This document shows positions 1 to 64,000 of a stretch of 64,000 nt of DNA, piece by piece. The notes under the pieces were generated by a model. The model worked only from the letters and a program-made list of their open reading frames with translations, was not told the DNA's origin and made no database searches. The stretch is from Verrucomicrobiota bacterium. GTDB taxonomy: Bacteria > Verrucomicrobiota > Verrucomicrobiia > Opitutales > Opitutaceae. Location: assembly GCA_030601755.1 (NCBI GenBank), contig JAUWBF010000011.1, forward strand, positions 1 through 64,000, in the 5' to 3' direction. How positions within the stretch are numbered: the stretch's first letter is position 1; each line of letters starts with the position of its first letter. The translations under genes were made by a program, and so were the position numbers.

Positions 1-25
1 CTCGGTGCGGTCGCACCGAGGACCA
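1..25. other. Palindrome at the leader-distal array edge
   Basis: Bases 1-20 are a perfect inverted repeat, CTCGGTGCG and CGCACCGAG around a GT loop, followed by five bases and then the first visible CRISPR repeat. It could be the 3' part of a further spacer or the flank just beyond the array end. The palindrome resembles the short intergenic palindromes elsewhere in the window, which favours the flank. Confidence 0.4.
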
Positions 26-2014
26 GCTTCAACGGGGCCGCGCTCCGAAGAGCGCGGAGTCGCGAGGGTGGGGATGACACCGGCCACGAGTTGATGGCTT
101 CAACGGGGCCGCGCTCCGAAGAGCGCGGAGTCCTACGCGCCCGTCGCCGACATCGCCACCGCCTACGCGCTTCAACGGGGCCGCGCTCCGAAGAGCGCGG
201 AGTCCATCGGCGCGCCCGACTACGGCACCAAGACCGACGGGCTTCAACGGGGCCGCGCTCCGAAGAGCGCGGAGTCATCGGCTACACCGGCGACTTCAAG
301 GCGCTGGCCAAGGCTTCAACGGGGCCGCGCTCCGAAGAGCGCGGAGTCGCGGCGATTGTTTGGGTGCATGGTTTCGCGCCGGATGCTTCAACGGGGCCGC
401 GCTCCGAAGAGCGCGGAGTCGTCCAAGAGCAACGCACCGGGGCCGGGTAATTGTTGGCTTCAACGGGGCCGCGCTCCGAAGAGCGCGGAGTCGACCTATC
501 GCGCCGACGGCCGCTTGTGGTCCAAGGGAGCTTCAACGGGGCCGCGCTCCGAAGAGCGCGGAGTCGCGGAAAGTCCCGCAGTGGCCGGAGTATTCGACAA
601 GCTTCAACGGGGCCGCGCTCCGAAGAGCGCGGAGTCCTTCGCAGTCGCTCAAGGCGACGATCGCCTAGCCAAGCTTCAACGGGGCCGCGCTCCGAAGAGC
701 GCGGAGTCGCGCGGCCATTTCACCGCCGCGACCGATGCCGCCAAGCTTCAACGGGGCCGCGCTCCGAAGAGCGCGGAGTCCGCCGCTGATGACCTCGACC
801 AAGCCAGGGCCGACCTCGCTTCAACGGGGCCGCGCTCCGAAGAGCGCGGAGTCCGGTCTGTTTCCACACGCGGACTGGTGAAAATCTAGCTTCAACGGGG
901 CCGCGCTCCGAAGAGCGCGGAGTCCGCAAAATAGTGCGGACTGCGCGCATGGGGGCAATGCTTCAACGGGGCCGCGCTCCGAAGAGCGCGGAGTCGGCCG
1001 GCGCGGGGGGAACCTGTGGTTGTGGGTGCTCGCTTCAACGGGGCCGCGCTCCGAAGAGCGCGGAGTCCGGCATCGATGCAGCTCTGCGGGTCGACGCGGG
1101 CGTGCTTCAACGGGGCCGCGCTCCGAAGAGCGCGGAGTCCGACGAGCTGCTGGCCCGGCGCACCCTGTCGGTCGGGCTTCAACGGGGCCGCGCTCCGAAG
1201 AGCGCGGAGTCAGCCTGACCGACCGGCTCGCCGCATCAAAGCTCAACCCCGCTTCAACGGGGCCGCGCTCCGAAGAGCGCGGAGTCACCACGGTAAAAAA
1301 CCAGTCGGCGTTCTCGCTCTTCTTCACGCTTCAACGGGGCCGCGCTCCGAAGAGCGCGGAGTCAGATTGTCGGCCAGCTCGCGCATCGCCACCGCGTCAA
1401 GCTTCAACGGGGCCGCGCTCCGAAGAGCGCGGAGTCGCGGGTGGCGGTGGATCCGGCGGCGCCGGCATCCTGGCTTCAACGGGGCCGCGCTCCGAAGAGC
1501 GCGGAGTCGGGTGCGGGCACGCCCATGCGTTCGCAGAATTTGAGGCTTCAACGGGGCCGCGCTCCGAAGAGCGCGGAGTCGCGCACTTCTGCGACGCGGT
1601 GGTTGCGCGAGAACTTGCTTCAACGGGGCCGCGCTCCGAAGAGCGCGGAGTCCATGCCACCGACCACCCTTCAACCGCCCATCCCACTGGCTTCAACGGG
1701 GCCGCGCTCCGAAGAGCGCGGAGTCAAGTGGACCGCAACACGCTGCCGAACACGCGACACGCTTCAACGGGGCCGCGCTCCGAAGAGCGCGGAGTCGACT
1801 CCGACACTCACTGCTGGCTCGCGGTGGGCTGGTGCTTCAACGGGGCCGCGCTCCGAAGAGCGCGGAGTCGCAGCATCACCCGCGCCGACATGCGCGGCCT
1901 CCTCTTCGCTTCAACGGGGCCGCGCTCCGAAGAGCGCGGAGTCCCCTTATCCAAGGCCGCCTGTCGGATCGTCTCAGCGCTTCAACGGGGCCGCGCTCCG
2001 AAGAGCGCGGAGTC
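26..2014 (-). CRISPR. CRISPR array, 28 repeats, type I-G
   Basis: There are 28 apparently identical 36-bp repeats and 27 unique spacers, most 35-38 bp with outliers of 39 bp (1212-1250) and 41 bp (1287-1327). On the plus strand each repeat begins GCTTCAACGGGG and ends GCGGAGTC. It holds an 8-bp stem, CCGCGCTC with GAGCGCGG, and a 4-base loop. Read on the minus strand the repeat ends in GTTGAAGC, the usual 3' handle form, and cas2 and the leader lie on the high-coordinate side. Transcription and spacer acquisition should therefore run from 2014 towards 26. In that orientation the loop is UUCG closed by C-G, a very stable tetraloop. The absence of degenerate repeats suggests a recently active array. 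It may continue left of the window. Confidence 0.98.
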
Positions 2015-2216
2015 CGCACTTTTGCAAGTGCCGGAGGGGGAGCGAGCCAAAAAGCGGTTTGCGAGCGGGTGTCCGCGAAGCACCTGCGGCTCGCGACCGA
2101 AGGCGCGGATTTTTTCACAACTCTCTCTCTGTCCGGGTGCGAGCGGCAGGGCGTCCACATCGACCATGTCGACGCTCGCGGCTTCGCGGTCAAAAAACGG
2201 CCGGGCTTGTCGTTCG
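2015..2216 (-). promoter_or_regulatory. CRISPR leader
   Basis: This 202-bp non-coding stretch lies between cas2 and the first repeat. It contains local AT tracts (ATTTTTTCAC near 2110, CAAAAAAC near 2193) and a CT-repeat. Next to the first repeat, 2016-2031 form a small hairpin, GCACTT and AAGTGC around TTGC. Position and orientation fit a leader with the array promoter and integration signals, but no clear -10/-35 pair was assigned. Confidence 0.7.
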
Positions 2217-2507
2217 TTAAACCACATAGCAGGGCTGGTCGAAATGGTGGTAGGCCTGGCCCAGCGCCGTGATCGTCCGGTCGCCGCGACTCTCGGCCGG
2301 ACCCAGCCCGATGAAGAGCACCTGGTCCTTTTCATGATGGATCACTTCCTTGAGCAACCCCTCCAACTCCACGCGTTCCTGCGCGGTCAGGTCGCATTCA
2401 AAAACCGAATACTGCAGGTGGTTCCCATAGTCCTGGCAGATGCGAAACACCTTCCGCAACCGCTTCGGGTCGGCGATGTCGTAACTGACGATGTAGGTGT
2501 GACGCAT
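2217..2507 (-). CDS. cas2: CRISPR-associated endonuclease Cas2
   Basis: The 96-residue product has the Cas2 ferredoxin-like fold signature: an N-terminal beta strand ending in an acidic residue (TYIVSYDIADPKRLRKV, D10) and the later strand that follows a YSVFECDL segment. Cas2 is the structural core of the Cas1-Cas2 integrase that inserts new spacers at the leader end of the array. The length is normal for the family. It is the last cas gene before the leader and lies 152 bp after cas4-cas1, a larger gap than elsewhere in the operon, so it might have its own promoter. The ATG at 2507 has no obvious Shine-Dalgarno site, like its neighbours. Confidence 0.95.
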   Translation of the reverse strand: MRHTYIVSYDIADPKRLRKVFRICQDYGNHLQYSVFECDLTAQERVELEGLLKEVIHHEKDQVLFIGLGPAESRGDRTITALGQAYHHFDQPCYVV

Positions 2508-2659
2508 CGGCTGAGATCAATAGTCGGAACGGCCTCGGAAGTAAATGAGGGAGTGTCCGTTGGAGGGCGCACTGGAGGGCCCGTGGTCACTCGGTCTAGT
2601 CGCGGGTTGGGCGGGTTCGGGAAATGGCATCGGCGGGAAAACAACCACGGCGCGCGGGT

Positions 2660-4681
2660 TCAACGTGTGGTGAAGGGCACGTAGCTCTCGATCTCGCCGG
2701 TGAGGTGTTTGGCAAGCAGGCGTGCCTGCAGCTCGATCGCGCGCCGGTAGCTGACCTGGTAGTCGAAAACCGGATGCACGATGGTGGCGTTGAGACGTTG
2801 CTCGTAGGCGGTGAAGAAACGTTTGCGGCCGGCGGGGCTGAGGTTGACCGCGTCGCCGGCGCGCACGAAGTCGCCGGGGGCGATGATGCGCGTGTTCATC
2901 GCGGTGAGGGCGACGGAGTCGGCGACGAGCGGGCGAAACTCCTCCATGAGGTCGAGCGCGAGGGCGGGGCGTCCGAACCGGGGCTGATGATAAAAGCCGA
3001 CGTAGGGATCAAAGCCGACCGCGTGCGCGGCGACCGTGCAGTCGCGCGCGAGCAGGCTGTAGCCGAGCGAGAGCAGCGCGTTGACCGCGTCGCGCGGGGG
3101 GCGGCGGTTGCGGCGCGTGAAGTCGAAGTTGAACAACAACCGCTGGCCGTCGGGGGCGACGGCATCGCCCGCCGGGACCGCGACGGGCGCGGTTTCGTCC
3201 GAGGCTGGGCCGTCGCCGGCGATGGCCTCGTCGATGGCCGAGCCGGGCGAGGCGGCGCGCGCGCCGGTCTTGATCATGCCGGAGAAGTTTTCGAAGAAAA
3301 CGAGGGCGGCCGCCCCCTCGATACCGAGGAGTTCGGCGAGGTTTTCCGCCTCGAGGGCGGCCTGCGCGGCGTGCTTGAGCCGGGCGACGGCGAGCGCGGG
3401 CGGCGCGGCGTGGTTGCGCATGAGCAGGGTGCGCTGGTTGCGGATCTTGCCGTGGATCATCGCGCGGGCGAGGGCGAGGCAGCGCGCCGGCGACGCGGCC
3501 GCCTCGAACTGGGCGATGCGGGTGAAGACGTTTTTGAGGCTTTGTCCGCGGGTGAGTCCGTAGAAAAAACCGCCGCTGGAGAAGTAGCTCACCGGGATGT
3601 CCTTCTCGCAGAGCTCCTGTATGAGAGCGGTGGATACGGTGGAGGAGCCGAAGACGGCCAGGTGGCTGAGGTCGGAGATGCGCACCTCGGCGACGAGTTC
3701 GCCCTTTTCCTTCACCTGGACGAGGCCGGACTTTTTGCCGACGGCGACGCCGGGCGTGGCGATGTAGAGGGGGCGCTTGTCGTCGCGCGCGGCGATGAGG
3801 CGGCGGGGCGCCTTGCCGGCGGGGAGGGCGGCGGCGAAGGAGCTGGGCGAGTCGGGCGCGGCGCGCAGGGGGCGTTCGCGCACGGCGCCGAAGTCGCGGT
3901 CGAAGCCGAAGGCGTCCTGCGCGGGCGGCGCGTCCTCGTCGTCGGGATGGCCGGGGGCGTCGTGCAGCAGGCGGGTCTCGTCGGGCAGGCAGATGGTGAC
4001 GAGGGAGCAGCGCGGGCATTTCGGCGAGTCGACGAGGGGCGGCGGGATGGGGCCGGTCATGCAGCGGCGGGCGGCGACGATCTGGGTGTCGATCCAGTGT
4101 TCTAGTTCGGGCGTGATAGGGAGGGGCACGCGCTGCTTGGTGGCGCGGTAGTAGATGACGCCCTCGTCGCAGGTGTAGCCGTGGTCGCGGAGGATGAGGC
4201 ATTGCAGGCCGAGCTGCATGCGGTCGGCGTCCCAGATCTCGGGGCCGGCGTCGCCCATGCGCGGGGCGCCGATCTTGTAGTCCACGGGACGGACGGTGAG
4301 CGGGGAAAAGAGATCGTCCTCCGCGCCGGTGCGGACCTCGACGAGGTCCATCTTGGCGGTGACGCCGAGGCGGTCGGAGGCGAGGGAGACGGAGCGGGAG
4401 TGGATCACCTCCTCTTCGGTGGCTGATGTTTGATGGGTGATGTCCGATGGGCCGGAGGAGTCCGGTGCATCCGTGGCGGCGGAGTCGTTGCGTTGCGCCG
4501 GAGGCAGCTCGCCCTTGCCGGCGTCGACGCGTTTGTGCAGGGCGGCGCCGCGGCGAGTGTCGGCGTTGTGGGCGAAGACGCCCTCGACATGCTCGTAGTA
4601 GAAGAGGCGGGGACAGTAGACGAATTCGTTGAGCATACGCGCCGGCAACGGTTCCTCGGGGTCGATGCGGGAGGTGTCCAT
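2660..4681 (-). CDS. cas4-cas1: Cas4-Cas1 fusion
   Basis: A single 673-residue protein joins a Cas4 nuclease to the Cas1 integrase, a hallmark of type I-G/I-U systems such as that of Geobacter. Cas4 (about 1-240) shows the Fe-S cysteines C23, C222, C225 and C231 and a RecB-like core including VDYK at 133-136. Cas1 (about 303-673) shows the GIEGAAA glutamate region, GFYHQP and LDLMEEFRP catalytic segments. Cas4 trims pre-spacers and selects the PAM; Cas1 integrates them with Cas2. The ATG at 4681 is preferred because it starts just before MLNEFVYCP and lies 25 bp after jetD; an in-frame start at 4768 would overlap jetD. A charged, low-complexity insert of about 45 residues sits in the Cas4 half. 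The gene follows the Wadjet genes rather than the other cas genes. Confidence 0.96.
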   Translation of the reverse strand: MDTSRIDPEEPLPARMLNEFVYCPRLFYYEHVEGVFAHNADTRRGAALHKRVDAGKGELPPAQRNDSAATDAPDSSGPSDITHQTSATEEEVIHSRSVSLASDRLGVTAKMDLVEVRTGAEDDLFSPLTVRPVDYKIGAPRMGDAGPEIWDADRMQLGLQCLILRDHGYTCDEGVIYYRATKQRVPLPITPELEHWIDTQIVAARRCMTGPIPPPLVDSPKCPRCSLVTICLPDETRLLHDAPGHPDDEDAPPAQDAFGFDRDFGAVRERPLRAAPDSPSSFAAALPAGKAPRRLIAARDDKRPLYIATPGVAVGKKSGLVQVKEKGELVAEVRISDLSHLAVFGSSTVSTALIQELCEKDIPVSYFSSGGFFYGLTRGQSLKNVFTRIAQFEAAASPARCLALARAMIHGKIRNQRTLLMRNHAAPPALAVARLKHAAQAALEAENLAELLGIEGAAALVFFENFSGMIKTGARAASPGSAIDEAIAGDGPASDETAPVAVPAGDAVAPDGQRLLFNFDFTRRNRRPPRDAVNALLSLGYSLLARDCTVAAHAVGFDPYVGFYHQPRFGRPALALDLMEEFRPLVADSVALTAMNTRIIAPGDFVRAGDAVNLSPAGRKRFFTAYEQRLNATIVHPVFDYQVSYRRAIELQARLLAKHLTGEIESYVPFTTR

Positions 4682-4706
4682 GGGGGGCGGGGACGGAGTG
4701 TCGTGG

Positions 4707-5849
4707 TCAGGGCAGCGTGCGGCGCAGGACCTCCACGGCGTGGCCGTGGGGAATCTTTTCCTGCTCAAGCAGGATGTGGTTCGTGTGCAGGCGTTGGTAG
4801 ACGAGTCGTTCGGGTTCGGTGAGATTAGCGGTTTCCTCGTAGGCGGCGGCTGGCGAAGGCGTTTGGTAGTCGGCGTAAGCCGTCAGGGTTGGTTCATCCA
4901 TGAGCACGCTTTCGGCTTGCGGAAACATGCGGCGGAGGCGGGACAGGATGTGAAAGCCGTGGACGTCGAGGTCGCCCCAGTAGACGAGCCGGCAGCGATG
5001 CAGCCACGGGACGGTCGCCAACAAGGCCGTGGCGTTGCCCGCGCCCCAGATCGCGATGGTTCGCGACAAGGTCGGGAGGGTGAGGAAGGTGAGTTTGTTT
5101 TCGACGATCAGCACGCTCTGGTCCGTCCACCCGAGGGCGCGAAAGCGGGACAGTGGCGTGGCGAGATCATCCACGGGCACGCCGAGGGTGGGGCCGAGGG
5201 AAAGGTCGAGCAGGCGCAGGCGAACGAGGGATTCTTCGCTTCGCAGGCCGAAGCGCGCCTCGAAGGTCTCGGTCGCGGGATCGATGGCGGATTCGGGCAG
5301 CAGCGCGTCGAGCAGGCTGCGGAGGATGGGGCGATGGTTCTCGATAAACTTGGTGTCCACGGCGACCGGCAGCTGGCGGGCGTAGAGGGCGGGGCGGGGA
5401 TTCGCCAGCAGGTAGCCGCAAACGAGCAGCAGGCGCGGCCAGGCATCGGCGTAGTCGGTGAGCCGGGGCGCGTGCGAGGCGAGCCAGCCTGCAAGCTGCG
5501 GGAAACGTTCTAGGGTTAGGCGAAGGTTTTCCCGGAAGCGGCGGACTTCGGCGGCCTTGCCGAGCATGCGCAGGTAGTCGGCTTCCGTGGCGAAACTGAC
5601 GCAGGCCGGCAGGCGTTGGCGTCCCCAGCGGCGGGTGTTTCTCTCCTCCCACGCGATGGTGTAGCCGAACTCAGTTTCGGCTTGGGCGAGCGCGGTGATC
5701 TCGCGTTGGAGCACGCTCCAGTCGGCGGTGGGCGACGGCTGGCCGAAGCGGATGGGCATCGGGAACAGGTCTTCGCCGGCGGCGATGGCGCGGAGGACGC
5801 CGGGGTATTTGCGCAGCCCGAGCGTCTGGATGTCGGCGGGACTAAGCAT
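4707..5849 (-). CDS. jetD: Wadjet nuclease subunit JetD
   Basis: The 380-residue protein matches the JetD layout: an N-terminal DUF3322 region and a C-terminal DUF2220 Toprim domain related to topoisomerase VI subunit A. The Toprim acidic residues are visible in VLIVENKLTF and in YWGDLDVHGF (D-x-D). In characterised Wadjet systems JetD cleaves circular plasmid DNA after extrusion by the JetABC SMC complex. Its ATG (5849) overlaps the jetC stop by 8 bp, so the two are probably translationally coupled. It is the last jet gene, 25 bp before cas4-cas1, in the same apparent transcript. Confidence 0.92.
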   Translation of the reverse strand: MLSPADIQTLGLRKYPGVLRAIAAGEDLFPMPIRFGQPSPTADWSVLQREITALAQAETEFGYTIAWEERNTRRWGRQRLPACVSFATEADYLRMLGKAAEVRRFRENLRLTLERFPQLAGWLASHAPRLTDYADAWPRLLLVCGYLLANPRPALYARQLPVAVDTKFIENHRPILRSLLDALLPESAIDPATETFEARFGLRSEESLVRLRLLDLSLGPTLGVPVDDLATPLSRFRALGWTDQSVLIVENKLTFLTLPTLSRTIAIWGAGNATALLATVPWLHRCRLVYWGDLDVHGFHILSRLRRMFPQAESVLMDEPTLTAYADYQTPSPAAAYEETANLTEPERLVYQRLHTNHILLEQEKIPHGHAVEVLRRTLP

Positions 5850-8800
5850 CGGGAGCGGTGGCCGGCGGCGTGGTCACCTGGGTGGCGGGCGACTGTGCGC
5901 GGGCGGCCTCGTAGTCGGCGCGGGAGGCGCGGCTGAGGCGGGAGTTGTTGAGGTCCGGATTGGTGGCGAGGTGGAAGCTGTCCACGTAGTCCTCGACGAT
6001 GCGGCTCTTGGCGTCGAAGGGGCTGACGACGACGAGTTGCAGACCGAGTTTTTGAAACAGATCGAGGGCGCGTCGCGAGTTGGTCTCGTCGGTGCGGGCG
6101 AAGGCCTCGTCGATGACGACGAGGCGAAAGGTGTCGGCCTCGCCGGCGGCGTCGAGCAGGCCGTATTGGGCGGCGATGGCGGACGCGAGGATGGTGAACG
6201 CGAGTCGCGCCTTTTGTCCGCCCGACTTGCCGGCGGAGCCGGAGTAGTAGTTGGCCTCGGTGCCGTCGGCGTCGTGGAGTTCGCGCACGGCGTAGTCGAA
6301 CCAGTTGCGGGCGTCGGTGACGCGCTTGGTCCAGACGTCGTCGCTCTCGAATTTCGCGATGAGCTCCCGGATGCGTCCGAAGACGCGGAGGCGATCCTCG
6401 GGCGAGGGATTGAGGCCGCCGGAAAAGCAGTCGCGAAGTTCGGCGCGGAAGCGGCGGACATCGTCGGTGCGGGTGGCCTGGGCGACGATCTGGACGTGGG
6501 TGGATTCGGTGAAGGCGATGGAGCGGAGCGCGCCGTTGACGGTGGCGATGCGGTCTTTGATGTCCTGCTCGTGGCCCTCCAGCTTGCTATTGAACATGGC
6601 CAGGTCGCCAACGAGGTTGGTGCCGAGGTAGGCTTCGAAGCGCTGACGGTGCTGCTGGAGTTCCTGCTGCTCGATTCGGTCGCGCAGGGCGACAAAATCG
6701 TCGGCGAAACGCGGCTCGGCCCGCAGGTCCGCGGTGTAGCCGGGGTGGTCGCGCAGGAAGTGCGTCATCGGCTCGATCATGGCCTGCTCGGCGTCGCGCA
6801 TGATCTTTTCCTGCTGGGAGATTTTTGAACGCAGCCGGCCTTGGACCTGTGAGCGAGTGTGCTCGACATTGGCCAAGGTGAGCTCGGCCACGGCCTGCAA
6901 TTCGGCGAACGCGGGCTCGTGCGGGGCGGGGTCGAAGTCGGCATGCTCGCCGAGGGTTTCGTTGAGGTCGGCGAGCAGGTCGTCGAGGGCGCGCAGGCTT
7001 TTTTTCAGATCGCCGATGCGTTGCTGCACGCGGTTGTTTTCGTCGGCGTTGACGTCGAGGCGCTGTTTGACGGCGTCGAGTTGCTCGCGCAGAGCTCGGA
7101 GCGACTCGGAGCTGGCCTCGAGGTCCTGCTTTTCCTTTTGCAGACGCGACATCTCGGTCTGCACGGAGCGGGTGTCGATGTCGGCGAAGGATTCGCACGC
7201 GAGCAGCGTGCCGATGGCGGCGAGGCGGGTGGCGAGGGCCTTGAGCTGGCGGTCGAGGTCGGCGACCTGTTTCGCGGCTTGCTCGGCGCGGGAGTGGGCG
7301 CGGTTGAACTCGGTGGTGAGCGCCTCGATCTTTTCCTCGATGGACCAGCCGAGCACGTAGCCGGAGGCGTCGTTGACGGCGCGGCGGTCGTCCTTCACGT
7401 GGCGCGAGGAGCCTTCGCGGACGAGGCCTTCGCGCGTGATGCCGTAGTCGACTTCGCGCAGGTGCTCGATGGAATCGCAGCAGTGGTGATGAAAACGCCG
7501 GACGACCTCGGCCTGCAGCCATGCGGCCAGGGGATTTTCTTCGCGGAAACGCAGCCGGGCGGGCACGCGGGCCGGATCGTGCAACACATCGGAACGCGGG
7601 GCGGGCACGGAGATCGGCACGCGGTGGAAGGTGAAGCGCAGACCTTGGTTGCGGTGGTCCACCAGGCGTCGGCCGTTGATGAAGTCGGCGACGGCGAGGT
7701 AGTGGCGCTCGGGCACGAGCAGCGACACGCCGAGCGAGTGCAGGAGGCGCTCGATGGCGCCGGTCCATTCGCGGTGCTCGGTGCGCACCTCGATGAGCTC
7801 GCCGGCGAAAGGCAGGTCGTCGGCGGGTATGCCGGTCGCGGCGACGAGCGCGGAGCGAATGGCCAGAAACTCGCGGGGAATGAGCACGCGGTGATCGCGC
7901 AACGTCTGGAGTTCGTCGGCGAGGCGACCGCGCAGGTCGAGCGCCTGTAGTTGTTCCATGGATGCGCGCGTGCGGGCTTCGTCCTTCTCCTTGCGCTCGA
8001 TCTCGGTCGGACCGCGTTCGGCGCGCATCTGGGTTTGCAGGCGCGTGAACTGCGCGGCGTCCTCGACGGGTTGCGAGAGGCCGAGGGTTTTGAGCTGGGC
8101 CTCGAACAGGCGGAGTTCTTTCGCGCGGGATCTGTGACGTTCCTCCAGAGTCTTCAGCTCTTGGTCGATGCGGCGGATGCTCTGCTCGGTGGTGTCGGCG
8201 GCGATCTCCTGAAGCTTGCGATCATGCTCCTCCTGGTCGCGTTGGCGCTGGACCTTGAGTTCCTCGGCGCGGGCCTCGGCGACGGTGCGCTGTTCGTCGA
8301 GGCGGGCGGCCTCGGCGTCGGCGAGCGCGCGGTGGCGGTGGGCGTAGTAGATCGGCGATAGGTCGAGCACGGCCTGGTGCGCGTCGCGCAGGGCCGCGGC
8401 GTCGCGGGTGTTCTGGCGATGGGCGACGATGGGGGCGAGGGCCGCGAGCTGACGCTCGGCGCGGTCGATGGCCTTCCAGCTCGCGTCGAGCTCGTGGAAA
8501 TGGGGGCGCAGGGTTTTGTGGATGAAGTCGAGGATGTCCGAGCCTTCCAGCATGTGGCGGCGGACGAAGGGATTGATTTCGGAAACCTCCTTCACGCCGA
8601 TCGCTTGGTTGAAGACTTCGAGGGCGGCTTCGCCGGGCAGGCCGAGCCGACCGCGGAAGACCTCGGCGTAGGCGCTGAAACTGTCGAACACGTCGAAGCC
8701 GCGCTGGCGGAGGGTGCGCTTGAGATCGCGGCTTTGGCCGAGGTCGGCGAGGTCTTCGCGGATGGTGTGGTCGCGGCGGGCGACGGCGTAGGTCTCGTGG

Positions 8801-9246
8801 ATCTTGTCGTTCAGTTCCCAGAGGATCTGCACGAGAGTGAAGGCCTCGCCGGCGTGCTGGTTGGCAAAGACGCCGAGGAGGATGGAAAACTCTCCGGGGG
8901 CGCGCAGGTTTTGCGGGATGGCCGCGGCGGAATCCTCCTGGCTGGCGGTGGCCCAGGTGCCGCGCACGTAGCTGCGGCGGGTGCGGTCGCGGCGCTTCTG
9001 TTCGCCGGAGGCGTCGTTGTAATTGAGCAGGCGGGGCGGGACGAGCAGCGTGCGCAGGGCGTCCACGGCGGTGGATTTGCCGCTGCCGTTTTCGCCGACG
9101 AGAAGCGTCCAGCGTTCGTCGGGGAAGAGGCTGGAGACCTTGCCGTGGAAGGTGCCCCAGTTGTGCATTTCGAGGCGGCGCAGGCGCCAGCCGGGGAGCG
9201 GACGGGAGCCGTCGGCGAGGGGGAAATCAATTTCCAGGTTCGGCAT
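5842..9246 (-). CDS. jetC: Wadjet SMC-like ATPase JetC
   Basis: The 1134-residue protein is an SMC/MukB-like ATPase. Walker A is GENGSGKST at 51-59. There are two long coiled-coil stretches (about 270-430 and 640-830, rich in E, R, Q and L) around a central hinge-like part, then an ABC signature (KSGGQKARLAF) and Walker B (LVVIDEAFARTD) near the C-terminus. With JetA and JetB it forms the DNA loop-extruding motor that recognises small circular DNA for JetD. Its start overlaps jetB by 20 bp and its end overlaps jetD by 8 bp. No catalytic motif appears lost. Confidence 0.95.
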   Translation of the reverse strand: MPNLEIDFPLADGSRPLPGWRLRRLEMHNWGTFHGKVSSLFPDERWTLLVGENGSGKSTAVDALRTLLVPPRLLNYNDASGEQKRRDRTRRSYVRGTWATASQEDSAAAIPQNLRAPGEFSILLGVFANQHAGEAFTLVQILWELNDKIHETYAVARRDHTIREDLADLGQSRDLKRTLRQRGFDVFDSFSAYAEVFRGRLGLPGEAALEVFNQAIGVKEVSEINPFVRRHMLEGSDILDFIHKTLRPHFHELDASWKAIDRAERQLAALAPIVAHRQNTRDAAALRDAHQAVLDLSPIYYAHRHRALADAEAARLDEQRTVAEARAEELKVQRQRDQEEHDRKLQEIAADTTEQSIRRIDQELKTLEERHRSRAKELRLFEAQLKTLGLSQPVEDAAQFTRLQTQMRAERGPTEIERKEKDEARTRASMEQLQALDLRGRLADELQTLRDHRVLIPREFLAIRSALVAATGIPADDLPFAGELIEVRTEHREWTGAIERLLHSLGVSLLVPERHYLAVADFINGRRLVDHRNQGLRFTFHRVPISVPAPRSDVLHDPARVPARLRFREENPLAAWLQAEVVRRFHHHCCDSIEHLREVDYGITREGLVREGSSRHVKDDRRAVNDASGYVLGWSIEEKIEALTTEFNRAHSRAEQAAKQVADLDRQLKALATRLAAIGTLLACESFADIDTRSVQTEMSRLQKEKQDLEASSESLRALREQLDAVKQRLDVNADENNRVQQRIGDLKKSLRALDDLLADLNETLGEHADFDPAPHEPAFAELQAVAELTLANVEHTRSQVQGRLRSKISQQEKIMRDAEQAMIEPMTHFLRDHPGYTADLRAEPRFADDFVALRDRIEQQELQQHRQRFEAYLGTNLVGDLAMFNSKLEGHEQDIKDRIATVNGALRSIAFTESTHVQIVAQATRTDDVRRFRAELRDCFSGGLNPSPEDRLRVFGRIRELIAKFESDDVWTKRVTDARNWFDYAVRELHDADGTEANYYSGSAGKSGGQKARLAFTILASAIAAQYGLLDAAGEADTFRLVVIDEAFARTDETNSRRALDLFQKLGLQLVVVSPFDAKSRIVEDYVDSFHLATNPDLNNSRLSRASRADYEAARAQSPATQVTTPPATAPDA

Positions 9247-9802
9247 GATCGAGGAGGCGTTGCTTGATGGTTTCGAGTTCGGAGGGGGCGATGCGGGCCT
9301 TGACGATGCGCATGATTTCGAAGGCGTCCTGACCGCCTGCGGTGAGCGGGCGGATGAAGCCGAGGTCGTCGAGGCTCTTGATGGCGGCGTCGATGAGTTT
9401 GAAATCGCGGACCTGGTTGGTGGTCTCCGGGAAGAAGTCGGCCACGAGGTCGCGGAGCTGCTCCCGGGTCTTGATCAGGCGCGGGCTGTCGTCGGCGGAC
9501 GAGTCGAAGCGCAGGAACTCCTCGCGCAGGACGACGAGCAGGAGCGTGGCGGGGTAGCTGAGCGGTCGCCGCTGGACGAGGCGCGGCACACGTTCCTCGC
9601 CCTCGGGTTCGAGTTGGCGGATGAACGCGTAGCCCTCGCCTTCGTCGAGCACCAGTTCCTGACCGATGTCGCGAAAGTAGCGTTGGACCTCGTCGACATG
9701 ACCGCGGAGGGTGAGCCAGTCCTCGGTGTCCTCGCGATAGACGGGTTCGCGAAAGAGGCGGGCTTTGACGAAGGCGACGGGCGGGAAGTCGGTGGGATTC
9801 AT
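9227..9802 (-). CDS. jetB: Wadjet kleisin-associated subunit JetB (DUF4194)
   Basis: The 191-residue protein fits JetB/DUF4194, a MukE-like winged-helix subunit: about 190 residues, acidic, with the segment LSYPATLLLVVLREEF and a C-terminal LIDAAIKSLDDLGFIRPL. It bridges the JetA kleisin and the JetC ATPase in the Wadjet complex. The ATG at 9802 shares an ATGA overlap with the jetA stop, the typical sign of translational coupling. A much longer frame-compatible extension upstream was rejected because it runs through the jetA coding region. Confidence 0.92.
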   Translation of the reverse strand: MNPTDFPPVAFVKARLFREPVYREDTEDWLTLRGHVDEVQRYFRDIGQELVLDEGEGYAFIRQLEPEGEERVPRLVQRRPLSYPATLLLVVLREEFLRFDSSADDSPRLIKTREQLRDLVADFFPETTNQVRDFKLIDAAIKSLDDLGFIRPLTAGGQDAFEIMRIVKARIAPSELETIKQRLLDHAEPGN

Positions 9803-11241
9803 GAGCGGGAAAAAAGGAGCATCGGCACGCGCCAGCGCTGCGGGTTTTCGGGCGGACCCCAGACGACGGTCTCCTCGTCTGTATCCGAAATATAATGACG
9901 ACGTTCGCCGGCGGCGACGATGAGGTAGCCGATGAGTTCCATCACGCCCTCGCTGAGCGGGAAGCGGGCGAGCACGTCGGAGAGCATGATCGGACTGCGG
10001 TCGGCGAGGCAGGCGTCCACCTGCTGGCGAAGTTCGGCGAGGCGGATTTCCGGCAGGTTGTGGAAGCGTTGCATGTCGGCCAGCGAGAGCCGGCCGGTCT
10101 CCTCCTCGATGGGACCGCGGGCGGAGGCGGACTCCGGTGCCTGCCAAAACGGTCGGCTGAGACCGGCGAACAATTGCGGGAAGGTCGGCACCGCGAAAAA
10201 ATCGGATTCGGTCGGCGGCCGTTCGCGCACGGCGAGGGCGGCCTGGCAGATTTCCTGCAAAAGCTCGCCGACGCGGCGGCGCTCGGCGAGGTGGGTGGTG
10301 TCGAGCACGCGGCGCAGGTTGGTGGACAGGCGCTGATGCGAGGCGACGACGCACTCGCCCTCCTGCAGCAGGTGGCGGAGGAAGTGACGCAGCAGGGCGT
10401 TGTCGCGGTGGGCGGGATCGAGCGCGGCGAGAGCGCGGACCTGCTCGAGTTGTTCGTGGAAACGGCGCTGCTTGTCGGACGAGAGCAGGAGTTCCCAGAA
10501 CGCGAAAAAGCTCTGGCCCTGTTCCGACTCGCGCAGGGCGTCGTGCGAGTCGAGCAGGTGGGCGACGATGGCGCCCTTGGTCACGCCGGGGCGGGCGTGG
10601 TGCTCGGCGATCTCGTGGGCGATGCGCTTGAAGTTGTGCTCGACCTGTCGGAAGTCGGCGAGGAGTTCGCGGGCCGTCGCGAGGATGTGGGCGTAGCGTT
10701 CGTTGATCTGGACGGGCGTGAACGCCTCGGCGCGACCGGTGGCCTTGATGCGGTCGATCTCGGCGTGGATGGCCTCGGCTTCGGCGAGCAGTTGTTCGAT
10801 GCGCCGCGTGGGATCGTCGGAGGAGTATTTGAGGATTTCATCGAGCCCCGAGAAGACGCTCTCCAAACGGGACTCGGTGCCCACGAACTTGGTCTGACGC
10901 ATCGACTCCAACCACAGCAGCGCCTTCTCGGAGCCGGTGGTGAGTTCGTAGAGTGGCTCGTCGGTGTCGGGTCCATAGTAGCGCCGGAGAAAACCGTGCT
11001 CGGGCGCGCACCAGTCGGCGAGGTAGTCGGCGGCGGTTTTCGGGTAGGCGAGGGGGGCGGATTCGCGATGATCGTCGAGCTCGACGTCGAGCAACGCCTG
11101 CACCTGGCCCTCGGGCAGGGAGACGCGGTGGTCTTTTTTGAAGACGCGCCAGAGGAAGCCGAGGATGAGCGGGGCGTTGTTGGCGCGCAGGAGCCGGACG
11201 GCGGGGTGGTCGAGCAAGAGTTGAAGCTCGTGGTGGTCCAT
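9799..11241 (-). CDS. jetA: Wadjet kleisin subunit JetA (DUF3375)
   Basis: The 480-residue protein matches DUF3375/JetA, the MukF-like kleisin of Wadjet. The N-terminus (DHHELQLLLDHPAVRLLRAN, LILGFLWRVFK) and the helical middle with ELTTGSEKALLWLESM are typical of the family. It links the JetC heads and organises the motor. It is the first jet gene; upstream by 27 bp is only a short gene remnant (11269-11550), then an S23 gene and a SIMPL gene, so the promoter is probably that of the cas operon or hidden in the 11550-12175 region. Confidence 0.93.
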   Translation of the reverse strand: MDHHELQLLLDHPAVRLLRANNAPLILGFLWRVFKKDHRVSLPEGQVQALLDVELDDHRESAPLAYPKTAADYLADWCAPEHGFLRRYYGPDTDEPLYELTTGSEKALLWLESMRQTKFVGTESRLESVFSGLDEILKYSSDDPTRRIEQLLAEAEAIHAEIDRIKATGRAEAFTPVQINERYAHILATARELLADFRQVEHNFKRIAHEIAEHHARPGVTKGAIVAHLLDSHDALRESEQGQSFFAFWELLLSSDKQRRFHEQLEQVRALAALDPAHRDNALLRHFLRHLLQEGECVVASHQRLSTNLRRVLDTTHLAERRRVGELLQEICQAALAVRERPPTESDFFAVPTFPQLFAGLSRPFWQAPESASARGPIEEETGRLSLADMQRFHNLPEIRLAELRQQVDACLADRSPIMLSDVLARFPLSEGVMELIGYLIVAAGERRHYISDTDEETVVWGPPENPQRWRVPMLLFSRS

Positions 11242-11268
11242 GGTGGCGGCGGGCGTCTGGAGGATGGG

Positions 11269-11550
11269 TTAGGCGAGCGACCAGCGTTCGATGTCGCGGG
11301 TGGTGAGGTCGCAGCCGGCGATGCGGAGGGCGAGGGGCCGGTGCGGGTCCCAGGGAAAGTCGGGGGCGGCGCGGAGTTCGAGTATGCCGGTGGCCGCGGG
11401 CACGGGGTAGGCGGGGCGAAAGGTGATCTCGACGCGCACGCCGAGCGGCAGACCCCAGACGCGCGCGATCTCGTCGCGCAGGTGCGGCACCGGGCCGGGC
11501 TGGAGGGCGGGTATGACGTCGAAGTCGAGCGGGAGCTGGGCGTCGGACGG
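11269..11550 (-). pseudogene. Probable gene remnant upstream of jetA
   Basis: A 93-codon open stretch ends at 11269 and has protein-like composition (QLPLDFDVIPAL, VRVEITFRPAYPVPAATG, TTRDIERWSLA), but there is no credible start codon. Going upstream it runs straight into a dispersed AT-rich repeat (11553-11585) at the edge of the S23 gene. The most likely reading is the 3' end of a gene broken when the repeat/S23 module was inserted. A GTG start inside it (about 66 residues) cannot be excluded. Function unknown. Confidence 0.45.
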
Positions 11551-11552
11551 GA

Positions 11553-11585
11553 AATTTGAGATTTGAGATTTCAAATTTGAGATTT
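11553..11585. repeat. AT-rich ATTTGAGATTT dispersed repeat, copy 1
   Basis: This stretch is built from ATTTGAGATTT and TTTCAAATTTGAG units and contrasts with its GC-rich surroundings. Related copies lie at 11797-11828 and 12118-12148. It overlaps the end of the S23 gene and contains that gene's stop codon. Confidence 0.7.
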
Positions 11586-12107
11586 GGCATCGCCGGCCGA
11601 AGGACGGCGCGCGGGGTGATCGGGCGGGAGGTGCTGAGCGAGGAGTTTTTGGAAATTGGCGGCGCCTTGTTCGCGGGTTTTGCGTTTTTGGTAATTGGAA
11701 CGGCTCTGATCGTTGAGGTGGCGAGGACCGGTGATGTCGGAATTTTGCAGCGATTGCGCCCACGCGCCCAGTTGCCGAGAGCAACTTTCGGCAACTGATT
11801 TCAAATTTGAGATTTCAGATTTGAAATCGCGCAGCGCCGGCCGGCGTTCGAAGAAGCAGAGCATGGAGCGGACTTCGCCGGCGGAGCCGCGCGCGATGTA
11901 GAGGAAGGCGAGGAGTTCGTTGGTGGTGCCGCGTTCAAAGCCCTCCGCAATGTTGTTGGAGACCGAGAGGGAGGCGCGGTCGAGCTGGTCGCGTTTGGAC
12001 CAGGTGATGCGGTCCTTGGCGGCGTCGATGAAGTCCTCGCAACGCTCGGCGAGGACGATGGCTTCCTGCCAGACCGGCAGGTCTTCGAAGCGTTGGTAAG
12101 TGGGCAT
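11571..12107 (-). CDS. Four-helix bundle protein (S23/IVP family)
   Basis: The N-terminal 95 residues match the S23 (23S rRNA intervening-sequence) four-helix bundle family: RFEDLPVWQEA, RASLSVSNNIAEGFERGT and FLYIARGSAGEVRSML. Members occur in rRNA insertions and as stand-alone genes; molecular role unknown. At 178 residues it is longer than the usual 115-140. The extra length comes from a block reading RDFKSEISNLKSV, encoded by the AT-rich repeat at 11797-11828 lying inside the frame, and from a tail that ends in another copy at 11553-11585. A third copy lies just upstream of the start. The repeat-flanked gene looks like an inserted cassette. Confidence 0.8.
   Translation of the reverse strand: MPTYQRFEDLPVWQEAIVLAERCEDFIDAAKDRITWSKRDQLDRASLSVSNNIAEGFERGTTNELLAFLYIARGSAGEVRSMLCFFERRPALRDFKSEISNLKSVAESCSRQLGAWAQSLQNSDITGPRHLNDQSRSNYQKRKTREQGAANFQKLLAQHLPPDHPARRPSAGDAKSQI
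11797..11828. repeat. AT-rich ATTTGAGATTT dispersed repeat, copy 2
   Basis: This is the same unit family as at 11553 and 12118, here lying in frame inside the S23 gene and encoding the peptide FKSEISNLKS. Its composition is sharply different from the surrounding GC-rich coding sequence. Confidence 0.7.
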
Positions 12108-12117
12108 GGGGAGTGGG

Positions 12118-12148
12118 AAATTGAGATTTGAAATCTGAGATTTGAAAT
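12118..12148. repeat. AT-rich ATTTGAGATTT dispersed repeat, copy 3
   Basis: This copy is composed of ATTGAGATTTGAAATC-type units directly upstream of the S23 start codon and downstream of the SIMPL gene. With copy 1 it flanks the S23 gene, and it may carry or replace the local promoter. Confidence 0.65.
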
Positions 12149-12174
12149 GCGGCGAAGCCGCTGCGGAGCAGCGG

Positions 12175-12834
12175 CTATGCCGGCAGGAGTTCCCAGATGG
12201 CGTGGACTTCCGCGGTGATCGCCTGGGTCTCGGGGTCGATCTCTACAGAAGCCGGGGCCATGTCCTCGCAGAGCACATCGGACCGGCCGCCGGCATGGTC
12301 GGAGACGGGCGGGGTATCCGAGAGGCGGAGGAGGCGGCCGAGGCGGTGACCGGCGGCCTCGGCGAAGTGGGTGGCCTTGCGGCGGGCGTCGCGCACGGCC
12401 TCGGCGCGGGCGGAGCGAAGGGCGGCGGCGGTGGTGCGCGCGGTGAAGCGCACGTCGAGCGTGAGGTCTGCGAGCTGGGTGGCGAGGGCGTTGAGCACGC
12501 GGTTGACGTGGCCGGGCTCGAGCGGGGCGCGGAGGATGACGTGTTCGCGGGCGCGGAAGCCCTTGAAGACGTAGGCGTGGTGCTCGTAGTCGCGCTGCGG
12601 CGTGATGACGGGCCCGTCGGCGGTGAGGCGGGCGTCGTGGTCGCGGTGCGCGGCCAGCGCGGCGAGCAAGCCGGCGCGACGGCGCTGGTGCCGGTCCTCG
12701 GCGTCACGAACGGTTGGATGCACGCCGTCGAGCACGAGGTGGAACTCGACGCGGTCGGGCCGCACCTCGCGGCGCCCGCGTCCGCTGACGGCGACGGTGG
12801 GCGTGGCGGCGGTCGCTGCGGCGGGTGCGGTCAT
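12175..12834 (-). CDS. SIMPL domain (DUF541) protein
   Basis: The 219-residue product fits the SIMPL/DUF541 family: an initial VAVSGRGRREVRPDRVEFHL strand-turn-strand, a central helical part with ARTTAAALRSARAEAVRDAR, and a final beta segment (TAEVHAIWEL). Family members usually carry a signal peptide and act in the periplasm (BP26/OMP28-like), with poorly known roles. Here no signal peptide is visible: the N-terminus is an Ala/Thr/Pro-rich stretch without a hydrophobic core. The ATG at 12834 is chosen because the frame upstream lacks domain similarity. It lies 67 bp after csb2 and before the S23/Wadjet block, in the same orientation, so it is probably co-transcribed with the defence genes. 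Confidence 0.75.
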   Translation of the reverse strand: MTAPAAATAATPTVAVSGRGRREVRPDRVEFHLVLDGVHPTVRDAEDRHQRRRAGLLAALAAHRDHDARLTADGPVITPQRDYEHHAYVFKGFRAREHVILRAPLEPGHVNRVLNALATQLADLTLDVRFTARTTAAALRSARAEAVRDARRKATHFAEAAGHRLGRLLRLSDTPPVSDHAGGRSDVLCEDMAPASVEIDPETQAITAEVHAIWELLPA

Positions 12835-12901
12835 GGGAGGACGGGGGGGAAAGGCCGGCGGGGGTTGTGTTCGTCGAGGAGAGCGCGAATGGGGGCGCAG
12901 G

Positions 12902-14497
12902 TCAGGTGACGGCAGCAAACAGACCGGTGCCGGAGAACTTGCCGCCGCCGATGCAAAGCGGGCCAGACATGGGAAGGGGCTGGCCATGCTCATCGCGAAA
13001 CTGGATGCGGACGTGCAGTTTTCGGTAGCGGCGGTGTTGATCGCCGGTCATGTAGTGCGAGGCTATGTCCGTGCCGGGCAGATAACCGGAGCCGCGCCAC
13101 TCAATGGCGGCGTGATGGGCGATAGAATCGGAATAGCCGGCTTGGCGGAGGGCTTTGCGCAGGAGTTGGTCGATGCGTTGGTCGAGTTTGGCGACGAGCG
13201 CGTTTTTTTCTTCGGCCGTGAGGCCAGAGTTTTCGCGGAGGCGTTGGCGGAGTTTTCGCGGGTCGTCGTAACCGGGCAGGATGACCGGGGTGACAGTCGC
13301 CCAAGTGGAAGACGTGGCCAGATAGTTCTCTTTGGTGAGCTTATCGGAATCGGGGAGGCGCGACAGCAGGGCCGCGGGTTTACCGTCTTTCTCGTCGATC
13401 AACTCCAGGCCGTCCAACCGTTGGGCAAGGCGTTGGAATTCGTCGCGCGGCATCGGACCGTGTGTCGTGACCAGGACGCGGCGAATCGCACCGACGACGT
13501 GCGCCCTGCCTTCGCCTCGGGGTTCGATGCTGGGGAGCGGCAGGAACAGGAGCCGGGTGGGCGATGGATTTGTGGAGGCTTCCTCGGTGTGTCCGTGGAC
13601 AAGACGCGCGATTTGCGCGTCGTTCCAGCCGAGTGAACGGGCGATGTCCGCACCGCCCGCGACATGGCGCAGCATGGCGGCGACGTGCAGGCCGCGACGG
13701 ACCGGGTCGAAGGCGCGGAAGCCGGAATCGTCCAACTGACGCAGCGCGAAAATGGCGAAGGGGGGGCGGATGGGGTCGGACGCGCGGCGGTAGGTAAGGA
13801 CGCGGAAGCGTTCAAGCGGCGGCACCGGGCGGAAGAACTGGCTGCCATCGGGTGCCGTGGGAAGGCGCGCGAGAAACGCTTGATGACGATGCTCCAAGGC
13901 GGCGAGCGTGCCGCTCACGGGAACGCGAAGCGGGGCAATGCCGCCCTCAGCCGGAAACCATTTTTCGGTGTCACTGCCGGGGGCGGTTGCGGGAGGTGCC
14001 TCGATCAGGTCGGCGTCGGCCACGACTAGGTTGACGCCCCAGCCGAAAGCGGAAATGGCTCGGGCGAGTTGACGGATTTGGTCGGGAAATTCCGGCGGTG
14101 GTTCGTCGGTGAGTTCCCACAAGTAGGCGACAATGGCATTTTCGGGGAGACGGGTGGGACGAATTTCTTTGGCGGCCCGATAGCTGGCTATGTCGTTGTC
14201 GCGTCCGCTGGACCACGATTTTGCGACAAGATCTCCAACGTTGTTTGGGACAAATGTCTTGAAGCCGTAACGCGGTTGGATGGCGGTGGGTTTGCTGGCG
14301 ACGACGGTGGGCGGCGGCAGTTTTTCGAGACGCTCCAGCGCGGGCACGTAGGCGCCCATGCCGAGGCGAGCGGCGGAGTTGGTGAGTGTTTGAAACAGGC
14401 GCAGCGGCGAGGGTGGCCATTCGGGTTCGCCGCCGTCGCCACGTCCGTCAAACTCGTCCAGCAGGAAGCGGACGGAGATTTGTAGGAGGGTGGGCAT
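12902..14497 (-). CDS. csb2: Type I-G Cascade subunit Csb2 (Cas5-Cas6 fusion, GSU0054 family)
   Basis: The 531-residue protein belongs to the GSU0054/Csb2 family, a Cas5-Cas6 fusion of type I-G/I-U. The N-terminal RAMP strand (LLQISVRFLLDEFDG) with EWPPSPLRLFQTL is characteristic. The C-terminus has a glycine-rich loop (LCIGGGKFSGTGLFA) typical of Cas6-like RAMPs, and there is a histidine pair in SIAHHAAIEWRGSG. It should cleave the pre-crRNA at the repeat hairpin, hold the crRNA and cap the 5' end of the Cascade backbone. It starts 24 bp after csb1, in the effector part of the operon. Confidence 0.92.
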   Translation of the reverse strand: MPTLLQISVRFLLDEFDGRGDGGEPEWPPSPLRLFQTLTNSAARLGMGAYVPALERLEKLPPPTVVASKPTAIQPRYGFKTFVPNNVGDLVAKSWSSGRDNDIASYRAAKEIRPTRLPENAIVAYLWELTDEPPPEFPDQIRQLARAISAFGWGVNLVVADADLIEAPPATAPGSDTEKWFPAEGGIAPLRVPVSGTLAALEHRHQAFLARLPTAPDGSQFFRPVPPLERFRVLTYRRASDPIRPPFAIFALRQLDDSGFRAFDPVRRGLHVAAMLRHVAGGADIARSLGWNDAQIARLVHGHTEEASTNPSPTRLLFLPLPSIEPRGEGRAHVVGAIRRVLVTTHGPMPRDEFQRLAQRLDGLELIDEKDGKPAALLSRLPDSDKLTKENYLATSSTWATVTPVILPGYDDPRKLRQRLRENSGLTAEEKNALVAKLDQRIDQLLRKALRQAGYSDSIAHHAAIEWRGSGYLPGTDIASHYMTGDQHRRYRKLHVRIQFRDEHGQPLPMSGPLCIGGGKFSGTGLFAAVT

Positions 14498-14521
14498 GGG
14501 TGGAGGTGCGTCGGGTTGGCT

Positions 14522-15658
14522 TCACTCGTTCGCCGACGTTTCGGCGGGGGTGTCCACGGTCGCTGAAGCGGCTTTGCCCTTGGCGGCCTTCTTGGCCTTT
14601 TTGTCGTCGCCGCCCTTGAGGTCGGCTTTGGCTTTGGCGGCGTCGAAGGGGACGGTCTTGCTCTCACCGACGCCAAACTCGGCGGCGGCGGCTTGGGCGA
14701 AGGTGAGGGCGTCTTCGTGGGTGATGGCAGCGTCGGCGCGGGTGCCGTCGGCATGCACGGTTTTGAACTCGAACTTCTTTTCGGAGTCCGGGTCGCGGAC
14801 GAGGATCGTGCCTTGGCGATAGTATTCGAGCGGCAGCTTGGTGAACGCGACGAGAGCAAGGCCGAGAATGTAGCGGCGGAGCTTGGTGGTGTTTTCCGGT
14901 GTGTCGGCGCGGAGCAGTTTCAGCGCGGAGAGGGCGAGCACGGCGTCGCGGCGAATGCCGCCATCGGCGATCACGCCGCCGTGGGCGCCGGTGGATGGCA
15001 CGTGGGTGAAGCCTGCGGTGGAGCGACTCTCCTTGTCGTTCTTGTCGGTGATGGGTCCGAGCAACGATGCGTCGTCATAAATCGGGTTGGGCGAGCTGCT
15101 GCCGCCCGCCCAGTATTGGGCCGAGCGAGTGAGCTTGCGAACATCGTAAGCGCGGATGGTGGAGGCGATGAGGCGCGGGAGCTTGGCCTGGCTATCGCGG
15201 GAATCCCACACACCAAAGACGAGTGAGGTGGGGGCGATTTTCGCGAGCGGGACGGCGTTGCCTTGGAGGACGGCGGCGAACGCGGCCTTGAGGTCGTCTT
15301 GGAGCGCGGAGCAGCGGGCGAGGGCGTCGCCGGCGCGGTGTCCGGCGTCGAGCAGGTTGATTTCCTTTTCGCCCGCCTTGATCACGATTTGGGGAACGAG
15401 GGCGGAGTAGGGCTCGTCTTTGAACAGCGGCTCGATGCGGTTGGCTTGCGAACCGACGCTGTCGATCAGGCAGACGTTGCGGCCGGTGCGCTCACGTTGA
15501 TTCTCGTAGTCGATGTTGTAGCCGACATCGGCGTAGGTGGCGGGAAAGAGCACGGCGTCGGCTCCTTCCACGGGGATAAGGTGTTCGCGAACGACGAGGG
15601 CGGCGGGGCCGTCGGTGGCGAGGAGGTGGTCGAACTGGGCGAGGCTGGTGTTGCTCAT
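14522..15658 (-). CDS. csb1: Type I-G Cascade backbone Csb1 (Cas7, GSU0053 family)
   Basis: The 378-residue protein matches GSU0053/Csb1, the Cas7-type backbone that polymerises along the crRNA spacer. Recognisable family segments are VLFPATYAD, DSVGSQANRIEP, SLVFGVWDSRDSQAKLPRLIAS and DGGIRRDAVLALSALKLLRA. The last 45 residues are Ala/Lys/Thr-rich and probably disordered. It is 51 bp downstream of the cas3-csb3 gene and 24 bp upstream of csb2. No csx17 gene, the large subunit of the better-studied I-G branch, is found next to it. Confidence 0.93.
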   Translation of the reverse strand: MSNTSLAQFDHLLATDGPAALVVREHLIPVEGADAVLFPATYADVGYNIDYENQRERTGRNVCLIDSVGSQANRIEPLFKDEPYSALVPQIVIKAGEKEINLLDAGHRAGDALARCSALQDDLKAAFAAVLQGNAVPLAKIAPTSLVFGVWDSRDSQAKLPRLIASTIRAYDVRKLTRSAQYWAGGSSSPNPIYDDASLLGPITDKNDKESRSTAGFTHVPSTGAHGGVIADGGIRRDAVLALSALKLLRADTPENTTKLRRYILGLALVAFTKLPLEYYRQGTILVRDPDSEKKFEFKTVHADGTRADAAITHEDALTFAQAAAAEFGVGESKTVPFDAAKAKADLKGGDDKKAKKAAKGKAASATVDTPAETSANE

Positions 15659-15709
15659 GGTGGTGTGCGTTGGGTTGATGGTGGGTGTTGTCGGAAGTGT
15701 GGGGAAAAT

Positions 15710-18700
15710 TCAGAGCGGCTTGGCCGGGAGGAAGGCCTTGTGCTTGCGCTGACTGGTTCGATACCAGCTCTCGAAGCGGAATGATGGCTGCGGGTGCGCG
15801 TCCGTGAGCCCATTGATGGCGGCGGCGAGCAACGCGATGGGGACGGGTGCTTGCCAGAGATGGTAGTCGAAGAGGCGGTCGCCGGACGGCTCGGGAATGG
15901 CTCGTTGGAGACCGACAAGCGTGAGGAACTCAGCGGCGGGGGCGGCGAGGGTTTCTAGTTTGAGGTCGTTGGTGGAAAAACCGACATCGCGAGCATCGGA
16001 GTTGGGGCCGCGGTTGGCGTCGAAGTAGAAGGGCTCGACTTTTTTGGCCGGGTTTTCGGGCGCGTAAGCGATCCTCAGGCTGTAGAGTATTTTATCTCCG
16101 TCCTCGGGCAGAATAGCCTTTTGCATGGCGCGGGCGATGCGGGGGGCTTCCATCGTTCCTGCCCAGACTTTGAGGGAAGAGGTGGTGGGCAGGGAGGTTT
16201 TCCACCAATCAACACGGAGATCGAAAGGGGTGTTGATCGCGATTGGCGAAGCGGTGGCGTCGTTTGGATCGAGGGCGGTGATTCCGGCGGCGGTGATTTT
16301 CTTGAGGAGTTCGCTGAGCGGCGGGGTGTTCGCGAGGTGAAAGCGGCACCCAGTGTCGGTTTGCTCGAACCATGTGACGGCGTCAGGGAATAGGGTTGGA
16401 CGGGTGGCGAGTTCGAAGAGGCCGCAGCAGGCGAAGTAGTGGCCGGGGTTGGCGGGGTTGACCGCGAGCGTTGCGGTTGGCGTGGGAGTAGGCGTGTTGG
16501 CGACTTGTGTAGCGGGAACCGAAGCCGGGGGGTGATCCTTGAGTGAGGATGGCGCGGAGGGAGCGACGATGCCGGCGCTGGCGGCGTAGTCGGCGGCACG
16601 GAGGAGTGATTCCAACCAGGCTAGGCCCCAACGTCCGAAGCGCTTTTGAAGGCTGGCGAAGCGGCGCGGAGTGTCGGCAGCGACGACGGGAGCCGCACTA
16701 TTTCCGGAATAGTCGAAGGCTTCCTCGACGGGGAAGTATGGGCGGGCACGCCCGTGGTGTGCGGCGACGAGGTGCAAGGTAATCTCTCGTTCGGTTTCGG
16801 TGAGGCTATTAAAATCCGGGTCGTGCTCCGCATCGAGGAGCGAACCGAACTCGTGTCGGTAATATTCGGCGACGTTGCGTGAACGCATCTTCCCGCCTGA
16901 CTTCGCGAAGATGGTGGCCGGATTGGCGGGGTCGTAGGCGAGGTTGCCGAGGTTGCGTTGCCAGGCGCGGCGGTTCTTCCCGAGGTCGTGCAGGCGTGCG
17001 GCGACAACAAGACAGCGCCCCAAATCGGGTTCGCCGGCTGCGGGGGCTTCAGGGAGAAGCTTGGCGGCGAGCGATGCGGCGTTGGCCGTGACGGCGTCGG
17101 TGTGTTTATCGAGGGTTTCGGCGTCGGAGGCGGCGACCTTGCGCTTGGCGGTGGGGTCTTCCAAGGGAGCGAACCAGAGGAGGTAATTTGGTTCGTCGGC
17201 GTCTTCGTCGGAGATGATGCGCGAAAAATCGGCGGAGTTGTCGGGCGTGTTGCTTTCGCGACGCGCGATGTCGGAGCAATCGACGGCGGGGGTTTTGGTT
17301 GAAATCGAAAACATCCCCATCGGCTCGAGGCCGCCGAGACTGGCGGGGAGGAGAAGGGTGGAGCCGGTGATGCGCTCTTTCTCGCGCTTGAGTTTAGCCT
17401 CTTCTTCGTAGGAGCGGTCTTTCTTGGGCTTCGCCGACAGGGCAAACGGAGCGAGTGGAAGTTTTTCCACGGCTCCAAATTCGTCGATCAGCCAAGCGTC
17501 GGGGAGTGGGTTTTCCGACTGAAGGCGTGCGGCTACAAGATCCCCCAGCGTGTCGAAGATACGATCGGTGGTGTCGCGCAGGAGTTCGCGGGGACGCAGT
17601 GGGAAGGTTTCGAGGAAGCTTTCGAGGGCGTGGTCGGGGAGGTGGATGAAGTCGAGGTCGTCGCGCCAAGCGAGATGTGTCTCAGGCGGTTGCCACTCGG
17701 ATTCGCCGTGAAGGTAGGGGGCGACGGGGGGACGGGCGGCGATGGGTTTGCGAATGGATGTGAGCGCCCAAGCGTCGAATTGAACATCCCTGGCCTCGCG
17801 AGGAGTCGGCGGCGGTGAAAATGCGGCGGCGCGAGCGGCGGTCGGGAGCGTGTCGAGCGCGGCGGGGCTGGCGGAGCCATCGAGTTGTCGGAGCAGTGTG
17901 AGCGTGCGTTCGCGGGCGGCTTCGATGGGTTTGGCGGAGTCGAACTTGGTTTCGTGAACCACGGTGACTTCGCTGTCGTCGCAGAGGCCGAAGCGGTTCA
18001 CGCGGCCGAAGCGCTGGGCCATGCTTTCGTAAGTGGAGAGATCGCACACCAAATCGTCGGCGGAGAGATTGACGCCGACTTCGCCGGCGCTGGTGGCCAC
18101 GAGGAATACCGTTCCGGTGGGCGGTTCGATGTGCTTGGCGCGGTCTTTTTTGGGAAGGAAGCGTTGGAACACTGGGTTCTCGTAAGCCAGCGCGTCGCGT
18201 TCCTTGCCGCGCATGGTCCCGGTGAGCGCGGCAACCATGCCCTTGTGCGCTCCTTTGTTCAGATATTCGAAGACCTTGAGGGCAGTGGCGACGGAGCGGG
18301 TGAAAACGAGGACGGCGCGACCCGCGGGCTTGGCCTTCGCGAGGGGCGCGAGTTTTTCGTCCAACGTGTCGGCCTCATCGAGCGGGATCAGCGAGAGCCG
18401 TTTGGCGGCATGGATACGTTTTTGGACAGTGTCGTTTTCTTGGTCGGCGTCGGTGAGTGTGAACGGCGCGGAGTCGTTTGCGTTATCGGCGCGGTTAGTC
18501 GCGGTGAGGGCGATGACATGCAGCTTTCGTAGTTCAGCTTCCGCTTTCTGCGTCGCGACGATGGTTTCCAGCAGGGACTGAAAGCAGGGCTCAAGGTGAG
18601 CCTCGTCGTGAACGAGAAGGACGTCTTGTGCGAGGAAGCCGGCGTGAAGCGGACGGGTTTTAAACCCGCGAGTATAGCGACTGAAGAGGAGACCGCTGCC

Positions 18701-19159
18701 GATCATGTCCACGGTGCCGACGACGACGGCGGGGCGGGCGGGGTCGGCGCACCATTCGCCGTTGTCGGCGAACTCGCCGCGTAGTGTGCTTATGGCGAGG
18801 GGCGGTGCGTCGGGCGCGGGCAGCGGAAGCGCGCAGAGTTTTGTGAGTGTTTCTCGGATTTCGGAGAGTTCGGGTTTCCGCTTCAGCGCTTCGCGGAGGC
18901 GCTCGACCTCGGCGGTGGTCTGGTCAACCACTGTGCGGCGATTCACGACGTAAACGAGGCGGCGTGGTGTGGTGTCGGGCTTGGTCGCCAAAGCGCAGAG
19001 CCAGATTGCGATGACCGATGTTTTGCCGAGCCCGGTGGGGATGGCGGCGGAGGCGGGGATGTCGCCGGCGATGAATTTGGCGAAGAGTGAGGCCTGCCAC
19101 GGAAAAGGGCGCGAATCGCTCAGGGCCTCGAAGGTTTTGGGGAAGTCGTGCGGCTGCAT
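15710..19159 (-). CDS. cas3-csb3: Cas3 helicase-nuclease fused to Csb3 (Cas8-like)
   Basis: One 1149-residue frame combines three parts. The helicase (about 1-600) has Walker A (PTGLGKT, 41-47), DEAH at 185-188 and the later motif VGVNLSADDLVCDLSTYESM with QRFGRVNR. The HD nuclease (about 718-865) lies C-terminal to the helicase, as in I-U Cas3, with RLHDLGK near 722-728 and HLVAAHHG near 797-804. After a Pro/Thr-rich linker (about 866-899), residues 900-1149 match the GSU0052/Csb3 (Cas8c-like) opening NPGHYFACCGLFELATRP. In Geobacter cas3 and csb3 are separate adjacent genes; here no stop, restart or Met separates them. The fusion would tether the degrading nuclease to the Cascade large subunit. 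It starts 12 bp after the cas3 remnant. Confidence 0.9.
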   Translation of the reverse strand: MQPHDFPKTFEALSDSRPFPWQASLFAKFIAGDIPASAAIPTGLGKTSVIAIWLCALATKPDTTPRRLVYVVNRRTVVDQTTAEVERLREALKRKPELSEIRETLTKLCALPLPAPDAPPLAISTLRGEFADNGEWCADPARPAVVVGTVDMIGSGLLFSRYTRGFKTRPLHAGFLAQDVLLVHDEAHLEPCFQSLLETIVATQKAEAELRKLHVIALTATNRADNANDSAPFTLTDADQENDTVQKRIHAAKRLSLIPLDEADTLDEKLAPLAKAKPAGRAVLVFTRSVATALKVFEYLNKGAHKGMVAALTGTMRGKERDALAYENPVFQRFLPKKDRAKHIEPPTGTVFLVATSAGEVGVNLSADDLVCDLSTYESMAQRFGRVNRFGLCDDSEVTVVHETKFDSAKPIEAARERTLTLLRQLDGSASPAALDTLPTAARAAAFSPPPTPREARDVQFDAWALTSIRKPIAARPPVAPYLHGESEWQPPETHLAWRDDLDFIHLPDHALESFLETFPLRPRELLRDTTDRIFDTLGDLVAARLQSENPLPDAWLIDEFGAVEKLPLAPFALSAKPKKDRSYEEEAKLKREKERITGSTLLLPASLGGLEPMGMFSISTKTPAVDCSDIARRESNTPDNSADFSRIISDEDADEPNYLLWFAPLEDPTAKRKVAASDAETLDKHTDAVTANAASLAAKLLPEAPAAGEPDLGRCLVVAARLHDLGKNRRAWQRNLGNLAYDPANPATIFAKSGGKMRSRNVAEYYRHEFGSLLDAEHDPDFNSLTETEREITLHLVAAHHGRARPYFPVEEAFDYSGNSAAPVVAADTPRRFASLQKRFGRWGLAWLESLLRAADYAASAGIVAPSAPSSLKDHPPASVPATQVANTPTPTPTATLAVNPANPGHYFACCGLFELATRPTLFPDAVTWFEQTDTGCRFHLANTPPLSELLKKITAAGITALDPNDATASPIAINTPFDLRVDWWKTSLPTTSSLKVWAGTMEAPRIARAMQKAILPEDGDKILYSLRIAYAPENPAKKVEPFYFDANRGPNSDARDVGFSTNDLKLETLAAPAAEFLTLVGLQRAIPEPSGDRLFDYHLWQAPVPIALLAAAINGLTDAHPQPSFRFESWYRTSQRKHKAFLPAKPL

Positions 19160-19171
19160 GGGGGGAATGAC

Positions 19172-19321
19172 TCAGGCGGCGGTTTTGCCCAGGCCGGTGG
19201 GGATGTTGATGAGCTGGGATTCGCAGGGGCGGCCGGCGGTGTCGCCGGCGAGGCGGCGTTGGTAGGCGTAGGGGGCGTTGCCGGTGGCGTTGCGGAAGAC
19301 GTCGTCGAAGGTGGCGGGCAT
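19172..19321 (-). pseudogene. Truncated cas3 head (49 codons) at the start of the cas operon
   Basis: The frame begins MPATFDDVFRNATG, continues APYAYQRRLAGDTAG and ends LINIPTGLGKTAA followed directly by TGA. This is the N-terminus of a type I-U/G Cas3 helicase up to and including Walker A, and it differs in sequence from the head of the full cas3 that starts 12 bp downstream (PFPWQASLF, AAIPTGLGKTS). It is the first coding sequence after the predicted cas promoter. Either it is the scar of a second, lost cas3, or it is kept as a leader peptide whose translation is coupled to cas3-csb3. No continuation of this second helicase is found downstream. Confidence 0.75.
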
Positions 19322-19378
19322 GGTGGTCGGACTGCGCTTGACTGGCTTGTTGTGATGAATGTTAGTTCACTCGTGGCA

Positions 19379-19407
19379 ATTTTAATTCCTCTCCAAACCA
19401 CTCCTAT
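19379..19407 (-). promoter_or_regulatory. Putative cas operon promoter
   Basis: On the minus strand TAAAAT (19379-19384) matches five of six bases of a sigma-70 -10 box. The -35 window 17 bp upstream (19402-19407) has a weak match. The area is the most AT-rich stretch in the first 20 kb. It lies about 55 bp upstream of the first start codon (19321). No Shine-Dalgarno site precedes 19321 or 19159. Confidence 0.4.
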
Positions 19408-19416
19408 ATCACTGAA
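19396..19416 (-). promoter_or_regulatory. Partial protospacer with TTC PAM in the cas promoter
   Basis: Read on the minus strand, 19416-19414 is TTC and 19413-19396 is AGTGATATAGGAGTGGTT. This matches the first 18 bases of the pseudo-spacer at 19446-19463 at 15 positions. The mismatches fall at 6, 8 and 12; 6 and 12 are among the positions flipped out and unpaired in type I Cascade complexes. TTC fits the TTN PAM reported for the Geobacter I-U system. The site covers the predicted -35 region of the cas promoter, so Cascade binding here should repress it. Confidence 0.55.
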
Positions 19417-19431
19417 GTATTCAGTCTGGTA

Positions 19432-19519
19432 GGCCCCGTTGAAGCAGTGAGAGAGGCGTGGTTGTCATTGGCCGAAAGGTCATTTCTCCGCGTGCTTCGG
19501 CGCGCGGCTCCTTTTGTCG
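19432..19519 (+). ncRNA. crRNA-like regulatory RNA (degenerate repeat-spacer-repeat)
   Basis: On the plus strand 19432-19445 (GGCCCCGTTGAAGC) equals the last 14 bases of the CRISPR repeat, including the 8-base 5' handle. A 38-bp pseudo-spacer follows (19446-19483), then a degenerate repeat (19484-19519) identical to the array repeat at about 22 of its first 28 positions. In its hairpin, CCGCGTGC pairs with GCGCGCGG. One T-A pair of the original stem has become G-C by two changes and a C-G has become a T-G wobble, while the UUCG loop is kept. Pairing thus survives although sequence drifts, which argues for a selected, Csb2-processed RNA. A possible -10 for it (TATATC, 19405-19410) overlaps its own target. 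It resembles CreR/CreA RNAs described for other type I systems; that assignment is an inference. Confidence 0.6.
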
Positions 19520-19532
19520 CGGTTCTTGCCAA

Positions 19533-19549
19533 CGCGGCCCCGTTGAAGC
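19533..19549 (+). repeat. Third CRISPR-repeat fragment
   Basis: CGCGGCCCCGTTGAAGC is identical to the last 17 bases of the array repeat (canonical orientation). It stands 13 bp before the antitoxin start codon and is not followed by a further repeat. It may be the 3' half of the second pseudo-repeat displaced by a small insertion, or a relic of an old array in this position. Confidence 0.7.
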
Positions 19550-19561
19550 AGGGTTTGGGGC

Positions 19562-19792
19562 ATGAGCACGCTTGTGGAGATCGAAGAAGCCATCGCGAAA
19601 CTGCCGGAGGCGGAGTTTCGGATGTTGCTGGCGCGTTTGAAGGAGCGCGATGCGGAGGCGTGGGATCGGCAGATCGAGGCCGCGGTGAAAGACGGTCGCA
19701 TGGACGCCCTTTATGCCCGGCTGGCCGGCGGAGATACGGAAGAGTCGAAGGCACCGCTCGAAGAAGTCCTCGACGACCGCAAGCTTTCGTAA
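19562..19792 (+). CDS. Antitoxin-like protein of a RelE-type pair
   Basis: The 76-residue acidic protein (TLVEIEEAIAKLPEAEFRML, then DRQIEAAVKDGRMDALYA) is mostly helical and resembles short antitoxins encoded before RelE/ParE-like toxins. The ATG at 19562 is directly downstream of the crRNA-like element, and the 3' end overlaps the toxin frame. The acidic antitoxin would bind and neutralise the toxin and probably repress the operon. Assignment rests mainly on the neighbour. Confidence 0.7.
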   Translation: MSTLVEIEEAIAKLPEAEFRMLLARLKERDAEAWDRQIEAAVKDGRMDALYARLAGGDTEESKAPLEEVLDDRKLS

Positions 19793-20015
19793 GGCGCTGG
19801 CCGATCTGCCGCCGGAGATGCGGTTGCTGGCCCGCAAGAATTTCAAGCTGTGGTTGCGTGATCCCCGGCATCCTTCGTTGCATTTCAAAAAGGTCGGCGG
19901 TTATTGGTCCGCGCGAGTGGGGGAGGATTATCGGGCCTTGGCGATCAGCCGGCCGGATGGCGTGGAGTGGTTTTGGATCGGCACTCATGCGCAATACGAC
20001 CGATTGATCGGCTAG
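19713..20015 (+). CDS. RelE/ParE-like toxin
   Basis: The core LPPEMRLLARKNFKLWLRDPRHPSLHFKKVGG with WSARVGEDYRALA and FWIGTHAQYDRLIG is a RelE/ParE-superfamily toxin, probably an mRNA interferase. The full frame from the ATG at 19713 gives 100 residues. The conserved domain begins around SFRKALADLPP (codon 25), so part of the N-terminus may be untranslated or a non-ATG start may be used; no better ATG exists. It overlaps the antitoxin gene by about 80 bp if the 19713 start is right. Confidence 0.78.
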   Translation: MPGWPAEIRKSRRHRSKKSSTTASFRKALADLPPEMRLLARKNFKLWLRDPRHPSLHFKKVGGYWSARVGEDYRALAISRPDGVEWFWIGTHAQYDRLIG

Positions 20016-20083
20016 TCGGGGATTTCCTGTTCCGCGGCGTTGCATGAGTCACGTGGGCTGTTTGACGCCGCTCATCTTAGCAG

Positions 20084-20111
20084 GCCGGTGGGACACATGG
20101 TGTCCCGCTAC
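20084..20111 (-). repeat. GTAG-headed REP-like palindrome
   Basis: Read on the minus strand the element starts GTAGCGGGACAC and folds through a GGACACCATGTGTCC palindrome. The GTAG head followed by a palindrome is the layout of REP elements mobilised by RAYT (TnpA_REP) proteins. Confidence 0.6.
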
Positions 20112-20176
20112 AATTTTTATTGGTTTTTCCATGGGGGTGCGGAGCGGGGAAGTGGTGGCGGGCGTCCGGGCGGGTT

Positions 20177-20201
20177 CGAAACGGCTCCGCCGTTCCGCTA
20201 C
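20177..20201 (-). repeat. GTAG-headed REP-like palindrome overlapping the WYL gene stop
   Basis: On the minus strand it reads GTAGCGGAACGGCGGAG and then GCCGTTTCG, with arms CGGAACGGC and GCCGTTTCG. Its head supplies the TAG stop codon of the WYL regulator. Near-identical copies lie at 21489-21513 and 22892-22916. Confidence 0.7.
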
Positions 20202-21244
20202 GGGAGCAGGGCGGAGACGTGGGTTTCCAAGAGGCGGCGGGCGGAGGCGGCGACGGCTTCGCGGAGCTGGGCGGGGGCGAGGACCTCGACACGGCCTCCG
20301 CAGGCGAGGATGCGGCGCTCGATGTCCACGAGGCCGTTGAGCAGGAGCGTCACCTCGGCGCCGCCGTCGGGGAGGTCGCGGTGGGTCTGCGAGGCGTGCC
20401 ACGGGGTCTCGCGGATGTAGGCGGCGGCCTCGGCGTCGACGCGTAGGCGGATCTCGTGGTCGGCCTCGCCGGCGAAACGGCCGAGGTTGCCGCGCAGGCG
20501 GGCGCGAATCTCGGCGGCGGGGGGCGGATCGAAGACTCGACCGGTCGTCTCCATTTTTTCGATACGGGCGAGCAGGAAGTGGCGCGGGGCTTTTTTGGCG
20601 ACGTCGTGCGCGACGAGCACCCAGCGGTGTTCGAGGTGGGCGAGGTGCAGGGGGCGCACGCGGCGGGTCTCGGCGCGGGGGGACCTGGGTTTGCGGTAGG
20701 CGATCTTCAGCTCGCGGCGGGCGCGGAGATGGTCGAGGAGGGCGGCGAAGTGGCGGTGTTCGGCGTCGGCGCGGGTGTCGCCGGCGTCGGGTTGGTAAAG
20801 CCAGTCGGCGAGGGTGTCGGCGGGGAGTGAGACGGTGTCGCCGACGGCGCGGGCGATCTTGCCGAGGGCGGCGGTGAGGGCGGCGCCGAGCGGGGTGCCG
20901 GCCCAGGCGGCGAAGGTGCGCCCGGCGAGGGCGAGCGCGAGGGCCTCGTCGGCGTCGAGCCGGAGGTGTTCGCAGAACTTGTAGGGGCGGGTGTAGCGGT
21001 AGCCGTGGGCGGCTGCGTCCCAGATGATGGGCGCGTGGTGCTCGTCACGGAGCCGCTCGATGTCGCGCTTCAGCGTGCGATGGGAAATTTCCCACTCCTG
21101 CTCGCGGGCCAGGCGGACGAGGTCGACGGCTTTACCGGAGCCGAGAATGGCGTCGAGCCGGACCATGCGGCGGACGGCGGCGGGGCCGGCGGGACGGCGT
21201 CTGCCGGCATCGGGCGGGGACGTGGGAGGCGTCTTGGGCGTCAT
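20198..21244 (-). CDS. WYL-domain transcriptional regulator
   Basis: The 348-residue protein has an N-terminal winged helix-turn-helix (about 20-85, RMVRLDAILGSGKAVDLVRL, ISHRTLKRDIERLRDEH) and a WYL domain (about 165-250) with AYRKPRSPRAETRRVRPLHL. A C-terminal WCX-like part follows. WYL regulators often sit in defence islands and control CRISPR, BREX or other systems, with a nucleic acid or nucleotide ligand. The ATG at 21244 is chosen over longer options because upstream sequence is repeat-like. It lies close to the cas promoter region but is separated from it by the toxin-antitoxin pair. Its TAG stop comes from a REP-like element. Confidence 0.85.
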   Translation of the reverse strand: MTPKTPPTSPPDAGRRRPAGPAAVRRMVRLDAILGSGKAVDLVRLAREQEWEISHRTLKRDIERLRDEHHAPIIWDAAAHGYRYTRPYKFCEHLRLDADEALALALAGRTFAAWAGTPLGAALTAALGKIARAVGDTVSLPADTLADWLYQPDAGDTRADAEHRHFAALLDHLRARRELKIAYRKPRSPRAETRRVRPLHLAHLEHRWVLVAHDVAKKAPRHFLLARIEKMETTGRVFDPPPAAEIRARLRGNLGRFAGEADHEIRLRVDAEAAAYIRETPWHASQTHRDLPDGGAEVTLLLNGLVDIERRILACGGRVEVLAPAQLREAVAASARRLLETHVSALLP

Positions 21245-21341
21245 GCGCGCAGGTGGTTGCGCGGTGGAGTGTTGCGCGTTTTTGCCCGATGGCGATGGCG
21301 GAGTGTCAACCGGGCGTAAAAAAGAGCGGCTGGCTGGTGGG

Positions 21342-21366
21342 CGAAACGGCGAAGTCGTTTTGCTAC
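21342..21366 (-). repeat. GTAG-headed REP-like palindrome, diverged
   Basis: On the minus strand it starts GTAGCAAAACGACTTCG and ends GCCGTTTCG. It is a diverged relative of the copy at 21489-21513. Confidence 0.5.
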
Positions 21367-21409
21367 GGGGGAGGGAGGGCGGACACGAGGCGCGCGGGAC
21401 GCGCGTCAT

Positions 21410-21466
21410 CGCGGCGTAAAGCCGCTCCTACCTTTTCGTAGGGGCAGCGTCGTGAACGGCGCTGCC
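21410..21466. repeat. Head-to-head pair of GTAG-headed palindromes
   Basis: The left unit (21410-21431) reads GTAGGAGCGGCTTTACGCCG on the minus strand. The right unit (21438-21466) starts GTAGGGGCAGCG on the plus strand and closes with CGCTGCC. The two heads face each other with six bases between them, an arrangement comparable to inverted REP doublets. Confidence 0.6.
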
Positions 21467-21488
21467 ATGGTGAGGCGGGCATCGGAGA

Positions 21489-21513
21489 CGAAACGGCTCC
21501 GCCGTTCCGCTAC
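21489..21513 (-). repeat. GTAG-headed REP-like palindrome
   Basis: Same element as at 20177-20201, with the identical CGAAACGGCTCCGCCG half visible on the plus strand. Confidence 0.7.
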
Positions 21514-21565
21514 GGGGGCAGGGCGGTGACAACGCGCGGCGGGCCCGGCGAAGCGCGCTTGGGTT

Positions 21566-21587
21566 GGGCGGGCAGGAGTGCCCGCCC
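21566..21587. repeat. CAGGAGTG-core palindrome
   Basis: GGGCGGGCA and TGCCCGCCC surround a GGAG core. An identical element lies at 46980-47001. Related CAGGAATG-core palindromes are at 24271-24292, 24332-24355 and 52471-52545. Confidence 0.65.
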
Positions 21588-21596
21588 TCCTTGGCT

Positions 21597-21702
21597 CAGT
21601 CGAAGAGGATCCGGAAATCGGGGAGGCGGGCCTGAGCTTTTGGTGCGCGATGTGGGCTTTGATGATTTCGCGCAGATCGGCGCGCGCTTGCGGGCCTGCC
21701 AA
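21597..21702 (-). pseudogene. Duplicated, frameshifted 3' end of the J-domain-like gene
   Basis: On the minus strand this stretch encodes RADLREIIKAHIAHQK and then, after a one-base frame change, AQARLPDFRILFD and a stop. That is the C-terminus of the J-domain-like protein encoded at 22946-24196 (RAELREIIKAHIAHQKARSR, LPDFRVIFD). Only the last ~35 codons are present. It is a truncated, disrupted partial duplication that probably arose when the VapBC/pRiA4b block was inserted or rearranged. Confidence 0.8.
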
Positions 21703-21716
21703 ACCGGCGAGTGTTT

Positions 21717-22118
21717 CTACCAGCAGATTTTCAGGCCGTGCACGGTGTAGGCGGGAAACTGGTCGTCACCTGAGACAAGGGTGAAATCCTCATTGATGGC
21801 GGTCCAGATGAGCAGGCGGTCGAAAGGGTCGCGGTGGTCGGTCGGGCGAGGCAGTCGACCCGCGCTGGAGGCGGTAGCGGGTAGAAGCGAGTGGACGAGC
21901 CAGCCCGACTCGGTGGCGAAGTCTGGATATTCCTCGGGCGAAACCCCCTCAAAGCTGAGTTTGCCGAGTCCCGCCTTGAGGCCGATTTCCCAGAAAGTGA
22001 CCACGCTCACATGCACGGAGCAGGCCGGGTCTTTGAGCGCTTTGCGGGCGGAGGCGGAGAGGAGGGCCGGCTCGTGCAGCGCCCAGAGGAAGCAGCAGGT
22101 GTCAAGCAGGAGCTTCAT
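21717..22118 (-). CDS. vapC: VapC-family PIN-domain toxin
   Basis: The 133-residue protein is a PIN-domain ribonuclease: N-terminal KLLLDTCCFLWAL with D6, a central VSVVTFWEIGLKAGLGKL with the conserved glutamate, and C-terminal DPFDRLLIWTAI with FTLVSGDDQF. These acidic residues bind the catalytic metal. The start ATG overlaps the antitoxin stop (ATGA), so translation is coupled. VapC toxins cleave tRNA or rRNA when free of antitoxin. Confidence 0.9.
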   Translation of the reverse strand: MKLLLDTCCFLWALHEPALLSASARKALKDPACSVHVSVVTFWEIGLKAGLGKLSFEGVSPEEYPDFATESGWLVHSLLPATASSAGRLPRPTDHRDPFDRLLIWTAINEDFTLVSGDDQFPAYTVHGLKICW

Positions 22119-22348
22119 TCGCCGAGAAGCTCTTCTTCGGTCATTTTCCAGTCGGAAGCGAAGTGCACGGTGGCTTTGCCCTTGAGTAAACCGAGCTTAC
22201 GCTTGGGGGCACGGGGCGGTGGGCCGAAGACGGCGACGGGGCGCTTGGAGCGACCGTAGGTGACGGTGATGGACTCGCCTTTTTGGACCAGCGCGAGGGC
22301 CTCGGGCAGGCGGGCCTTGAATTCGCCGATGGTGAGCGTCTTGGGCAT
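22115..22348 (-). CDS. Antitoxin of the VapBC pair (Phd/YefM-like)
   Basis: The 77-residue protein starts KTLTIGEFKARLPEALALVQ and continues GESITVTYGRSKRPVAVF, the pattern of Phd/YefM-type antitoxins. The C-terminal part (ASDWKMTEEELLG) would bind the PIN toxin. The ATG at 22348 fits the family; an upstream TTG at 22375 would add nine residues without similarity. Confidence 0.85.
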   Translation of the reverse strand: MPKTLTIGEFKARLPEALALVQKGESITVTYGRSKRPVAVFGPPPRAPKRKLGLLKGKATVHFASDWKMTEEELLGE

Positions 22349-22417
22349 GAGCGGAGGATCCGCTGAAATAGACAACTTGTCAAGTTGGGTGCCGGGGCCA
22401 TCTTGATCGATTCGCCT

Positions 22418-22855
22418 TTAGGCATCCGGCTCGTAGTCGGGATCCTCGAAATCCGGATATTGTTCGGGGGCGGTGCCGGTGCGCCCGAGGATGCGGCGGG
22501 TGTTACGGGTTCCCTTGGTCTCCCGGACGTCGTCGCAATGGACGTCGAAATACCAGTCGTCGCCGTAATCGAAGAGGAAACAGAGTGATTTTCCCGGCGT
22601 GAACACGTCTTGAATGAGCGTGGCTTTGACGCCGGGTTCGTCGTCCTCGGGTTCGCCCATGTCGGCGAAGAGGGTGTATTTTTCATCGCTGTCGTAAGGG
22701 TTGTCGAGGTTGTCGTAGAAGCCGAAACAGTGGTCGAAATCGAAGTCGAGGGCCTTGATGAGCGTCTCGGCGAGCTGGTAGAGCGAACAGGTGCCGGAGG
22801 CGGTGACGACGGCGGAAAAGTCGTCGTATCGGAGGGTGAAGGTGTAGTTCTGCAT
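22418..22855 (-). CDS. pRiA4b ORF-3-like protein (PF07929)
   Basis: The 145-residue protein resembles the plasmid pRiA4b ORF-3/IS1096 TnpR-like family: aromatic-rich YTFTLRYDDFSAVV, AETLIKALDFDFDHCFGFYD and the signature GKSLCFLFDYGDDWYFDV. The function is not established; members are common near mobile elements and defence genes. It ends in a very acidic tail (DFEDPDYEPDA). It stands alone between the VapBC pair and the J-domain-like gene, flanked by a REP-like unit. Confidence 0.8.
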   Translation of the reverse strand: MQNYTFTLRYDDFSAVVTASGTCSLYQLAETLIKALDFDFDHCFGFYDNLDNPYDSDEKYTLFADMGEPEDDEPGVKATLIQDVFTPGKSLCFLFDYGDDWYFDVHCDDVRETKGTRNTRRILGRTGTAPEQYPDFEDPDYEPDA

Positions 22856-22891
22856 GCGGTGGAATGGGACTTGTTATGTTTTACGGGAGAT

Positions 22892-22916
22892 CGAAACGGC
22901 TCCGCCGTTTCGCTAC
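22892..22916 (-). repeat. GTAG-headed REP-like palindrome
   Basis: This third copy of the CGAAACGGCTCCGCCG type has one base difference in the second arm relative to 21489-21513. Confidence 0.7.
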
Positions 22917-22945
22917 GGGGTGTGAGGTCTGGACGTGGTAGCGTC

Positions 22946-24196
22946 TCAGTCGAAGATGACGCGGAAGTCGGGGAGGCGGGACCGGGCTTTTTGGTGCGCG
23001 ATGTGGGCCTTGATGATCTCGCGCAGCTCGGCGCGGGCGTCGGGGCTTTCGAGGCCGGCGAGGGTGGATTGCAGGGATCGGGTCAGAGGACGGATGTCCT
23101 CCAGCACGTCCTCGACCCGCGGAGGGACGTCGCTGAAGAGGTCCGCGAAGCGGGCGACGGCACCAAAGCGCGGGGAATGCGCGATGGAGGCGACTTCCTC
23201 GTGGAGGTCGCCGATTTGCTCGTGCAGGAGGGTGATGTAGACGGCGAGCTTCTCGTCGGTGAGACGGTCGAGGTCGCCTTCCTCGCGGTGAATCCAGGCG
23301 AGCTCCAGGCGGAGCAGGGTGTGCAGGTCGCCTTGTTTGTAGGCGGTGGTGAGCTCCTGCATGAGGTGGTGCTTTTGCTCGCGCAGCGCGGGGTCGGTCT
23401 CGAGGTCGGGGTGCAGGACTTTGGCGAGTTGTTTGTAGATGGTGGCGACGGTGCGCTTGCGGGTTTCCTCGGCCTCGCGGGCGAGGGTTTGCGGGTCGGG
23501 CGCGGGGGGCTGGTTTTGGCCTTTGCGTTTGCGTTTAGGCGGCGGGGGCTCGTCGAAGCAGGGGTGGTCGCCGAAACCGTCGGCTTCCATCTGGCGTTCG
23601 AGTTCCCGCTGGATTTCGTCGGGGGTCATGCCGGCGCGGAAGTTTGCGGGGTCGAGGCCGGCGTCGCGGATCATCTCGGCGAGGAAGGGCGGGAGGTCGC
23701 CGTCGGGGTTCGGGGCGTCGTCGTGTTCGTCGGCATCGCGGGCGCGGGCAGCCTGGGCGCGTTCGTCGAAGTGCCGGATGAGTTTCTTGATGTCGGGATC
23801 GTCGACGCGGGGTTCGTGTTGGAGTATCTCGAAGAGCTGGGTTTCGAGGATGTCGGTGAGAGCGTCGCGTTGGCGGGGGCCGAGGCCCTTGGGCGCGTGG
23901 AAGTGGACGGCGAGGTGGCGGACGAGGGTCTTGCGCAGTTCGTGCTGGCGTTGCTCCTCGGGGTGGATGTGGGCGAGGTAGTCGGCGAGGAAGGTTTCCC
24001 AGGCGGTGGTGACGCGTTGTTGGCGGGCGCGCAGGGTTTCGATTTCCTTGAGGAGCTTGCTGAACTTTTTCTGGTTGCGAGTGAGGGCGTGGGCGGGTCG
24101 GCCGCCGGTGAGGCGCACGCTCATGGGCTGGGCGCTGGCGAGGCCGTCGCCGGCGAGGTCAAGGGGGAGCGAGGCTTGTCTTTCGGAGTTCGCCAT
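22946..24196 (-). CDS. J-domain-like protein
   Basis: The 416-residue soluble protein has an HPD tripeptide (262-264) in the context IYKQLAKVLHPDLETD, followed by a helix LMQELTTAYKQGDLHTLLRL, which is the J-domain helix II-HPD-helix III layout. The N-terminal half is helical and charged (RNQKKFSKLLKEIETLRARQ) and there is a Lys/Pro-rich linker near 218-235. It would act as a co-chaperone stimulating a DnaK-type Hsp70, but the client is unknown. The ATG at 24196 is chosen; upstream in-frame sequence is a repeat. Its last 35 codons are duplicated at 21597-21702. Confidence 0.75.
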   Translation of the reverse strand: MANSERQASLPLDLAGDGLASAQPMSVRLTGGRPAHALTRNQKKFSKLLKEIETLRARQQRVTTAWETFLADYLAHIHPEEQRQHELRKTLVRHLAVHFHAPKGLGPRQRDALTDILETQLFEILQHEPRVDDPDIKKLIRHFDERAQAARARDADEHDDAPNPDGDLPPFLAEMIRDAGLDPANFRAGMTPDEIQRELERQMEADGFGDHPCFDEPPPPKRKRKGQNQPPAPDPQTLAREAEETRKRTVATIYKQLAKVLHPDLETDPALREQKHHLMQELTTAYKQGDLHTLLRLELAWIHREEGDLDRLTDEKLAVYITLLHEQIGDLHEEVASIAHSPRFGAVARFADLFSDVPPRVEDVLEDIRPLTRSLQSTLAGLESPDARAELREIIKAHIAHQKARSRLPDFRVIFD

Positions 24197-24270
24197 GAAG
24201 GTGTCGACGCAAGCGGAAGGCGGGGTGGTGGCGCAAGCGCGGATACGCGGGGGCGGGCGCGGGGATCGGA

Positions 24271-24292
24271 GCACAGGCAGGAATGCCTGTGC
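24271..24292. repeat. CAGGAATG-core palindrome
   Basis: GCACAGGCA and TGCCTGTGC surround the GGAA core. It belongs to the same family as 24332-24355 and 52471-52545, and 41 bp of sequence separate it from the next copy. Confidence 0.6.
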
Positions 24293-24331
24293 CACGGGGG
24301 GGCGGTGCCTGGGGCGGAGGGCGTAGTTTCG

Positions 24332-24355
24332 GAACGGACAGGAATGTCCGTTCTC
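24332..24355. repeat. GAACGGACAGGAATGTCC palindrome
   Basis: GAACGGACAGGAATG followed by TCCGTTCTCC. The same sequence occurs twice, inverted, at 52471-52545. Here it sits just downstream of the tex stop codon. Confidence 0.65.
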
Positions 24356-24363
24356 CTAACGGG

Positions 24364-26745
24364 CTACTTCTTCTTGTTCAGCGCGGCGCTGAACCAGTCG
24401 TTGTTGAGAGACTGGGACGCGGCGGGGCGGGCGGGGGCGGCGGGGCGGGGAGCAGAGCCGCCCGACGGCCGGCCCAGCGGTCCGGCCCTACCTCCAGACT
24501 TGGCGCCGATTTGCGGGGCGCTGCGCATGGAGAGGGCGATGCGGTTTCTTGCAAGGTCGACCTCGGTGACGGTGACCTGGACCTTTTGGCCGGGTTTCAC
24601 GACTTCGGCGGGATCTTTGACGAAGTTGTCGGCGAGCTGGCTGACGTGCACGAGGCCGTCCTGGTGGACGCCGACGTCGACGAAGGCGCCGAAGGCGGTG
24701 ACGTTGGTCACGATGCCGGGCAGGCGTTGGCCGGGGCGGAGGTCCTCGGGCTTGTTGACGGATTCGTCGAAGGCGAAGGCCTCGAACTTTTCGCGGGGGT
24801 CGCGGCCGGGCTTGGCGAGCTCGGCGACGATGTCCTTGAGGGTGGGCAGGCCGACGGTGTCGGTGACGTAGTTCTCGAGTTTGATCTTGGCGCGGAGCTT
24901 GGCGTCCTTGATGAGGTCGCCGACGGTGCAGCCGAGGTCGGCGGCCATTTTTTGGACGATGGGGTAGGACTCGGGGTGGACGGCCGAGGCGTCGAGGGGA
25001 TTAGCGGCGTCGCGGATGCGCAGGAAGCCGGCGGCTTGCTCGTAGGCCTTGGGGCCGAGGCCGGAGACTTCGAGGAGTTCGGCACGAGAGGTGAAGGCGC
25101 CTTTTTCGTTGCGGCGGGCGACGATGGCGGCGGCGCTGCGGGCGTTGAGGCCGGAGACGTAGGAGAGGAGTTGTTTGGAGGCGGTGTTGATCTCGACGCC
25201 GACGCCGTTGACGCAGGAGATGACGGTGTCGTCGAGGGAGCGTTTGAGGCCGATCTGGTCGACGTCGTGCTGGTATTGGCCGACGCCGATGCTCTTGGGG
25301 TCGAGCTTCACGAGTTCGGCGAGCGGGTCCATGAGGCGGCGGCCGATGGAGACGGAGCCGCGCACGGTGAGGTCGTGGTCGGGGAACTCTTCTCGGGCGA
25401 CCTCGGAGGCGGAGTAGATGGAGGCGCCGGACTCGTTGACCATGACGATGGTGATGGAGGCGGGGAGCTTGAGGCCGCGGATGAAGGCCTCGGTCTCACG
25501 GCCGGCGGTGCCGTTGCCGATGGCGATGGCCTCGATCTTGAAGTGCTCGATGAAGCCGCGGACCTTGTCGGCGGCCTCGACGGCGTGGCGGTCGGGGTAG
25601 ATGACGTCGTGGTGGAGGAGTTTGCCCTGGCGATCAAGGAGCACGGTCTTGCAACCGGTGCGGAAGCCGGGGTCGAGCGCCATGACGGCCTTCTGGCCGA
25701 GGGCGGGGGCGAGGAGGAGTTCGCGGACGTTTTCGGTGAAGATTTTTATCGCGTCGACGTCGGCCTGCTTCTTGGACGCGAGGCGGAACTCGGTCTCCAT
25801 GGCGGGGGCGAGTAGGCGTTTGAAGGCGTCGGCGATAGTGAGGCGCATCTGCGCGGCGCAGCCGGCGGCGGCGGGCTGGAGGATGAGGCGCTCGAGCTCG
25901 GCGAGGGCGAGGGTCTCGTCGACGGTGATGCGCATCATGAGGAAGAGTTCTTTTTCGCCGCGACGCATGGCGAGCAGGCGGTGCGAGGGGCACTTGGCGA
26001 GGGGCTCGGACCACTCGAAGTAGTCTTTGAACTTGGCGGCCTCGGTTTCCTTGCCGCTGAGAACCTTGGAGGAGACGACGGCGGTTTCTTTGTAGAGGGT
26101 GCGGAGCTTTTCGCGGGCGGCGGCATCGTCGGAGATGCGCTCGGCGAGGATGTCGCGCGCGCCGGCGAGGGCTTCGTTGGCATCGGCGATTTTTTGCACG
26201 GTGTTCTTGCCGTCGTCGGGCGTGTATTCGCGGCCCGAATACTCGGAGGCGGCGGCCTGGATGGCGTCGGCGGTGGTGGCGGGGTCCTGCGCCCAGATGA
26301 GTTCGGCGAGGGGCTCGAGGCCCTTCTCGCGGGCGATGGTGGCGCGGGTGCGTTTCTTGGGGCGGAAGGGAAGGTAGATGTCCTCGAGCTTGGTGAGGGT
26401 CTCGGCGGCGTTGATGGCCTTTTCGAGGGCGTCGGTGAGGAGGTTGCGTTCCTTGAGGGACGAGAGGATGGCGGCGCGGCGGTCGTCGAGGGCGGCGAGT
26501 TGTTCGAGACGGTCGCGGATGGCGGTGATCTGAACCTCGTCGAGCTCGCCGGTGACTTCTTTGCGGTAGCGGGCGATGAAGGGAACGGTGGCGCCTTCCT
26601 TGAGCAGCTGGGCGGTGGCGGCGACCTGCTGGACGCGCACGCCGAGTTCCTGGGTGATGCGCAGGACGTGCTCGGAGTTGAGGTGGATGTTGGCGGCCGG
26701 GGCGGCGGCGGACGAAAGGGGGGAGGGGAGGGCTTCGGTGGACAT
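24364..26745 (-). CDS. tex: Transcription accessory protein Tex
   Basis: The 793-residue protein has the complete Tex layout: an N-terminal helical domain (TVPFIARYRKEVTGELDEVQ), a YqgF-like RNase H-fold (VMALDPGFRTGCKTVLLDRQ), a helix-hairpin-helix part (CVNGVGVEINTASKQLL, SGLNARSAAAIVARR) and a C-terminal S1 RNA-binding domain (GIVTNVTAFGAFVDVGVHQD, DGLVHVSQLAD). Tex binds RNA and the transcription machinery. The C-terminal tail is an Ala/Gly/Pro-rich extension. The ATG at 26745 (MSTEALPSP) is chosen since the upstream frame is repeat-rich. It stands alone. Confidence 0.96.
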   Translation of the reverse strand: MSTEALPSPLSSAAAPAANIHLNSEHVLRITQELGVRVQQVAATAQLLKEGATVPFIARYRKEVTGELDEVQITAIRDRLEQLAALDDRRAAILSSLKERNLLTDALEKAINAAETLTKLEDIYLPFRPKKRTRATIAREKGLEPLAELIWAQDPATTADAIQAAASEYSGREYTPDDGKNTVQKIADANEALAGARDILAERISDDAAAREKLRTLYKETAVVSSKVLSGKETEAAKFKDYFEWSEPLAKCPSHRLLAMRRGEKELFLMMRITVDETLALAELERLILQPAAAGCAAQMRLTIADAFKRLLAPAMETEFRLASKKQADVDAIKIFTENVRELLLAPALGQKAVMALDPGFRTGCKTVLLDRQGKLLHHDVIYPDRHAVEAADKVRGFIEHFKIEAIAIGNGTAGRETEAFIRGLKLPASITIVMVNESGASIYSASEVAREEFPDHDLTVRGSVSIGRRLMDPLAELVKLDPKSIGVGQYQHDVDQIGLKRSLDDTVISCVNGVGVEINTASKQLLSYVSGLNARSAAAIVARRNEKGAFTSRAELLEVSGLGPKAYEQAAGFLRIRDAANPLDASAVHPESYPIVQKMAADLGCTVGDLIKDAKLRAKIKLENYVTDTVGLPTLKDIVAELAKPGRDPREKFEAFAFDESVNKPEDLRPGQRLPGIVTNVTAFGAFVDVGVHQDGLVHVSQLADNFVKDPAEVVKPGQKVQVTVTEVDLARNRIALSMRSAPQIGAKSGGRAGPLGRPSGGSAPRPAAPARPAASQSLNNDWFSAALNKKK

Positions 26746-26884
26746 GGAAAAGGAAAGGGGCGAGTCCAACCGTTGAGGCGGGCGGGGCAAGGGACTTTTT
26801 GGGGTAAAGTCCGGGCAAAAAAACGCCGCCGGACGGATGGGGCGGCGGCGGGTGGGGAGGGCGGAAGAAGGGGGGACGTGGCGG

Positions 26885-26909
26885 CCAGCGCCGTAACCGG
26901 CGCTGCTAC
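26885..26909 (-). repeat. GTAG-headed REP-like palindrome at the mscS stop
   Basis: On the minus strand it reads GTAGCAGCGCCGGTTACG then GCGCTG. The TAG of the head is the stop codon of the MscS channel gene, the same situation as at the WYL gene. Confidence 0.65.
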
Positions 26910-27793
26910 GGGGCGGGGGATGACGAAGGTGCGCGGGTGTCGGTCGGCGGCGCGGGCAGTTCCTTCACGTAGAGGTCGCGCTGGGGGTAGGGGATCTCGA
27001 TCTCGTGGCGTTTGAGGGCGTGCCAGATGGCGAAGTTGACCTGGCTGCGCAGGCGGCTGGGACGGTCGTAGAGGGTGCTGCTCCAGATGCGCAGCTCGAA
27101 GTTGAGCGAGGAGTCGCCGAAGCCCATGAGGAAGGCCACGGGTTGCGGGGACTTCAGCACGTCGGGGCAGGCGGCGGCGGCTTCCAAGAGGGCCCTCTCC
27201 ACGACGGCGGGATCGCTGCGGTAGTGCACGCCGACGGGGATCTTGAAGCGCACGCGGTTGTCGTTGTGGCTGAGGTTGGTGACGCGGCTGGAGGCGAACT
27301 CGGAGTTGGGGACGATGATGTTGATGTTGTCGTTGGTGAGCACGGTGGTGCTGCGCACGCGGATGCCGACGACCTGGCCCTCGAGTCCGCCGACCTCGAT
27401 GCGGTCGCCAACCTTGATGGGGCGCTCGACCAGGAGGATGATGCCGCTGACGAAGTTGTCGGCGATGTTGCGCAGACCGAAGCCGACGCCGAAGGAGATC
27501 GCGCCGAGGGCGAGGGAGAGCATGCCGAGGTTGAAGCCGGGGAGCATGACCGGCAGGGCGACCAGGACGCCGACCAGCAGGATGAGGTAACCGAGCAGCG
27601 TGGTGATGGCGACGGACACGCCATGGTTGAGCCCGACGCGGGGGAGCAGGCGTTCGCGCAGGGCGCGCATGGCCAGTCGCTCCAGCAACCAGATGACGAG
27701 CAACATCAGCAGGCCGGTGGCTATGGACAGAAGCGAAACCCGCAGGCCGCCGAGCGCGAACTCCCTTTGCATGAGCTGCATGAACGTGTCCAT
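26906..27793 (-). CDS. Small-conductance mechanosensitive channel (MscS family)
   Basis: The product (295 residues from the ATG at 27793) has three N-terminal membrane segments (VSLLSIATGLLMLLVIWLL; ITTLLGYLILLVGVLVALPV; the pore helix LGMLSLALGAISFGVGFGLR). The MscS beta domain follows (LLVERPIKVGDRIEVGGLEG, IIVPNSEFASSRVTN), then a C-terminal alpha/beta part. It releases solutes during hypo-osmotic shock in the inner membrane. A start at 27817 (MLGQHAWRMD) is an alternative and would include a tandem 13-bp repeat. It is divergent from arsR and ends in the TAG of a REP element. Confidence 0.9.
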   Translation of the reverse strand: MDTFMQLMQREFALGGLRVSLLSIATGLLMLLVIWLLERLAMRALRERLLPRVGLNHGVSVAITTLLGYLILLVGVLVALPVMLPGFNLGMLSLALGAISFGVGFGLRNIADNFVSGIILLVERPIKVGDRIEVGGLEGQVVGIRVRSTTVLTNDNINIIVPNSEFASSRVTNLSHNDNRVRFKIPVGVHYRSDPAVVERALLEAAAACPDVLKSPQPVAFLMGFGDSSLNFELRIWSSTLYDRPSRLRSQVNFAIWHALKRHEIEIPYPQRDLYVKELPAPPTDTRAPSSSPAP

Positions 27794-27795
27794 GC

Positions 27796-27821
27796 GCCAA
27801 GCATGCTGGCCAAGCATGCTG
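27796..27821. repeat. Perfect tandem 13-bp repeat
   Basis: GCCAAGCATGCTG occurs twice head-to-tail (27796-27808 and 27809-27821). Each unit contains the palindrome AGCATGCT. It lies directly upstream of the chosen mscS start, in the mscS-arsR intergenic region, and could be an operator or a replication slip. Confidence 0.6.
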
Positions 27822-27881
27822 GCGATTGGGGCGCTGGGCAATGTCCGTGTGACGTTTTCGCGACCGAGAGGAAAGGGCTTG

Positions 27882-27897
27882 ATCAATATTCCTTGAT
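27882..27897. promoter_or_regulatory. Probable ArsR operator
   Basis: ATCAA TATTCC TTGAT is a perfect ATCAA-N6-TTGAT dyad 18 bp upstream of the arsR GTG start. Inverted repeats of this form are known operators of ArsR repressors controlling acr3-type arsenic operons. Location and sequence suggest autorepression of the arsR-acr3 operon, relieved by arsenite. Confidence 0.7.
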
Positions 27898-27915
27898 GGG
27901 AATGTAGTTTCCGGC

Positions 27916-28296
27916 GTGAAGCTCGTGCAAATCTACCAATGCCTGTGCGACGAGACGCGTCTGCGGTTGCTCAACCTGCTGTTGCGCGGGCCGCTCTGCG
28001 TGTGTCATCTGCAGTCCGCGCTGGACGAGCCTCAGGTGAAAATTTCCAAGCATCTGGGCTACCTGAAGGCGCGTGGTCTGGTGACCGCGCGGCGTTCGGG
28101 TAACTGGATGATCTACGCGCTGCCGTCGGAGCGGGTGCGCTCTCCGGAGCTAAGGGCCAATCTCGCGTGCCTGCAGGACTGTGCGGCGGAAAGCGCGGTC
28201 TTTCGTCGTGATTTGGCGCGCCTGGACAAGCTGGATCTGGCCTGCGCGCCGGTTGGCGCCGCACGCGCCTCGAAGGGGTGCGATTGCGATTGGTGA
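27916..28296 (+). CDS. arsR: ArsR-family arsenite-responsive repressor
   Basis: The 126-residue protein is a winged helix-turn-helix ArsR/SmtB repressor: LVQIYQCLCDETRLRLLNLL, then the recognition region CHLQSALDEPQVKISKHLGY and wing KARGLVTARRSGNWMIYAL. C28 and C30 (CVC) match the arsenite-binding pair of classical ArsR. A further cysteine pair closes the protein (CDCDW). The start is GTG at 27916. It heads the arsenic operon and would bind the dyad at 27882-27897. Confidence 0.93.
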   Translation: MKLVQIYQCLCDETRLRLLNLLLRGPLCVCHLQSALDEPQVKISKHLGYLKARGLVTARRSGNWMIYALPSERVRSPELRANLACLQDCAAESAVFRRDLARLDKLDLACAPVGAARASKGCDCDW

Positions 28297-28305
28297 TACA
28301 CTTTT

Positions 28306-28785
28306 ATGGACAACGAAAACGAAATGACATCCTCGATGAAACTCTCGGAGCTGCGCGCCGCGCTGGCGGCTTCCGGAGAGCTGCCGATCACCGTCGTCTG
28401 GACGGACGGCGAGCCGATCGAGGCGCATTTCCATGTGACCGAAGTGGGTCGGGTGCAGCGCGACTTCATCGATTGCGGCGGGACGTTGCGCAGCGTGGTC
28501 ACATGCCTGTTGCAGACGTGGGTCGGCGACGATGTCGATCATCGCATCACGACGACCAAGCTGCTGAAGGCGCTCGATGCGGCAGCTCCGGTGCTGCGCG
28601 GCGAGGACTTGCCGGTGGAGCTGGAATACGAGGCCTGCAATGTGGTGCAGCTCAAGGTCGTCTCCGCCGCGATCGAGGACGGTTTGCTGGTCGTGCGTCT
28701 CGGCAAGAAGAACACCGACTGCCTGGCGAAGGATGTCTGCCTGCCGGCTTCGTCGTGCTGCGAGCCGGGCTCGGGCTGCTGCTGA
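28306..28785 (+). CDS. DUF6428 family protein of the arsenic operon
   Basis: The 159-residue protein resembles DUF6428 proteins, repeatedly found between arsR and arsC in Bacteroidota and Verrucomicrobiota arsenic operons (ELPITVVWTDGEPIEAHFHV, QTWVGDDVDHRITTTKLLKAL, LPVELEYEACNVVQ). The function is unknown. The C-terminus is cysteine-rich (LPASSCCEPGSGCC), suggesting thiol binding of arsenite or metal. It starts 9 bp after arsR; later in-frame ATGs (MTSSMKLSEL) are possible starts. Confidence 0.85.
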   Translation: MDNENEMTSSMKLSELRAALAASGELPITVVWTDGEPIEAHFHVTEVGRVQRDFIDCGGTLRSVVTCLLQTWVGDDVDHRITTTKLLKALDAAAPVLRGEDLPVELEYEACNVVQLKVVSAAIEDGLLVVRLGKKNTDCLAKDVCLPASSCCEPGSGCC

Positions 28786-28824
28786 AAACCCTCCCAGCAC
28801 ACGCCTCTATCCCTCCAACTAAAC

Positions 28825-29274
28825 ATGAGTTCTAAAAAACCCATCATCCTGATTCTTTGCACCGGCAACTCGTGCCGCAGTCACCTCGCGGAGGGCATGC
28901 TGCGCTACTTTGCGGGCGACCTGTTCGAGGTGTGCAGCGCGGGCTCCAAGCCGGCCGGCTATGTGCATCCGCTGGCGATCAAGGCCATGGCTGAGATCGG
29001 TATCGATGTCTCGGCGCACACGTCCAAGCACATGAACGAGTTTCTGAATCGAAAGGTCGAGACGGTCATCACCGTCTGCGGCAACGCCGATCAGGCCTGT
29101 CCGATCTATCCGGGACAGCTCAATCGCCATCACTGGCCGTTCGAGGATCCGGCGCATGCGACGGGCTCGGAGGACGAGGTGCTGGCGGTGTTTCGCCGCG
29201 TGCGAGACGAGATCAAGCGGGTGTTTGGCGCCTACGCGGACGGTCGTCGTGACGCGTTGAAGGCGGGCAGCTGA
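28825..29274 (+). CDS. arsC: Arsenate reductase, low-molecular-weight phosphatase type
   Basis: The 149-residue enzyme has the phosphatase-type P-loop CTGNSCRS near the N-terminus and later cysteines in the [13 protein letters not shown] segment, the layout of thioredoxin-coupled ArsC. It reduces arsenate to arsenite for export by Acr3. The DPA of [13 protein letters not shown] marks the catalytic aspartate loop. It lies 39 bp after the DUF6428 gene and 12 bp before acr3. Confidence 0.95.
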
Positions 29275-29286
29275 CCGGTCTTGGCC

Positions 29287-30336
29287 ATGAGCGACTCACT
29301 GGCGGGCAGGTTGTCCTTTCTCGATCGTTGGCTGACGGCGTGGATTTTCCTCGCGATGGCGGTGGGCGTGGCGCTCGGAAGGTTTGCGCCGGGTCTGGCG
29401 GAGTCGCTGGCTTCGTGGAGCGTGGGCACCACTTCGATCCCGATCGCGGCGGGCCTGATCCTGATGATGTATCCGCCTCTGGCGAAGGTTCGCTACGAGG
29501 GCTTGCCCGAGGTGTTTCGCAACCGGAGGGTGCTGGGTCTGTCGTTGCTGCAAAACTGGCTGGTGGGCCCGGTGCTGATGTTTGCGCTGGCGGCGATTTT
29601 CCTGCGGGATCAGCCCGAGTATTTCGCCGGGTTGGTGTTGGTGGGCATCGCGCGCTGCATCGCGATGGTGATCGTGTGGAACGATCTGGCCGGAGGCAGC
29701 CGCGAGTATTGCGCGGGGTTGGTGGCGGCAAACGCGTTGTTTCAGGTCTTCACGTTCGCGCCGTTGGCCTGGTTGTTTCTGAAAGTGCTGCCGCCGCTGG
29801 TCGGTGTCGACCTCGGGTCACTGGATCTTTCCTCGATCACGATCGCGAGCATCGCGAAGAGCGTATTCGTTTACCTCGGGATCCCCTTCATCGCGGGCTG
29901 GCTGACGCGGGTGGTGTTGCGACGCGGAGATCGCGCGCGGTGGTTTGACGAGTCGTTCCTGCCGGCGATCAGTCCGGTCACTCTGGGCGCGTTGCTGTTC
30001 ACGATCGTGGTGATGTTCAGCCTTCAAGGGGAGCAGGTGCTGGCGCGTCCGCTGGACGTGTTGAGGATCGCTTTGCCGCTGGTGGTGTATTTCGGCCTGA
30101 TGTTTGCGGGCACGTTCTGGATGAGTGTGCGGGCTGGGGCGGACTACTCCAAGGCGGCGACGCTGGGTTTCACCGCGGCGGGCAACAACTTCGAACTGGC
30201 CATCGCGGTCGCCGTCGGGGTGTTCGGGCTGACCTCGGGGGCGGCCTTCGCGGCGGTGGTGGGGCCGTTGGTCGAGGTGCCGGCGCTGATCGCTCTGGTC
30301 GCGGTGGCGCTGCGCTGGAGGCGTCGAGTGGCGTGA
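29287..30336 (+). CDS. acr3: Arsenite efflux transporter Acr3
   Basis: The 349-residue inner-membrane protein has about ten hydrophobic segments and the ACR3 signatures: [33 protein letters not shown], and [20 protein letters not shown] with the essential cysteine in [10 protein letters not shown], plus [20 protein letters not shown]. It exports arsenite using the proton-motive force. The ATG at 29287 is preferred over a TTG six bases upstream. It is the last gene of the arsenic operon. Confidence 0.95.
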
Positions 30337-30391
30337 GATTGGTCGGGAGCTTGCGGCCGGGCCGGTTTGCGGAGATGCTGCCTCCTTACGC

Positions 30392-30994
30392 ATGCAACTG
30401 AACATTCCCGAGGGCGATTTCGCCGGTTATATCTTCGATCTCGACGGCACGTTGATCAACACGATGCCGCTTCATTACCGGGCCTGGGACCGGGCGCTGC
30501 GTGAGGAACACGGACTGAAGGAGACGCTCAACGAGGATCTGTTCTATTCGCTCGGCGGCGTGCCGACCGTGCGGGTGGCCGAGCTGATCGGCAAACACTA
30601 CGGTCTGATGCTTGATCCGCTGGCGGTGGAGCACACGAAGGAGCGGATGTTTCTGGAGATGCTCGACCGGATCGAGCGCATCGAGCCGGTGGTCGCGTTT
30701 GCTCGCAAGGCGGCGTTGACGCATCCCGTGTCCATCGCCACCGGCGGCATGCCCGAGATCGCGGTGCCGGCGATCGAGGCGGCCGGGCTGGGAGATTTGT
30801 TCAAGATCATCGTCACGCCGCGCGACGTGGCCCCGGGGCGCGGCAAGCCCGCGCCGGACATGTTTCTGTTGGCTGCCGAGAAGATGGGCGTGCCGCCGGA
30901 GAAGTGCCTGGTGTTCGAGGACGCCGAGCCGGGCGTGCTGGCCGCGCTGGCCGCGGGCATGCAGGTGGTGCGCGTGCCGAGCCGTGTGATCTGA
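30392..30994 (+). CDS. HAD-superfamily phosphatase, beta-phosphoglucomutase-like
   Basis: The 200-residue protein has HAD motif I (IFDLDGTLINTM), a cap domain, motif II (IATGG), motif III lysine (GRGKPAPDMFL) and motif IV (VFEDAEPGVLAA). It resembles YqaB-like fructose-1-phosphate/beta-phosphoglucomutase-type phosphatases. The substrate cannot be told from sequence. It stands between acr3 and hisC with its own gap of 55 bp. Confidence 0.88.
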   Translation: MQLNIPEGDFAGYIFDLDGTLINTMPLHYRAWDRALREEHGLKETLNEDLFYSLGGVPTVRVAELIGKHYGLMLDPLAVEHTKERMFLEMLDRIERIEPVVAFARKAALTHPVSIATGGMPEIAVPAIEAAGLGDLFKIIVTPRDVAPGRGKPAPDMFLLAAEKMGVPPEKCLVFEDAEPGVLAALAAGMQVVRVPSRVI

Positions 30995-31067
30995 GCCGGC
31001 GCGAGAGGGCGCAGAGATTCGGCTTTAGCGGCGCGGGGAAACGGTGTTGGCTGCGGGTTTTCCGCCG

Positions 31068-32162
31068 ATGAAACTCACCGATCTCGTCAACCCCAGCGTG
31101 CTCACCCAGCCGGTCTATGAGCCGGGCCGTCCCATCGAGGAAGTCGCCCGCGAGCTCGGCCTTGATCCCGCCGGCATCATCAAGCTGGCCTCCAACGAAA
31201 ACCCCTTCGGCCCGTCGCCCAAGGCGGTGGCCGCCGCGACCGAGGCGCTCAAGCACGGCGAGCTGTATCCGGACGGCGGATGCTACGTGCTGCGGCAAAA
31301 ACTGGCCGCGCGCCACGCGTTGGCGGCGGACCAATTTGTGATTGGCAACGGGTCCAACGAGATCCTTGAGCTGCTCGGGCACGTCTTCCTGCGGCCCGGC
31401 GACGAAGTGGTCATGGGCACGCCGGCCTTCATCGTCTACAAGCTCGTGACGCTGCTCTTTGGTGCGAAGCCGGTCGAGGTGCCGCTGGTCGACCACAAAC
31501 ACGACCTCGCCGCGCTGGCCGCCGCGGTCACGCCGCGCACGAAGCTGGTATTCGTGCCCAGTCCCAACAACCCCACCGGCACCGCCAACACGCAGGCGGA
31601 GCTGCTGGCCTTCGCGCGTTCGCTGCCGGAGCACGTCGTGTTCGTCTTCGACGAGGCCTACGCGGAATATCTGGACGCGCCGCCCGATCTGCGCCCGTTG
31701 ATCGCCGAGGGGCGCAAGGTGATTTGCCTGCGCACGTTTTCCAAGATCTTCGGTCTGGCGGCGCTGCGCGTTGGTTATGGCTACGCGAGCGCCGAGCTGG
31801 CGGGCTTGCTCAACCGCGTGCGCCAGCCCTTCAACGTGAACGCCATCGGACAAGCCGCCGCGGTAGCGGCGCTCGACGACGGCGAGTTTGCCGCGCGTTG
31901 CGCCAAGGCCAACCGCGAGGGACTGGCGCGACTGGAGGACGGGCTGCGCGGGCAGGGGCGCGAGTTTGTGCCCAGCGTGGGCAACTTCATTCTCGTGAAG
32001 GTCGGCGACGGCGCGGCGGTGACGGCCGCCCTGCAAAAGCGCGGGGTGATCGTGCGTCCGGTGGGCGGCTACGGCCTGCCCCGGTGGATTCGCGTGACCG
32101 TCGGCACGCCCGCGCAGAACGAGCGTTTGTTGACCGAACTCGCCGCCGTGGTGGCGGCCTGA
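31068..32162 (+). CDS. hisC: Histidinol-phosphate aminotransferase
   Basis: The 364-residue PLP-dependent class II aminotransferase has ASNENPFGPSPKAV near the N-terminus, GNGSNEILELL, PNNPTGTANT, the aspartate segment FVFDEAYAEY, the PLP-lysine segment TFSKIFGLAALRVGYG and the C-terminal PLPRWIRVTVG-type arginine. It converts imidazole-acetol phosphate to histidinol phosphate. The ATG at 31068 is chosen over a GTG at 31044. It converges with the TPR gene, the stop codons being one base apart. Confidence 0.95.
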   Translation: MKLTDLVNPSVLTQPVYEPGRPIEEVARELGLDPAGIIKLASNENPFGPSPKAVAAATEALKHGELYPDGGCYVLRQKLAARHALAADQFVIGNGSNEILELLGHVFLRPGDEVVMGTPAFIVYKLVTLLFGAKPVEVPLVDHKHDLAALAAAVTPRTKLVFVPSPNNPTGTANTQAELLAFARSLPEHVVFVFDEAYAEYLDAPPDLRPLIAEGRKVICLRTFSKIFGLAALRVGYGYASAELAGLLNRVRQPFNVNAIGQAAAVAALDDGEFAARCAKANREGLARLEDGLRGQGREFVPSVGNFILVKVGDGAAVTAALQKRGVIVRPVGGYGLPRWIRVTVGTPAQNERLLTELAAVVAA

Positions 32163-32163
32163 T

Positions 32164-33840
32164 TCAGGACTGGCCGGCGGGGGGCGTCGCGAGCGACCGG
32201 CGCAGGGTTGCCAGCAGTTCCCCGCGGCCGGAGGCGAACAGGTAGCGGTCGCTCGAAAGCTGATAATAGGCGTCGCGCAGGACCTGGCGGGGCGGCTTGC
32301 GCATGTTGAGCAGTTTGCCGACGTTCTCGGCGAGCGCCTCGGGATTGCGCAGATCAAGGTCGAGCTTGATCAGGCCGACCAGCGCGGGCTGGTTGAGCGG
32401 GTCGGAGGCCACGGCCTGGGCGAGAACCTGGCGGGCTTGTTCCTTGGCGCCGACGGCCATGAGGCGATTGGAGACGGCGACGAGGTTGTCGGCGCGGACA
32501 TTGGACTGGCTGAGGAAGTTGTTGAGAAAGATTTGTGCTGCTTTGCTGTCGCCGAGGCCGAAGTTGGCGATGGCCTGAAGGCCGTTGAAGACGGAGGCGA
32601 AGCGTTTGCCCCACTCGGGGTTGTCAGCCAGCATCTGGCGACTGGCCTCGATCGCGGCGGAGAACTGCTTGGCCACAACATGGGCCTCGACGGTCATGAG
32701 AGCGGGGCCCTCCCAGTTGAGGTCGTTGGCCTTCGTGTAGTCGTAGACGCGGCGGGCGAGCTTGGGGCGGCCGGTATTGGCGGCGAAGTCGGCCAGCGCG
32801 AGCATGGCCTCCGATGATTTCGGGAAGTCCCGGAAGATCTCCTCAACCAGAGTCTGGACGCGCTCCTCGTCCTTTTGCTTGTCGAGGATGTATAGGTAAT
32901 CGATCCGAGGGCGGGGCTGGTCCGGGAATGCGATTTGACGGAGAAGGCTGGTCTGCTGGATTTCTGAGTCGCGTCCATCCTCTCGCAGATAGCTGATCAA
33001 CTGCGCGTAAACGTCCTGGTCTGCCGGCGCCTGTTCGGAGAGGTCGCGTAGTTTTTGCAGGGCAAGGTCACGCTGGCCCCGTTCCCAATCTATGCGGGCG
33101 AAAAGGATCCGTGCGTCGCGCATTGAGGACAGGCCATTCTCATTAATGGTATCTTCGGCCAAGTCGTAGTTGCCGCGGTAAAAAGCGGCAGTTGCCTTGG
33201 CCATGGCCACGAGCGGTCGGCGCGGGTCGTCCTTCTCAATCTGGCCAAGCAGTGAGTCCGACAGCGCGAGTATCTTGGCGTCCTCCTGCTGCTGGATCAG
33301 AAAGGTGAAAAGGGTCTGCAGGTATTCTGTGTCGGGCTCCAGTTTCTCCAAGCCGTCCAAGAGCAACTGTTGGGCGAGGTCCGGGCGTTTCCACAGAATG
33401 AAAAACTGCGCGAGCAGCATGCGACCCTCGCGGTTGCCCGGAGATTTCGCGATGCCGGCGCGAAGTCCGGAGAAGGCCTCTCTGAACTTGCCGTCCTTTA
33501 GGTTTTGTTTGGCGGTTTCGACGTAGAAGTCGCCGCGAGCTGTCTGATAGGCATCCCAGCGGATAGGAAGAAAGAGCATGTCCGTATAGCGGACCGTATC
33601 GAAGCCCCGGCGATATTTGACGTTCAGAAACAAAGCGGTGGCTCCGCCGATCCACAGCGCTAGGGCCCAGAGCAGCATCGCCGGAACCAAGCGTTTCCAC
33701 AGAATCACCAAGTGCGTGCCGTGGCTGGTGCGTTGCAGGAGAATCGGGAACAACCAACGCCAATGACTGATTTTACGCGAGCGTCTGGCTTCGCTGGTTA
33801 CTTTCAGGTCGGAGCTGTCGAAAGGGGATTGTCGGGGCAT
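32164..33840 (-). CDS. TPR membrane protein of the exopolysaccharide region
   Basis: The 558-residue protein has a basic cytoplasmic N-terminus, one membrane anchor (LVPAMLLWALALWIGGATAL, about 49-72) and then tetratricopeptide-like helical repeats to the C-terminus (GDFYVETAKQNLKDGKFREA, GNREGRMLLAQFFI, KEQARQVLAQAVASDPLNQP). Proteins of this layout often assist polysaccharide assembly or export. It is transcribed divergently from the outer-membrane barrel gene at 34065. The specific role is unknown. Confidence 0.7.
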   Translation of the reverse strand: MPRQSPFDSSDLKVTSEARRSRKISHWRWLFPILLQRTSHGTHLVILWKRLVPAMLLWALALWIGGATALFLNVKYRRGFDTVRYTDMLFLPIRWDAYQTARGDFYVETAKQNLKDGKFREAFSGLRAGIAKSPGNREGRMLLAQFFILWKRPDLAQQLLLDGLEKLEPDTEYLQTLFTFLIQQQEDAKILALSDSLLGQIEKDDPRRPLVAMAKATAAFYRGNYDLAEDTINENGLSSMRDARILFARIDWERGQRDLALQKLRDLSEQAPADQDVYAQLISYLREDGRDSEIQQTSLLRQIAFPDQPRPRIDYLYILDKQKDEERVQTLVEEIFRDFPKSSEAMLALADFAANTGRPKLARRVYDYTKANDLNWEGPALMTVEAHVVAKQFSAAIEASRQMLADNPEWGKRFASVFNGLQAIANFGLGDSKAAQIFLNNFLSQSNVRADNLVAVSNRLMAVGAKEQARQVLAQAVASDPLNQPALVGLIKLDLDLRNPEALAENVGKLLNMRKPPRQVLRDAYYQLSSDRYLFASGRGELLATLRRSLATPPAGQS

Positions 33841-34064
33841 GTTTTGGATAGGTCGGCTGTGAAAGGCGTCGACGGAGGGGGGCGGAATGAGAATTTAAGA
33901 ACGCCAAGCAGTGTGAAGAATAATGTGCGAAATTATTTTTTGGTCGACAAATACCTCTCAGAGTTTCCCTTCGCATAACTGCCATGTTACTGCATGTGCG
34001 GTAATTTCTACCTTTTCAGAGGCGCAGTTTAAGCTTTGATCAAACCAACACTCCCAAGAAAATT
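33841..34064. other. AT-rich divergent promoter region
   Basis: These 224 bp separate the TPR gene and the outer-membrane barrel gene and are clearly AT-richer than the flanks (AAATTATTTTTTGGTC near 33929, CAGTTTAAGC near 34026). No gene is visible. It must hold the promoters for both directions; no single -35/-10 pair was convincing. Confidence 0.5.
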
Positions 34065-35186
34065 ATGAATGCCATGCATCGCTGTCTCGTTTCGTCTGTC
34101 CTCCTCGGAAGTGCTTCACTTTCGGCCGCGCCTTTTCTGGCCATCGGTGATTCTTCCGAACTGTTCCTGACTGCTACCACCGGCGCGCGTTTTGAGGATA
34201 ATGTTCTCCTCACCGAGAACAACACTCTCGATGATGTTGCTCTGGAGTTCGTCCCTGGCGTTGAACTGGTGTTCGGCAAAGGCTCCCTCTATTCCGGCAC
34301 CGTTGCCGTCCAGCACAAGTTTGTGGAGTATCTGGACAACGATAGTCTCAGTTCCGACTTGGGTTCCTACCTCTTCGACTCGACCTACGCTGGCAGCAAG
34401 CTCAAGGGCAGTCTCGCCGCCAGTTTCCGCGAGATCGAGCAGAACAACCGCAATATTGCCAACGCCGCCACCCTCACTCGCCGCGATGTGACCAATGTCT
34501 CGCTCAAGGGCGAGCTTGCTATCACCGAGAAGTCCAAGGTGGGCAGTGGTGTGAACTACGGCGATACCAACTATCGCACCGCTGGTTTCAACGACACCAC
34601 CACCTACTCGGTGCCGGTCAACTATTACTTCGCCATCACTCCCAAGGTCGACCTCAGCGCGGGTGTTCGTTATCGTGAGACCGATGTTTCCGGTGCCTCT
34701 GATTATACCGATACTTATTACAACGTGGGTGCACGTGGTGACTTTACCTCCAAGCTGACCGGCAGCTTCACCATCGGTTTGACCGAGCGTGATCCCGAGG
34801 CGGGTAAGGACAGCTCTATGCTGGGTATGGACTTCGACCTCAGCTACGCCGTTTCGCCCAAGACCGTCGCCAAGCTTACCATTGGTAATGACTTCGACAC
34901 CAGTGCCTCGGGTGGCACTTCTCAGGAGGTCTTTAACATGGGTGCTTCTGTGAGCACTCAAATCAACGCCAGCCTCTCTGCCGGTGCCAATGTTTCCTAC
35001 GAGAACGCCGACTATTCCACGGGCCGTCAGGACGACTTCTACACCATCGGTCTGAACACCAGCTACGTTTTCAACCAGCACATCACCGGCGTCTTGGCCT
35101 ACAGCTATCAGAACAACGACTCCAACATCGCTGGCGGCAGCTTTGAGGCCAATGTCCTCTCGATCAGCGCTGTGTTCCGTTACTAA
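34065..35186 (+). CDS. Outer-membrane beta-barrel protein
   Basis: The 373-residue protein has a signal peptide (about 1-23, CLVSSVLLGSASLSA-AP) followed by alternating amphipathic strands rich in Ser, Thr, Asn and Tyr and a C-terminal aromatic strand ending VFRY, typical of outer-membrane barrels. It resembles the EpsL-like barrels found with exopolysaccharide export genes and precedes a Wza-like gene. Codon use is less GC-biased than in the rest of the window, suggesting high expression or transfer. Followed by a strong terminator. Confidence 0.8.
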   Translation: MNAMHRCLVSSVLLGSASLSAAPFLAIGDSSELFLTATTGARFEDNVLLTENNTLDDVALEFVPGVELVFGKGSLYSGTVAVQHKFVEYLDNDSLSSDLGSYLFDSTYAGSKLKGSLAASFREIEQNNRNIANAATLTRRDVTNVSLKGELAITEKSKVGSGVNYGDTNYRTAGFNDTTTYSVPVNYYFAITPKVDLSAGVRYRETDVSGASDYTDTYYNVGARGDFTSKLTGSFTIGLTERDPEAGKDSSMLGMDFDLSYAVSPKTVAKLTIGNDFDTSASGGTSQEVFNMGASVSTQINASLSAGANVSYENADYSTGRQDDFYTIGLNTSYVFNQHITGVLAYSYQNNDSNIAGGSFEANVLSISAVFRY

Positions 35187-35237
35187 TCGCAAACGTTTTG
35201 GAACAAGTCTGTTGGTAGCTTGACCCACGGGGGTTGA

Positions 35238-35271
35238 CGGAAGAAGATTTTCATCTTCTTCCGTTTTTTTT
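35238..35271 (+). terminator. Rho-independent terminator
   Basis: CGGAAGAAGAT and ATCTTCTTCCG pair perfectly over 11 bp around TTTC and are followed by eight T residues. It ends the barrel-gene transcript, so the Wza-like gene at 35288 needs read-through or its own promoter. Confidence 0.92.
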
Positions 35272-35287
35272 ACCTCGGTCACCTCCT

Positions 35288-35893
35288 ATGCTCAAAATCT
35301 CTGTATTGCGAACCACTTACGCCCTGTTGCTGGGATTGATTCCTTGGCTGGGCGTGGCCCAAACTGAATCCCAATCTGCACCAGCCGGAGGTGACTACGT
35401 TTTGATGGCCTCCGATCTTCTGCAGGTGCGCATCTTCCAAGAGGAGGATTTGACCCGTGAAGTCAGCGTTTCCCAGAATCAGACGATCACGCTTCCATTG
35501 ATCGGCACTTTGGATGTCAAGGGACGCACGGTTCGTGAAACCGAAGCGTTGATTCGTGAACTCTACGACAAGGATTTCCTGGTGAACCCTCAGGTAAATC
35601 TCACGGTCATTCGTTACGCGGAGAGAACGGTCAATATCTTGGGATCGGTCAATTCTCCTGGCCCGGTGGTCTTCCCGCAGGAAAAGGGACTGACTCTGCT
35701 AGAGGCCATTGCGCGTGCCGGAGGCTTCAATCGTCTTGCCAATAAAAACAAGATTCGTCTGACGCGCACCAGTCTGGATGGCGAAAAAACCACTTACACG
35801 ATTGATGCTGATCAGCTCATCAAGGGCCGGGGTGATAGCTCTTGGTCTTTGCAGATCAATGACGTTATCTTCGTGCCCGAAAGCATCTTCTAA
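35288..35893 (+). CDS. Polysaccharide export protein (Wza-like)
   Basis: The 201-residue exported protein has a signal peptide (about 1-24, ending WLGVAQ) and the Poly_export domain (DYVLMASDLLQVRIFQEEDL, VSQNQTITLPLIGTLDVKG), followed by a SLBB-like part (NILGSVNSPGPVVFPQEKGL). No lipobox cysteine is seen. It would form or line the outer-membrane channel for polysaccharide export. It lies 12 bp upstream of the BY-kinase gene, so the two are co-transcribed. Confidence 0.9.
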   Translation: MLKISVLRTTYALLLGLIPWLGVAQTESQSAPAGGDYVLMASDLLQVRIFQEEDLTREVSVSQNQTITLPLIGTLDVKGRTVRETEALIRELYDKDFLVNPQVNLTVIRYAERTVNILGSVNSPGPVVFPQEKGLTLLEAIARAGGFNRLANKNKIRLTRTSLDGEKTTYTIDADQLIKGRGDSSWSLQINDVIFVPESIF

Positions 35894-35905
35894 TTTCCTG
35901 CGTTC

Positions 35906-38116
35906 ATGGATTCCTCACAAAAACACGCCCCCGGTTCCTCCATGTCTTCGGACTATGGTGACGGCTCCTACGGTGGATATCAGGCCGGTTATGGTGAAAC
36001 GACCTCTCACCGCGGTCTGCACGACTATCTACTGATCCTTCGAGAGCGTATTTGGTATATCGTTGTGGTGTTCTTGGTCGTGTTTTCCTCGGCCTTGGTC
36101 TTCACCCTTAGCCAGACCAAGATTTATGAGGCGACGGCCACGGTGCAGATCTTCCGCAGCGATCCCATCATCATGGGTGGTGCCCCGGTTCTGGATACGC
36201 GAGTGGCCGGGCAGGAGGATCTGAACACACTGGTCAAAATCTTGGAGAGCGCCTCGATTATTCAAAAGGTCTCGGCCCGTATCACAGGTGATGAGCTTAA
36301 GAAGTTCCTGGCCCCCTATGAGAATCAGGGCAGTGGCAGCGGTCCGATCACGGCTGCCGAGGTTCTGTTTGACAACCGCCAGATCACTCCGCTGCGTCAG
36401 ACGTTGATCGTCGCGGTGCAGTATCGCCATCCGGACCGTCTGATCGCCGCCAAGGTGGCCAATCTTTTCGTCGACGAGTTCATCGCCCACAACGCCCGCG
36501 TTCGAATCGACGAGGGCATGAAGGCGGTCGAGGACCTGCAAATCCGCGTCGAGCAGCAAAAGCAGAAGGTCGAGGAACTGGCCATCAAACTCCAGGACTA
36601 TCGCGAGAAGAACCAACTGGTCTCGCTGGACAAGTCGCAGGACATCGTCACCGAAAAGCTCAAGGCGCTCAATCTACAGGTCACTCAGGCCGGTTCGATT
36701 CTGGCGGGAGCCGAGACGCGCTGGAAGCAGGTTGAGGAGCGACTGGCATCCGGCGAGGATTTGGCCGAGCTGCCGTTCATCGCCTCCCAGACGCTCATCG
36801 CCCAGCTCTCCTCCCAAATCGCCGGTCTGAACATCACGCAGGCTGAGCTCTCCGAGCGTTACCGTGAGAAGCACCCCCGTATGATCGAGGTGCGCAACTC
36901 GCTCACCCAAGCCCAGCGCGAGTTGGATCGGGCCCTGCAATCCGCCGCCGCCTCCATCAAGTCCGAGTATGATACGGCGCTTCGCAACGAACGCGAGGCC
37001 CGCGCCGCCCTTGCCCAGCAGGAGGAGCAAGCTCTCGGCCTTGGGCGTGACGGCGTCGACTACGCCGCCCTTCAGCGCGACTTCGACATCAATGAGCAGC
37101 TTCTTCAGGTAATGGTCGGCCGCATGCGCGAGACGGGTTTCCAGACCACCATGGAAGTTCAAAACGCGCGCAAGATGGACGAGGCGTCGCCGCCGCCCGA
37201 GGATGACTACGCCCAGCCCAAGGTCGCGCTGAATCTGGCCATCGGCTTCGTGGGTGGCCTCGGTCTTGGCCTCTGCTTCGCGCTCTTCGTGGCCTTTATT
37301 GATGATCGCGTGAAGAGTTCCTTCGATATCGAATCGGTGGTCGGTTTGCCGCTTATCGGCATCATCCCTCAGATCAAAAAAATGGAGCAGCCCGACAAGG
37401 CCCAGATCGCCGTCAACAACGCCGATCGTCAGGTTGCCGAGGCGTTCCTCACGCTGCACTCCAGTCTGCGTTTGAAGGACGAGAGCAAGAATGCCCAGTG
37501 CTTCTTGGTGACCAGCACCATCCCGGGCGAAGGCAAGTCCTTCACCACGACCAACCTCGCCCTGACCTACGCCTCCCATGGCGAGCGCGTGATCGTCATC
37601 GACTGCGACTTGCGCAAGCCGAATGTCCACAAGTCATTTCGACGTGAAAACCTCAAGGGCGTCATCGACGTCTGCGCCGGCACCGCTTCCATCGACGATG
37701 TCGTGCTCAAGGACGTGCAGGCCGGCCTCGACATCATGCCGACCGGTGGTCGCGCCAAGAACCCGACCCAGATTCTCAACAGCAAGAACTTCGAGCTGAT
37801 GTTGTCCGATCTGCGCAAGCGCTACGACCGCATCTTCATCGACACTCCGCCGCTGGCTGCCGTCAGTGACGCGCTGGTGGTCCTCCCCTTGGTTGATGGC
37901 TCGATCTTCACGATCTTCTTCAACAAGGTGCGTCGCAAGGCGGCCCAGCACTGCGCCCACAAGCTGCTCGAGGCCAACGTCCCGGTTTACGGCGCGGTCC
38001 TCAATGGCCTCAATCTGGCGGTTTCGGGCTACTATTACGCCCAGTATTACGACAAGTCCTACAAGGATTATTACGTGGTGATGGCCAAGGAAGACGCCGC
38101 CGAACCTGGCCGCTGA
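35906..38116 (+). CDS. Wzz-type co-polymerase with tyrosine kinase domain (BY-kinase)
   Basis: The 736-residue inner-membrane protein has a Wzz domain between two membrane segments (WYIVVVFLVVFSSALVFTL near 45-65; LAIGFVGGLGLGLCFALFVA near 443-465), with long coiled coils between them. A cytoplasmic BY-kinase follows: Walker A PGEGKS (about 540), Walker A' VIVIDCDLRKP, Walker B IFIDTPP. It ends in a tyrosine cluster (GYYYAQYYDKSYKDYYVV), the autophosphorylation tail. It controls chain length and export of exopolysaccharide with the upstream Wza-like protein. Glycosyltransferases are not in the window. Confidence 0.94.
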   Translation: MDSSQKHAPGSSMSSDYGDGSYGGYQAGYGETTSHRGLHDYLLILRERIWYIVVVFLVVFSSALVFTLSQTKIYEATATVQIFRSDPIIMGGAPVLDTRVAGQEDLNTLVKILESASIIQKVSARITGDELKKFLAPYENQGSGSGPITAAEVLFDNRQITPLRQTLIVAVQYRHPDRLIAAKVANLFVDEFIAHNARVRIDEGMKAVEDLQIRVEQQKQKVEELAIKLQDYREKNQLVSLDKSQDIVTEKLKALNLQVTQAGSILAGAETRWKQVEERLASGEDLAELPFIASQTLIAQLSSQIAGLNITQAELSERYREKHPRMIEVRNSLTQAQRELDRALQSAAASIKSEYDTALRNEREARAALAQQEEQALGLGRDGVDYAALQRDFDINEQLLQVMVGRMRETGFQTTMEVQNARKMDEASPPPEDDYAQPKVALNLAIGFVGGLGLGLCFALFVAFIDDRVKSSFDIESVVGLPLIGIIPQIKKMEQPDKAQIAVNNADRQVAEAFLTLHSSLRLKDESKNAQCFLVTSTIPGEGKSFTTTNLALTYASHGERVIVIDCDLRKPNVHKSFRRENLKGVIDVCAGTASIDDVVLKDVQAGLDIMPTGGRAKNPTQILNSKNFELMLSDLRKRYDRIFIDTPPLAAVSDALVVLPLVDGSIFTIFFNKVRRKAAQHCAHKLLEANVPVYGAVLNGLNLAVSGYYYAQYYDKSYKDYYVVMAKEDAAEPGR

Positions 38117-38152
38117 CGGTTCCGGTCGGGGCGGCTTACTCCTCTTGGCTCT

Positions 38153-39175
38153 TTAGCTCTTCGCAGCGGCTCGGATCAGGCGATCATTGATCGCCGGTCC
38201 GAGCCCTTTTTTTGTCGGCGCGAGTTCCGCGTGGATGCGGGTCCAGGCTTCGCGGTCGAGGCGTTGCAGTGCGTCGAAAAGATTCTTGGCGACCTCTTCG
38301 GTGTCGCCGCTTTCGCTCAGCCAGGACAGGCATGCACCGGCGGCTTTGATCGACGTCAACAGGTTTGCGGCCGGTTTCTTTTGCAGCAAAACTACCTCTC
38401 CGCTTGGCAGGCTTTGCCAGATTGATGCGGGAATTTTTTCGTGAAGCACCAACGGGGTGCGCGGACTGTAGTGTTTCCAGAGCATGCCCGGAGCTTCCGC
38501 GCGGGTGCTCTCGTGCAGCCTGCTTTGCAGGACCTTCACGGGGCGCCCGAGTGTCGAGGCAAGCGCTTCCACCGGGATGCCTCCGGGGCGCAGGAGCACG
38601 GGCTTGGCGGGGTTGCGCAGGTCGATGATGGTCGACTCGACTCCCACGGGGCACGGGCCTCCGTCAAGAATGGCGGCGATGTGGCCGGACAAGCCGTTTT
38701 TGACATGCAGAGCCGTGGTTGGACTGATGTAGCCGAACGGGTTGGCGCTGGGCGCGGCGAGCGGGCGTCCGCTTAACTGAATCAGTTTCCGGAAAAGCGG
38801 GTGCGCGGGCATACGCACGGCGACGCTGGGCAGGCCGGAGGTCACGATGTCGGGCACGGCCGCGGTCTTCCTCAGCACCAGAGTGAGTGGACCGGGCCAA
38901 AAGGCGTTGGCCAACGCCTTGGCTTCGGGAGGGAAGTCGGTGGCCAGCTCCGCGAGTTGCCTTAGATGCGCGATGTGAACGATCAGCGGATCGTTGGCGG
39001 GTCGTCCCTTGGCGGTGAAGATGGCCTTGCAGGCGTTGGGATTTAGGGCGTCGGCCGCCAGGCCGTAGACGGTTTCCGAAGGCACCGCGACGAGGCCGCC
39101 ACCGGCCAGCCGCGCGGCCAGTCGCCTAAGGTTGGTCGGGGTGGGGCGGTAGATGCGGGTGATTTTGGTGGGCAT
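38153..39175 (-). CDS. tsaC: L-threonylcarbamoyladenylate synthase (Sua5 type)
   Basis: The 340-residue enzyme has the YrdC domain (GGLVAVPSETVYGLAADAL, KGRPANDPLIVHI, STIIDLRNP) plus a C-terminal Sua5 domain (about 240-340). It makes threonylcarbamoyl-AMP for the t6A37 tRNA modification. Length matches the Sua5 rather than the short TsaC form. Encoded just upstream of rpsR, separated by a minus-strand terminator. Confidence 0.95.
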   Translation of the reverse strand: MPTKITRIYRPTPTNLRRLAARLAGGGLVAVPSETVYGLAADALNPNACKAIFTAKGRPANDPLIVHIAHLRQLAELATDFPPEAKALANAFWPGPLTLVLRKTAAVPDIVTSGLPSVAVRMPAHPLFRKLIQLSGRPLAAPSANPFGYISPTTALHVKNGLSGHIAAILDGGPCPVGVESTIIDLRNPAKPVLLRPGGIPVEALASTLGRPVKVLQSRLHESTRAEAPGMLWKHYSPRTPLVLHEKIPASIWQSLPSGEVVLLQKKPAANLLTSIKAAGACLSWLSESGDTEEVAKNLFDALQRLDREAWTRIHAELAPTKKGLGPAINDRLIRAAAKS

Positions 39176-39181
39176 GGCGCG

Positions 39182-39216
39182 AAAAAGGCCGGACGGGAAA
39201 TCCCGTGCCGGCCTTT
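39182..39216 (-). terminator. Terminator downstream of rpsR
   Basis: GGCCGG and CCGGCC with an inner CGGGA/TCCCG stem form a hairpin. On the minus strand it is followed by TTTTTC. It would end the rpsR transcript before tsaC. Confidence 0.75.
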
Positions 39217-39245
39217 GGTAAAGTCGAAGCGTGTCGCAGGCCGTA

Positions 39246-39440
39246 TCAGAGGCCGACGAGCATGTTGCGCGACTGCTTGATGGTGCGGGTCACGGCGCGC
39301 TGCTGCTTGGCGGAGAGATGGGTATACTTGCGCGGCAGGATCTTGCCGGTGTCGGTCACGTAGCGGTTCATCATCTGGGGAGCCATGAAGGGATACTCCT
39401 CGGGAGTGAGGCTGCGCTGGGTGTTTTCGGTCGTGCTCAT
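39246..39440 (-). CDS. rpsR: 30S ribosomal protein bS18
   Basis: The 64-residue protein contains the bS18 core: YVTDTGKILPRKYTHLSAKQ and QRAVTRTIKQSRNMLVGL. It binds 16S rRNA with bS6 in the platform of the small subunit. The N-terminus lacks cysteine pairs, so it is a C-minus form. The ATG at 39440 (MSTTENTQRS) is chosen; the upstream extension has no similarity. It stands alone here, away from rpsF/rplI. Confidence 0.95.
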   Translation of the reverse strand: MSTTENTQRSLTPEEYPFMAPQMMNRYVTDTGKILPRKYTHLSAKQQRAVTRTIKQSRNMLVGL

Positions 39441-39525
39441 AGAAAAAGTCTTGGAGAAAAACGGATCGCTCGCTTGTTTGTCAATCCGCAAACACGCCTT
39501 CCATTGGCGGGGTGTTGGCCGACTC

Positions 39526-39600
39526 GTCCCTGTAGTTCAATGGATAGAACAGTCGTTTCCTAAACGACTGATCTGGGTTCGATTCCCAGCGGGGGCACCA
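39526..39600 (+). tRNA. tRNA-Arg (CCT)
   Basis: A full cloverleaf is visible: acceptor GTCCCTG with CGGGGGC, D-arm around TTCAATGGATAGAA, anticodon stem GTCGT/ACGAC with loop TTCCTAA giving anticodon CCT, T-arm CTGGG-TTCGATT-CCCAG, and an encoded CCA end. It reads AGG codons. Confidence 0.95.
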
Positions 39601-39671
39601 GTTGCGGCCGAATAAGCCATCGTTTTGGCACTTGCCGAGGATAGGGCCGGTAACAAGGTTCGCCCCGCATC

Positions 39672-40772
39672 ATGCCCAATCGTTTCGGTAAACTTTTTTC
39701 GATCACCACCTGGGGCGAGAGCCACGGTCCTGCCATCGGCGTGGTGGTCGACGGCTGCCCGCCGCTACTGCCCATCACCGCCGCGGAGATCCAGGCCGAG
39801 CTCGACCGTCGTCGTCCCGGCCAGAGCGACATCACCACCCCGCGCAAGGAGGCCGACTCGGTCGAGATTCTCTCCGGGGTTTACGAGGGGCGCACGACCG
39901 GCACGCCGATCTCGATGCTCGTGCGCAACACCGACCAGCGTCCCGGCGCCTACTCCGAGATGAAGCAGGCCTTCCGGCCCTCGCACGCCGACTTCACCTA
40001 CCAGACCAAATACGGCATCCGCGACCCGCACGGCGGCGGTCGCAGCTCCGCGCGCGAGACGATCGGTCGCGTCGCCGGCGGCACCATCGCCAAAAAGATC
40101 CTCGCCCTCTCCGGCGGCGTCGAGCTGCGTGCCTACATCACCCGCGTGCACGACATCGCCATGCCGGCCGACGCGCTGGGCGACGCGTTCCCCTCCGTCG
40201 AGGCCATCGAGGCCACGCCGGTGCGTTGTCCCCACGGCCCGACGGCCGAGGCCATGATCGAGCGCATCAAGGCCGTGCGTTCCCAAGGCGACTCCGTCGG
40301 CGGCGTCATCGAGTGCCGCGTGCGCAACCTGCCAGTGGGCCTCGGCGCGCCCGTGTTTGATCGCCTGGAGGCGGACCTCGCGAAGGCCATGCTCTCGTTG
40401 CCCGCCACCAAGGGCTTCGAGGTCGGCAGCGGCTTCGACGGCACCCTGCTCAAGGGCTCCGAGCACAACGACCTCTTCGAAAACCGTGAGGGTCGCGTGC
40501 GCACCGCGACAAACCGCTCGGGTGGCGTGCAGGGCGGCATCAGCAACGGCGAGGAGCTCGTTTTCCGCGTGGCCTTCAAACCCACCGCGACCATCCTGCA
40601 ATCGCAACCGACCGTCGACCTCGAGGGCAATCCCACCGATCTCATGGGCAAGGGGCGCCACGATCCCTGCGTCGTGCCGCGCGCCGTGCCCATCGTCGAG
40701 TCGATGGCCGCGCTCGTATTGGTCGATCACTGGATGCGCCACGCGGCGCAAAACCGCACATTCAACTTCTGA
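39672..40772 (+). CDS. aroC: Chorismate synthase
   Basis: The 366-residue enzyme has the family signatures: N-terminal [50 protein letters not shown] and the C-terminal [20 protein letters not shown]. It converts EPSP to chorismate using reduced FMN, the last common step of aromatic amino-acid synthesis. Starts 71 bp after tRNA-Arg. Confidence 0.97.
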
Positions 40773-40825
40773 CAGCCTTCCTTGCCGGTGCCCGTGCACG
40801 GCCCGTCTTTCTCCCTTTCATCCGC

Positions 40826-41599
40826 ATGACCACTGACCGCCCCTGGCTCTATATCATACTCGGCTCCCGCGGCGCCGGACGTCGCGAAGTGGTGGCCGAC
40901 TTGATTCAGGGCGGATTGGGCGCCGACGACCGGCCGGCAATCCTTTTGCCCGCGGGCGAACCGGCTGCGCCGGGCGACGACACTCTGCCTGTGGCCGGAC
41001 GTTGGGCCTTGGAGGGCGAGGTGGCCCAAGTGGAATTGCCCGCGGACGCCACGCATGTGTTTCTGCTGCTCGACGGCGGGTTGAGTCCCGTGGACCAGAT
41101 CGAGGCTTTGGCGGCGTGGTTGCCGTCCGCCGCCTGCGAGCTGGCCCGCGTGCTTTGCGTGGTCGATTGCGGCCTGGCTGAGAAGCACGCCGAGCTACTC
41201 GCGTGGTATGACGCCTGCATTCACTTTTCCGATGTAGCCTTGCTGGGGCGCCGTGAAGGCGTGGCCAACAAGTGGATGTCTGATTTCCGTCGCCGCTACG
41301 CCGACCAGCACATGCCCTGTCTGTTCGAGATGATCAAAGCCGGTCGCGTCAAGAACCCCGCCTTGCTGCTCGAACCCGAGGCCCGGCGCCTCTCGCATGT
41401 CTTTGACGCCGATGAGTGGGCTGGCATCGATCTGAGCGATGTCGAGTTTGGCACCGGCGAAGAGGACTCCGACGGCGAGGCGTTGTCCGCGGAGGACATC
41501 GATCCGGACGACATGCCGCAGGTTGATCCTTACCTGGAGCGCAAGCCCGGCGGCGGTCGTGCGATCACCATACCGCAGATCTCCCGCTTCTTGGCCTGA
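40826..41599 (+). CDS. Putative nucleotide-binding protein, unknown function
   Basis: The 257-residue protein begins with a hydrophobic strand and a P-loop-like segment (LYIILGSRGAGRREVVADLI; GxxGxGR, lacking the Walker lysine), then VCVVDCGLAEKHAELLAWYD and DVALLGRREGVANKWMSDF. This pattern is reminiscent of the CobW/G3E GTPase family with a degenerate nucleotide site. The C-terminus is very acidic (GTGEEDSDGEALSAEDIDPD) and ends IPQISRFLA. It follows aroC by 54 bp, possibly in one operon. No confident function. Confidence 0.6.
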   Translation: MTTDRPWLYIILGSRGAGRREVVADLIQGGLGADDRPAILLPAGEPAAPGDDTLPVAGRWALEGEVAQVELPADATHVFLLLDGGLSPVDQIEALAAWLPSAACELARVLCVVDCGLAEKHAELLAWYDACIHFSDVALLGRREGVANKWMSDFRRRYADQHMPCLFEMIKAGRVKNPALLLEPEARRLSHVFDADEWAGIDLSDVEFGTGEEDSDGEALSAEDIDPDDMPQVDPYLERKPGGGRAITIPQISRFLA

Positions 41600-41660
41600 G
41601 CCAATCGGGTTGGGGGGGGGCAAATTGGCCGAGAGCAAATCGGTCCGCTTCTAGCGCAAG

Positions 41661-41691
41661 AAAAACGTCCGGAGCGTGCATGCTCCGGACG
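41661..41691 (-). terminator. Terminator downstream of tRNA-Leu
   Basis: CGTCCGGAGC and GCTCCGGACG form a perfect 10-bp stem around a six-base loop. On the minus strand it is followed by TTTTTC. It terminates the tRNA-Leu transcript. Confidence 0.88.
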
Positions 41692-41697
41692 TCAAAA

Positions 41698-41782
41698 TGG
41701 TGCCCAAGAAGGGACTCGAACCCTTACACCTCGCGGCACAGGCTTCTGAGACCTGCGTGTCTACCAATTCCACCACCTGGGC
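41698..41782 (-). tRNA. tRNA-Leu (CAG)
   Basis: On the minus strand the gene starts GCCCAGG and has the D-arm TGGAATTGGTAGACA, anticodon arm CAGGT-CTCAGAA-GCCTG (anticodon CAG), a long variable arm, T-arm AGGG-TTCGAGT-CCCT and acceptor CTTGGGC-A with an encoded CCA. The long variable arm is typical of tRNA-Leu. Confidence 0.95.
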
Positions 41783-41878
41783 AACGTGAAAGAGGGAGGA
41801 AAACAACCCCCGGCCGCGTCCGTGGCAAGCACCGATTTGTGCGGAATTGCAAACTTCCCGCGCCCTCCGTCCCCGGCC

Positions 41879-42175
41879 TCAGCGGCGCAGGGTCACCTCG
41901 CTGTCGCCCGGCCCCTGCAGGTCCTCTCGGGCGTTTTTCATCTCGTGCAGGATGATGTCGGTGTGGGCCAGCAGGCGTTGACCCGATGCGGTCAGCGAAA
42001 CCGTTCGGCCCAGACGATCAAACAACCGGCAGTCCAGATCACGCTCCAGCGCCTTGATGGCGTGGCTGATGGCGGACTGGGTCAAATGCAGCTCCCGGGC
42101 GGCGACCGTGAAACTGCGGACTCTGGCCAGCGTCGCGAACGCCAGCAGCTTACGGCTGTCGAGGATGGGGGTCAT
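41879..42175 (-). CDS. LysR-type HTH-only protein
   Basis: The 98-residue protein contains a complete LysR winged helix-turn-helix (RKLLAFATLARVRSFTVAAR, HLTQSAISHAIKALERDL, CRLFDRLGRTVSLTASGQRL) and then stops after a short helical tail. The roughly 200-residue effector-binding domain of LysR regulators is missing, and no downstream sequence continues it. It could be a stand-alone DNA-binding protein or a truncated gene; the clean stop and intact domain favour the first. Confidence 0.8.
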   Translation of the reverse strand: MTPILDSRKLLAFATLARVRSFTVAARELHLTQSAISHAIKALERDLDCRLFDRLGRTVSLTASGQRLLAHTDIILHEMKNAREDLQGPGDSEVTLRR

Positions 42176-42261
42176 TTCGAAGTGACGGCGTGGTTTCGCA
42201 ATGCCCCTCCTCAAGCAGAATCCAAGCCAGTGCGCCCCGGCTTTTTACATATGAACCAATT

Positions 42262-42777
42262 TCATCCGAGCGCCGTCCCGATGCTTCCGCGTTTGCGGTG
42301 ATAAAACAGCGCCAGCCCGCCTTGGTAGCCCAACGTGGCCAGCACGATCACCCCGTAGGTCAGCGGCAGCGTCCGGCGTAGCAGCTCGTCCAGCAACCGC
42401 GTGTCGACGCCCAGCCCGGCGATCCGCGCGACCCGCTCCGGTGTCAGCACCTGGTCGACCAACGCATCGGTTCCCGCCCACAGGCGCAGGCCGGCGTAGC
42501 CCCAGATCAGCAACAGGAGCATGAGCTGGCTGGCGACCAGCGCGTTGACGCCCCCGGCGCGACCTCTCCCCAAGGCGCGCACGCCCGCCAATTCGAGACC
42601 ACCCGCCGCGGCCACGCCCGCGCCGATCAGCGCGCCGGTCCGGTCGCCCATGACTGCGGCCACGATCGTGCCCACGGTCGCGATGCCCACCACGCTCCAC
42701 CCGTCGAGCCGCGCGATGGTCACGACGCGTTGCAACACGTCGGACGGCAGGGCAGGGGGCTGGGACGGGACGGCCAT
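42262..42777 (-). CDS. Membrane protein of unknown function
   Basis: The 171-residue protein has four or five hydrophobic segments (SVVGIATVGTIVAAVMG; ALIGAGVAAAGGLELAGV; LVASQLMLLLLIWGYAGLRL; LTYGVIVLATLGYQGGLALF) and a short basic C-terminus. No family was recognised. It is divergent from hrpA, 78 bp away. Confidence 0.65.
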   Translation of the reverse strand: MAVPSQPPALPSDVLQRVVTIARLDGWSVVGIATVGTIVAAVMGDRTGALIGAGVAAAGGLELAGVRALGRGRAGGVNALVASQLMLLLLIWGYAGLRLWAGTDALVDQVLTPERVARIAGLGVDTRLLDELLRRTLPLTYGVIVLATLGYQGGLALFYHRKRGSIGTALG

Positions 42778-42855
42778 GGGTGACGCCAGCCTGAGCCGGT
42801 CGCCTTTCGACTCGCGAGCCCATACTTTCGTCCCCACCTTGCCGCCTTTCGCCTC

Positions 42856-45800
42856 GTGGATCGCCCTGAAAACAACCGCCCGACCTACCGCCTGGAGTTC
42901 CCGCCCGAGCTCCCGATCAGCGCGCGCGCCCAGGAAATCACCGACGCCCTCCGCGACCACCAAGTCGTCATCCTCGCCGGCGAGACCGGCTCGGGCAAAA
43001 CCACCCAGATCCCCAAGCTCTGCCTCGCCGCCGGCCGTGGCGCCCGCGGCCGCATCGCCTGCACCCAGCCGCGCCGTGTCGCCGCGCTCTCCATCTCGCG
43101 ACGTGTGGCTGACGAACTCGGCGTCGAGTGGGGCGGCATGGTCGGCTGCAAGATCCGCTTCGACGACCGCACCTCGCCCGACACCGTCATCAAGTTTATG
43201 ACCGACGGCATGCTGCTCGCCGAGGTCCAGAGCGACCCGATGCTGCGCGGCTACGACACCATCATCCTGGACGAAGCCCACGAACGCTCGCTTAACATCG
43301 ACTTCCTGCTCGGCCACCTGCGCAACCTCCGCCATCGCCGGCCCGAGCTGAAGATCGTCGTCACGTCCGCGACCATCGACACCGCCGCCTTCTCCAAGGC
43401 CTTCGACGACGCGCCCGTGATCGAGGTCTCCGGTCGCACCTACCCGGTCGAGGTCGTCTATTCGCCGCTCGACGGGCTCGGCGACGACTCCGCCGAGGGC
43501 GACGAACGCTCCGCCCGGCCCGAGGCGCTGCATTACATCGACGGCGCGGTCGCCGCGGTCGAGCGCATCGTGCACGACACCGATTCTGGCGACATCCTTG
43601 TGTTCATGCCCGCCGAGCGCGACATCCGCGAGACCCGCGAGCTGCTCGACGACCTACGCCTGCCGCGCTGCGAGACCATCCCGCTCTTCGGCCGTCTTTC
43701 CAACTCCGAACAACAACGCGTCTTCGCCGGCGGCCAGCTGCGCAAGATCATCGTCGCCACCAACATCGCCGAGACCTCGCTCACGCTGCCCGGCATCCGC
43801 TACGTCGTCGACACCGGCCTCGCCCGCGTCAGCCGCTATTCGCCGCAGGCCCGCACCCGCCGCCTGCCCATCGAGGCCGTGGCCCAGTCCTCCGCCGACC
43901 AGCGCAAGGGCCGCGCCGGTCGCGTCGCCGAGGGCGTCTGCATACGCTTGTATTCGGAGAAGGATTACAACGAGCGCCCGCGCTTCGCCCAGCCGGAGAT
44001 CCAGCGCGCCAATCTCGCCGACGTCATCCTGCGCATGATCGCCTTCGGCCTCGGCGACATCGAGCGCTTCCCCTTCATCAACCAGCCCGCGACCAAGGCC
44101 GTGCGCGCCGGCTACGCGCTGCTCGACGAACTCGGCGCCCTCGATCCACCCGAGCCCGGCGCGCCCGACGGCTCCGTGCGCCGCCTCACCGCCATCGGCC
44201 GCGAGCTCGCCCGCCTGCCGGTCGACCCGACCGTCGGCCGCATGATCCTGCAGGCCCGCGAGGAGAAGTGCCTGCGCGAGGTCGTCGTCATCGCCGCCGG
44301 CCTCAGCATTCAGGACCCCCGCGAACGTCCGCTCGACGCCCGCGAAAAGGCCGACGCCGCCCACCGCCGCTTCGCGCACGGCGAGTCGGACTTTCTCACG
44401 CTGCTCAACATCTGGGACGCCTTTCACGACGAGCTCGAACGCCTCTCGCAGGCCAAGCTCCGGCGCTTCTGCAAGGACCACTTTCTCAGCTACACCCGCA
44501 TGCGCGAGTGGCGCGACGTGCATTCGCAGCTGATGGACGTGCTCAAGGACCGCAACGGCTTCAAACCGTCTTCGATCTACGACGGCGTGCCGCCGGAGAA
44601 ACGCGGCTCCGAGCACCTTGGCTTCGCCACGCCCGGCTACCGCGCCATCCATCGCAGCATCCTCACCGGCCTGCTCGGCAACATCGCCCGACTCGACGAG
44701 GAAAAAGGCGGCTACCTCGCCACCCACGACCGCCGCGTCGCCATCTTTCCCGGCTCGGTGCTCCATCAACGCGAGGACCGCAAAAAATCGCCCCCGACGC
44801 GCGGCAACGACGCGCGCCAGAAAAAAGGGACAACGTCCCCCCGGTGGATCATGGCCGCCGAGATCATGGAGACCTCGCGGCTCTACGCCCGCACTGCCGC
44901 GCGCCTCGATCCGCTCTGGGCGCTCGATCTCGGTGCGCACCTGCTCAAACGCAGCCATACCGAACCTTTCTGGGACGTCGACAAGGGCCGCGTGCTCGTC
45001 AAGCAACGCACCCGCCTGCACGGCCTCGAGATCGAGTCCCGCTCCGTCAGCTACGGAAAGATCGACCCCGCCCACGCCACCGAGATTTTTATTCGCGAAG
45101 CCCTCGTCGAGGACGCCGTTACCTGGCCGCTCGGCTTCCTCGCGCACAACCGCGAGGTCCGCGCCGAGCTTGAGTCGCAACTCACCCGCACGCGCGACGC
45201 CGGTTACCTCAACCTCGACGAGGCCATCTACCGTTTCTATTCGCTGCACCTCCAGCCGCACGCGCCCGTCTCCGCCGTGGCCGAGCTGGTCGACCTGACC
45301 CGCGAGCAGGTCGGCATCGACAAAAACTTCCTCAAGATGCGCCCCGAGGACCTGCGTCCCGCCGACGCGCCCGAGCCCGACGCCGAGGCCTTCCCCGCCG
45401 CGCTCCCGCTCGACAACGCCGCCCTCCCGCTCAACTACGCCTACAAACCCGGTCAGGACGACGATGGCGTCACCCTTGATCTGCCCGTGCGCGAGGCCGA
45501 GCAACTCGAGCCCGCCGCGCTCGACTGGGCCGTGCCCGGACACCTGCCGACCAAGGTCGAGCACTACCTGCGCGCCCTGCCCAAGGAACTGCGCCGCGCC
45601 TTCGCCCCGCTCAACGAGACCGCCCGCGCCCTCGCCGACGGCGCCGACCGCCTCTCGCGCCTCGCCGGCCGCAAACGTTCCCTCGTCGACACGTTGGTCG
45701 AACTCGTGCGCGAGCGCCACGGCGTGAAGATCGACCCCGACCTCTGGCTCTCACGTCCGCCGCCCGAGCACCTGCGCGTGCGCGTTCGCGTGCACGACGA

Positions 45801-46899
45801 CGAAGGCCGCGAACTCTGCGCCTCGCGCGATCCCGCCGAGCTGGCCGCGCGCCTCGACGAACTGCGCCGCAAGGTCGGCCTCGCCGTCGCCCGCGAGGAC
45901 CCGGCCGCCTGGAAAAAAGCCCGCGCCCGCTGGGAGAAATCCGAGCAGGGCGACTGGGCCTTCGGCGACATCCCCGAAAAAGTCCACGTCTGCGACCAGG
46001 CCGGCGTCGCCGTCCACGCGTGGCCCGCCTTGCAGGTCACGCCCGCCGGCGTGGCGCTGCGGCTCTTTCGCACGCCCGAGCTGGCCGCCGGCTCGATGGC
46101 GACCGGCTTGTCGCGCCTGATCGAACTCACGCTGCGCCACGACCTCGCGTGGCTGGAAAAGGACCTGCGCGCCCTGCGCCGGGTCGGGCCGCTGGCTGCG
46201 ACGCTTGTATCCATGAATGTGTTACAGGCCGACGCCCACCGCCTGTTGACCAACTGGGTGTGCGATCCCGCGCGCGTGGCCGCGCCGACCGCCGCCGCCT
46301 TCGCCGCCGCCGTCGACAAGGCCAAGGTCGAGCTGCGCGCCTCCGTGCCGCGGCTCGCCGACCTGCTCGAGGAGATTTTCACGCTGCGCCAGTCGCTGCT
46401 CGTGCACCCGCACCCGTATCGCGGACAGGGCCCGGAGCTGGCCGCGTTGTTGCCGCCGGATTTTCTGCGGCGCACGCCTTACGCGCGGTTGCCGCACCTG
46501 CCGCGCTACCTGAAGGCCATGAAGGCGCGCGCCGACCGCTGGCGGCAAAACCAGTCCAAGGACGCCGAGCGCGCCGCCCAGCTCGCGCCCTACGTGAAGG
46601 CCATCCCGACCGTGGCCGATCAACCCGGCGGCGACCGTTACCGCTGGCTGGTCGAGGAGCTGCGCGTGAGTCTCTTCGCGCAGGACCTCGGCACCGCCGA
46701 GCCGGTGTCGACCGTGAAGCTCGACAAGCTCCTGGCCGAGATCCGCGGAGGCGGCACGGCCGCTCCGGCGGAACTGGGCTCGACGCCTCCGGCCCCAACG
46801 CCTCCACCGCCCAAGCCCGCGCCCATCGCCGTCGCGCCGGCGGCGAAAAAGCCGCCGCTCAAGAGCCTCAACGCCCTCGACTCGCTCTTCCGGAAATAA
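42856..46899 (+). CDS. hrpA: ATP-dependent RNA helicase HrpA
   Basis: The 1347-residue protein is a full-length DEAH helicase of the HrpA type: Walker A GETGSGKTT, motif Ia TQPRRVAALSI, motif II DEAH (IILDEAHERSLNIDFLL), motif III VTSATIDT, motifs V and VI (VATNIAETSLTLPGIRYVVD, QRKGRAGRVAEGVCIRLY). HA2/OB-fold and the long C-terminal DUF3418 domain follow. It acts on mRNA and collided ribosomes. The start is GTG at 42856. A Pro/Ala-rich segment lies near the C-terminus. It stands alone. Confidence 0.96.
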   Translation: MDRPENNRPTYRLEFPPELPISARAQEITDALRDHQVVILAGETGSGKTTQIPKLCLAAGRGARGRIACTQPRRVAALSISRRVADELGVEWGGMVGCKIRFDDRTSPDTVIKFMTDGMLLAEVQSDPMLRGYDTIILDEAHERSLNIDFLLGHLRNLRHRRPELKIVVTSATIDTAAFSKAFDDAPVIEVSGRTYPVEVVYSPLDGLGDDSAEGDERSARPEALHYIDGAVAAVERIVHDTDSGDILVFMPAERDIRETRELLDDLRLPRCETIPLFGRLSNSEQQRVFAGGQLRKIIVATNIAETSLTLPGIRYVVDTGLARVSRYSPQARTRRLPIEAVAQSSADQRKGRAGRVAEGVCIRLYSEKDYNERPRFAQPEIQRANLADVILRMIAFGLGDIERFPFINQPATKAVRAGYALLDELGALDPPEPGAPDGSVRRLTAIGRELARLPVDPTVGRMILQAREEKCLREVVVIAAGLSIQDPRERPLDAREKADAAHRRFAHGESDFLTLLNIWDAFHDELERLSQAKLRRFCKDHFLSYTRMREWRDVHSQLMDVLKDRNGFKPSSIYDGVPPEKRGSEHLGFATPGYRAIHRSILTGLLGNIARLDEEKGGYLATHDRRVAIFPGSVLHQREDRKKSPPTRGNDARQKKGTTSPRWIMAAEIMETSRLYARTAARLDPLWALDLGAHLLKRSHTEPFWDVDKGRVLVKQRTRLHGLEIESRSVSYGKIDPAHATEIFIREALVEDAVTWPLGFLAHNREVRAELESQLTRTRDAGYLNLDEAIYRFYSLHLQPHAPVSAVAELVDLTREQVGIDKNFLKMRPEDLRPADAPEPDAEAFPAALPLDNAALPLNYAYKPGQDDDGVTLDLPVREAEQLEPAALDWAVPGHLPTKVEHYLRALPKELRRAFAPLNETARALADGADRLSRLAGRKRSLVDTLVELVRERHGVKIDPDLWLSRPPPEHLRVRVRVHDDEGRELCASRDPAELAARLDELRRKVGLAVAREDPAAWKKARARWEKSEQGDWAFGDIPEKVHVCDQAGVAVHAWPALQVTPAGVALRLFRTPELAAGSMATGLSRLIELTLRHDLAWLEKDLRALRRVGPLAATLVSMNVLQADAHRLLTNWVCDPARVAAPTAAAFAAAVDKAKVELRASVPRLADLLEEIFTLRQSLLVHPHPYRGQGPELAALLPPDFLRRTPYARLPHLPRYLKAMKARADRWRQNQSKDAERAAQLAPYVKAIPTVADQPGGDRYRWLVEELRVSLFAQDLGTAEPVSTVKLDKLLAEIRGGGTAAPAELGSTPPAPTPPPPKPAPIAVAPAAKKPPLKSLNALDSLFRK

Positions 46900-46979
46900 G
46901 GAGGGTGCGCACTCCTGCCCACCCGGTCGGATGCTCGCTTGTGGCGACGGCGACGGTGGTTCCGTGATCGCGTCGCCCG

Positions 46980-47001
46980 GGGCGGGCAGGAGTGCCCGCC
47001 C
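46980..47001. repeat. CAGGAGTG-core palindrome
   Basis: Identical to the element at 21566-21587, here in the 170-bp gap between hrpA and the DUF433 gene. A weaker relative precedes it (GGGTGCGCACTCCTGCCCACC at 46902-46922 is a partial inverted match). Confidence 0.6.
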
Positions 47002-47072
47002 TCCCTGCAGGCGTGTCGCCGTGGTCGGGCGCACGCTTGCCTTGTTCGGCAGAGCGCGGCAGGTTTCGAGGC

Positions 47073-47300
47073 GTGAATTATCAGGATCGCATAACCATTG
47101 AGCCGGGTAAGCGGGGCGGGAAGCCCTGCATTCGGGGGCTGCGTATCACCGTCTATGACGTGTTGGATTATCTGGCCGGGGGCATGACTCCCGAGCAGAT
47201 CGTCGCCGACTTTCCCGATCTTACGCTAGAGGATATCCGCGCCTGCCTGGCTTATGCGGCCGATCGTGAGCGTCGTTTGTTTGCCTCGCCGGCGGCATGA
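47073..47300 (+). CDS. DUF433 antitoxin
   Basis: The 75-residue protein is a DUF433/VapB45-type antitoxin: DRITIEPGKRGGKPCIRGLR, then ITVYDVLDYLAGGMTPEQIV and DFPDLTLEDIRACLAYAAD. The start is GTG at 47073. The stop overlaps the next start (ATGA), coupling it to a DUF5615 PIN-like toxin. It would neutralise the toxin and autoregulate the pair. Confidence 0.9.
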   Translation: MNYQDRITIEPGKRGGKPCIRGLRITVYDVLDYLAGGMTPEQIVADFPDLTLEDIRACLAYAADRERRLFASPAA

Positions 47301-47629
47301 GATTGCTGTTCGACGAGAACCTCTCGCCCCTGCTGGCGACACGTCTGGCCGACCTGTTCCCGGAAAGCGTCCACGTTCGTGATCTGGGTTTGTCGGGCCG
47401 GCCGGACGCGGAGGTTTGGCGCGTGGCCGGGGAAGTCGGATTGGTGATCATCTCAAAGGACGACGATTTTCATCACTTGAGTTTCCTGCGAGGGGCGCCG
47501 CCCAAGGTCGTCGGGCTTCGTCTGGGCAATTGCACGACCGGGGAAATCGAGCGGTTGTTGCGGGAACGCGAAAAGGACTTGCGGGATTTTTATGCCGATG
47601 GCGACGCGGGCTTCATCGCGTTGCCCTGA
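47297..47629 (+). CDS. DUF5615 PIN-like toxin
   Basis: The 110-residue protein has the DUF5615 pattern: RLLFDENLSPLLATRLADLF, VHVRDLGLSGRPD, VGLVIISKDDDFHHLSFLRG and RLGNCTTGEIERLL. The acidic residues D6, E7 and the DDDF group form the PIN-like metal site. It is the ribonuclease partner of the DUF433 antitoxin. Confidence 0.9.
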   Translation: MRLLFDENLSPLLATRLADLFPESVHVRDLGLSGRPDAEVWRVAGEVGLVIISKDDDFHHLSFLRGAPPKVVGLRLGNCTTGEIERLLREREKDLRDFYADGDAGFIALP

Positions 47630-47742
47630 TGGTGACGGCGCCCTCGTTCAATCCGTAAAAGAACCTTCAACCGTCGCCGGTCCTTGAATTTGACTTGGCC
47701 CGTGCGTCCGGCAGTTCGCTCAATAGCCCGCATATTTTACCC

Positions 47743-48162
47743 ATGCAGACCGACCACGCCCTTCCGCTCATCCGTTCCCAACTCGCCCGCATGGCCGCGG
47801 CCTACGGCGACGCGGTTTTTGACGAGTGGGTGTTGATCGGCCTGACCGCGGGCGGGGCGAGCATCCTTGCCTACGAGGGGCCGCGCGAGGCCGACTACAG
47901 AAAAACTTTTCTCAAGGACATCGCCCCGCTGCGCGCGGTGATCGGCAAGGGCGAGCAGGACGTGGGCGGCTTCGAATTTGTCAACGACGCGGCCGGCCAC
48001 CGCTACGACGCAGTCATGCGCGCCGGGCCGAGCGTGTATTTGCTTTGCAATCACACGACCTTGAGTATCGACGACATCCGCGCCAACCTCGGCTGGCTGA
48101 AAGCCCAGAAGCCGTGGTTTGAACTCGGCGAAAAGTTCCGCGCCGATCCGCTGGTGGCGTGA
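47743..48162 (+). CDS. Conserved hypothetical protein
   Basis: The 139-residue soluble protein (ALPLIRSQLARMAAAYGDAV, DEWVLIGLTAGGASILAYEG, YLLCNHTTLSIDDIRANLGW) may have a roadblock/LC7- or profilin-like alpha/beta fold by its strand-helix pattern, but no family is certain. It lies alone between the toxin-antitoxin pair and the convergent exchanger gene. Confidence 0.6.
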   Translation: MQTDHALPLIRSQLARMAAAYGDAVFDEWVLIGLTAGGASILAYEGPREADYRKTFLKDIAPLRAVIGKGEQDVGGFEFVNDAAGHRYDAVMRAGPSVYLLCNHTTLSIDDIRANLGWLKAQKPWFELGEKFRADPLVA

Positions 48163-48195
48163 GATCGCGTTGCGAATTGCGCGCAACACACGCTT

Positions 48196-49221
48196 CTAAC
48201 CGACGAGCCCTGTCCACACGAACCACCCGTAGGCCGCGATCAGCAGTGCGCCCAGCCAACGCGGCAGACCGCCGAGCAACAGCACGCAGCCGAGGTGCGC
48301 GACGGCGGCGCCGGCGATCACCAGCAGGCCCTGCGTCATGGCCGCGGAGAGGGGCACCGGTTGCCACAGTGCGTAGAGGCCGATCATGAGCGGGATGCAG
48401 ATGTGACCGTCGCCGACCTGCGAGGCGTAGACGACCTCGGCGCGCCGGCGGTGGGCGTAGTAAAAGGCCAGCAGGGCGTTGGGCACGACCATCAGCCAGC
48501 CGGTCAGCCAGCCGAGGTTGTCCGCGCTGACGAAGCCGCCCTCGAGCGATCCGAGCCAGGTGACGATCCAGTCGATGCCGGTGAACAGGCCCCACGCGGA
48601 CAGCAGCACGAGCGCGAGGTCGACGTAGAAAAACGTGTTGAAGGCGACGCGTTGCCGCGCGTTGTGCTTGAGCACGTCGTGGGCCTGCACGGTTTGCCAA
48701 AAGGCGAACAGGCCGACGAGCACGAGTCCGTCGCCGAGGTCGATGACGCCGTCGCGGCCGAGCGCCCAGACCGCGCCGGTGAAGAAGAGCGCGGCGGTCA
48801 AGGTGAGCAGCAGCGCGAGTTTGTTGAGGCGGCGGGGCAGGTCGGCGTCGGCGGCGTGCTTTTTGCGTTTGCCGCGCGCCTTCGCGGGCGCGTCGCCGGC
48901 CGGGGCGGAGAGGCGCAGGCCCCAGATCAGCGCTGGCAGGCCGAGGAGCAGGGTGAGGTTGGTGGCGTTGTTGACCACGGCGTTGACCGCGATCTCGCCG
49001 GCGGGACCACCCTGGCGCGCGACAATCCAGACGAAGAGCAGGTTGCCCAGTCCCGAGCAGTAGGGCATGACCAGCGTGGCCAGCGCGGTCCCCTCAAGAC
49101 CGTGGTCGAGCAGCGCCTCGAGTCGCCAGACGAGCAGCAGCGACGCGGCAAGGAAGAGCACGCCGTAGGTCCAGGGGCTCGTGAGCCCGAGCAGTTCGAT
49201 CCAGTGGGGCAAGGGATTCAT
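48196..49221 (-). CDS. Sodium/calcium exchanger-like membrane protein
   Basis: The 341-residue protein has about ten membrane segments in two halves, each with an acid-poor alpha-repeat-like motif (LVMPYCSGLGNLLFVWIV near 50; LMVVPNALLAFYYAHRRRAE near 240). A charged cytoplasmic loop (ARGKRKKHAADADLPRR) separates them. It resembles the CaCA exchanger superfamily, though the canonical GNxxE/D motifs are weak. Its start shares a 4-bp overlap with the upstream ABC ATPase stop, so they may work together in transport. Confidence 0.6.
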   Translation of the reverse strand: MNPLPHWIELLGLTSPWTYGVLFLAASLLLVWRLEALLDHGLEGTALATLVMPYCSGLGNLLFVWIVARQGGPAGEIAVNAVVNNATNLTLLLGLPALIWGLRLSAPAGDAPAKARGKRKKHAADADLPRRLNKLALLLTLTAALFFTGAVWALGRDGVIDLGDGLVLVGLFAFWQTVQAHDVLKHNARQRVAFNTFFYVDLALVLLSAWGLFTGIDWIVTWLGSLEGGFVSADNLGWLTGWLMVVPNALLAFYYAHRRRAEVVYASQVGDGHICIPLMIGLYALWQPVPLSAAMTQGLLVIAGAAVAHLGCVLLLGGLPRWLGALLIAAYGWFVWTGLVG

Positions 49222-50006
49222 GCGCGCGGCACCCGGAGTTGCAGGCGACCCTCGCGTCGGCTGAGGCGGACCGGCGCGCCGAAGGTTTCCCCCAGCAAGG
49301 CCGAGGTGAGTGTCCGGTCGCGCGGGCCGGCGGCGACCACGCGCCCGCCGCGCAGCAGCAGCGCGTGCGTGAAGACCGGCATGATCTCCTCGACGTGGTG
49401 CGTCACCAACACCAGCGCGGGGCCGCCGTGGTGGCTCGCGAGTTCGGCGAAGACCTCCAGGAAATGTTCGCGCGACACCGGATCGAGACCCGCGCACGGT
49501 TCGTCGAGGATGAGCAGGTCGGGCTTGGCCATGAGCGCGCGGGCGATGAGGACGCGTTGGCGTTCGCCTTGCGAAAGAAACAACCACGGGCGATCCTCGG
49601 GGATGCGCAGGCCGACGACCTTGAGCCACTTGCGTGCGGCGCGCCGGTCGGAATCGGTCGGCGCGACCCAGAGATCGAGTTGCGCGTATTTTCCGCTGAT
49701 GACGGTGTCGAGCAACGGCTCACCCGGCGGGATCGAGGCCTGCAACGCGCTGGATACAAGGCCCACGCGTTCGCGCAGGTCGCGCCAGTCGCATTCGCCG
49801 TAGCGGTTGCCCAGCAAATGGATGTCGCCGGAAGAAGCGGTGAGGTAGCCGGTCAACGCGCGCAGCAGCGAGGTCTTGCCGCTGCCGTTGGCGCCGAGCA
49901 CCACCCAGTGTTCGCCCGGTTGCACCCGCCAGCTCACGTGATCGAGCAACGTGGTTTCGGCGCGGACAATGCTTAGGTCTTCAACGGCCAGCAGCGGGGC
50001 GTTCAT
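49218..50006 (-). CDS. ABC transporter ATP-binding protein
   Basis: The 262-residue protein has Walker A (GANGSGKTSLLRAL), signature FLSQGERQRVLIARAL, Walker B (LLILDEPCAGLDP) and the switch histidine (VTHHVEEIMP). It resembles the ModF/YlmA-type stand-alone ATPases. The ATG at 50006 (MNAPLLAVEDL) is chosen over a TTG at 50042. It is coupled by overlap to the exchanger-like gene downstream; no ABC permease is adjacent. Confidence 0.88.
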   Translation of the reverse strand: MNAPLLAVEDLSIVRAETTLLDHVSWRVQPGEHWVVLGANGSGKTSLLRALTGYLTASSGDIHLLGNRYGECDWRDLRERVGLVSSALQASIPPGEPLLDTVISGKYAQLDLWVAPTDSDRRAARKWLKVVGLRIPEDRPWLFLSQGERQRVLIARALMAKPDLLILDEPCAGLDPVSREHFLEVFAELASHHGGPALVLVTHHVEEIMPVFTHALLLRGGRVVAAGPRDRTLTSALLGETFGAPVRLSRREGRLQLRVPRA

Positions 50007-50126
50007 CGCGCCGACCGTGGCTGTGCCGCGGCTGTCGGTCAATCGCCCGCCCGCGTCACCGAAATGTCGCCGAAACCCGCCCCCTTTATTTTGCGTCCAC
50101 CTTCACTTTTCCCCTGCTTACCATCC

Positions 50127-51635
50127 ATGCGCCTCCCTCTCCTCGTCGCCGTGTTGTTGCTGTCGGTGCTGCCGGTGGCGGCGCGTTCGTTCTCGGTCGT
50201 GGTCTACAACGTCCAGAACCTCTTCGATGTCGACGGCGTCGCGATCTACGACGACTACCAACCGTCCCGATACACGCCGGCACACCTCGCGACCAAGTTG
50301 CAAAACATCGCCCGCGTCCTCGCCCGGGTGAACCGCGGCGAGGGTCCCGACATCATCGTCTTCAACGAGATCGAGCTCGACCAAACCCCGCCCGCCGACG
50401 ACCGCCCCGTCGACGCCGCCGCTTGGCTGGCCGCCCACGCCGACCGCCGCTATGACGAACTGCTCGCGGAGAACCCGTTGCCCCGCGATCTCGCCGACAC
50501 CTCGTCCCCAGTCTGGCTCCTCAAGGCCCTCTCCGACCACGGCATGACGGGCTACACGCTCGTCACCAGCGACGAAAAACCCGGCGCCTACGAGGGCGAG
50601 ACGCGCGGCCGCGCCATCCAGAACGTCATCCTCAGCCGCTTCCCCGTGAAGGCCGTGCGTCACCACCCCACGCAGAACGCGCGCACCATCATCGAGGCCG
50701 AGCTATCGGTCGACGGCTACTCGCTTTACGTCTTCGCCAACCACTGGAAATCCGGCGCCGGCAACCTCGAGACCGAGGTCGACCGCATCGCCAACGCCAA
50801 GACCCTGCGCGCCCGCGTCGACGAGCTCCTCGCCGCCGACCCCAACGCCGACCTCCTCCTCGGCGGCGACTTCAACGCCCACTACAACCAGCGCGAACGC
50901 TACCGCCAGATGCGCGAGACCGGCATCAACACCCACCTGCGCGCCCAGGGCAACGAACTCGCCATCCGCGGCCGCGACCGCGACCTCTACAACCTCTGGT
51001 TTGAGCTGCCCCGCGAGCAGCGCCGCAGCGATCTCTACAAGGGCGAGTGGGGCACCCTCATGCACCTGATCGTCTCCCGCGGCCTCTACGACCGCCGCGG
51101 CGTGCAATACGAGGACAACAGCTTCGCGGTCATGGCGTTCACCGGCCTCAACGCCGACGCCTACGGACAACCCGTGCGCTGGAGCTTCGACGGCCCGGCC
51201 GGCGCGGGTTTTTCCGACCATTTCCCGCTCTACGCGCGCTTCAATATCGTCGACGACAACCGCCCCGACCGCTGGCTCTCTCTCACCAAACCCAGCGAGG
51301 AGGACGACCCGATCGGCGATCCCATCCGCGTCGATTTCGGCGCGGTTGATCTCACCAAGGCCATCCGCCTTGAAGACATCCCCAAGGACACCGACCTCCG
51401 CGATGGCACCTGGTCGGGCAAGCTCTTCCGCGTCACCGGCGAGGCCGTCGAGGACCGCTACGTGAAGGTGCGTTTCGCCGGCCAAGTCTACGACGTCTTC
51501 AGCCACGAGCGCGACATCCGCGACCTGCTCTACAAGCAGCGCGACGAGCGCGGCCGCCTCTCCTTCTACGGCGAACTCGGCACCTACAAAGGAAACTGGC
51601 AATTCCTCGTGCGCGACAAAAGCTGGGTGAAATGA
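50127..51635 (+). CDS. Secreted endonuclease/exonuclease/phosphatase family protein
   Basis: The 502-residue protein has a signal peptide (about 1-20, LLVAVLLLSVLPVAARS) and the EEP fold: SVVVYNVQNLFD with N28, IIVFNEIELD, ILSRFPVKAV, FANHWKSGAG, LLLGGDFNAHYNQ and SDHFPLYARF. These hold the catalytic Asn, Glu, Asp and His residues of a metal-dependent phosphoesterase. A C-terminal domain of about 130 residues follows. The likely role is extracytoplasmic nuclease or phosphodiesterase; the substrate is unknown. Confidence 0.88.
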   Translation: MRLPLLVAVLLLSVLPVAARSFSVVVYNVQNLFDVDGVAIYDDYQPSRYTPAHLATKLQNIARVLARVNRGEGPDIIVFNEIELDQTPPADDRPVDAAAWLAAHADRRYDELLAENPLPRDLADTSSPVWLLKALSDHGMTGYTLVTSDEKPGAYEGETRGRAIQNVILSRFPVKAVRHHPTQNARTIIEAELSVDGYSLYVFANHWKSGAGNLETEVDRIANAKTLRARVDELLAADPNADLLLGGDFNAHYNQRERYRQMRETGINTHLRAQGNELAIRGRDRDLYNLWFELPREQRRSDLYKGEWGTLMHLIVSRGLYDRRGVQYEDNSFAVMAFTGLNADAYGQPVRWSFDGPAGAGFSDHFPLYARFNIVDDNRPDRWLSLTKPSEEDDPIGDPIRVDFGAVDLTKAIRLEDIPKDTDLRDGTWSGKLFRVTGEAVEDRYVKVRFAGQVYDVFSHERDIRDLLYKQRDERGRLSFYGELGTYKGNWQFLVRDKSWVK

Positions 51636-52051
51636 CCGCCCCCGCCGCCTCGTCCAAAACATCCGCGACCTCGAACGCCGGCCTCGTCGTCTACACCTAC
51701 TCCGGCTGCGACACCTGCCGCCGCGCCGTGAAATGGCTGCGCGCCCACGAAGTCGCCTTTGTCGAAAAACCCATTCGCGAAACCCCGCCGACCGTCGCTG
51801 AGCTGCGCGCCATGCTCGCCCGCCTCGGTGGCGCGACCGCGCTGAAAAAACTCTTCAACACCTCTGGCCAGGACTACCGCGCGCAAAAGATCGGCGACCG
51901 GCTCCCCGGCCTGTCCGAGGCCGACGCGCTCGCCCTGCTCGCCGCCAACGGCAACCTCGTCAAACGCCCCTTCGCCCTCGGCGCCGGTCCGCGCGGCGAG
52001 GTCGGCCTTGTCGGTTTCAAGGAGCCCGACTGGCAGGCCGCGCTCCTTTGA
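51632..52051 (+). CDS. ArsC/Spx-family reductase-like protein
   Basis: The 139-residue thioredoxin-fold protein has a CxxC motif (YSGCDTCRRAVKWLRAHEV) and the ArsC-family pattern (PPTVAELRAMLARLG, LKKLFNTSGQDYR, KRPFALG with the conserved arginine-proline). It resembles YffB/Spx-type proteins rather than true arsenate reductase. Its start overlaps the preceding stop by 4 bp. Confidence 0.85.
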   Translation: MTAPAASSKTSATSNAGLVVYTYSGCDTCRRAVKWLRAHEVAFVEKPIRETPPTVAELRAMLARLGGATALKKLFNTSGQDYRAQKIGDRLPGLSEADALALLAANGNLVKRPFALGAGPRGEVGLVGFKEPDWQAALL

Positions 52052-52144
52052 CGCCTCTCGGCTGCGTCGCGTTCGGGGCTGCGTCTCACCGGCGCCGCGC
52101 CCGATTTCCACTCCGCACCCGACACGAATATCCCCGCCGCCCCG

Positions 52145-52453
52145 TTGACTTGCGCGGGCGGCTCGGCTTTGAAGCAAGGCATCTTGAGCCAATCCGCCAA
52201 ACAACCCTCGCCATCCGTCCTGCAATGGCTGGCCGCCCACGCCGGCTTCCCGGCGAGCCGCCTGCCCGAAAAGGCCGAGCTGCTCGTGCTCTTGGCCGAC
52301 GCCGCCGCGCGCGAGGAGTTGACCGTGCAGGGCAGCAACTTCGGCCGCTTCCCCGTGCCCGGTCAGACCGCCGGAGAGATCGCCTCGCTCAAGGCCCGCG
52401 CCGAACGCCGCAAGCTGGTCCACTTCAAGTGCGACAACAGCGCCAAGGTCTGA
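52145..52453 (+). CDS. Small hypothetical protein
   Basis: This open frame of about 102 codons has no ATG; TTG at 52145 or 52169 would have to be used. Composition is protein-like (PSVLQWLAAHAGFPASRLPE, AELLVLLADAAAREELTVQG, FGRFPVPGQTAGEIASLKAR). It follows the ArsC-like gene by 93 bp. Function unknown. Confidence 0.5.
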   Translation: MTCAGGSALKQGILSQSAKQPSPSVLQWLAAHAGFPASRLPEKAELLVLLADAAAREELTVQGSNFGRFPVPGQTAGEIASLKARAERRKLVHFKCDNSAKV

Positions 52454-52470
52454 AGTCCTTTGTCGGCGTC

Positions 52471-52545
52471 GGAGAACGGACATTCCTGTCCGTTCACGTT
52501 TACCGGGCCCACTTCGCCATGAACGGACAAGAATGTCCGTTCTCC
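52471..52545. repeat. Inverted pair of GGAATG-type palindromes
   Basis: Arms of 26 bp (52471-52496 and 52520-52545) are inverted copies differing at one base, separated by 23 bp. Each arm is itself partly palindromic (CGGACATTCC..TGTCCG). The same unit occurs singly at 24332-24355. The layout is like REP doublets (REPINs). Confidence 0.7.
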
Positions 52546-52577
52546 GCATGCATCCGTTGGCTTTGCTGGCTGCGTGG

Positions 52578-52608
52578 TTGACAAAATTTTTACCAAGGCC
52601 CCTAAGTT
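52578..52608 (+). promoter_or_regulatory. Putative sigma-70 promoter
   Basis: TTGACA (52578-52583) is a perfect -35 box, followed after 19 bp by TAAGTT, a partial -10. Transcription would start at or next to the ATG at 52616, giving a leaderless or nearly leaderless mRNA. Confidence 0.4.
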
Positions 52609-52615
52609 TAGACGT

Positions 52616-53584
52616 ATGCGGACTGGGTTGTTCACCCTATTTCTGTTTGGTGGGGCCAGCTCGTTGCTGGCCGGCAACCTGCGTGAAATCACCCGCGAGT
52701 TCGTCGTCGCCGGCGCGCCCACCCTCGACCTCGAGTTGTCCATCGGCGAACTGGAAATTTTGCCCGGCCCGGACGGCGTGGTGAAGATCGAGGTCACCCA
52801 GTCCCTCGCGCTCGATGGCGAGGAACGCGCCCGCCGGGCGTTGGACGACTGGCGTTTTGAATTTTCGCAAAAGGACGACCGCATCGCTTTTCAAGGCTCC
52901 GGTCGGCGCAACCTCGTCTGGGACTGGGACCCCGCCCGTCAGGTGCACTGCGCCGTGCGCATCACCGCCCCGCTTGCCAGCAACGTCCACATCCAAGGCG
53001 TGCAACTCCGCACCGACATCACCCGCATCGACGGCGACGTCACCCTCCGCATGGACGGCGGACGCTTCTTCGCCCGCCACATCGGCGGCGTCTTCAAAGC
53101 CCGGAGCCTCGGCGGCCAGGTCATGCTCTCCTCGACCGCAGGCGCCGTCGACGTCGACCTCGGCACCGGCCAGGTGCTCATCGGCACCGCCACCGGCCCG
53201 GTCGAGGTGGCCAGCCAGGGCGGCACCATCGAGATCCAGCAGGCGGCTGCCGCCGTGAACATCCGCGGCGCCACGCTCGACGTCTCGCTCGGCCTCGCCA
53301 ACCCCCGTAGCGGTGACGCCAATGTGCGCACCGCCGCCGGCTCCATCACCCTCAAGGTCGAGCAGACCGCCGGCGTGTGCATCGACGCCGCCGCCCCCTG
53401 GCTCGGCGAGATCAACGCCCGCGGGCTCGACCTCGACGTCAAGTCCGGCTCCGTCGGCTCCTCGCGACTCAAGGCCCGGCTCAACGACGGCGGCCCCAAG
53501 GTCACCCTGCGCGCCAGCGGCGGCAGCGTGTCCATCGTCGGCGTCGAGCCGCTCGGCACCCCGCTGGCCGCGGTCGAGCCCTGA
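52616..53584 (+). CDS. Exported DUF4097-like beta-helix protein
   Basis: The 322-residue protein has a signal peptide (about 1-20, LFTLFLFGGASSLLAG) and then short beta strands in a repeating pattern (LDLELSIGELEILPG, VMLSSTAGAVDVDLGTGQVL, RTAAGSITLKVEQTAG, KVTLRASGGSVSIVG), typical of DUF4097 adhesin-like/parallel-beta proteins. The role is unknown; probably periplasmic or surface-located. The ATG at 52616 gives the best signal peptide. Confidence 0.75.
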   Translation: MRTGLFTLFLFGGASSLLAGNLREITREFVVAGAPTLDLELSIGELEILPGPDGVVKIEVTQSLALDGEERARRALDDWRFEFSQKDDRIAFQGSGRRNLVWDWDPARQVHCAVRITAPLASNVHIQGVQLRTDITRIDGDVTLRMDGGRFFARHIGGVFKARSLGGQVMLSSTAGAVDVDLGTGQVLIGTATGPVEVASQGGTIEIQQAAAAVNIRGATLDVSLGLANPRSGDANVRTAAGSITLKVEQTAGVCIDAAAPWLGEINARGLDLDVKSGSVGSSRLKARLNDGGPKVTLRASGGSVSIVGVEPLGTPLAAVEP

Positions 53585-53658
53585 GCCGCCGCTCTGTGTT
53601 CGTCAGCCCGGACTGGCCAAGCGCGTCCGGCCCGTTCAGGTTGCCCGACTCCGTTGCC

Positions 53659-55149
53659 ATGACCTCCGCCTACGAACAGCTCGTCGCCCGACTCAAGCGC
53701 GCCCACTACCTCGGCACCATCTCTGGACTGCTCGGCTGGGACGAGCAGGTCAACCTGCCCCCCGACAGCGCCGATCAGCGCGCCGAGCAACTCGCCCTCA
53801 TGGCCGAGCTGCACCACGCCGCCGCCACCGCACCCGAACTCGGCCGCTTGCTCGCTGAACTCGAGCAAGCCTCGGCCAACCTCGACGACGAGCAACGCGT
53901 TGTCGTGCGCCGCGCCCGCCTCGACTACGACCGCGCCACCCGCCTGCCCGGCGAGTTCGCCGCCGAGAAGGCCCGCCACTCCAGCGCGTCCTACCACGTC
54001 TGGGCCGCCGCCAAGGAGGACAACGACTACGCCCGCTTCGCCCCCTTCCTCGAAAAACACCTCGACCTCGCCCGCCGCGAGGCCGCCCTGCAAGGCTGGG
54101 GCGACCGCCCCTACGACTACGCCATCGAGCGCCACGACCCCGGCATGACCGCCGCCAAGGTCACCGCGCTCTTCGACGAACTCCGCGCCGGCCTCGTGCC
54201 GCTCGTCCGCCGCCTCGACGCCGCCCCGCGCAAAGCCCACGCCGGTCTCTTCCGCGGATTCCCCGTCGACGCGCAAAAGGAGTTCGTCGAGGACGTCGTC
54301 GACCGCCTCGGTTTCGACTTCGGCCGCGGCCGCATCGACGTGTCGCTGCACCCCTTTTGCGAAGGCGCCGGCGCCGACATCCGCATGACCACCCGCTTCG
54401 ACGCCGACAACCCCCTCGACGCCATCTTCAGCTCCATCCACGAGACCGGCCACGGACTCTACGAACAAGGCCTGCCGCTCGCCCGGCAGGGCACTCCGCT
54501 CGGCCAGTCCGTCGGCATGGGCGTGCACGAGTCGCAGAGCCGCCTGTGGGAAAACCAGGTCGCCCGCGGCCGCGCCTTCTGGCGGTTCTTCGAGCCCCGT
54601 CTGCGCAAGGCTTTCCCCGCGCAGCTCGCCGGTGTCGCCTCCGACGAACTCTACCTCGCGATCAACGCCGTCGAGCCCACCCTCATCCGCGTCGACGCCG
54701 ACGAGATCCACTACAACCTGCACATCATCCTGCGCTTCGAGCTGGAGCAGCGCCTCTTCAACGGCTCGCTCGCCGTCGCCGACCTGCCCGCCGCGTGGAA
54801 CGCCCGCTCCGCCGAGTTGCTCGGCCTCACCCCGCCCGACGACGCCCGCGGCGTGCTCCAGGACGTGCACTGGTCCGGCGGCGCGTTCGGTTATTTCCCG
54901 AGCTACTGCATCGGCAACATGATGGCCGCCCAGCTCTGGTTCACCGCCCTCGACCGCCTGCCGGGTCTGGAGGACGACTTTGCCCGCGGCGACTTCACGC
55001 GCCTGCTCGGCTGGCTGCGGACCAACATCCACGAACAAGGCCGCCGCTTCGACACCCTCGAGCTGGTCAAACACGTCACCGGCGAGGACCTCTCCCCCCG
55101 CCACCTCCTGCGCTACCTCGAGGAACGCTACGCCCCGCTCTACCTGTAA
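53659..55149 (+). CDS. Carboxypeptidase Taq (M32 family)
   Basis: The 496-residue metallocarboxypeptidase has the M32 active site HETGH within FSSIHETGHGLYEQGLP, with the distal glutamate region GVHESQSRLWENQVARG, and the N-terminal YLGTISGLLGWDEQVNLPP. It removes C-terminal residues from peptides in the cytoplasm. The length is typical for the family. The ATG at 53659 (MTSAYEQLVAR) fits M32 starts. Confidence 0.95.
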   Translation: MTSAYEQLVARLKRAHYLGTISGLLGWDEQVNLPPDSADQRAEQLALMAELHHAAATAPELGRLLAELEQASANLDDEQRVVVRRARLDYDRATRLPGEFAAEKARHSSASYHVWAAAKEDNDYARFAPFLEKHLDLARREAALQGWGDRPYDYAIERHDPGMTAAKVTALFDELRAGLVPLVRRLDAAPRKAHAGLFRGFPVDAQKEFVEDVVDRLGFDFGRGRIDVSLHPFCEGAGADIRMTTRFDADNPLDAIFSSIHETGHGLYEQGLPLARQGTPLGQSVGMGVHESQSRLWENQVARGRAFWRFFEPRLRKAFPAQLAGVASDELYLAINAVEPTLIRVDADEIHYNLHIILRFELEQRLFNGSLAVADLPAAWNARSAELLGLTPPDDARGVLQDVHWSGGAFGYFPSYCIGNMMAAQLWFTALDRLPGLEDDFARGDFTRLLGWLRTNIHEQGRRFDTLELVKHVTGEDLSPRHLLRYLEERYAPLYL

Positions 55150-55188
55150 AACCCGGCATCCCGCCCCTCGCGCCACCCGCCGTCTCCT

Positions 55189-55219
55189 GCAAAGAGTAAC
55201 CCAATAGGTTACTCTTTGC
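55189..55219. terminator. Perfect 13-bp hairpin downstream of the M32 gene
   Basis: GCAAAGAGTAACC and GGTTACTCTTTGC pair perfectly around CAATA. No T-run follows on either strand, so it is an atypical terminator or a structured 3' end. It lies 40 bp after the M32 stop. Confidence 0.55.
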
Positions 55220-55267
55220 CGCGCGGCCGAGCGGCGGCGGGACCCGCCTTGCGGGCTTTGCGCCTCC

Positions 55268-55284
55268 GCGTCTTTGCGTTAAAA
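55268..55284. repeat. CGTCTTTGCGTTAAAA dispersed motif
   Basis: GCGTCTTTGCGTTAAAA lies 10 bp before the tatD start and is repeated, in inverted pairs, at 56132-56153 and 56279-56300. Confidence 0.6.
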
Positions 55285-55294
55285 CATCCGTTTC

Positions 55295-56092
55295 ATGCAG
55301 CTGATCGACACCCACACCCACCTCGACGCGGCCGTGCGCCACGGCGAGCTCGACGCCACGCTCGCCCGCGCCCGCGAGGCCGGTCTCGTCGGCCTCGTGA
55401 CCATCGGCACCGGCTCCGACGACTGGCCGCTCTACCGCGACCTCGCCACCGCGCACCGCGGCTTCGTGCACTACACGGTCGGTCTGCATCCGTGCTCGGT
55501 CGCGGAAAACTGGGCCGACGAGATCGCGCTCATCGAGGCCTACTGGTCGGCCGACGCGCTCAAGCCCGTCGGCCTCGGCGAGTGCGGCCTCGACCGCTTC
55601 CACCTGCCGAAGGACGCCGAGGCGGCGGAGCGCATCATCGGCTGGCAAAAGGCCGCCTTCACCGCGCAGCTCGACATCGCCCGCCGGCTCGCCTGCCCGC
55701 TGGTCATCCACTCGCGCGGCGCCTTTGCCGAGTGCGTGGAGATGATCGACGCGTCCGGCGTCGACTGGACCAAGGTCGTCTTTCACTGCTTTAGCGAGGG
55801 CCCGGCCGAGATCGCCGAGCTGACCAGGCGCGGCTCGCGCGGCTCGATCACCGGCGTGGTCACCTACAAGAACGGCGACAACGTGCGCGCCTCGATGCTC
55901 GCGCAGGGTCTCGACCGCCTGATGGTCGAGACCGACGCGCCCTACCTCACGCCCGCGCCGCACCGCGGCAAGCCCAACGAACCCGCCTACCTGCGCCACA
56001 CCGCCGAGTTCGCCGCGAATGTGCTGGGCGTCAGCACCGAGGAGTTCGGCGAAGTCACCACGCGCAACGCGAAGGCGTTCTACGGCATCTGA
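55295..56092 (+). CDS. tatD: TatD-family hydrolase (DNase)
   Basis: The 265-residue metal-dependent hydrolase has IDTHTHLD at the N-terminus, VGLHP, the glutamate segment GLGECGLDRF, the histidine segments VIHSRG and FHCFSEG, and the final aspartate MVETDAPYLTP. It is a TIM-barrel amidohydrolase-type 3'-5' DNase involved in DNA repair or turnover. It is followed by a cluster of dispersed repeats. Confidence 0.93.
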   Translation: MQLIDTHTHLDAAVRHGELDATLARAREAGLVGLVTIGTGSDDWPLYRDLATAHRGFVHYTVGLHPCSVAENWADEIALIEAYWSADALKPVGLGECGLDRFHLPKDAEAAERIIGWQKAAFTAQLDIARRLACPLVIHSRGAFAECVEMIDASGVDWTKVVFHCFSEGPAEIAELTRRGSRGSITGVVTYKNGDNVRASMLAQGLDRLMVETDAPYLTPAPHRGKPNEPAYLRHTAEFAANVLGVSTEEFGEVTTRNAKAFYGI

Positions 56093-56095
56093 CCC

Positions 56096-56119
56096 GTAGG
56101 GACCGCGCTCGCGCGGTCC
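56096..56119 (+). repeat. GTAG-headed REP-like palindrome
   Basis: GTAGGGACCGCG, then CTCG, then CGCGGTCC; the head lies three bases after the tatD stop codon. Confidence 0.65.
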
Positions 56120-56131
56120 GTTGTAAACGAA

Positions 56132-56300
56132 TTTTAACGCAAAGACGCCAAGGTGCGAAGGGGCGCAAGGAATTGTAGCGCAGGCTTCCAGCCTGCCATC
56201 GCATCGCAATCAACAGCCGGCTGGAAGCCGGCGCTACTGACCCGGCCGAGGAAGCATTCAACCTTTGCGATCTTCGCGCCTTGGCGTCTTTGCGTTAAAA
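56132..56300. repeat. Nested composite repeat: 22-bp inverted arms around a REP doublet
   Basis: The outer arms (56132-56153 and 56279-56300) are a perfect 22-bp inverted repeat of the TTTTAACGCAAAGACGCC type. Inside lies an inverted pair of GTAG-headed palindromes: 56175-56196 (GTAGCGCAGGCTTCCAGCC) on plus and 56216-56237 on minus, 19 bp apart. This explains most of the 360-bp gap between tatD and ptsH; no gene is visible there. Confidence 0.7.
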
Positions 56301-56362
56301 TCCAATCCCTCATCGCCAACGGGCTTCGCGAGCGAAGCCTATGCGTGGAAGACCGCGGGCCT

Positions 56363-56392
56363 AAAAAAGGCGACCCGTTTCAGGTCGCCTTT
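56363..56392 (-). terminator. Terminator downstream of ptsH
   Basis: AAAGGCGACC and GGTCGCCTTT form a 10-bp stem with a 7-base loop. On the minus strand the run TTTTTT follows, so it ends the ptsH transcript. Confidence 0.85.
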
Positions 56393-56452
56393 GGCTTTGA
56401 AAATTTTCGTGCCCTTTGGTGGGCCAACCCACTCCGCACGCTGCGTCGCCGC

Positions 56453-56749
56453 TCAGGCCTCGTCAAACTTGCGGGCGAAGAGCTGGTCGAGCTCGTCGAG
56501 CATGCCGGCGGCGTCGGCGCCGTTGGCGATGAACTTCACCTTGGAGCCCTTGCCGGCGGCCAGCATCATCAGGCCCATGATGCTCTTGCCGTTCACCTGC
56601 TCCTCGTCCTTCTCGACGAGGACGTCGGCTTTGAACTTGTTGGTGATGCGCACGATCATGGCGGCGGGGCGCGCGTGAATGCCCATCTTGTTCTGCACAA
56701 GGAGCTCCTTGGTGAGCTGGGTGCTGCCGGCGGTTTCGTTGGTTTCCAT
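56453..56749 (-). CDS. ptsH: HPr phosphocarrier protein
   Basis: The 98-residue protein is an HPr: the active-site histidine lies in QNKMGIHARPAAMIVRI and the regulatory serine in NGKSIMGLMMLAAGKGS. It accepts phosphate from Enzyme I and passes it on, or acts in regulation by HPr kinase. An N-terminal extension of about 15 residues precedes the domain. Divergent from kdsB, 80 bp away; terminator at 56363-56392. Confidence 0.94.
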   Translation of the reverse strand: METNETAGSTQLTKELLVQNKMGIHARPAAMIVRITNKFKADVLVEKDEEQVNGKSIMGLMMLAAGKGSKVKFIANGADAAGMLDELDQLFARKFDEA

Positions 56750-56829
56750 TGAGTTCAAGCGTAAAAAGTGCCGGTCGCCGCGGGTGGCTTGCAACCCAAA
56801 AACCTTCGTTCAGGCTGGGGGTGTTCCCC

Positions 56830-57573
56830 ATGTCCACCACCGCCATCATCGTTCCCTGCCGTCTCGAATCGACCCGCTTCCCCCGCAAGCTCTTGCACCG
56901 GATCCAAGGCCGGCCGCTGGTGCTGCACGTGGCCGAGCGCATCCGCGCCGAGGTGCCGGAGCTGCCCCTGTATTTCGCGGTGGACGACCAATTGCTGGCC
57001 GCGCCGCTGGCCGACGCAGGCTTCCGCGTCATCCACACCGCCGTGCATCACCAAAGCGGCACCGACCGCCTCGCCGAGGCCAACCGCACGATCCAGGCCG
57101 ACCGCGTCATCAACGTGCAGGCCGACGAGCCGCTGGTCAGCGCCGCGCAGATCCGGCTGCTGGCCGACCTGATCGCCGGCGACGCCGACATGGCGACCCT
57201 CTGCACGCCCTTTACCAACCGAGCCGATTTCGAAAACCCCAACCAGGTGAAGGTCGTGCTCGGCCTCGACGGCAAGGCCCTCTATTTCTCGCGTTCGCCG
57301 ATCCCGTATCCGCGCGACCATGGCGGCAAGGGCGACGACGCCTGGGTGGCGAGCCATCCGTGCCGCCGTCACCTCGGGCTCTACGCCTACAAGGCCTCGC
57401 TGCTGGAGAGCTTCGCCTCGCTGCCCCCCGGCCGACTCGAGACCATCGAGAAGCTGGAGCAGCTGCGTGTATTGGAAAATGGATACGATATCGTCTGCGG
57501 CGTGACCAACGATCCGACCATCGGCGTCGACACCCCGGAGGACGCCGAGAAATACGAGGCGCTGCTGGCCTGA
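56830..57573 (+). CDS. kdsB: 3-deoxy-manno-octulosonate cytidylyltransferase
   Basis: The 247-residue enzyme has IIVPCRLESTRFPRKLL (nucleotide-binding loop), NVQADEPLV, YFSRSPIPYPRD and RHLGLYAYKASLLESFASLP with the C-terminal NDPTIGVDTPEDAEKYE. It makes CMP-Kdo for lipopolysaccharide, so the organism has a Gram-negative outer membrane. The ATG at 56830 is chosen by fit to the family. Confidence 0.96.
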   Translation: MSTTAIIVPCRLESTRFPRKLLHRIQGRPLVLHVAERIRAEVPELPLYFAVDDQLLAAPLADAGFRVIHTAVHHQSGTDRLAEANRTIQADRVINVQADEPLVSAAQIRLLADLIAGDADMATLCTPFTNRADFENPNQVKVVLGLDGKALYFSRSPIPYPRDHGGKGDDAWVASHPCRRHLGLYAYKASLLESFASLPPGRLETIEKLEQLRVLENGYDIVCGVTNDPTIGVDTPEDAEKYEALLA

Positions 57574-57598
57574 GCGGGGGGGCGCGGGGGGAGCCGGC

Positions 57599-58072
57599 TC
57601 ACACCAGCGGTTTGCGGCGGTAGAACAGCAGGCCGGGCATGGCCAGACCGACCGACAGGCCGGCGATGATGAACAGCGTGCGCAGGCCGTGCTCGAACGC
57701 TTGCGCCAGCAGCGCGTCGGTCAGGCCGGTGCGCTCGATCTCCGCCAGTGCCAGCAGAGTGGTGAAGGCGCTCACGCCGGGCACCATGGGGATCATCGCG
57801 GCGACGGTGAAGACCTTCGGGTGGGCGCGCAGCCGCCGGGCCCAGTAAACGCCGACCAGGCTGACGACCGAGGCGGCGATGAGCGTCGCCCACTCGATGC
57901 GCATGCCTCCGGCGTTGATCAGCAGCCAGCGCAGTCCGTGGCCGAGCGCGCCGCCGAGGGCGCAGTATTTGAGCGCCTCGCGGGGAACGTTGAAGACGAG
58001 CGCAAACCCCACCGCGGGCACTGCGGCGAGCGCCATGTCGTTGAGCAGTCCGAGGAGCAGGTTGGTCGTCAT
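57599..58072 (-). CDS. ThrE-family exporter, C-terminal half (DUF3815-like)
   Basis: The 157-residue protein has four or five membrane segments (LNDMALAAVPAVGFALVFNV; VSLVGVYWARRL; MIPMVPGVSAFTTLLALAEI; LRTLFIIAGLSVGLAMPGLL). It is the small partner of split threonine/serine exporters such as YjjB. The PMVPG motif is typical. Its start shares an ATGA-type overlap with the YjjP-like gene. Confidence 0.88.
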   Translation of the reverse strand: MTTNLLLGLLNDMALAAVPAVGFALVFNVPREALKYCALGGALGHGLRWLLINAGGMRIEWATLIAASVVSLVGVYWARRLRAHPKVFTVAAMIPMVPGVSAFTTLLALAEIERTGLTDALLAQAFEHGLRTLFIIAGLSVGLAMPGLLFYRRKPLV

Positions 58073-58854
58073 TGGATCCAGGCCCAGGCGTTCCAAACGG
58101 TCATGGCGAGCAGGATGCCGCCGCAGGATGCCGCGCAGAGCAGGGCTGCCATGGCCCCGCGCGCGATGCCGGTGTTGACGTAGCCCTTCACCATGTCGGC
58201 CACGGAGTTGATCAGCGGGAAACCCGGCACGAGCAGCAGCACGCTGGCGGCCATGGCGACGCGGGGCTTGTCGGTCAGTTCATGGATCAATCCCTGTGCG
58301 GCGATCGAGGTGGCGACGAAGGCGGCTATGAAGAAGTTGACCAGAGGATTGAAGTGCAGGTGCGCGAGCTGATGGCGCACGGTCATGGCGACGAAACTGG
58401 CGGCAAAGGTGATGCCGCAGGCAGGCAGGTCGGCGCCGGCCAGCCGGGCAAAACAGGCGCAGGACAGGCCGATCATGACCGCCACGATCCAGCGATTGTA
58501 GCGTTCCTGCGTGAGGTTATCGAGGCGGGCGGTCACGCCGGCGATGTCGAGCCTGCCTTCCTCGGCGTCGAGCATGATGCGTTGCACGTCGGTGACGGTG
58601 CGCATGTTGATGCCGCGGTCGACATTGCGGCGCACCGCCGTTTCCGCGTGGGCACCGCAGAGCGTGCTGATGGTGATGCCATTGGCGGTCAACGCGACCT
58701 CCACGGTGTCGACCCCGAGCGCGAGTCCGAGGCGGCGGCTGACCGACTCCACGAGCACACTCTCGGCGCTGAACTGCATCAGCAGCACGGCGGTGCGCAC
58801 GCAGAGGACGGTGATTTCCTTTTGCTGCTCCGGGCTGGGTGGACGGGTTGGCAT
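58069..58854 (-). CDS. ThrE-family exporter, N-terminal half (DUF1212-like)
   Basis: The 261-residue protein has a cytoplasmic N-terminal domain (QFSAESVLVESVSRRLGLAL, VEVALTANGITIST, VDRGINMRTVTDVQR) and five membrane segments ending with LVPGFPLINSVADMVKGY. It matches DUF1212/YjjP. With the overlapping downstream gene it forms a two-part ThrE-type exporter for small amino or organic acids. Confidence 0.9.
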   Translation of the reverse strand: MPTRPPSPEQQKEITVLCVRTAVLLMQFSAESVLVESVSRRLGLALGVDTVEVALTANGITISTLCGAHAETAVRRNVDRGINMRTVTDVQRIMLDAEEGRLDIAGVTARLDNLTQERYNRWIVAVMIGLSCACFARLAGADLPACGITFAASFVAMTVRHQLAHLHFNPLVNFFIAAFVATSIAAQGLIHELTDKPRVAMAASVLLLVPGFPLINSVADMVKGYVNTGIARGAMAALLCAASCGGILLAMTVWNAWAWIQ

Positions 58855-58904
58855 GTCGACAGGAAGGGGCGTAATGAAAATGCGCTTTGGTCAGGATGGC
58901 GACA

Positions 58905-59429
58905 TCAGTCCGCGTGCCAGATTTGTCCGCAGTGGACCTGCAAGTTGAACACGTCGGGCCCGGGACGACGGTTTTCGGCCATCGTCCGCCACAGCCGGAT
59001 CACGCCGGCGTGGGTGATCAGCGCGACCTTGGCGCGGCCGAGGATCTCGGCGCGCAGCGCGGCGACCCGCGCCCACATCTCGAGTCCGCTCTCGCCGCCG
59101 GGCGGGCGCAGGTTCCACGGGTCCAGCGCCCACGCGTCGCTGTCGGGGCCGTGGAACGAGGTCCAGAGGCGACCCTCCCATTCGCCGAAGTTCATCTCAA
59201 GCAGGCGGGGCTCGATCTTCACCAGCAGGCGTTTGCCGGCCAGCCGGCGGGCCAGCTTCAGGCAACGCAACGAGGGACTGCTCCAGATCTCCGCGGGCTG
59301 AAAGGGCAGGGCTTTGCGCACTTCGGCGACATCCTGCCGGAAGCTCTCGGCCAGCGGCACATCGGCGCGACCATAGCAAAGGCCGGTCGGCGTGACGACG
59401 GTGGTGTGGCGAATGAGGCAGGCGTTCAT
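58905..59429 (-). CDS. cobC: Alpha-ribazole phosphatase-like histidine phosphatase
   Basis: The 174-residue phosphoglycerate-mutase-fold enzyme has the catalytic LIRHTTV motif, the second arginine region WSSPSLRCLKLARRL, the acid segment LEMNFGEWEG and the second histidine LITHAGVIRL. As the last gene of the cobalamin operon, overlapping cobS by 4 bp, it most likely dephosphorylates alpha-ribazole phosphate. Confidence 0.88.
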   Translation of the reverse strand: MNACLIRHTTVVTPTGLCYGRADVPLAESFRQDVAEVRKALPFQPAEIWSSPSLRCLKLARRLAGKRLLVKIEPRLLEMNFGEWEGRLWTSFHGPDSDAWALDPWNLRPPGGESGLEMWARVAALRAEILGRAKVALITHAGVIRLWRTMAENRRPGPDVFNLQVHCGQIWHAD

Positions 59430-60211
59430 TGGGCGGACAGTTGGGCGACGACGAGGGCGAGAAACGCGACCTCGGTCAGTTGCTGGGCGGCGCCGAGGCA
59501 GTCGCCCGTGTAGCCGCCGATGCGGCGTCGATACCAACGGCTCAGGGTCAATGGCAGCAGTGCTATTACCGCGAGGATCCACCAAGCGGACATCGGCAAA
59601 ACAAACAGCACCGGTGCCACGCCGAGCGCGAGCATCACGAGCAGGCGGCTGGCCGTCGGCCGACCCGTGAGTGCGCGGGCCTTGGACGGCTCACCCTCGG
59701 CCCGCGCGTAGTCCAGCAGCGTCATGATCGAGCCGGACGCGGCGCGGCTGAGCGCGTGGGCCGCCACGATCAGGCCGACGGCCTGCGCGGCCGGCAGCGC
59801 GGCGGTCAGGCGCCATTTCAGTCCGAGCAGGACGACCAGCCCGATCACGCCGTAGGCGCCGATGTGCGAGTCCTTCATGATCGCCAGCACGCGGTCCTTG
59901 GTGTGGCCACCGCCGAAGCCGTCGCACACGTCGGCCCAGCCGTCCTCGTGCAACGCCCCGGTGAGCAGCAGCGAGGCGGCGATGCTCAGGCCGGCGGCCA
60001 CGTCGACGGGCAGCACGCGCGCCGAGGCCCACCAGACCGCGCCGGCCAGTCCGCCGACGATCCAGCCGGCGAGGGGGAACCACAGGATGGTGCCGCGCAG
60101 GTGGCTTTTGTCGATGCGCACGCGGCCGACCCACGGCAGGCGCGTGAAGAACATCAGCGCCGCGGCGAGCGTGCGCAGTTCGGACGGTCGACTGGAGGGG
60201 CGGTCAGTCAT
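59426..60211 (-). CDS. cobS: Adenosylcobinamide-GDP ribazoletransferase
   Basis: The 261-residue inner-membrane enzyme has LMFFTRLPW, LTGALHEDGWADVCDGFGGG and RVLAIMKDSHIGAYGVIGLV, the acidic signatures of CobS. It joins adenosylcobinamide-GDP with alpha-ribazole to make cobalamin. It overlaps cobT by 8 bp upstream and cobC by 4 bp downstream. Confidence 0.96.
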   Translation of the reverse strand: MTDRPSSRPSELRTLAAALMFFTRLPWVGRVRIDKSHLRGTILWFPLAGWIVGGLAGAVWWASARVLPVDVAAGLSIAASLLLTGALHEDGWADVCDGFGGGHTKDRVLAIMKDSHIGAYGVIGLVVLLGLKWRLTAALPAAQAVGLIVAAHALSRAASGSIMTLLDYARAEGEPSKARALTGRPTASRLLVMLALGVAPVLFVLPMSAWWILAVIALLPLTLSRWYRRRIGGYTGDCLGAAQQLTEVAFLALVVAQLSAQ

Positions 60212-61283
60212 TCAGGCTGACTCCGGCCGACTCGAAGGTCGCCATGTCGCGGAGGAACACCGTGGCGGACAGCAGCAACGGCCAGACCAGCACCGCGCCG
60301 GTGCCTTCGCCGAGGCGCAGGTCAAAGTCGATCAACGGCCGCACGCCCAGCGCGCGCACCGCCTTGGCGTGGCCGCTCTCGGCCGAGGCGTGGGAAAACA
60401 CACAGTAGTCGAGCACGCCCGGCCGCAGTCGCGAGGCGACCACGACGGCGGCCGTGGCGATGAAACCGTCGACCACGACGAGCCGGCGATTCGCCGCCGC
60501 GCCGAGCATCGCGCCGGCCATCATGCCGATCTCGTATCCGCCGAAGGCAGCGAGTGCGTTGACCGGATCGACGGCGTCGGCATGGCGTTCGGCGACCGCG
60601 TGCAGGATCTTGCGCTTGTGGGCGAGCCCGGCGTCGTCGTGGCCGGCGCCGCGGCCGATGCACTCGTCGAGCGGCAGGCCGAGCAGCCGGCTGCAGAGCA
60701 GCGCGGACGGCGACGTGTTGCCGATGCCCATCTCGCCGGGGAGGATCGCGGCGAAGCCCTGTGCGGCTATTTCATCGGCCAGTCGCGCGCCGCGGGCCAG
60801 GCACTCCCAGGCCTCGTCGCGCGTCATGGCGGGTTCGTGCAACGCGTTCTTGGTTCCAGGGCCCATGCTCAGCTCGACGAGGTCGGGGTGGGGCGGGAAG
60901 ACGCCGTCGACGCCGCAGTCGACCACCTTGAGCGGCAGACCGTGCTGGCGGGAGAAGGCGTTGATGGCCGCGCCCCCGGCGAGGAAGTTGTGCACCATCT
61001 GCACGGTGATCTGCTTGGGGCAGGGGCTCACGCGCTCGTCGGCCAATCCATGGTCGCCGGCGAAGACGAGCACGGCGCCGTTGCCGGCGAGTGTCGGTTC
61101 AAGCGTGGCCTGCATGAGCCCGAGCTTCAGGGCGAGTTCCTCGAGACGACCGAGGGAGCCGAGCGGTTTGGTCTTGTTGTTGATGCGGGCACGCAGGGCG
61201 GGCTCCAGCTCGCGGGCGAGCGGAGGGATCTCGGGAAGCGTCCAGGCGGTGGGAGCGGTCGTGTTCATCGGATTTAAAGTCAT
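60204..61283 (-). CDS. cobT: Nicotinate-nucleotide-dimethylbenzimidazole phosphoribosyltransferase
   Basis: The 359-residue enzyme has the N-terminal NNKTKPLGSLGRLEELALKL, VFAGDHGLADERVSPCPKQI, GEMGIGNTSPSALL and the catalytic glutamate region RLGEGTGAVLVWPLL. It makes alpha-ribazole phosphate. The ATG at 61283, which shares an ATGA overlap with cobU, is preferred; a second ATG at 61268 (MNTTAPTAW) is the alternative. Confidence 0.96.
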   Translation of the reverse strand: MTLNPMNTTAPTAWTLPEIPPLARELEPALRARINNKTKPLGSLGRLEELALKLGLMQATLEPTLAGNGAVLVFAGDHGLADERVSPCPKQITVQMVHNFLAGGAAINAFSRQHGLPLKVVDCGVDGVFPPHPDLVELSMGPGTKNALHEPAMTRDEAWECLARGARLADEIAAQGFAAILPGEMGIGNTSPSALLCSRLLGLPLDECIGRGAGHDDAGLAHKRKILHAVAERHADAVDPVNALAAFGGYEIGMMAGAMLGAAANRRLVVVDGFIATAAVVVASRLRPGVLDYCVFSHASAESGHAKAVRALGVRPLIDFDLRLGEGTGAVLVWPLLLSATVFLRDMATFESAGVSLND

Positions 61284-61795
61284 TTCAGGCGCAGCGGGCA
61301 GCCGGACACCATCAGCCAGGCCTCGTCGGCGGCGGCCGCGGTGCGCTGGGCGAGCCAGCCGGCCAGATCACGGTAGCGGCGGAGCACGGGATGTTCGGGC
61401 ACCGGACTCCAGCCGATCTCGTTGCCGACGATGACGGCGGGCCAGGGTGCGGCCTTGAAAGCGGCGAGCAACGCGTCCCACTCGGCGAGGATGGTCTCGT
61501 CGTCGCGGTCGAGCCGGTCGCCGAGCCAGAGGGTGATGCAGTCGAGCAGCACGCCGGCGGGCGGCGGGGTGAGCGTGGCGAGGGCGGCGGGGATGTCGGC
61601 GGGGGCCTCGAGCGTGCGCCAACCAGGACGCTCGGCGCGGTGGCGGCGCACGCGGTCGTCCATCTCGGGATCGTCGTGCTGCGGTCGATAGGTGGCGACG
61701 AAGACGGCGCCGTCGCCCCAGCCGCGGGCGATGTCGACGGCGCGACTGCTCTTGCCGCTGCGGACGGGGCCGGTGAGGTAGGTCAGTTGTCCCAT
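61280..61795 (-). CDS. cobU: Adenosylcobinamide kinase / guanylyltransferase
   Basis: The 171-residue protein has Walker A LTGPVRSGKSSRA, the FVATYRPQHDDPEMDDRVRR segment with the guanylylated histidine region (RRHRAERPGWRTLEAP) and LLDCITLWLGDRL, VGNEIGWSPVPE. It phosphorylates and then guanylylates adenosylcobinamide. It overlaps the upstream ATPase gene by 13 bp and cobT by 4 bp. Confidence 0.96.
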   Translation of the reverse strand: MGQLTYLTGPVRSGKSSRAVDIARGWGDGAVFVATYRPQHDDPEMDDRVRRHRAERPGWRTLEAPADIPAALATLTPPPAGVLLDCITLWLGDRLDRDDETILAEWDALLAAFKAAPWPAVIVGNEIGWSPVPEHPVLRRYRDLAGWLAQRTAAAADEAWLMVSGCPLRLK

Positions 61796-62319
61796 GTGAT
61801 CTCCTTTTTGATCCAGGCCACGCGCTCGGCGACGGAGACGCGGGGCAGTTCGATGACGGCGAACCCAATTTCCGAATACGCGTGAACGAGGTGGGCGTGG
61901 ATCACGACGGACTCGGCGTAGGCCTGCGGGCGCTCGCGGTCCTGCACAAAGATCGCCTCCCACGGCGGAGCCATCAGCACGACCGGTGCGTAGGAACCGA
62001 GCCCCTCGGCGAGGGACGGCCACGGCTCCGCGCCGTGGTGTCGCAGGTAGCCGGCGATGTCGGGCAGGCCGCGGTCAAAGAAGCACACGCCGTCGCGCGT
62101 GTTGGTGGCGGTCAGGTCGGCCCGCATGCGACGTTCGCATTCGGCGGCGAAGCCGCGGATGTCGACCCACGGGTAAAGCGAGCCGCCGTTGTCATGCTGT
62201 TCGCGTATGATCGTGCGCGAGACTTCGGGTTTCGTGGCGAAACCCTCGGAGGCCAGCGCGTCGATCAGCGTGGTTTTACCGGCGCCGGGGCCGCCCGAAA
62301 TGATGATGTTGCCGTTCAT
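61783..62319 (-). CDS. NadR-like AAA-family P-loop ATPase
   Basis: The 178-residue protein has Walker A GGPGAGKTTL, an arginine-rich segment with CFFDRGLPDIAGYLRHHG and a C-terminal IELPRVSVAERVAWIKKEI. It resembles the P-loop kinase domain related to NadR-type and AAA_28 proteins. It is embedded in the cobalamin operon with overlaps on both sides (13 bp with cobU, 4 bp with cbiB). A role in cobalamin or nucleotide-loop metabolism is therefore inferred, but the substrate is unknown. Confidence 0.82.
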   Translation of the reverse strand: MNGNIIISGGPGAGKTTLIDALASEGFATKPEVSRTIIREQHDNGGSLYPWVDIRGFAAECERRMRADLTATNTRDGVCFFDRGLPDIAGYLRHHGAEPWPSLAEGLGSYAPVVLMAPPWEAIFVQDRERPQAYAESVVIHAHLVHAYSEIGFAVIELPRVSVAERVAWIKKEITWDN

Positions 62320-63251
62320 CGCAGACCTCCTTTCCAAACGAGTGCCAGCGCGGTCAGCGTCACGGCAACGAGGCAGACGGCGTGGTTGATCCACGTGACA
62401 CGGTTGATCTCGTCAGGGCGAATCTCGCGGGCGTTTTCGCCGATCCAGGGTTTGTCGACGAGTTCGCCGTCGTAGCGGTGCGGTCCGCCGAAGCGCACGT
62501 CGAGGATGCCGGCGAGCGCGGCCTCGGGCCAGCCGGCGTTGGGGCTGGTGTGGGCGTTGCCGTAACGCAGCGCGTTGCGCGCGCCGCGGGAGCTGCCGGC
62601 GACCAGGACCATGAGCAACGCGGTGAGGCGGGCGGGGATCCAGTTGGCGGCGTCGTCGAGCCGCGCGGCCGTCTTGCCGAACCATTCGAAGCGGGCGTCG
62701 CGATGGCCGATCATCGAGTCGAGGGTGTTGACCATCTTGTAGGCGAGCATGGCGGGCAGGCCGCCGACCGCGCACCAGAACAACGGGGCGACGGCGCCGT
62801 CGCTGAGGTTCTCGGCCATGGTCTCGAAAACGGCGGTGCGCACCTGCTGCGCGTCGAGCTCGCGCGTGTCGCGGCCGACGATGCGCGACAGCCGGCGGCG
62901 GCCCGCCTTGAGGCTTTGGTCAAGCGCGCGGAACACCGCGCGGCCCTCGGCGATCAGCGTGCGGTTGGCCAGACAGTAGAACACTCCGGCGACCTCAAGC
63001 GCGCGAGCGGCGAGCGGATGCAGCCGGGTGGCGACATCGAGGGCGAGAAACCCGATCAGGGCGGTGGCGGCGACCAGCAAAAGCGTAAACAGGGCGCCCT
63101 TGAGAAACCGGGCGCGGTTGGCGCCGTGGTTCAGTCGACGTTCGCCCGCAGCGATGGTTTTGCCGAACCACACGACGGGGTGCGGCAGCCATCGGGGATC
63201 GCCGAGCAGGAGGTCCATGGCGTATCCGAATCCCAGTGACGATACGATCAT
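62316..63251 (-). CDS. cbiB: Adenosylcobinamide-phosphate synthase
   Basis: The 311-residue inner-membrane enzyme has LGFGYAMDLLLGDPRWLPHP, VGRDTRELDAQQVRTAVFET, MAENLSDGAVAPLFWCAVGG and YKMVNTLDSMIGHRDARF, all CbiB/CobD signatures. It attaches aminopropanol (phosphate) to adenosylcobyric acid. Overlaps by 4 bp with genes on both sides. Confidence 0.96.
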   Translation of the reverse strand: MIVSSLGFGYAMDLLLGDPRWLPHPVVWFGKTIAAGERRLNHGANRARFLKGALFTLLLVAATALIGFLALDVATRLHPLAARALEVAGVFYCLANRTLIAEGRAVFRALDQSLKAGRRRLSRIVGRDTRELDAQQVRTAVFETMAENLSDGAVAPLFWCAVGGLPAMLAYKMVNTLDSMIGHRDARFEWFGKTAARLDDAANWIPARLTALLMVLVAGSSRGARNALRYGNAHTSPNAGWPEAALAGILDVRFGGPHRYDGELVDKPWIGENAREIRPDEINRVTWINHAVCLVAVTLTALALVWKGGLR

Positions 63252-64000
63252 GCGAAGGCCTCCTTCAATGCCAGCGCGCCGACCAGCGCGCCGTCGGCGG
63301 AAGGGCCCTGCGTGGCGACACGAAACGCGCCGGGCCCGAGCCCGCGGAAATTGGCCGCGTCACGGATGAGAATGCCGTGCTCGCGGATGAGGCGGGCCTT
63401 GAGCTCGGTGGCGGTGCCGGCTCCGGCGGGCAGCTCACAGAGCAGAAAGGTGGTGGCGCTTGGGTGGACGTGCAGGTCGGCGCGTTGGCGGAGTCCGTCG
63501 GCGAGCCGGGCGGTGTCGGCGAGCATTTGCGTCAGCGGCAACGCGAGCTCCTTGGTGTGGTCGAGGCAGTAGGCGCCGGCGGCGAGGGCGAGCGCGTTGA
63601 CCGACCACGGGGCGAGGTTGGCGGCGATGCGGGCGCGCAGCCGTGACGATGTGACCAGGTAACCGAGACGCAGGCCGGGCAGCCCGTGGGTCTTGGTCAT
63701 CGAGTGAATCAGCACGAGGTTGTCACGGCTGGTGGCGTCAGTCGCACGGAGGGACGGGGTGGAGCAGAAATCGGCGTAGGCGAGGTCGACCACGAACAGG
63801 GTGCTCGGGTGACGGTCGATGAGCGCGAGCAGAGTCGCGCGGTCGAGCACGTCGCCGGTGGGGTTGTTGGGATTGCAGAGCCAGGTTAGGTCGGCGTTGG
63901 CAAAGTCCCATTGACCCCACGGGGTGAAGGTAAGCGAGTGCCGGTGGATGCGGGCGGCATCCTCGTATTCGGCGAAGGTGGGCGTGACCACACGGGAGGC
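63248..64000 (-). CDS. cobD: Threonine-phosphate decarboxylase-like aminotransferase (5' truncated by window edge)
   Basis: About 250 C-terminal residues are visible of a class I/II PLP aminotransferase-fold protein: LTWLCNPNNPTGDVLDRATL, LFVVDLAYADFCSTPSLRAT, HSMTKTHGLPGLRLGYLVTS with the PLP lysine. It resembles CobD (HisC-related), which makes the aminopropanol phosphate used by CbiB, and it overlaps cbiB by 4 bp. The start lies beyond 64000. Confidence 0.9.
   Translation of the reverse strand, partial: ASRVVTPTFAEYEDAARIHRHSLTFTPWGQWDFANADLTWLCNPNNPTGDVLDRATLLALIDRHPSTLFVVDLAYADFCSTPSLRATDATSRDNLVLIHSMTKTHGLPGLRLGYLVTSSRLRARIAANLAPWSVNALALAAGAYCLDHTKELALPLTQMLADTARLADGLRQRADLHVHPSATTFLLCELPAGAGTATELKARLIREHGILIRDAANFRGLGPGAFRVATQGPSADGALVGALALKEAFA

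Follow-up and report, generated by a model that had tools for sequence, protein, structure and literature searches.

A predicted CreR-type guide RNA for autorepression of a type I-G cas operon, with locally matched counterparts in 14 other loci

The stretch of DNA analysed here (the window; 64,000 nucleotides) carries, at 19410-19519 on the plus strand, a mini-CRISPR that very likely encodes a CreR-type guide with which the type I-G Cascade would repress its own cas operon. The anatomy of this element, its match to the cas upstream region, the PAM beside the match, covariation in 14 other I-G loci and mismatches with a period of six were established in this analysis. Because 14 other bacteria from several phyla carry such a device with a different guide that matches locally, type I-G Cascade very probably lowers its own production.

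The cas genes of the window were assigned to type I-G by matches to TIGR02621 (624 bits), TIGR02570, TIGR02165 and TIGR04106, all of which scored above the NCBIfam cut-off. The repeat of the accompanying array (GACTCCGCGCTCTTCGGAGCGCGGCCCCGTTGAAGC) was also found on contig C133. The system consists of the following features.

1-2014, minus strand: CRISPR array with 28 repeat ends, running off the contig; source of the cognate repeat
12902-14497, minus strand: csb2, a cas5-cas6 fusion and the crRNA-processing subunit (TIGR02165; function from PMC9638904)
14522-15658, minus strand: csb1 / cas7g (TIGR02570)
15710-19159, minus strand: cas3g with a C-terminal Cas8g2 match, 1149 aa (TIGR02621, TIGR04106)
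19175-19321, minus strand: mini-ORF, a truncated Cas3g N-terminus ending in IPTGLGKTAA and a stop; first ORF downstream of the target

The mini-ORF had been omitted from the initial annotation, and the same arrangement was present in L064 at 571-745 (plus strand). In both loci the mini-ORF belongs to a different Cas3g lineage, ends right after Walker A (IPTGLGKTA) and lies directly upstream of the full cas3; it may be what remains of a gene since replaced, or else a leader ORF that has been conserved. A partial cas3 duplication of a similar kind was observed in L060. The interval that separates the CRISPR array from the cas genes holds a Wadjet-like set (DUF3375, DUF4194/MksE-like and SMC-like; 5842-11241, minus strand).

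The element is a unit of repeat-like, spacer and repeat-like parts that lies outside the array and adjoins the cas operon, as CreR loci do. Its parts and its presumed target are listed below.

19396-19413, minus strand: target AGTGATATAGGAGTGGTT, matching the pseudo-spacer at 15/18; presumed cas promoter
19414-19416, minus strand: PAM TTC, 5' of the target, in keeping with the TTN PAM described for type I-G
19410-19445, plus strand: first pseudo-repeat (psiR1), with the stem part replaced and the tag intact
19446-19483, plus strand: pseudo-spacer of 38 nt, matching the cas upstream region with its first 18 nt (19446-19463)
19484-19519, plus strand: second pseudo-repeat (psiR2), degenerate

In a mature crRNA, the upstream repeat contributes its 8-nt tag and the downstream repeat its hairpin. 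In psiR1, the last 14 nt of the array repeat are intact (19432-19445) and the 8-nt crRNA tag (GTTGAAGC) is matched at 8/8, the stem part having been replaced (11/28 identity to the array repeat); a small additional hairpin (ACTGAA-GTA-TTCAGT) is contained in psiR1. Comparison of psiR2 with the array repeat showed identity of 22/28 in the stem part, with retention of the hairpin CCGCGTGC-TTCG-GCGCGCGG, and of 2/8 in the tag, which is lost; a terminator scan showed a T-rich, terminator-like tail in its place. The predicted fold of psiR2 was -16.1 kcal/mol (z = -1.7). The repeat end at 19432-19445, the 38-bp pseudo-spacer and the degenerate repeat at 19484-19519 are all as the initial annotation had placed them. 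The extensive loss of the psiR1 stem in the window counts against the CreR reading, since it bears on how the 5' end of the RNA is made. An Rfam search with the element gave no match, and a DNA search of 252 genomes of its family and of plasmids gave no informative relative, the latter result also weighing against that reading. Searching 373 genomes for the pattern tag-N30-45-CCGC returned so many arrays and chance hits that the result was discarded.

Positions 1-18 of the pseudo-spacer matched the reverse complement of 19396-19413 at 15/18, and 74 nt separate the target from the first cas-side ORF, which lies downstream of it. The match, its TTC flank and the mismatches at positions 6 and 12 had been recognised before and were reproduced here, the third mismatch being at position 8. 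No better match than this one occurred on either strand within 700 bp, whether a PAM was demanded or not, and among TTN-flanked matches it also ranked first over 19 kb (14/15 scored positions; runner-up, 10/15). The earlier chance estimate of 3e-7 per alignment is unfair as an end figure because spacer and region had been picked by eye; its conclusion that the match is unlikely by chance holds, with shuffling of the spacer giving p = 5e-5 (the floor of 20,000 shuffles) with the TTN requirement and p = 1.3e-3 without it. Like CreR RNAs, the element thereby shows partial complementarity to the cas upstream region beside the PAM of its subtype. A scan for consensus sigma-70 promoters upstream of the cas operon found none, so that the target is called a promoter from its position; this result, together with the overlap of predicted promoters and targets in only some of the loci compared, counts against the CreR reading.

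To place the element in a wider context, 80 type I-G cas3 loci were examined for repeat ends outside arrays. Many solitary repeat ends shared the arrangement seen in the window, upstream of cas3 and on the other strand. For each of them the best TTN-flanked local match was determined with positions 6, 12 and 18 ignored. Among 58 solitary ends (80 loci and the window), p was 0.02 or lower in 10 and 0.139 or higher in 48, with none between. The ten were those of the window, L065, L119, L090, L112, L114, L080, L138, L076 and L139; L104, which has a slightly deviating motif, was the eleventh locus. The match in L065, a locus of Verrucomicrobium sp. BvORR106, amounts to 17/18. A second batch of about two dozen non-duplicate ends yielded three new cases (L057, L154 and L169), each with p of 0.0015 or lower. 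L116, a closer Cas3 relative (58%), was without a match within 700 bp, and a wider search located a 16/18 TTG-flanked match 853 bp away, beside the start of cas3, with mismatches solely at positions 6 and 12. In total, 15 loci including the window had a match with a TTN flank upstream of the cas genes, and the carriers included Verrucomicrobiota, Planctomycetota, Acidobacteria, SAR202 and an unclassified MAG; the loci from MAGs may contain assembly errors. Guides and targets were unrelated across loci and agreed inside each locus, that is, they covaried. Independent drift of spacer and promoter in homologous loci had been named in the initial annotation as the outcome that would speak against its reading, and the opposite was found in the 14 other I-G loci.

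Three of the 15 loci (L080, L076 and L139) were individually weak (p 0.002-0.011), and in L064, whose Cas3 is the closest relative (74%), the corresponding upstream position is taken up by another gene; both findings count against the CreR reading. The solitary repeat ends of L109, L143 and L099 had no target within 6 kb. The case is built on analogous, independently matched elements and not on orthologues, the window element showing no sequence conservation in the 252 family genomes searched. In L028, the GTTGAA words that occur upstream of cas3 proved not to be repeat ends and were set aside, and a repeat-end match on contig C140, lying amid unrelated sequence, was taken as chance.

The pairing signature was assessed in six loci with a match of at least 14/18 (window, L065, L090, L112, L114 and L119), which were found without a PAM or position rule; an 18/18 match in L112 was excluded from this set, since it proved to be a duplicate of the repeat-spacer rather than a target. 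A TTN flank accompanied 6/6 of these matches (background, 6.4%). Mismatches occupied 11/18 cells at positions 6, 12 and 18 versus 4/90 elsewhere (Fisher p = 1e-7), and the same test without the window gave 9/15 versus 3/75 (p = 1e-6). The Cascade pairing geometry expected of a CreR, with every sixth base unpaired, was thus seen in six loci chosen independently of it. In leave-one-out counts over all 15 loci, which are partly biased by selection, positions 1, 2, 4, 5, 7 and 13 matched in 15/15, and positions 6, 12 and 18 in 5, 3 and 5 of 15. A Fisher test over the 15 loci is partly circular because positions 6, 12 and 18 were ignored in choosing some of them, and we therefore relied on the six-locus set. 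Matching ended after about position 17, as positions 19-36 matched at 31% (14 loci). In type I-G, as reported in PMC9638904, the PAM is TTN, the handle is 8 nt long, Csb2 binds the hairpin at the 3' end and the sixth base is flipped; the positions at which mismatches are concentrated would be the bases flipped out by the I-G Cascade. The local TTN-flanked matches in 14 other loci, with mismatches concentrated at 6, 12 and 18, lend support to the original interpretation of the element.

The repeat halves retained in other loci were compared with those in the window. The same split between tag and stem was found in L065 (psiR1 tag 7/8, stem 7/28; psiR2 stem 19/28, tag 4/8) and in L090 (psiR1 tag 8/8, stem 12/28; psiR2 stem 22/28, tag 4/8). 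The psiR1 stem was better retained in L080 and L138 and was also present in L114, L119, L154 and L169; L112 was an exception in that the tag was retained by the second repeat instead. The parts that would enter the RNA, the psiR1 tag and the psiR2 stem, are thus generally kept. In L112, a repeat end and pseudo-spacer occur tandemly twice, 74 nt apart, at about 2250-2356 (minus strand), and the first 18 spacer bases of the two copies are identical, as if the guide had been duplicated.

On the side of the mini-CRISPR facing away from the cas genes, the window contains three features.

19534-19549, plus strand: further repeat end with an intact tag (GCGGCCCCGTTGAAGC), corresponding to the last 16 nt of the array repeat
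19562-19792, plus strand: antitoxin-like ORF, 76 aa
to 20015, plus strand: ParE-like toxin (PF24732)

Both the further repeat end, which sits 12 bp before the ATG of the antitoxin-like ORF, and the toxin-antitoxin-like pair directly after it (19562-20015) had been omitted from the initial annotation. The sequence following this repeat end had no target above chance within 19 kb. Among the neighbouring ORFs examined in other loci, no toxin-antitoxin pair was recognised. Small sigma-factor-like or HNH-like ORFs before cas3 formed the first cas-side ORF past the target in L090, L104, L139 and L114; those of L090 and L104 matched Sigma70_r2 below the cut-off, and that of L114 was HNH-like by eye. 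Across the divergent region, L065 (8917-9423, minus strand), L080 (8768-9271, minus strand) and L028 (about 5130-5640) all encode a conserved protein of roughly 168 aa that looks kinase-like by eye and has no Pfam match in its first 70 aa.

These neighbours make toxin control the main rival explanation, because CreTA and CrePA couple Cascade to toxins. The main task of the guide might then be Cascade repression of the pair at 19562-20015, which would leave the cell dependent on CRISPR, with cas repression secondary or a consequence of the shared region. The pair follows the element directly and in the same direction, a repeat end precedes its antitoxin gene closely, Cascade-repressed toxins are already known, and the target lies inside a shared divergent region, where Cascade could affect the mini-CRISPR and the pair too. 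However, the target is found at the cas-proximal end of the mini-CRISPR, whereas the pair lies beyond its other end; the repeat end beside the pair is without a target, and no such pair was recognised among the ORFs examined next to the other elements. On this evidence we consider it quite unlikely that toxin control is the guide's main task.

The element could also be a remnant of a decaying array, that is, repeats left over near cas genes with a chance match or a functionless self-derived spacer, and the presence of three incomplete repeat ends in 140 bp, on MAG contigs that are fragmentary, would suit such an origin. However, decay would be unlikely to spare the tag in one repeat but the stem in the other, and matched pairs of spacer and target with a TTN flank and mismatches at 6, 12 and 18 occur in 15 unrelated loci; the covariation already largely refutes decay as the explanation, which we regard as very improbable. 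In the window, target and pseudo-spacer lie on different strands and so make up an imperfect inverted repeat around the palindrome ACTGAAGTATTCAGT; the two copies might act as a protein operator or as an RNA hairpin (attenuator) independently of Cascade. Yet spacer and target are direct copies in 8 loci (L065, L090, L112, L119, L080, L076, L057 and L154) and inverted copies in 7 (window, L114, L138, L139, L104, L169 and L116), the tag, the TTN flank and the mismatch period remaining constant, so that an operator or attenuator is extremely improbable.

Under the preferred reading, CreR-type autorepression, transcription of the RNA would lead away from the cas operon, and trimming would leave the 5' tag of psiR1, the pseudo-spacer and the psiR2 hairpin, the last being bound by Csb2. 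The RNA-loaded type I-G Cascade would find the TTC-flanked site at 19396-19413 and pair with it over about 17 nt only, which would be enough for binding and for blocking transcription of the cas operon; the short match is presumably insufficient for Cas3 cutting. Cascade would in this way hold down its own synthesis, and relief would come when array crRNAs or an anti-CRISPR occupy Cascade, as a review states for CreR repression (PMC12737573). Transcription, processing, loading, repression, the lack of cleavage and de-repression are steps that we infer. A single guide might even have three outputs, with Cascade at the shared divergent region repressing the operon, transcription of the guide and the toxin-antitoxin-like pair; we think this unlikely. 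If it were true, loss of Cascade would restore Cas synthesis and raise the toxin, merging an autorepressor with an addiction module.

Type I-G has been called the least well understood subtype (PMC9638904). The present results would extend RNA-guided cas autoregulation to it, in several phyla and beyond one locus. The natural pairs of guide and target form an evolutionary readout of I-G pairing (a TTN PAM, about 17 constrained bases, and positions 6, 12 and 18 free); they fit the cryo-EM geometry and suggest the extent of pairing that is tolerated without self-cleavage. They also provide ready sites for probing how I-G repression is separated from interference and whether anti-CRISPRs trigger cas induction, and the guides are natural compact repression guides.

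Shmakov et al. 2023 (NAR) reportedly described standalone repeat-like mini-arrays, mostly of type I, whose spacers show partial complementarity to cas promoters; the window element resembles these crRNA-like elements in being a mini-array with a spacer of this kind, directed at the presumed cas promoter. With Racr, phage-encoded solitary repeats that inhibit Cascade and occur in viral genomes unassociated with cas genes (PMC10651486), it shares a solitary repeat outside an array; unlike Racr, it adjoins the host's own cas genes and has a matched local target. As in CreA of CreTA (PMC8501985, PMC9458426) and in CrePA (PMC12737573), degenerate psiR1 and psiR2 flank a pseudo-spacer that would direct Cascade to a nearby promoter, and a toxin-antitoxin-like pair, here a protein one, adjoins the element. 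In contrast to those systems, the target is on the cas side instead of upstream of the toxin, and the other loci examined had no recognised toxin neighbour. No report of a CreR in type I-G was found in the literature searched, the coverage of which did not extend to the likeliest sources, Liu et al. 2023 and Shmakov et al. 2023. CreR RNAs, which are described in PMC12737573, regulate cas genes and are listed for types I-B, I-E and V-A in PMC13131331 (2026). The element is like them in its mini-CRISPR by the cas genes, its degenerate repeats and its limited PAM-adjacent complementarity to the cas upstream region. It differs in its subtype, for which PMC9638904 describes an effector that carries Csb2 on the 3' hairpin, lacks Cas5 at the 5' handle and is encoded without a cas11 gene, and in that repression is here predicted from sequence. 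In all likelihood, then, the element is a cas autorepressor of a known kind, CreR, in subtype I-G.

Follow-up and report, generated by a model that had tools for sequence, protein, structure and literature searches.

A degenerate mini-CRISPR with a retained Csb2-type hairpin as a probable autoregulatory element of a type I-G cas operon

In the bacterium from which the window (the whole stretch of 64,000 nucleotides analysed here) derives, the type I-G CRISPR complex probably represses the very cas genes that encode it. As far as the sequence allows us to say, the guide of a decayed mini-CRISPR matches the neighbouring cas promoter region, so self-repression of the CRISPR genes is probable. More specifically, we consider it likely that this element is a CreR-type cas-autoregulating RNA of the type I-G system, with the hairpin of the second ectopic repeat, psiR2, as its 3' repeat. 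The observations that carry this reading are the architecture of the locus, the guide-target match, its recurrence and periodicity across type I-G loci and the covariation of the hairpin.

Architecture of the type I-G locus and its mini-CRISPR

The window contains a type I-G CRISPR-Cas system, with Cas3g, Cas8g, Csb1, Csb2 and an array of 36-nt repeats bearing an 8-bp hairpin (Table 1). The array repeat, read on the crRNA strand, is GACTCCGCGCTCTTCGGAGCGCGGCCCCGTTGAAGC, for which 28 further matches were found on contig C133 of the same genome, and the array spacers are 35-41 nt long. The operon of cas3-cas8g2, csb1 and csb2 is transcribed divergently, away from a degenerate repeat-spacer-repeat unit that adjoins the cas genes and lies outside the array. 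The last 14 nt of its first repeat, psiR1, GGCCCCGTTGAAGC (19432-19445), are identical to the array repeat and, in the whole window, recur outside the array only at 19536-19549; the 8-nt 5' handle GTTGAAGC (19438-19445) is supplied by psiR1. From psiR1 to psiR2, which carries the hairpin, the distance is exactly that of one spacer (38 nt). Since the 3' half of psiR1 is intact and the spacer is of array size, the unit is read as psiR1 (handle kept), guide and psiR2 (hairpin kept), and by the type I-G processing rule the predicted guide RNA would be about 74 nt long (19438-19511, 5' GUUGAAGC). A second candidate guide after the third handle (AGGGTTTGGGGCATGAGC) had no PAM-flanked match near cas.

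Table 1. Features of the type I-G locus and of the adjoining mini-CRISPR (positions in the window)
Feature	Position	Strand	Remarks
CRISPR array	26-2014	minus	28 identical 36-nt repeats in the window
csb2 (Cas5-Cas6 fusion)	12902-14497	minus	TIGR02165
csb1/cas7g	14522-15658	minus	PF09617
cas3-cas8g2 fusion, type I-G	15710-19159	minus	TIGR02621 + TIGR04106
Short ORF, a Cas3g N-terminal remnant that stops at Walker A	19172-19321	minus	first ORF downstream of the target
Target of guide nucleotides 1-18 (AGTGATATAGGAGTGGTT)	19396-19413	minus	PAM TTC at 19414-19416
First ectopic repeat, psiR1	19410-19445	plus	5' handle kept, hairpin half decayed
Guide (spacer) psiS, 38 nt, AGTGAGAGAGGCGTGGTTGTCATTGGCCGAAAGGTCAT	19446-19483	plus	
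Second ectopic repeat, psiR2	19484-19511	plus	hairpin at 19488-19507; predicted Csb2 cut after 19511
Third copy of the 3' half of the repeat, GGCCCCGTTGAAGC	19536-19549	plus	12 nt 5' of the antitoxin start codon
Putative antitoxin, 76 aa	19562-19792	plus	by position 5' of the ParE-like gene
ParE-like toxin	19713-20015	plus	scores above the PF24732 gathering threshold; exact start uncertain

A search with csb2 over 57 relatives and a scan of genome contigs gave relatives of at most 76% and no orthologue of the window mini-CRISPR. No ectopic handle was found upstream of cas3 in the closest relatives with sequence available there (L034, L038, L039 and L064), the sequence of L038 ending 757 bp upstream; this absence counts against the CreR reading.

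Truncated Cas3g N-termini such as the short ORF of the window occur also in L038 (about 572-750), L035 (12412-12690), L101 (10611-11348) and L049 (from 8480), where they either begin the cas operon or adjoin the mini-CRISPR element; they look like scars of cas3 replacement. Genes for Wadjet-type JetA1, JetB1 and JetC1 are found inside the type I-G locus of the window (about 4700-11241), between the adaptation genes and csb2, and L038 has long ORFs in an arrangement that resembles it. A WYL-domain regulator (20198-21241, minus strand), which may be an additional controller of the locus, is encoded just past the toxin-antitoxin pair. For the 76-aa putative antitoxin of this pair a profile search returned no family match.

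The guide-target match and its recurrence

Within the first 18 nt, guide and target differ only at guide positions 6, 8 and 12, and when every sixth guide base, which is flipped out in Cascade, is left out of the scoring, the match is 14/15. A TTN PAM and an effector with 5+1 crRNA geometry are known properties of type I-G (PMC9638904), and here the seed is complementary to the cognate cas upstream region beside a TTC PAM. This site is the best match of the guide, besides the guide itself, on both strands of the 64 kb; the pattern of the match, which had been fitted to this site, has no second occurrence in the 3.55-Mb genome. All controls required a TTN PAM within 19160-19445, and none of them, be it 27 array spacers, 4000 dinucleotide shuffles or 5000 random 38-mers, exceeded 12/15. 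The mismatch at guide position 8 counts against the CreR reading. The target lies 75 bp upstream of the first ORF; a scan of the target and cas upstream region found no sigma-70-like promoter, and the target may serve the divergent promoter of the toxin-antitoxin genes and the mini-CRISPR instead of the cas promoter.

The recurrence of this design was evaluated in 70 type I-G loci (1.18 Mb), from the same phylum plus a few others found by csb2. Scanning for a handle and a hairpin alone was too permissive, and a guide-target test was used instead: for each handle-like 8-mer RTTGAAGC outside arrays, with at most one mismatch, the next 18 nt were compared with TTN-flanked sites within 1.5 kb at a cut-off of at least 14/15, with arrays masked because array repeats inflate the shuffled-handle control. 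Such local matches followed 10 of 2011 ectopic handles and 4 of 113 exact ones, against 8 of 60,639 scrambled handles, an enrichment of about 38-fold for real handles. Leaving out positions 6, 12 and 18 gave 10 matches and each of the other phases 2-3; this phase comparison is independent of knowing the answer, and the 5+1 periodicity is the signature of Cascade-type pairing.

The elements at 14/15 or better are those of the window and of L035, L049, L057, L062, L078, L083, L101, L103 and L104; with L050 and L068 added at 13/15, 12 of the 70 loci have a mini-CRISPR guide matching upstream of a cas operon. Two further candidates at 13/15, L056 and L080, were not counted as good elements, and the one in L080 looks like a chance match. 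The distance from target to gene is 5-484 bp, the gene downstream being cas3, csb1, csx17 or the first gene of a cas3 operon. In L083 that first gene is yhcG, coding for a YhcG (DUF1016) nuclease (12966-14132), and in L104 it is a RhuM-like gene (1010-2502), the latter identified by eye, so that two type I-G cas operons start with such genes. In L049 and L068, which are related, position 15 has changed from A to G in guide and target alike. The hairpin is decayed in psiR1 and intact in psiR2 in nearly all elements, the exceptions being L049 and L068, with an intact psiR1 hairpin and no clear psiR2. In L049, at 8875 on the minus strand, a 12-nt repeat-like stretch (CCCCGTTGAAGC) lies within the coding sequence of a UPF0175 antitoxin.

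Conservation of the psiR2 hairpin

On the plus strand psiR2 consists of the stem halves CCGCGTGC (19488-19495) and GCGCGCGG (19500-19507) around a TTCG loop (19496-19499). The initial annotation had described this pseudo-repeat as keeping all eight stem pairs and the loop in spite of sequence change, and this is what we find: compared with the array stem, pair 7 has changed on both sides between T-A and G-C, and pair 6 has gone from C-G to a T-G wobble, although the direction of the stem change between array and element could be either. The lone psiR2 has a folding energy of -15.6 kcal/mol, compared with -16.2 for the array repeat. The probability that three random substitutions in the stem keep all eight pairs is 0.018, and therefore the psiR2 hairpin by itself is suggestive, not decisive; its context, that is the spacing and psiR1, adds far more than this single-hairpin statistic. 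Position 19511 lies exactly 4 nt past the base of the stem, a geometry that fits the predicted cut by Csb2, which in the type I-G system studied cleaves 4 nt 3' of the hairpin base (PMC9638904).

When folded, the whole element was no more stable than its shuffles (z -0.88), and in the isolated 74-nt guide (ViennaRNA) the handle GUUGAAGCA pairs with UGCUUCGGC of psiR2, leaving the psiR2 hairpin with a probability of 0.05, compared with 0.83-1.00 in nine other elements. This predicted folding in context argues against spontaneous formation of the psiR2 hairpin, and the low value could indicate a weak guide or a switch. Some array crRNAs from the same genome also have a low predicted hairpin probability, and for this reason the prediction from naive folding may be irrelevant to the Csb2-bound RNA.

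It had also been proposed that the hairpin is under selection as a Cas6-type substrate. Our data support this for Csb2, mainly by comparing type I-G mini-CRISPRs as a class and not by orthologues. In the nine retained 8-bp psiR2 hairpins 98.6% of the stem cells are paired, two-sided changes occur at 4 of the 8 stem pairs, and paired cells drop to 26-65% in slid control structures. The covariation score is 0.309, compared with 0.149 +/- 0.029 in shuffles (0 of 500 as high), in a test that may be inflated by relatedness among loci. An array is in reach at five loci: the hairpin is unchanged in one of them and in the other four differs from its own array stem by 3, 10, 2 and 4 substitutions with full pairing in all. 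A type I-G guide has to be held by Csb2 at just the position that the hairpin occupies, and we propose that the hairpin was kept, with compensatory change, because Csb2 must bind and hold the guide.

The stem difference could have been inherited from another repeat allele, the array having since been replaced, with no compensatory evolution in the element itself; type I-G stems vary among relatives, the change is not polarisable, and an older shared allele could account for part of the covariation signal. We regard this as possible but doubtful, since full pairing at varying divergence in 4 of the 4 differing loci fits ongoing constraint, and even under such an origin the hairpin would still be conserved. 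It is improbable that the hairpin was kept as an intrinsic terminator rather than as a Csb2 substrate. A TTTT run 3' of the stem (CTCCTTTTGT) does read as a weak terminator, L078 also has a T-run, and haloarchaeal creA may have exchanged psiR2 for a terminator (PMC8501985); but the T-run of the window is short, 0.7 such sites were expected by chance in the scan, most other elements keep the CCCC-TTGAAG of the repeat 3' of the hairpin, and the two roles are compatible. Least credible of all is a decaying remnant of an old array with hairpin and handle as functionless leftovers. The repeats are heavily degenerate and the window has a single such unit, but the guide fits the neighbouring promoter region much better than expected by chance, the hairpins covary, and about a dozen loci repeat the same design with PAM and 5+1 periodicity.

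Proposed circuit, toxin-antitoxin neighbours and known systems

In the CreR-type circuit we propose, transcription of the plus strand would yield an RNA with the psiR1 handle, the guide (19446-19483) and the psiR2 hairpin. Csb2 would bind this hairpin and, with Cas7g and Cas8g, form a Cascade that sits on the TTC-PAM site (19376-19413), in the region common to the cas operon and the mini-CRISPR. Pairing at the target is limited, so a block without cutting is expected: Cascade would stop transcription of the cas operon and probably also of its own RNA and of the downstream toxin-antitoxin pair. Repression would be lifted when array crRNAs or anti-CRISPRs draw Cascade away. We infer for the mini-CRISPR RNA its transcription, processing, binding, repression and response. 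Cascade guided by CreR represses its own genes from the cas upstream region until it is diverted (PMC12737573, PMC13131331), and in E. coli a PAM and about 5 seed bases are enough for binding (PMC5904413).

The neighbouring genes point to a second possible role. Five loci (L049, L050, L057, L062 and L068) agree in their gene order: the cas operon is followed by the target, a divergent PIN (DUF3368) toxin gene, the mini-CRISPR and a UPF0175 antitoxin gene, the L068 toxin and the L050 antitoxin being identified by sequence similarity. In L101 a DUF433 gene is present. Because toxin-antitoxin genes flank the shared region, the guide may control the genes to either side of a shared promoter and may have an addiction role. 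As a full alternative, the element would be an addiction unit like CreTA or CrePA, the guide of which mainly represses a small toxin RNA or the adjacent toxin-antitoxin genes. A toxin would then be freed when Cascade is lost or inhibited, and cas would be repressed only incidentally, through the divergent promoter that it shares. In those five loci the target lies between a cas gene and the divergent toxin gene, and the mini-CRISPR comes after the toxin, which is also the place of creA relative to creT, and precedes the antitoxin; in the window a ParE-like toxin and its putative antitoxin are found downstream of the mini-CRISPR. In the window, however, the antitoxin is 5' of the toxin, and target and psiR1 have no ORF between them; in L103 the guide targets csx17 with no toxin-antitoxin gene seen nearby, and the constant partner across loci is the cas operon and not a single toxin family. 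On balance we find the addiction unit unlikely, if less so than a terminator or a remnant. Still more speculative is a combined device, in which one guide would control both the cas operon and a type II toxin-antitoxin pair through their shared divergent promoter, and processing of the third half-repeat by Csb2 would tie the antitoxin mRNA to the supply of Cascade; were it true, cas autoregulation and addiction would be one device, with the half-repeat lying in the antitoxin leader in the window, L050 and L101.

Two observations on these genes are added. A third copy of the 3' half of the repeat lies 12-13 nt before an antitoxin-like start codon in three loci, the window, L050 (about 10933-10944) and L101. 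A kinase-like gene of about 168 aa adjoins a gene of about 85 aa in L035 (12965-13718), L078 (14334-15096), L083 (14386-15148) and L056, with only the small gene seen in L068 (11442-11708); the L078 pair had no Pfam match, and an undescribed toxin-antitoxin-like pair is possible.

If the CreR-type reading is true, RNA-guided cas self-repression also exists in type I-G, whose effector is the least studied of type I, and about 1 in 6 of the sampled loci, mostly from the same phylum, carries such an element. The natural guide-target pairs would then reveal which positions are important for repression by Cascade without cutting, the toxin-antitoxin cargo beside type I-G cas genes would be explained, and the hairpin would become part of a testable circuit, its compensatory changes having a physical reason in that Csb2 must hold the guide.

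Shmakov et al. in 2023 reportedly described mini-arrays in which the repeats stand alone and the spacers show partial complementarity to promoters of cas or cargo genes, and lone repeats with a spacer partly complementary to the cas promoter region are what the window element shares with them. The open literature names CreR in types I-B, I-E and V-A and none in type I-G, which the 2023 mini-array survey may list. The solitary phage repeats known as Racr (PMC10651486) likewise offer a repeat mimic able to occupy a Cas6-type protein, but Racr is a phage-borne inhibitor, whereas the window element is chromosomal and has a guide and a target. With CrePA, which pairs a KilA-N protein toxin with an RNA antitoxin (PMC12737573), the element shares a guide adjoining a protein toxin; no KilA-N toxin was identified here, the toxins being ParE-like in the window and PIN (DUF3368) elsewhere, with putative protein antitoxins of their own. 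CreA of the type I-B CreTA (PMC8501985, PMC9458426) has a seed that likewise pairs in blocks of 5 nt and leaves position 6 free, and the same decay pattern, in which psiR1 keeps the handle and psiR2 the Cas6 part (PMC9458426). Assignment to CreTA, with its type VIII RNA toxin, was rejected: target and handle are about 25 nt apart in the window, no RNA toxin was found, the neighbouring toxin gene there is protein-coding, the toxin-antitoxin genes are of the protein kind, and the target also flanks the cas operon. From CreR (types I-B, I-E and V-A; PMC13131331, PMC12737573) the present element differs in belonging to type I-G with Csb2, in a target region shared with divergent toxin-antitoxin or other cargo and in having an expression and a repressive action that are predicted; it has in common with it a mini-CRISPR that adjoins cas, a PAM, and a complementarity to the cas promoter region that is partial and never full-length.
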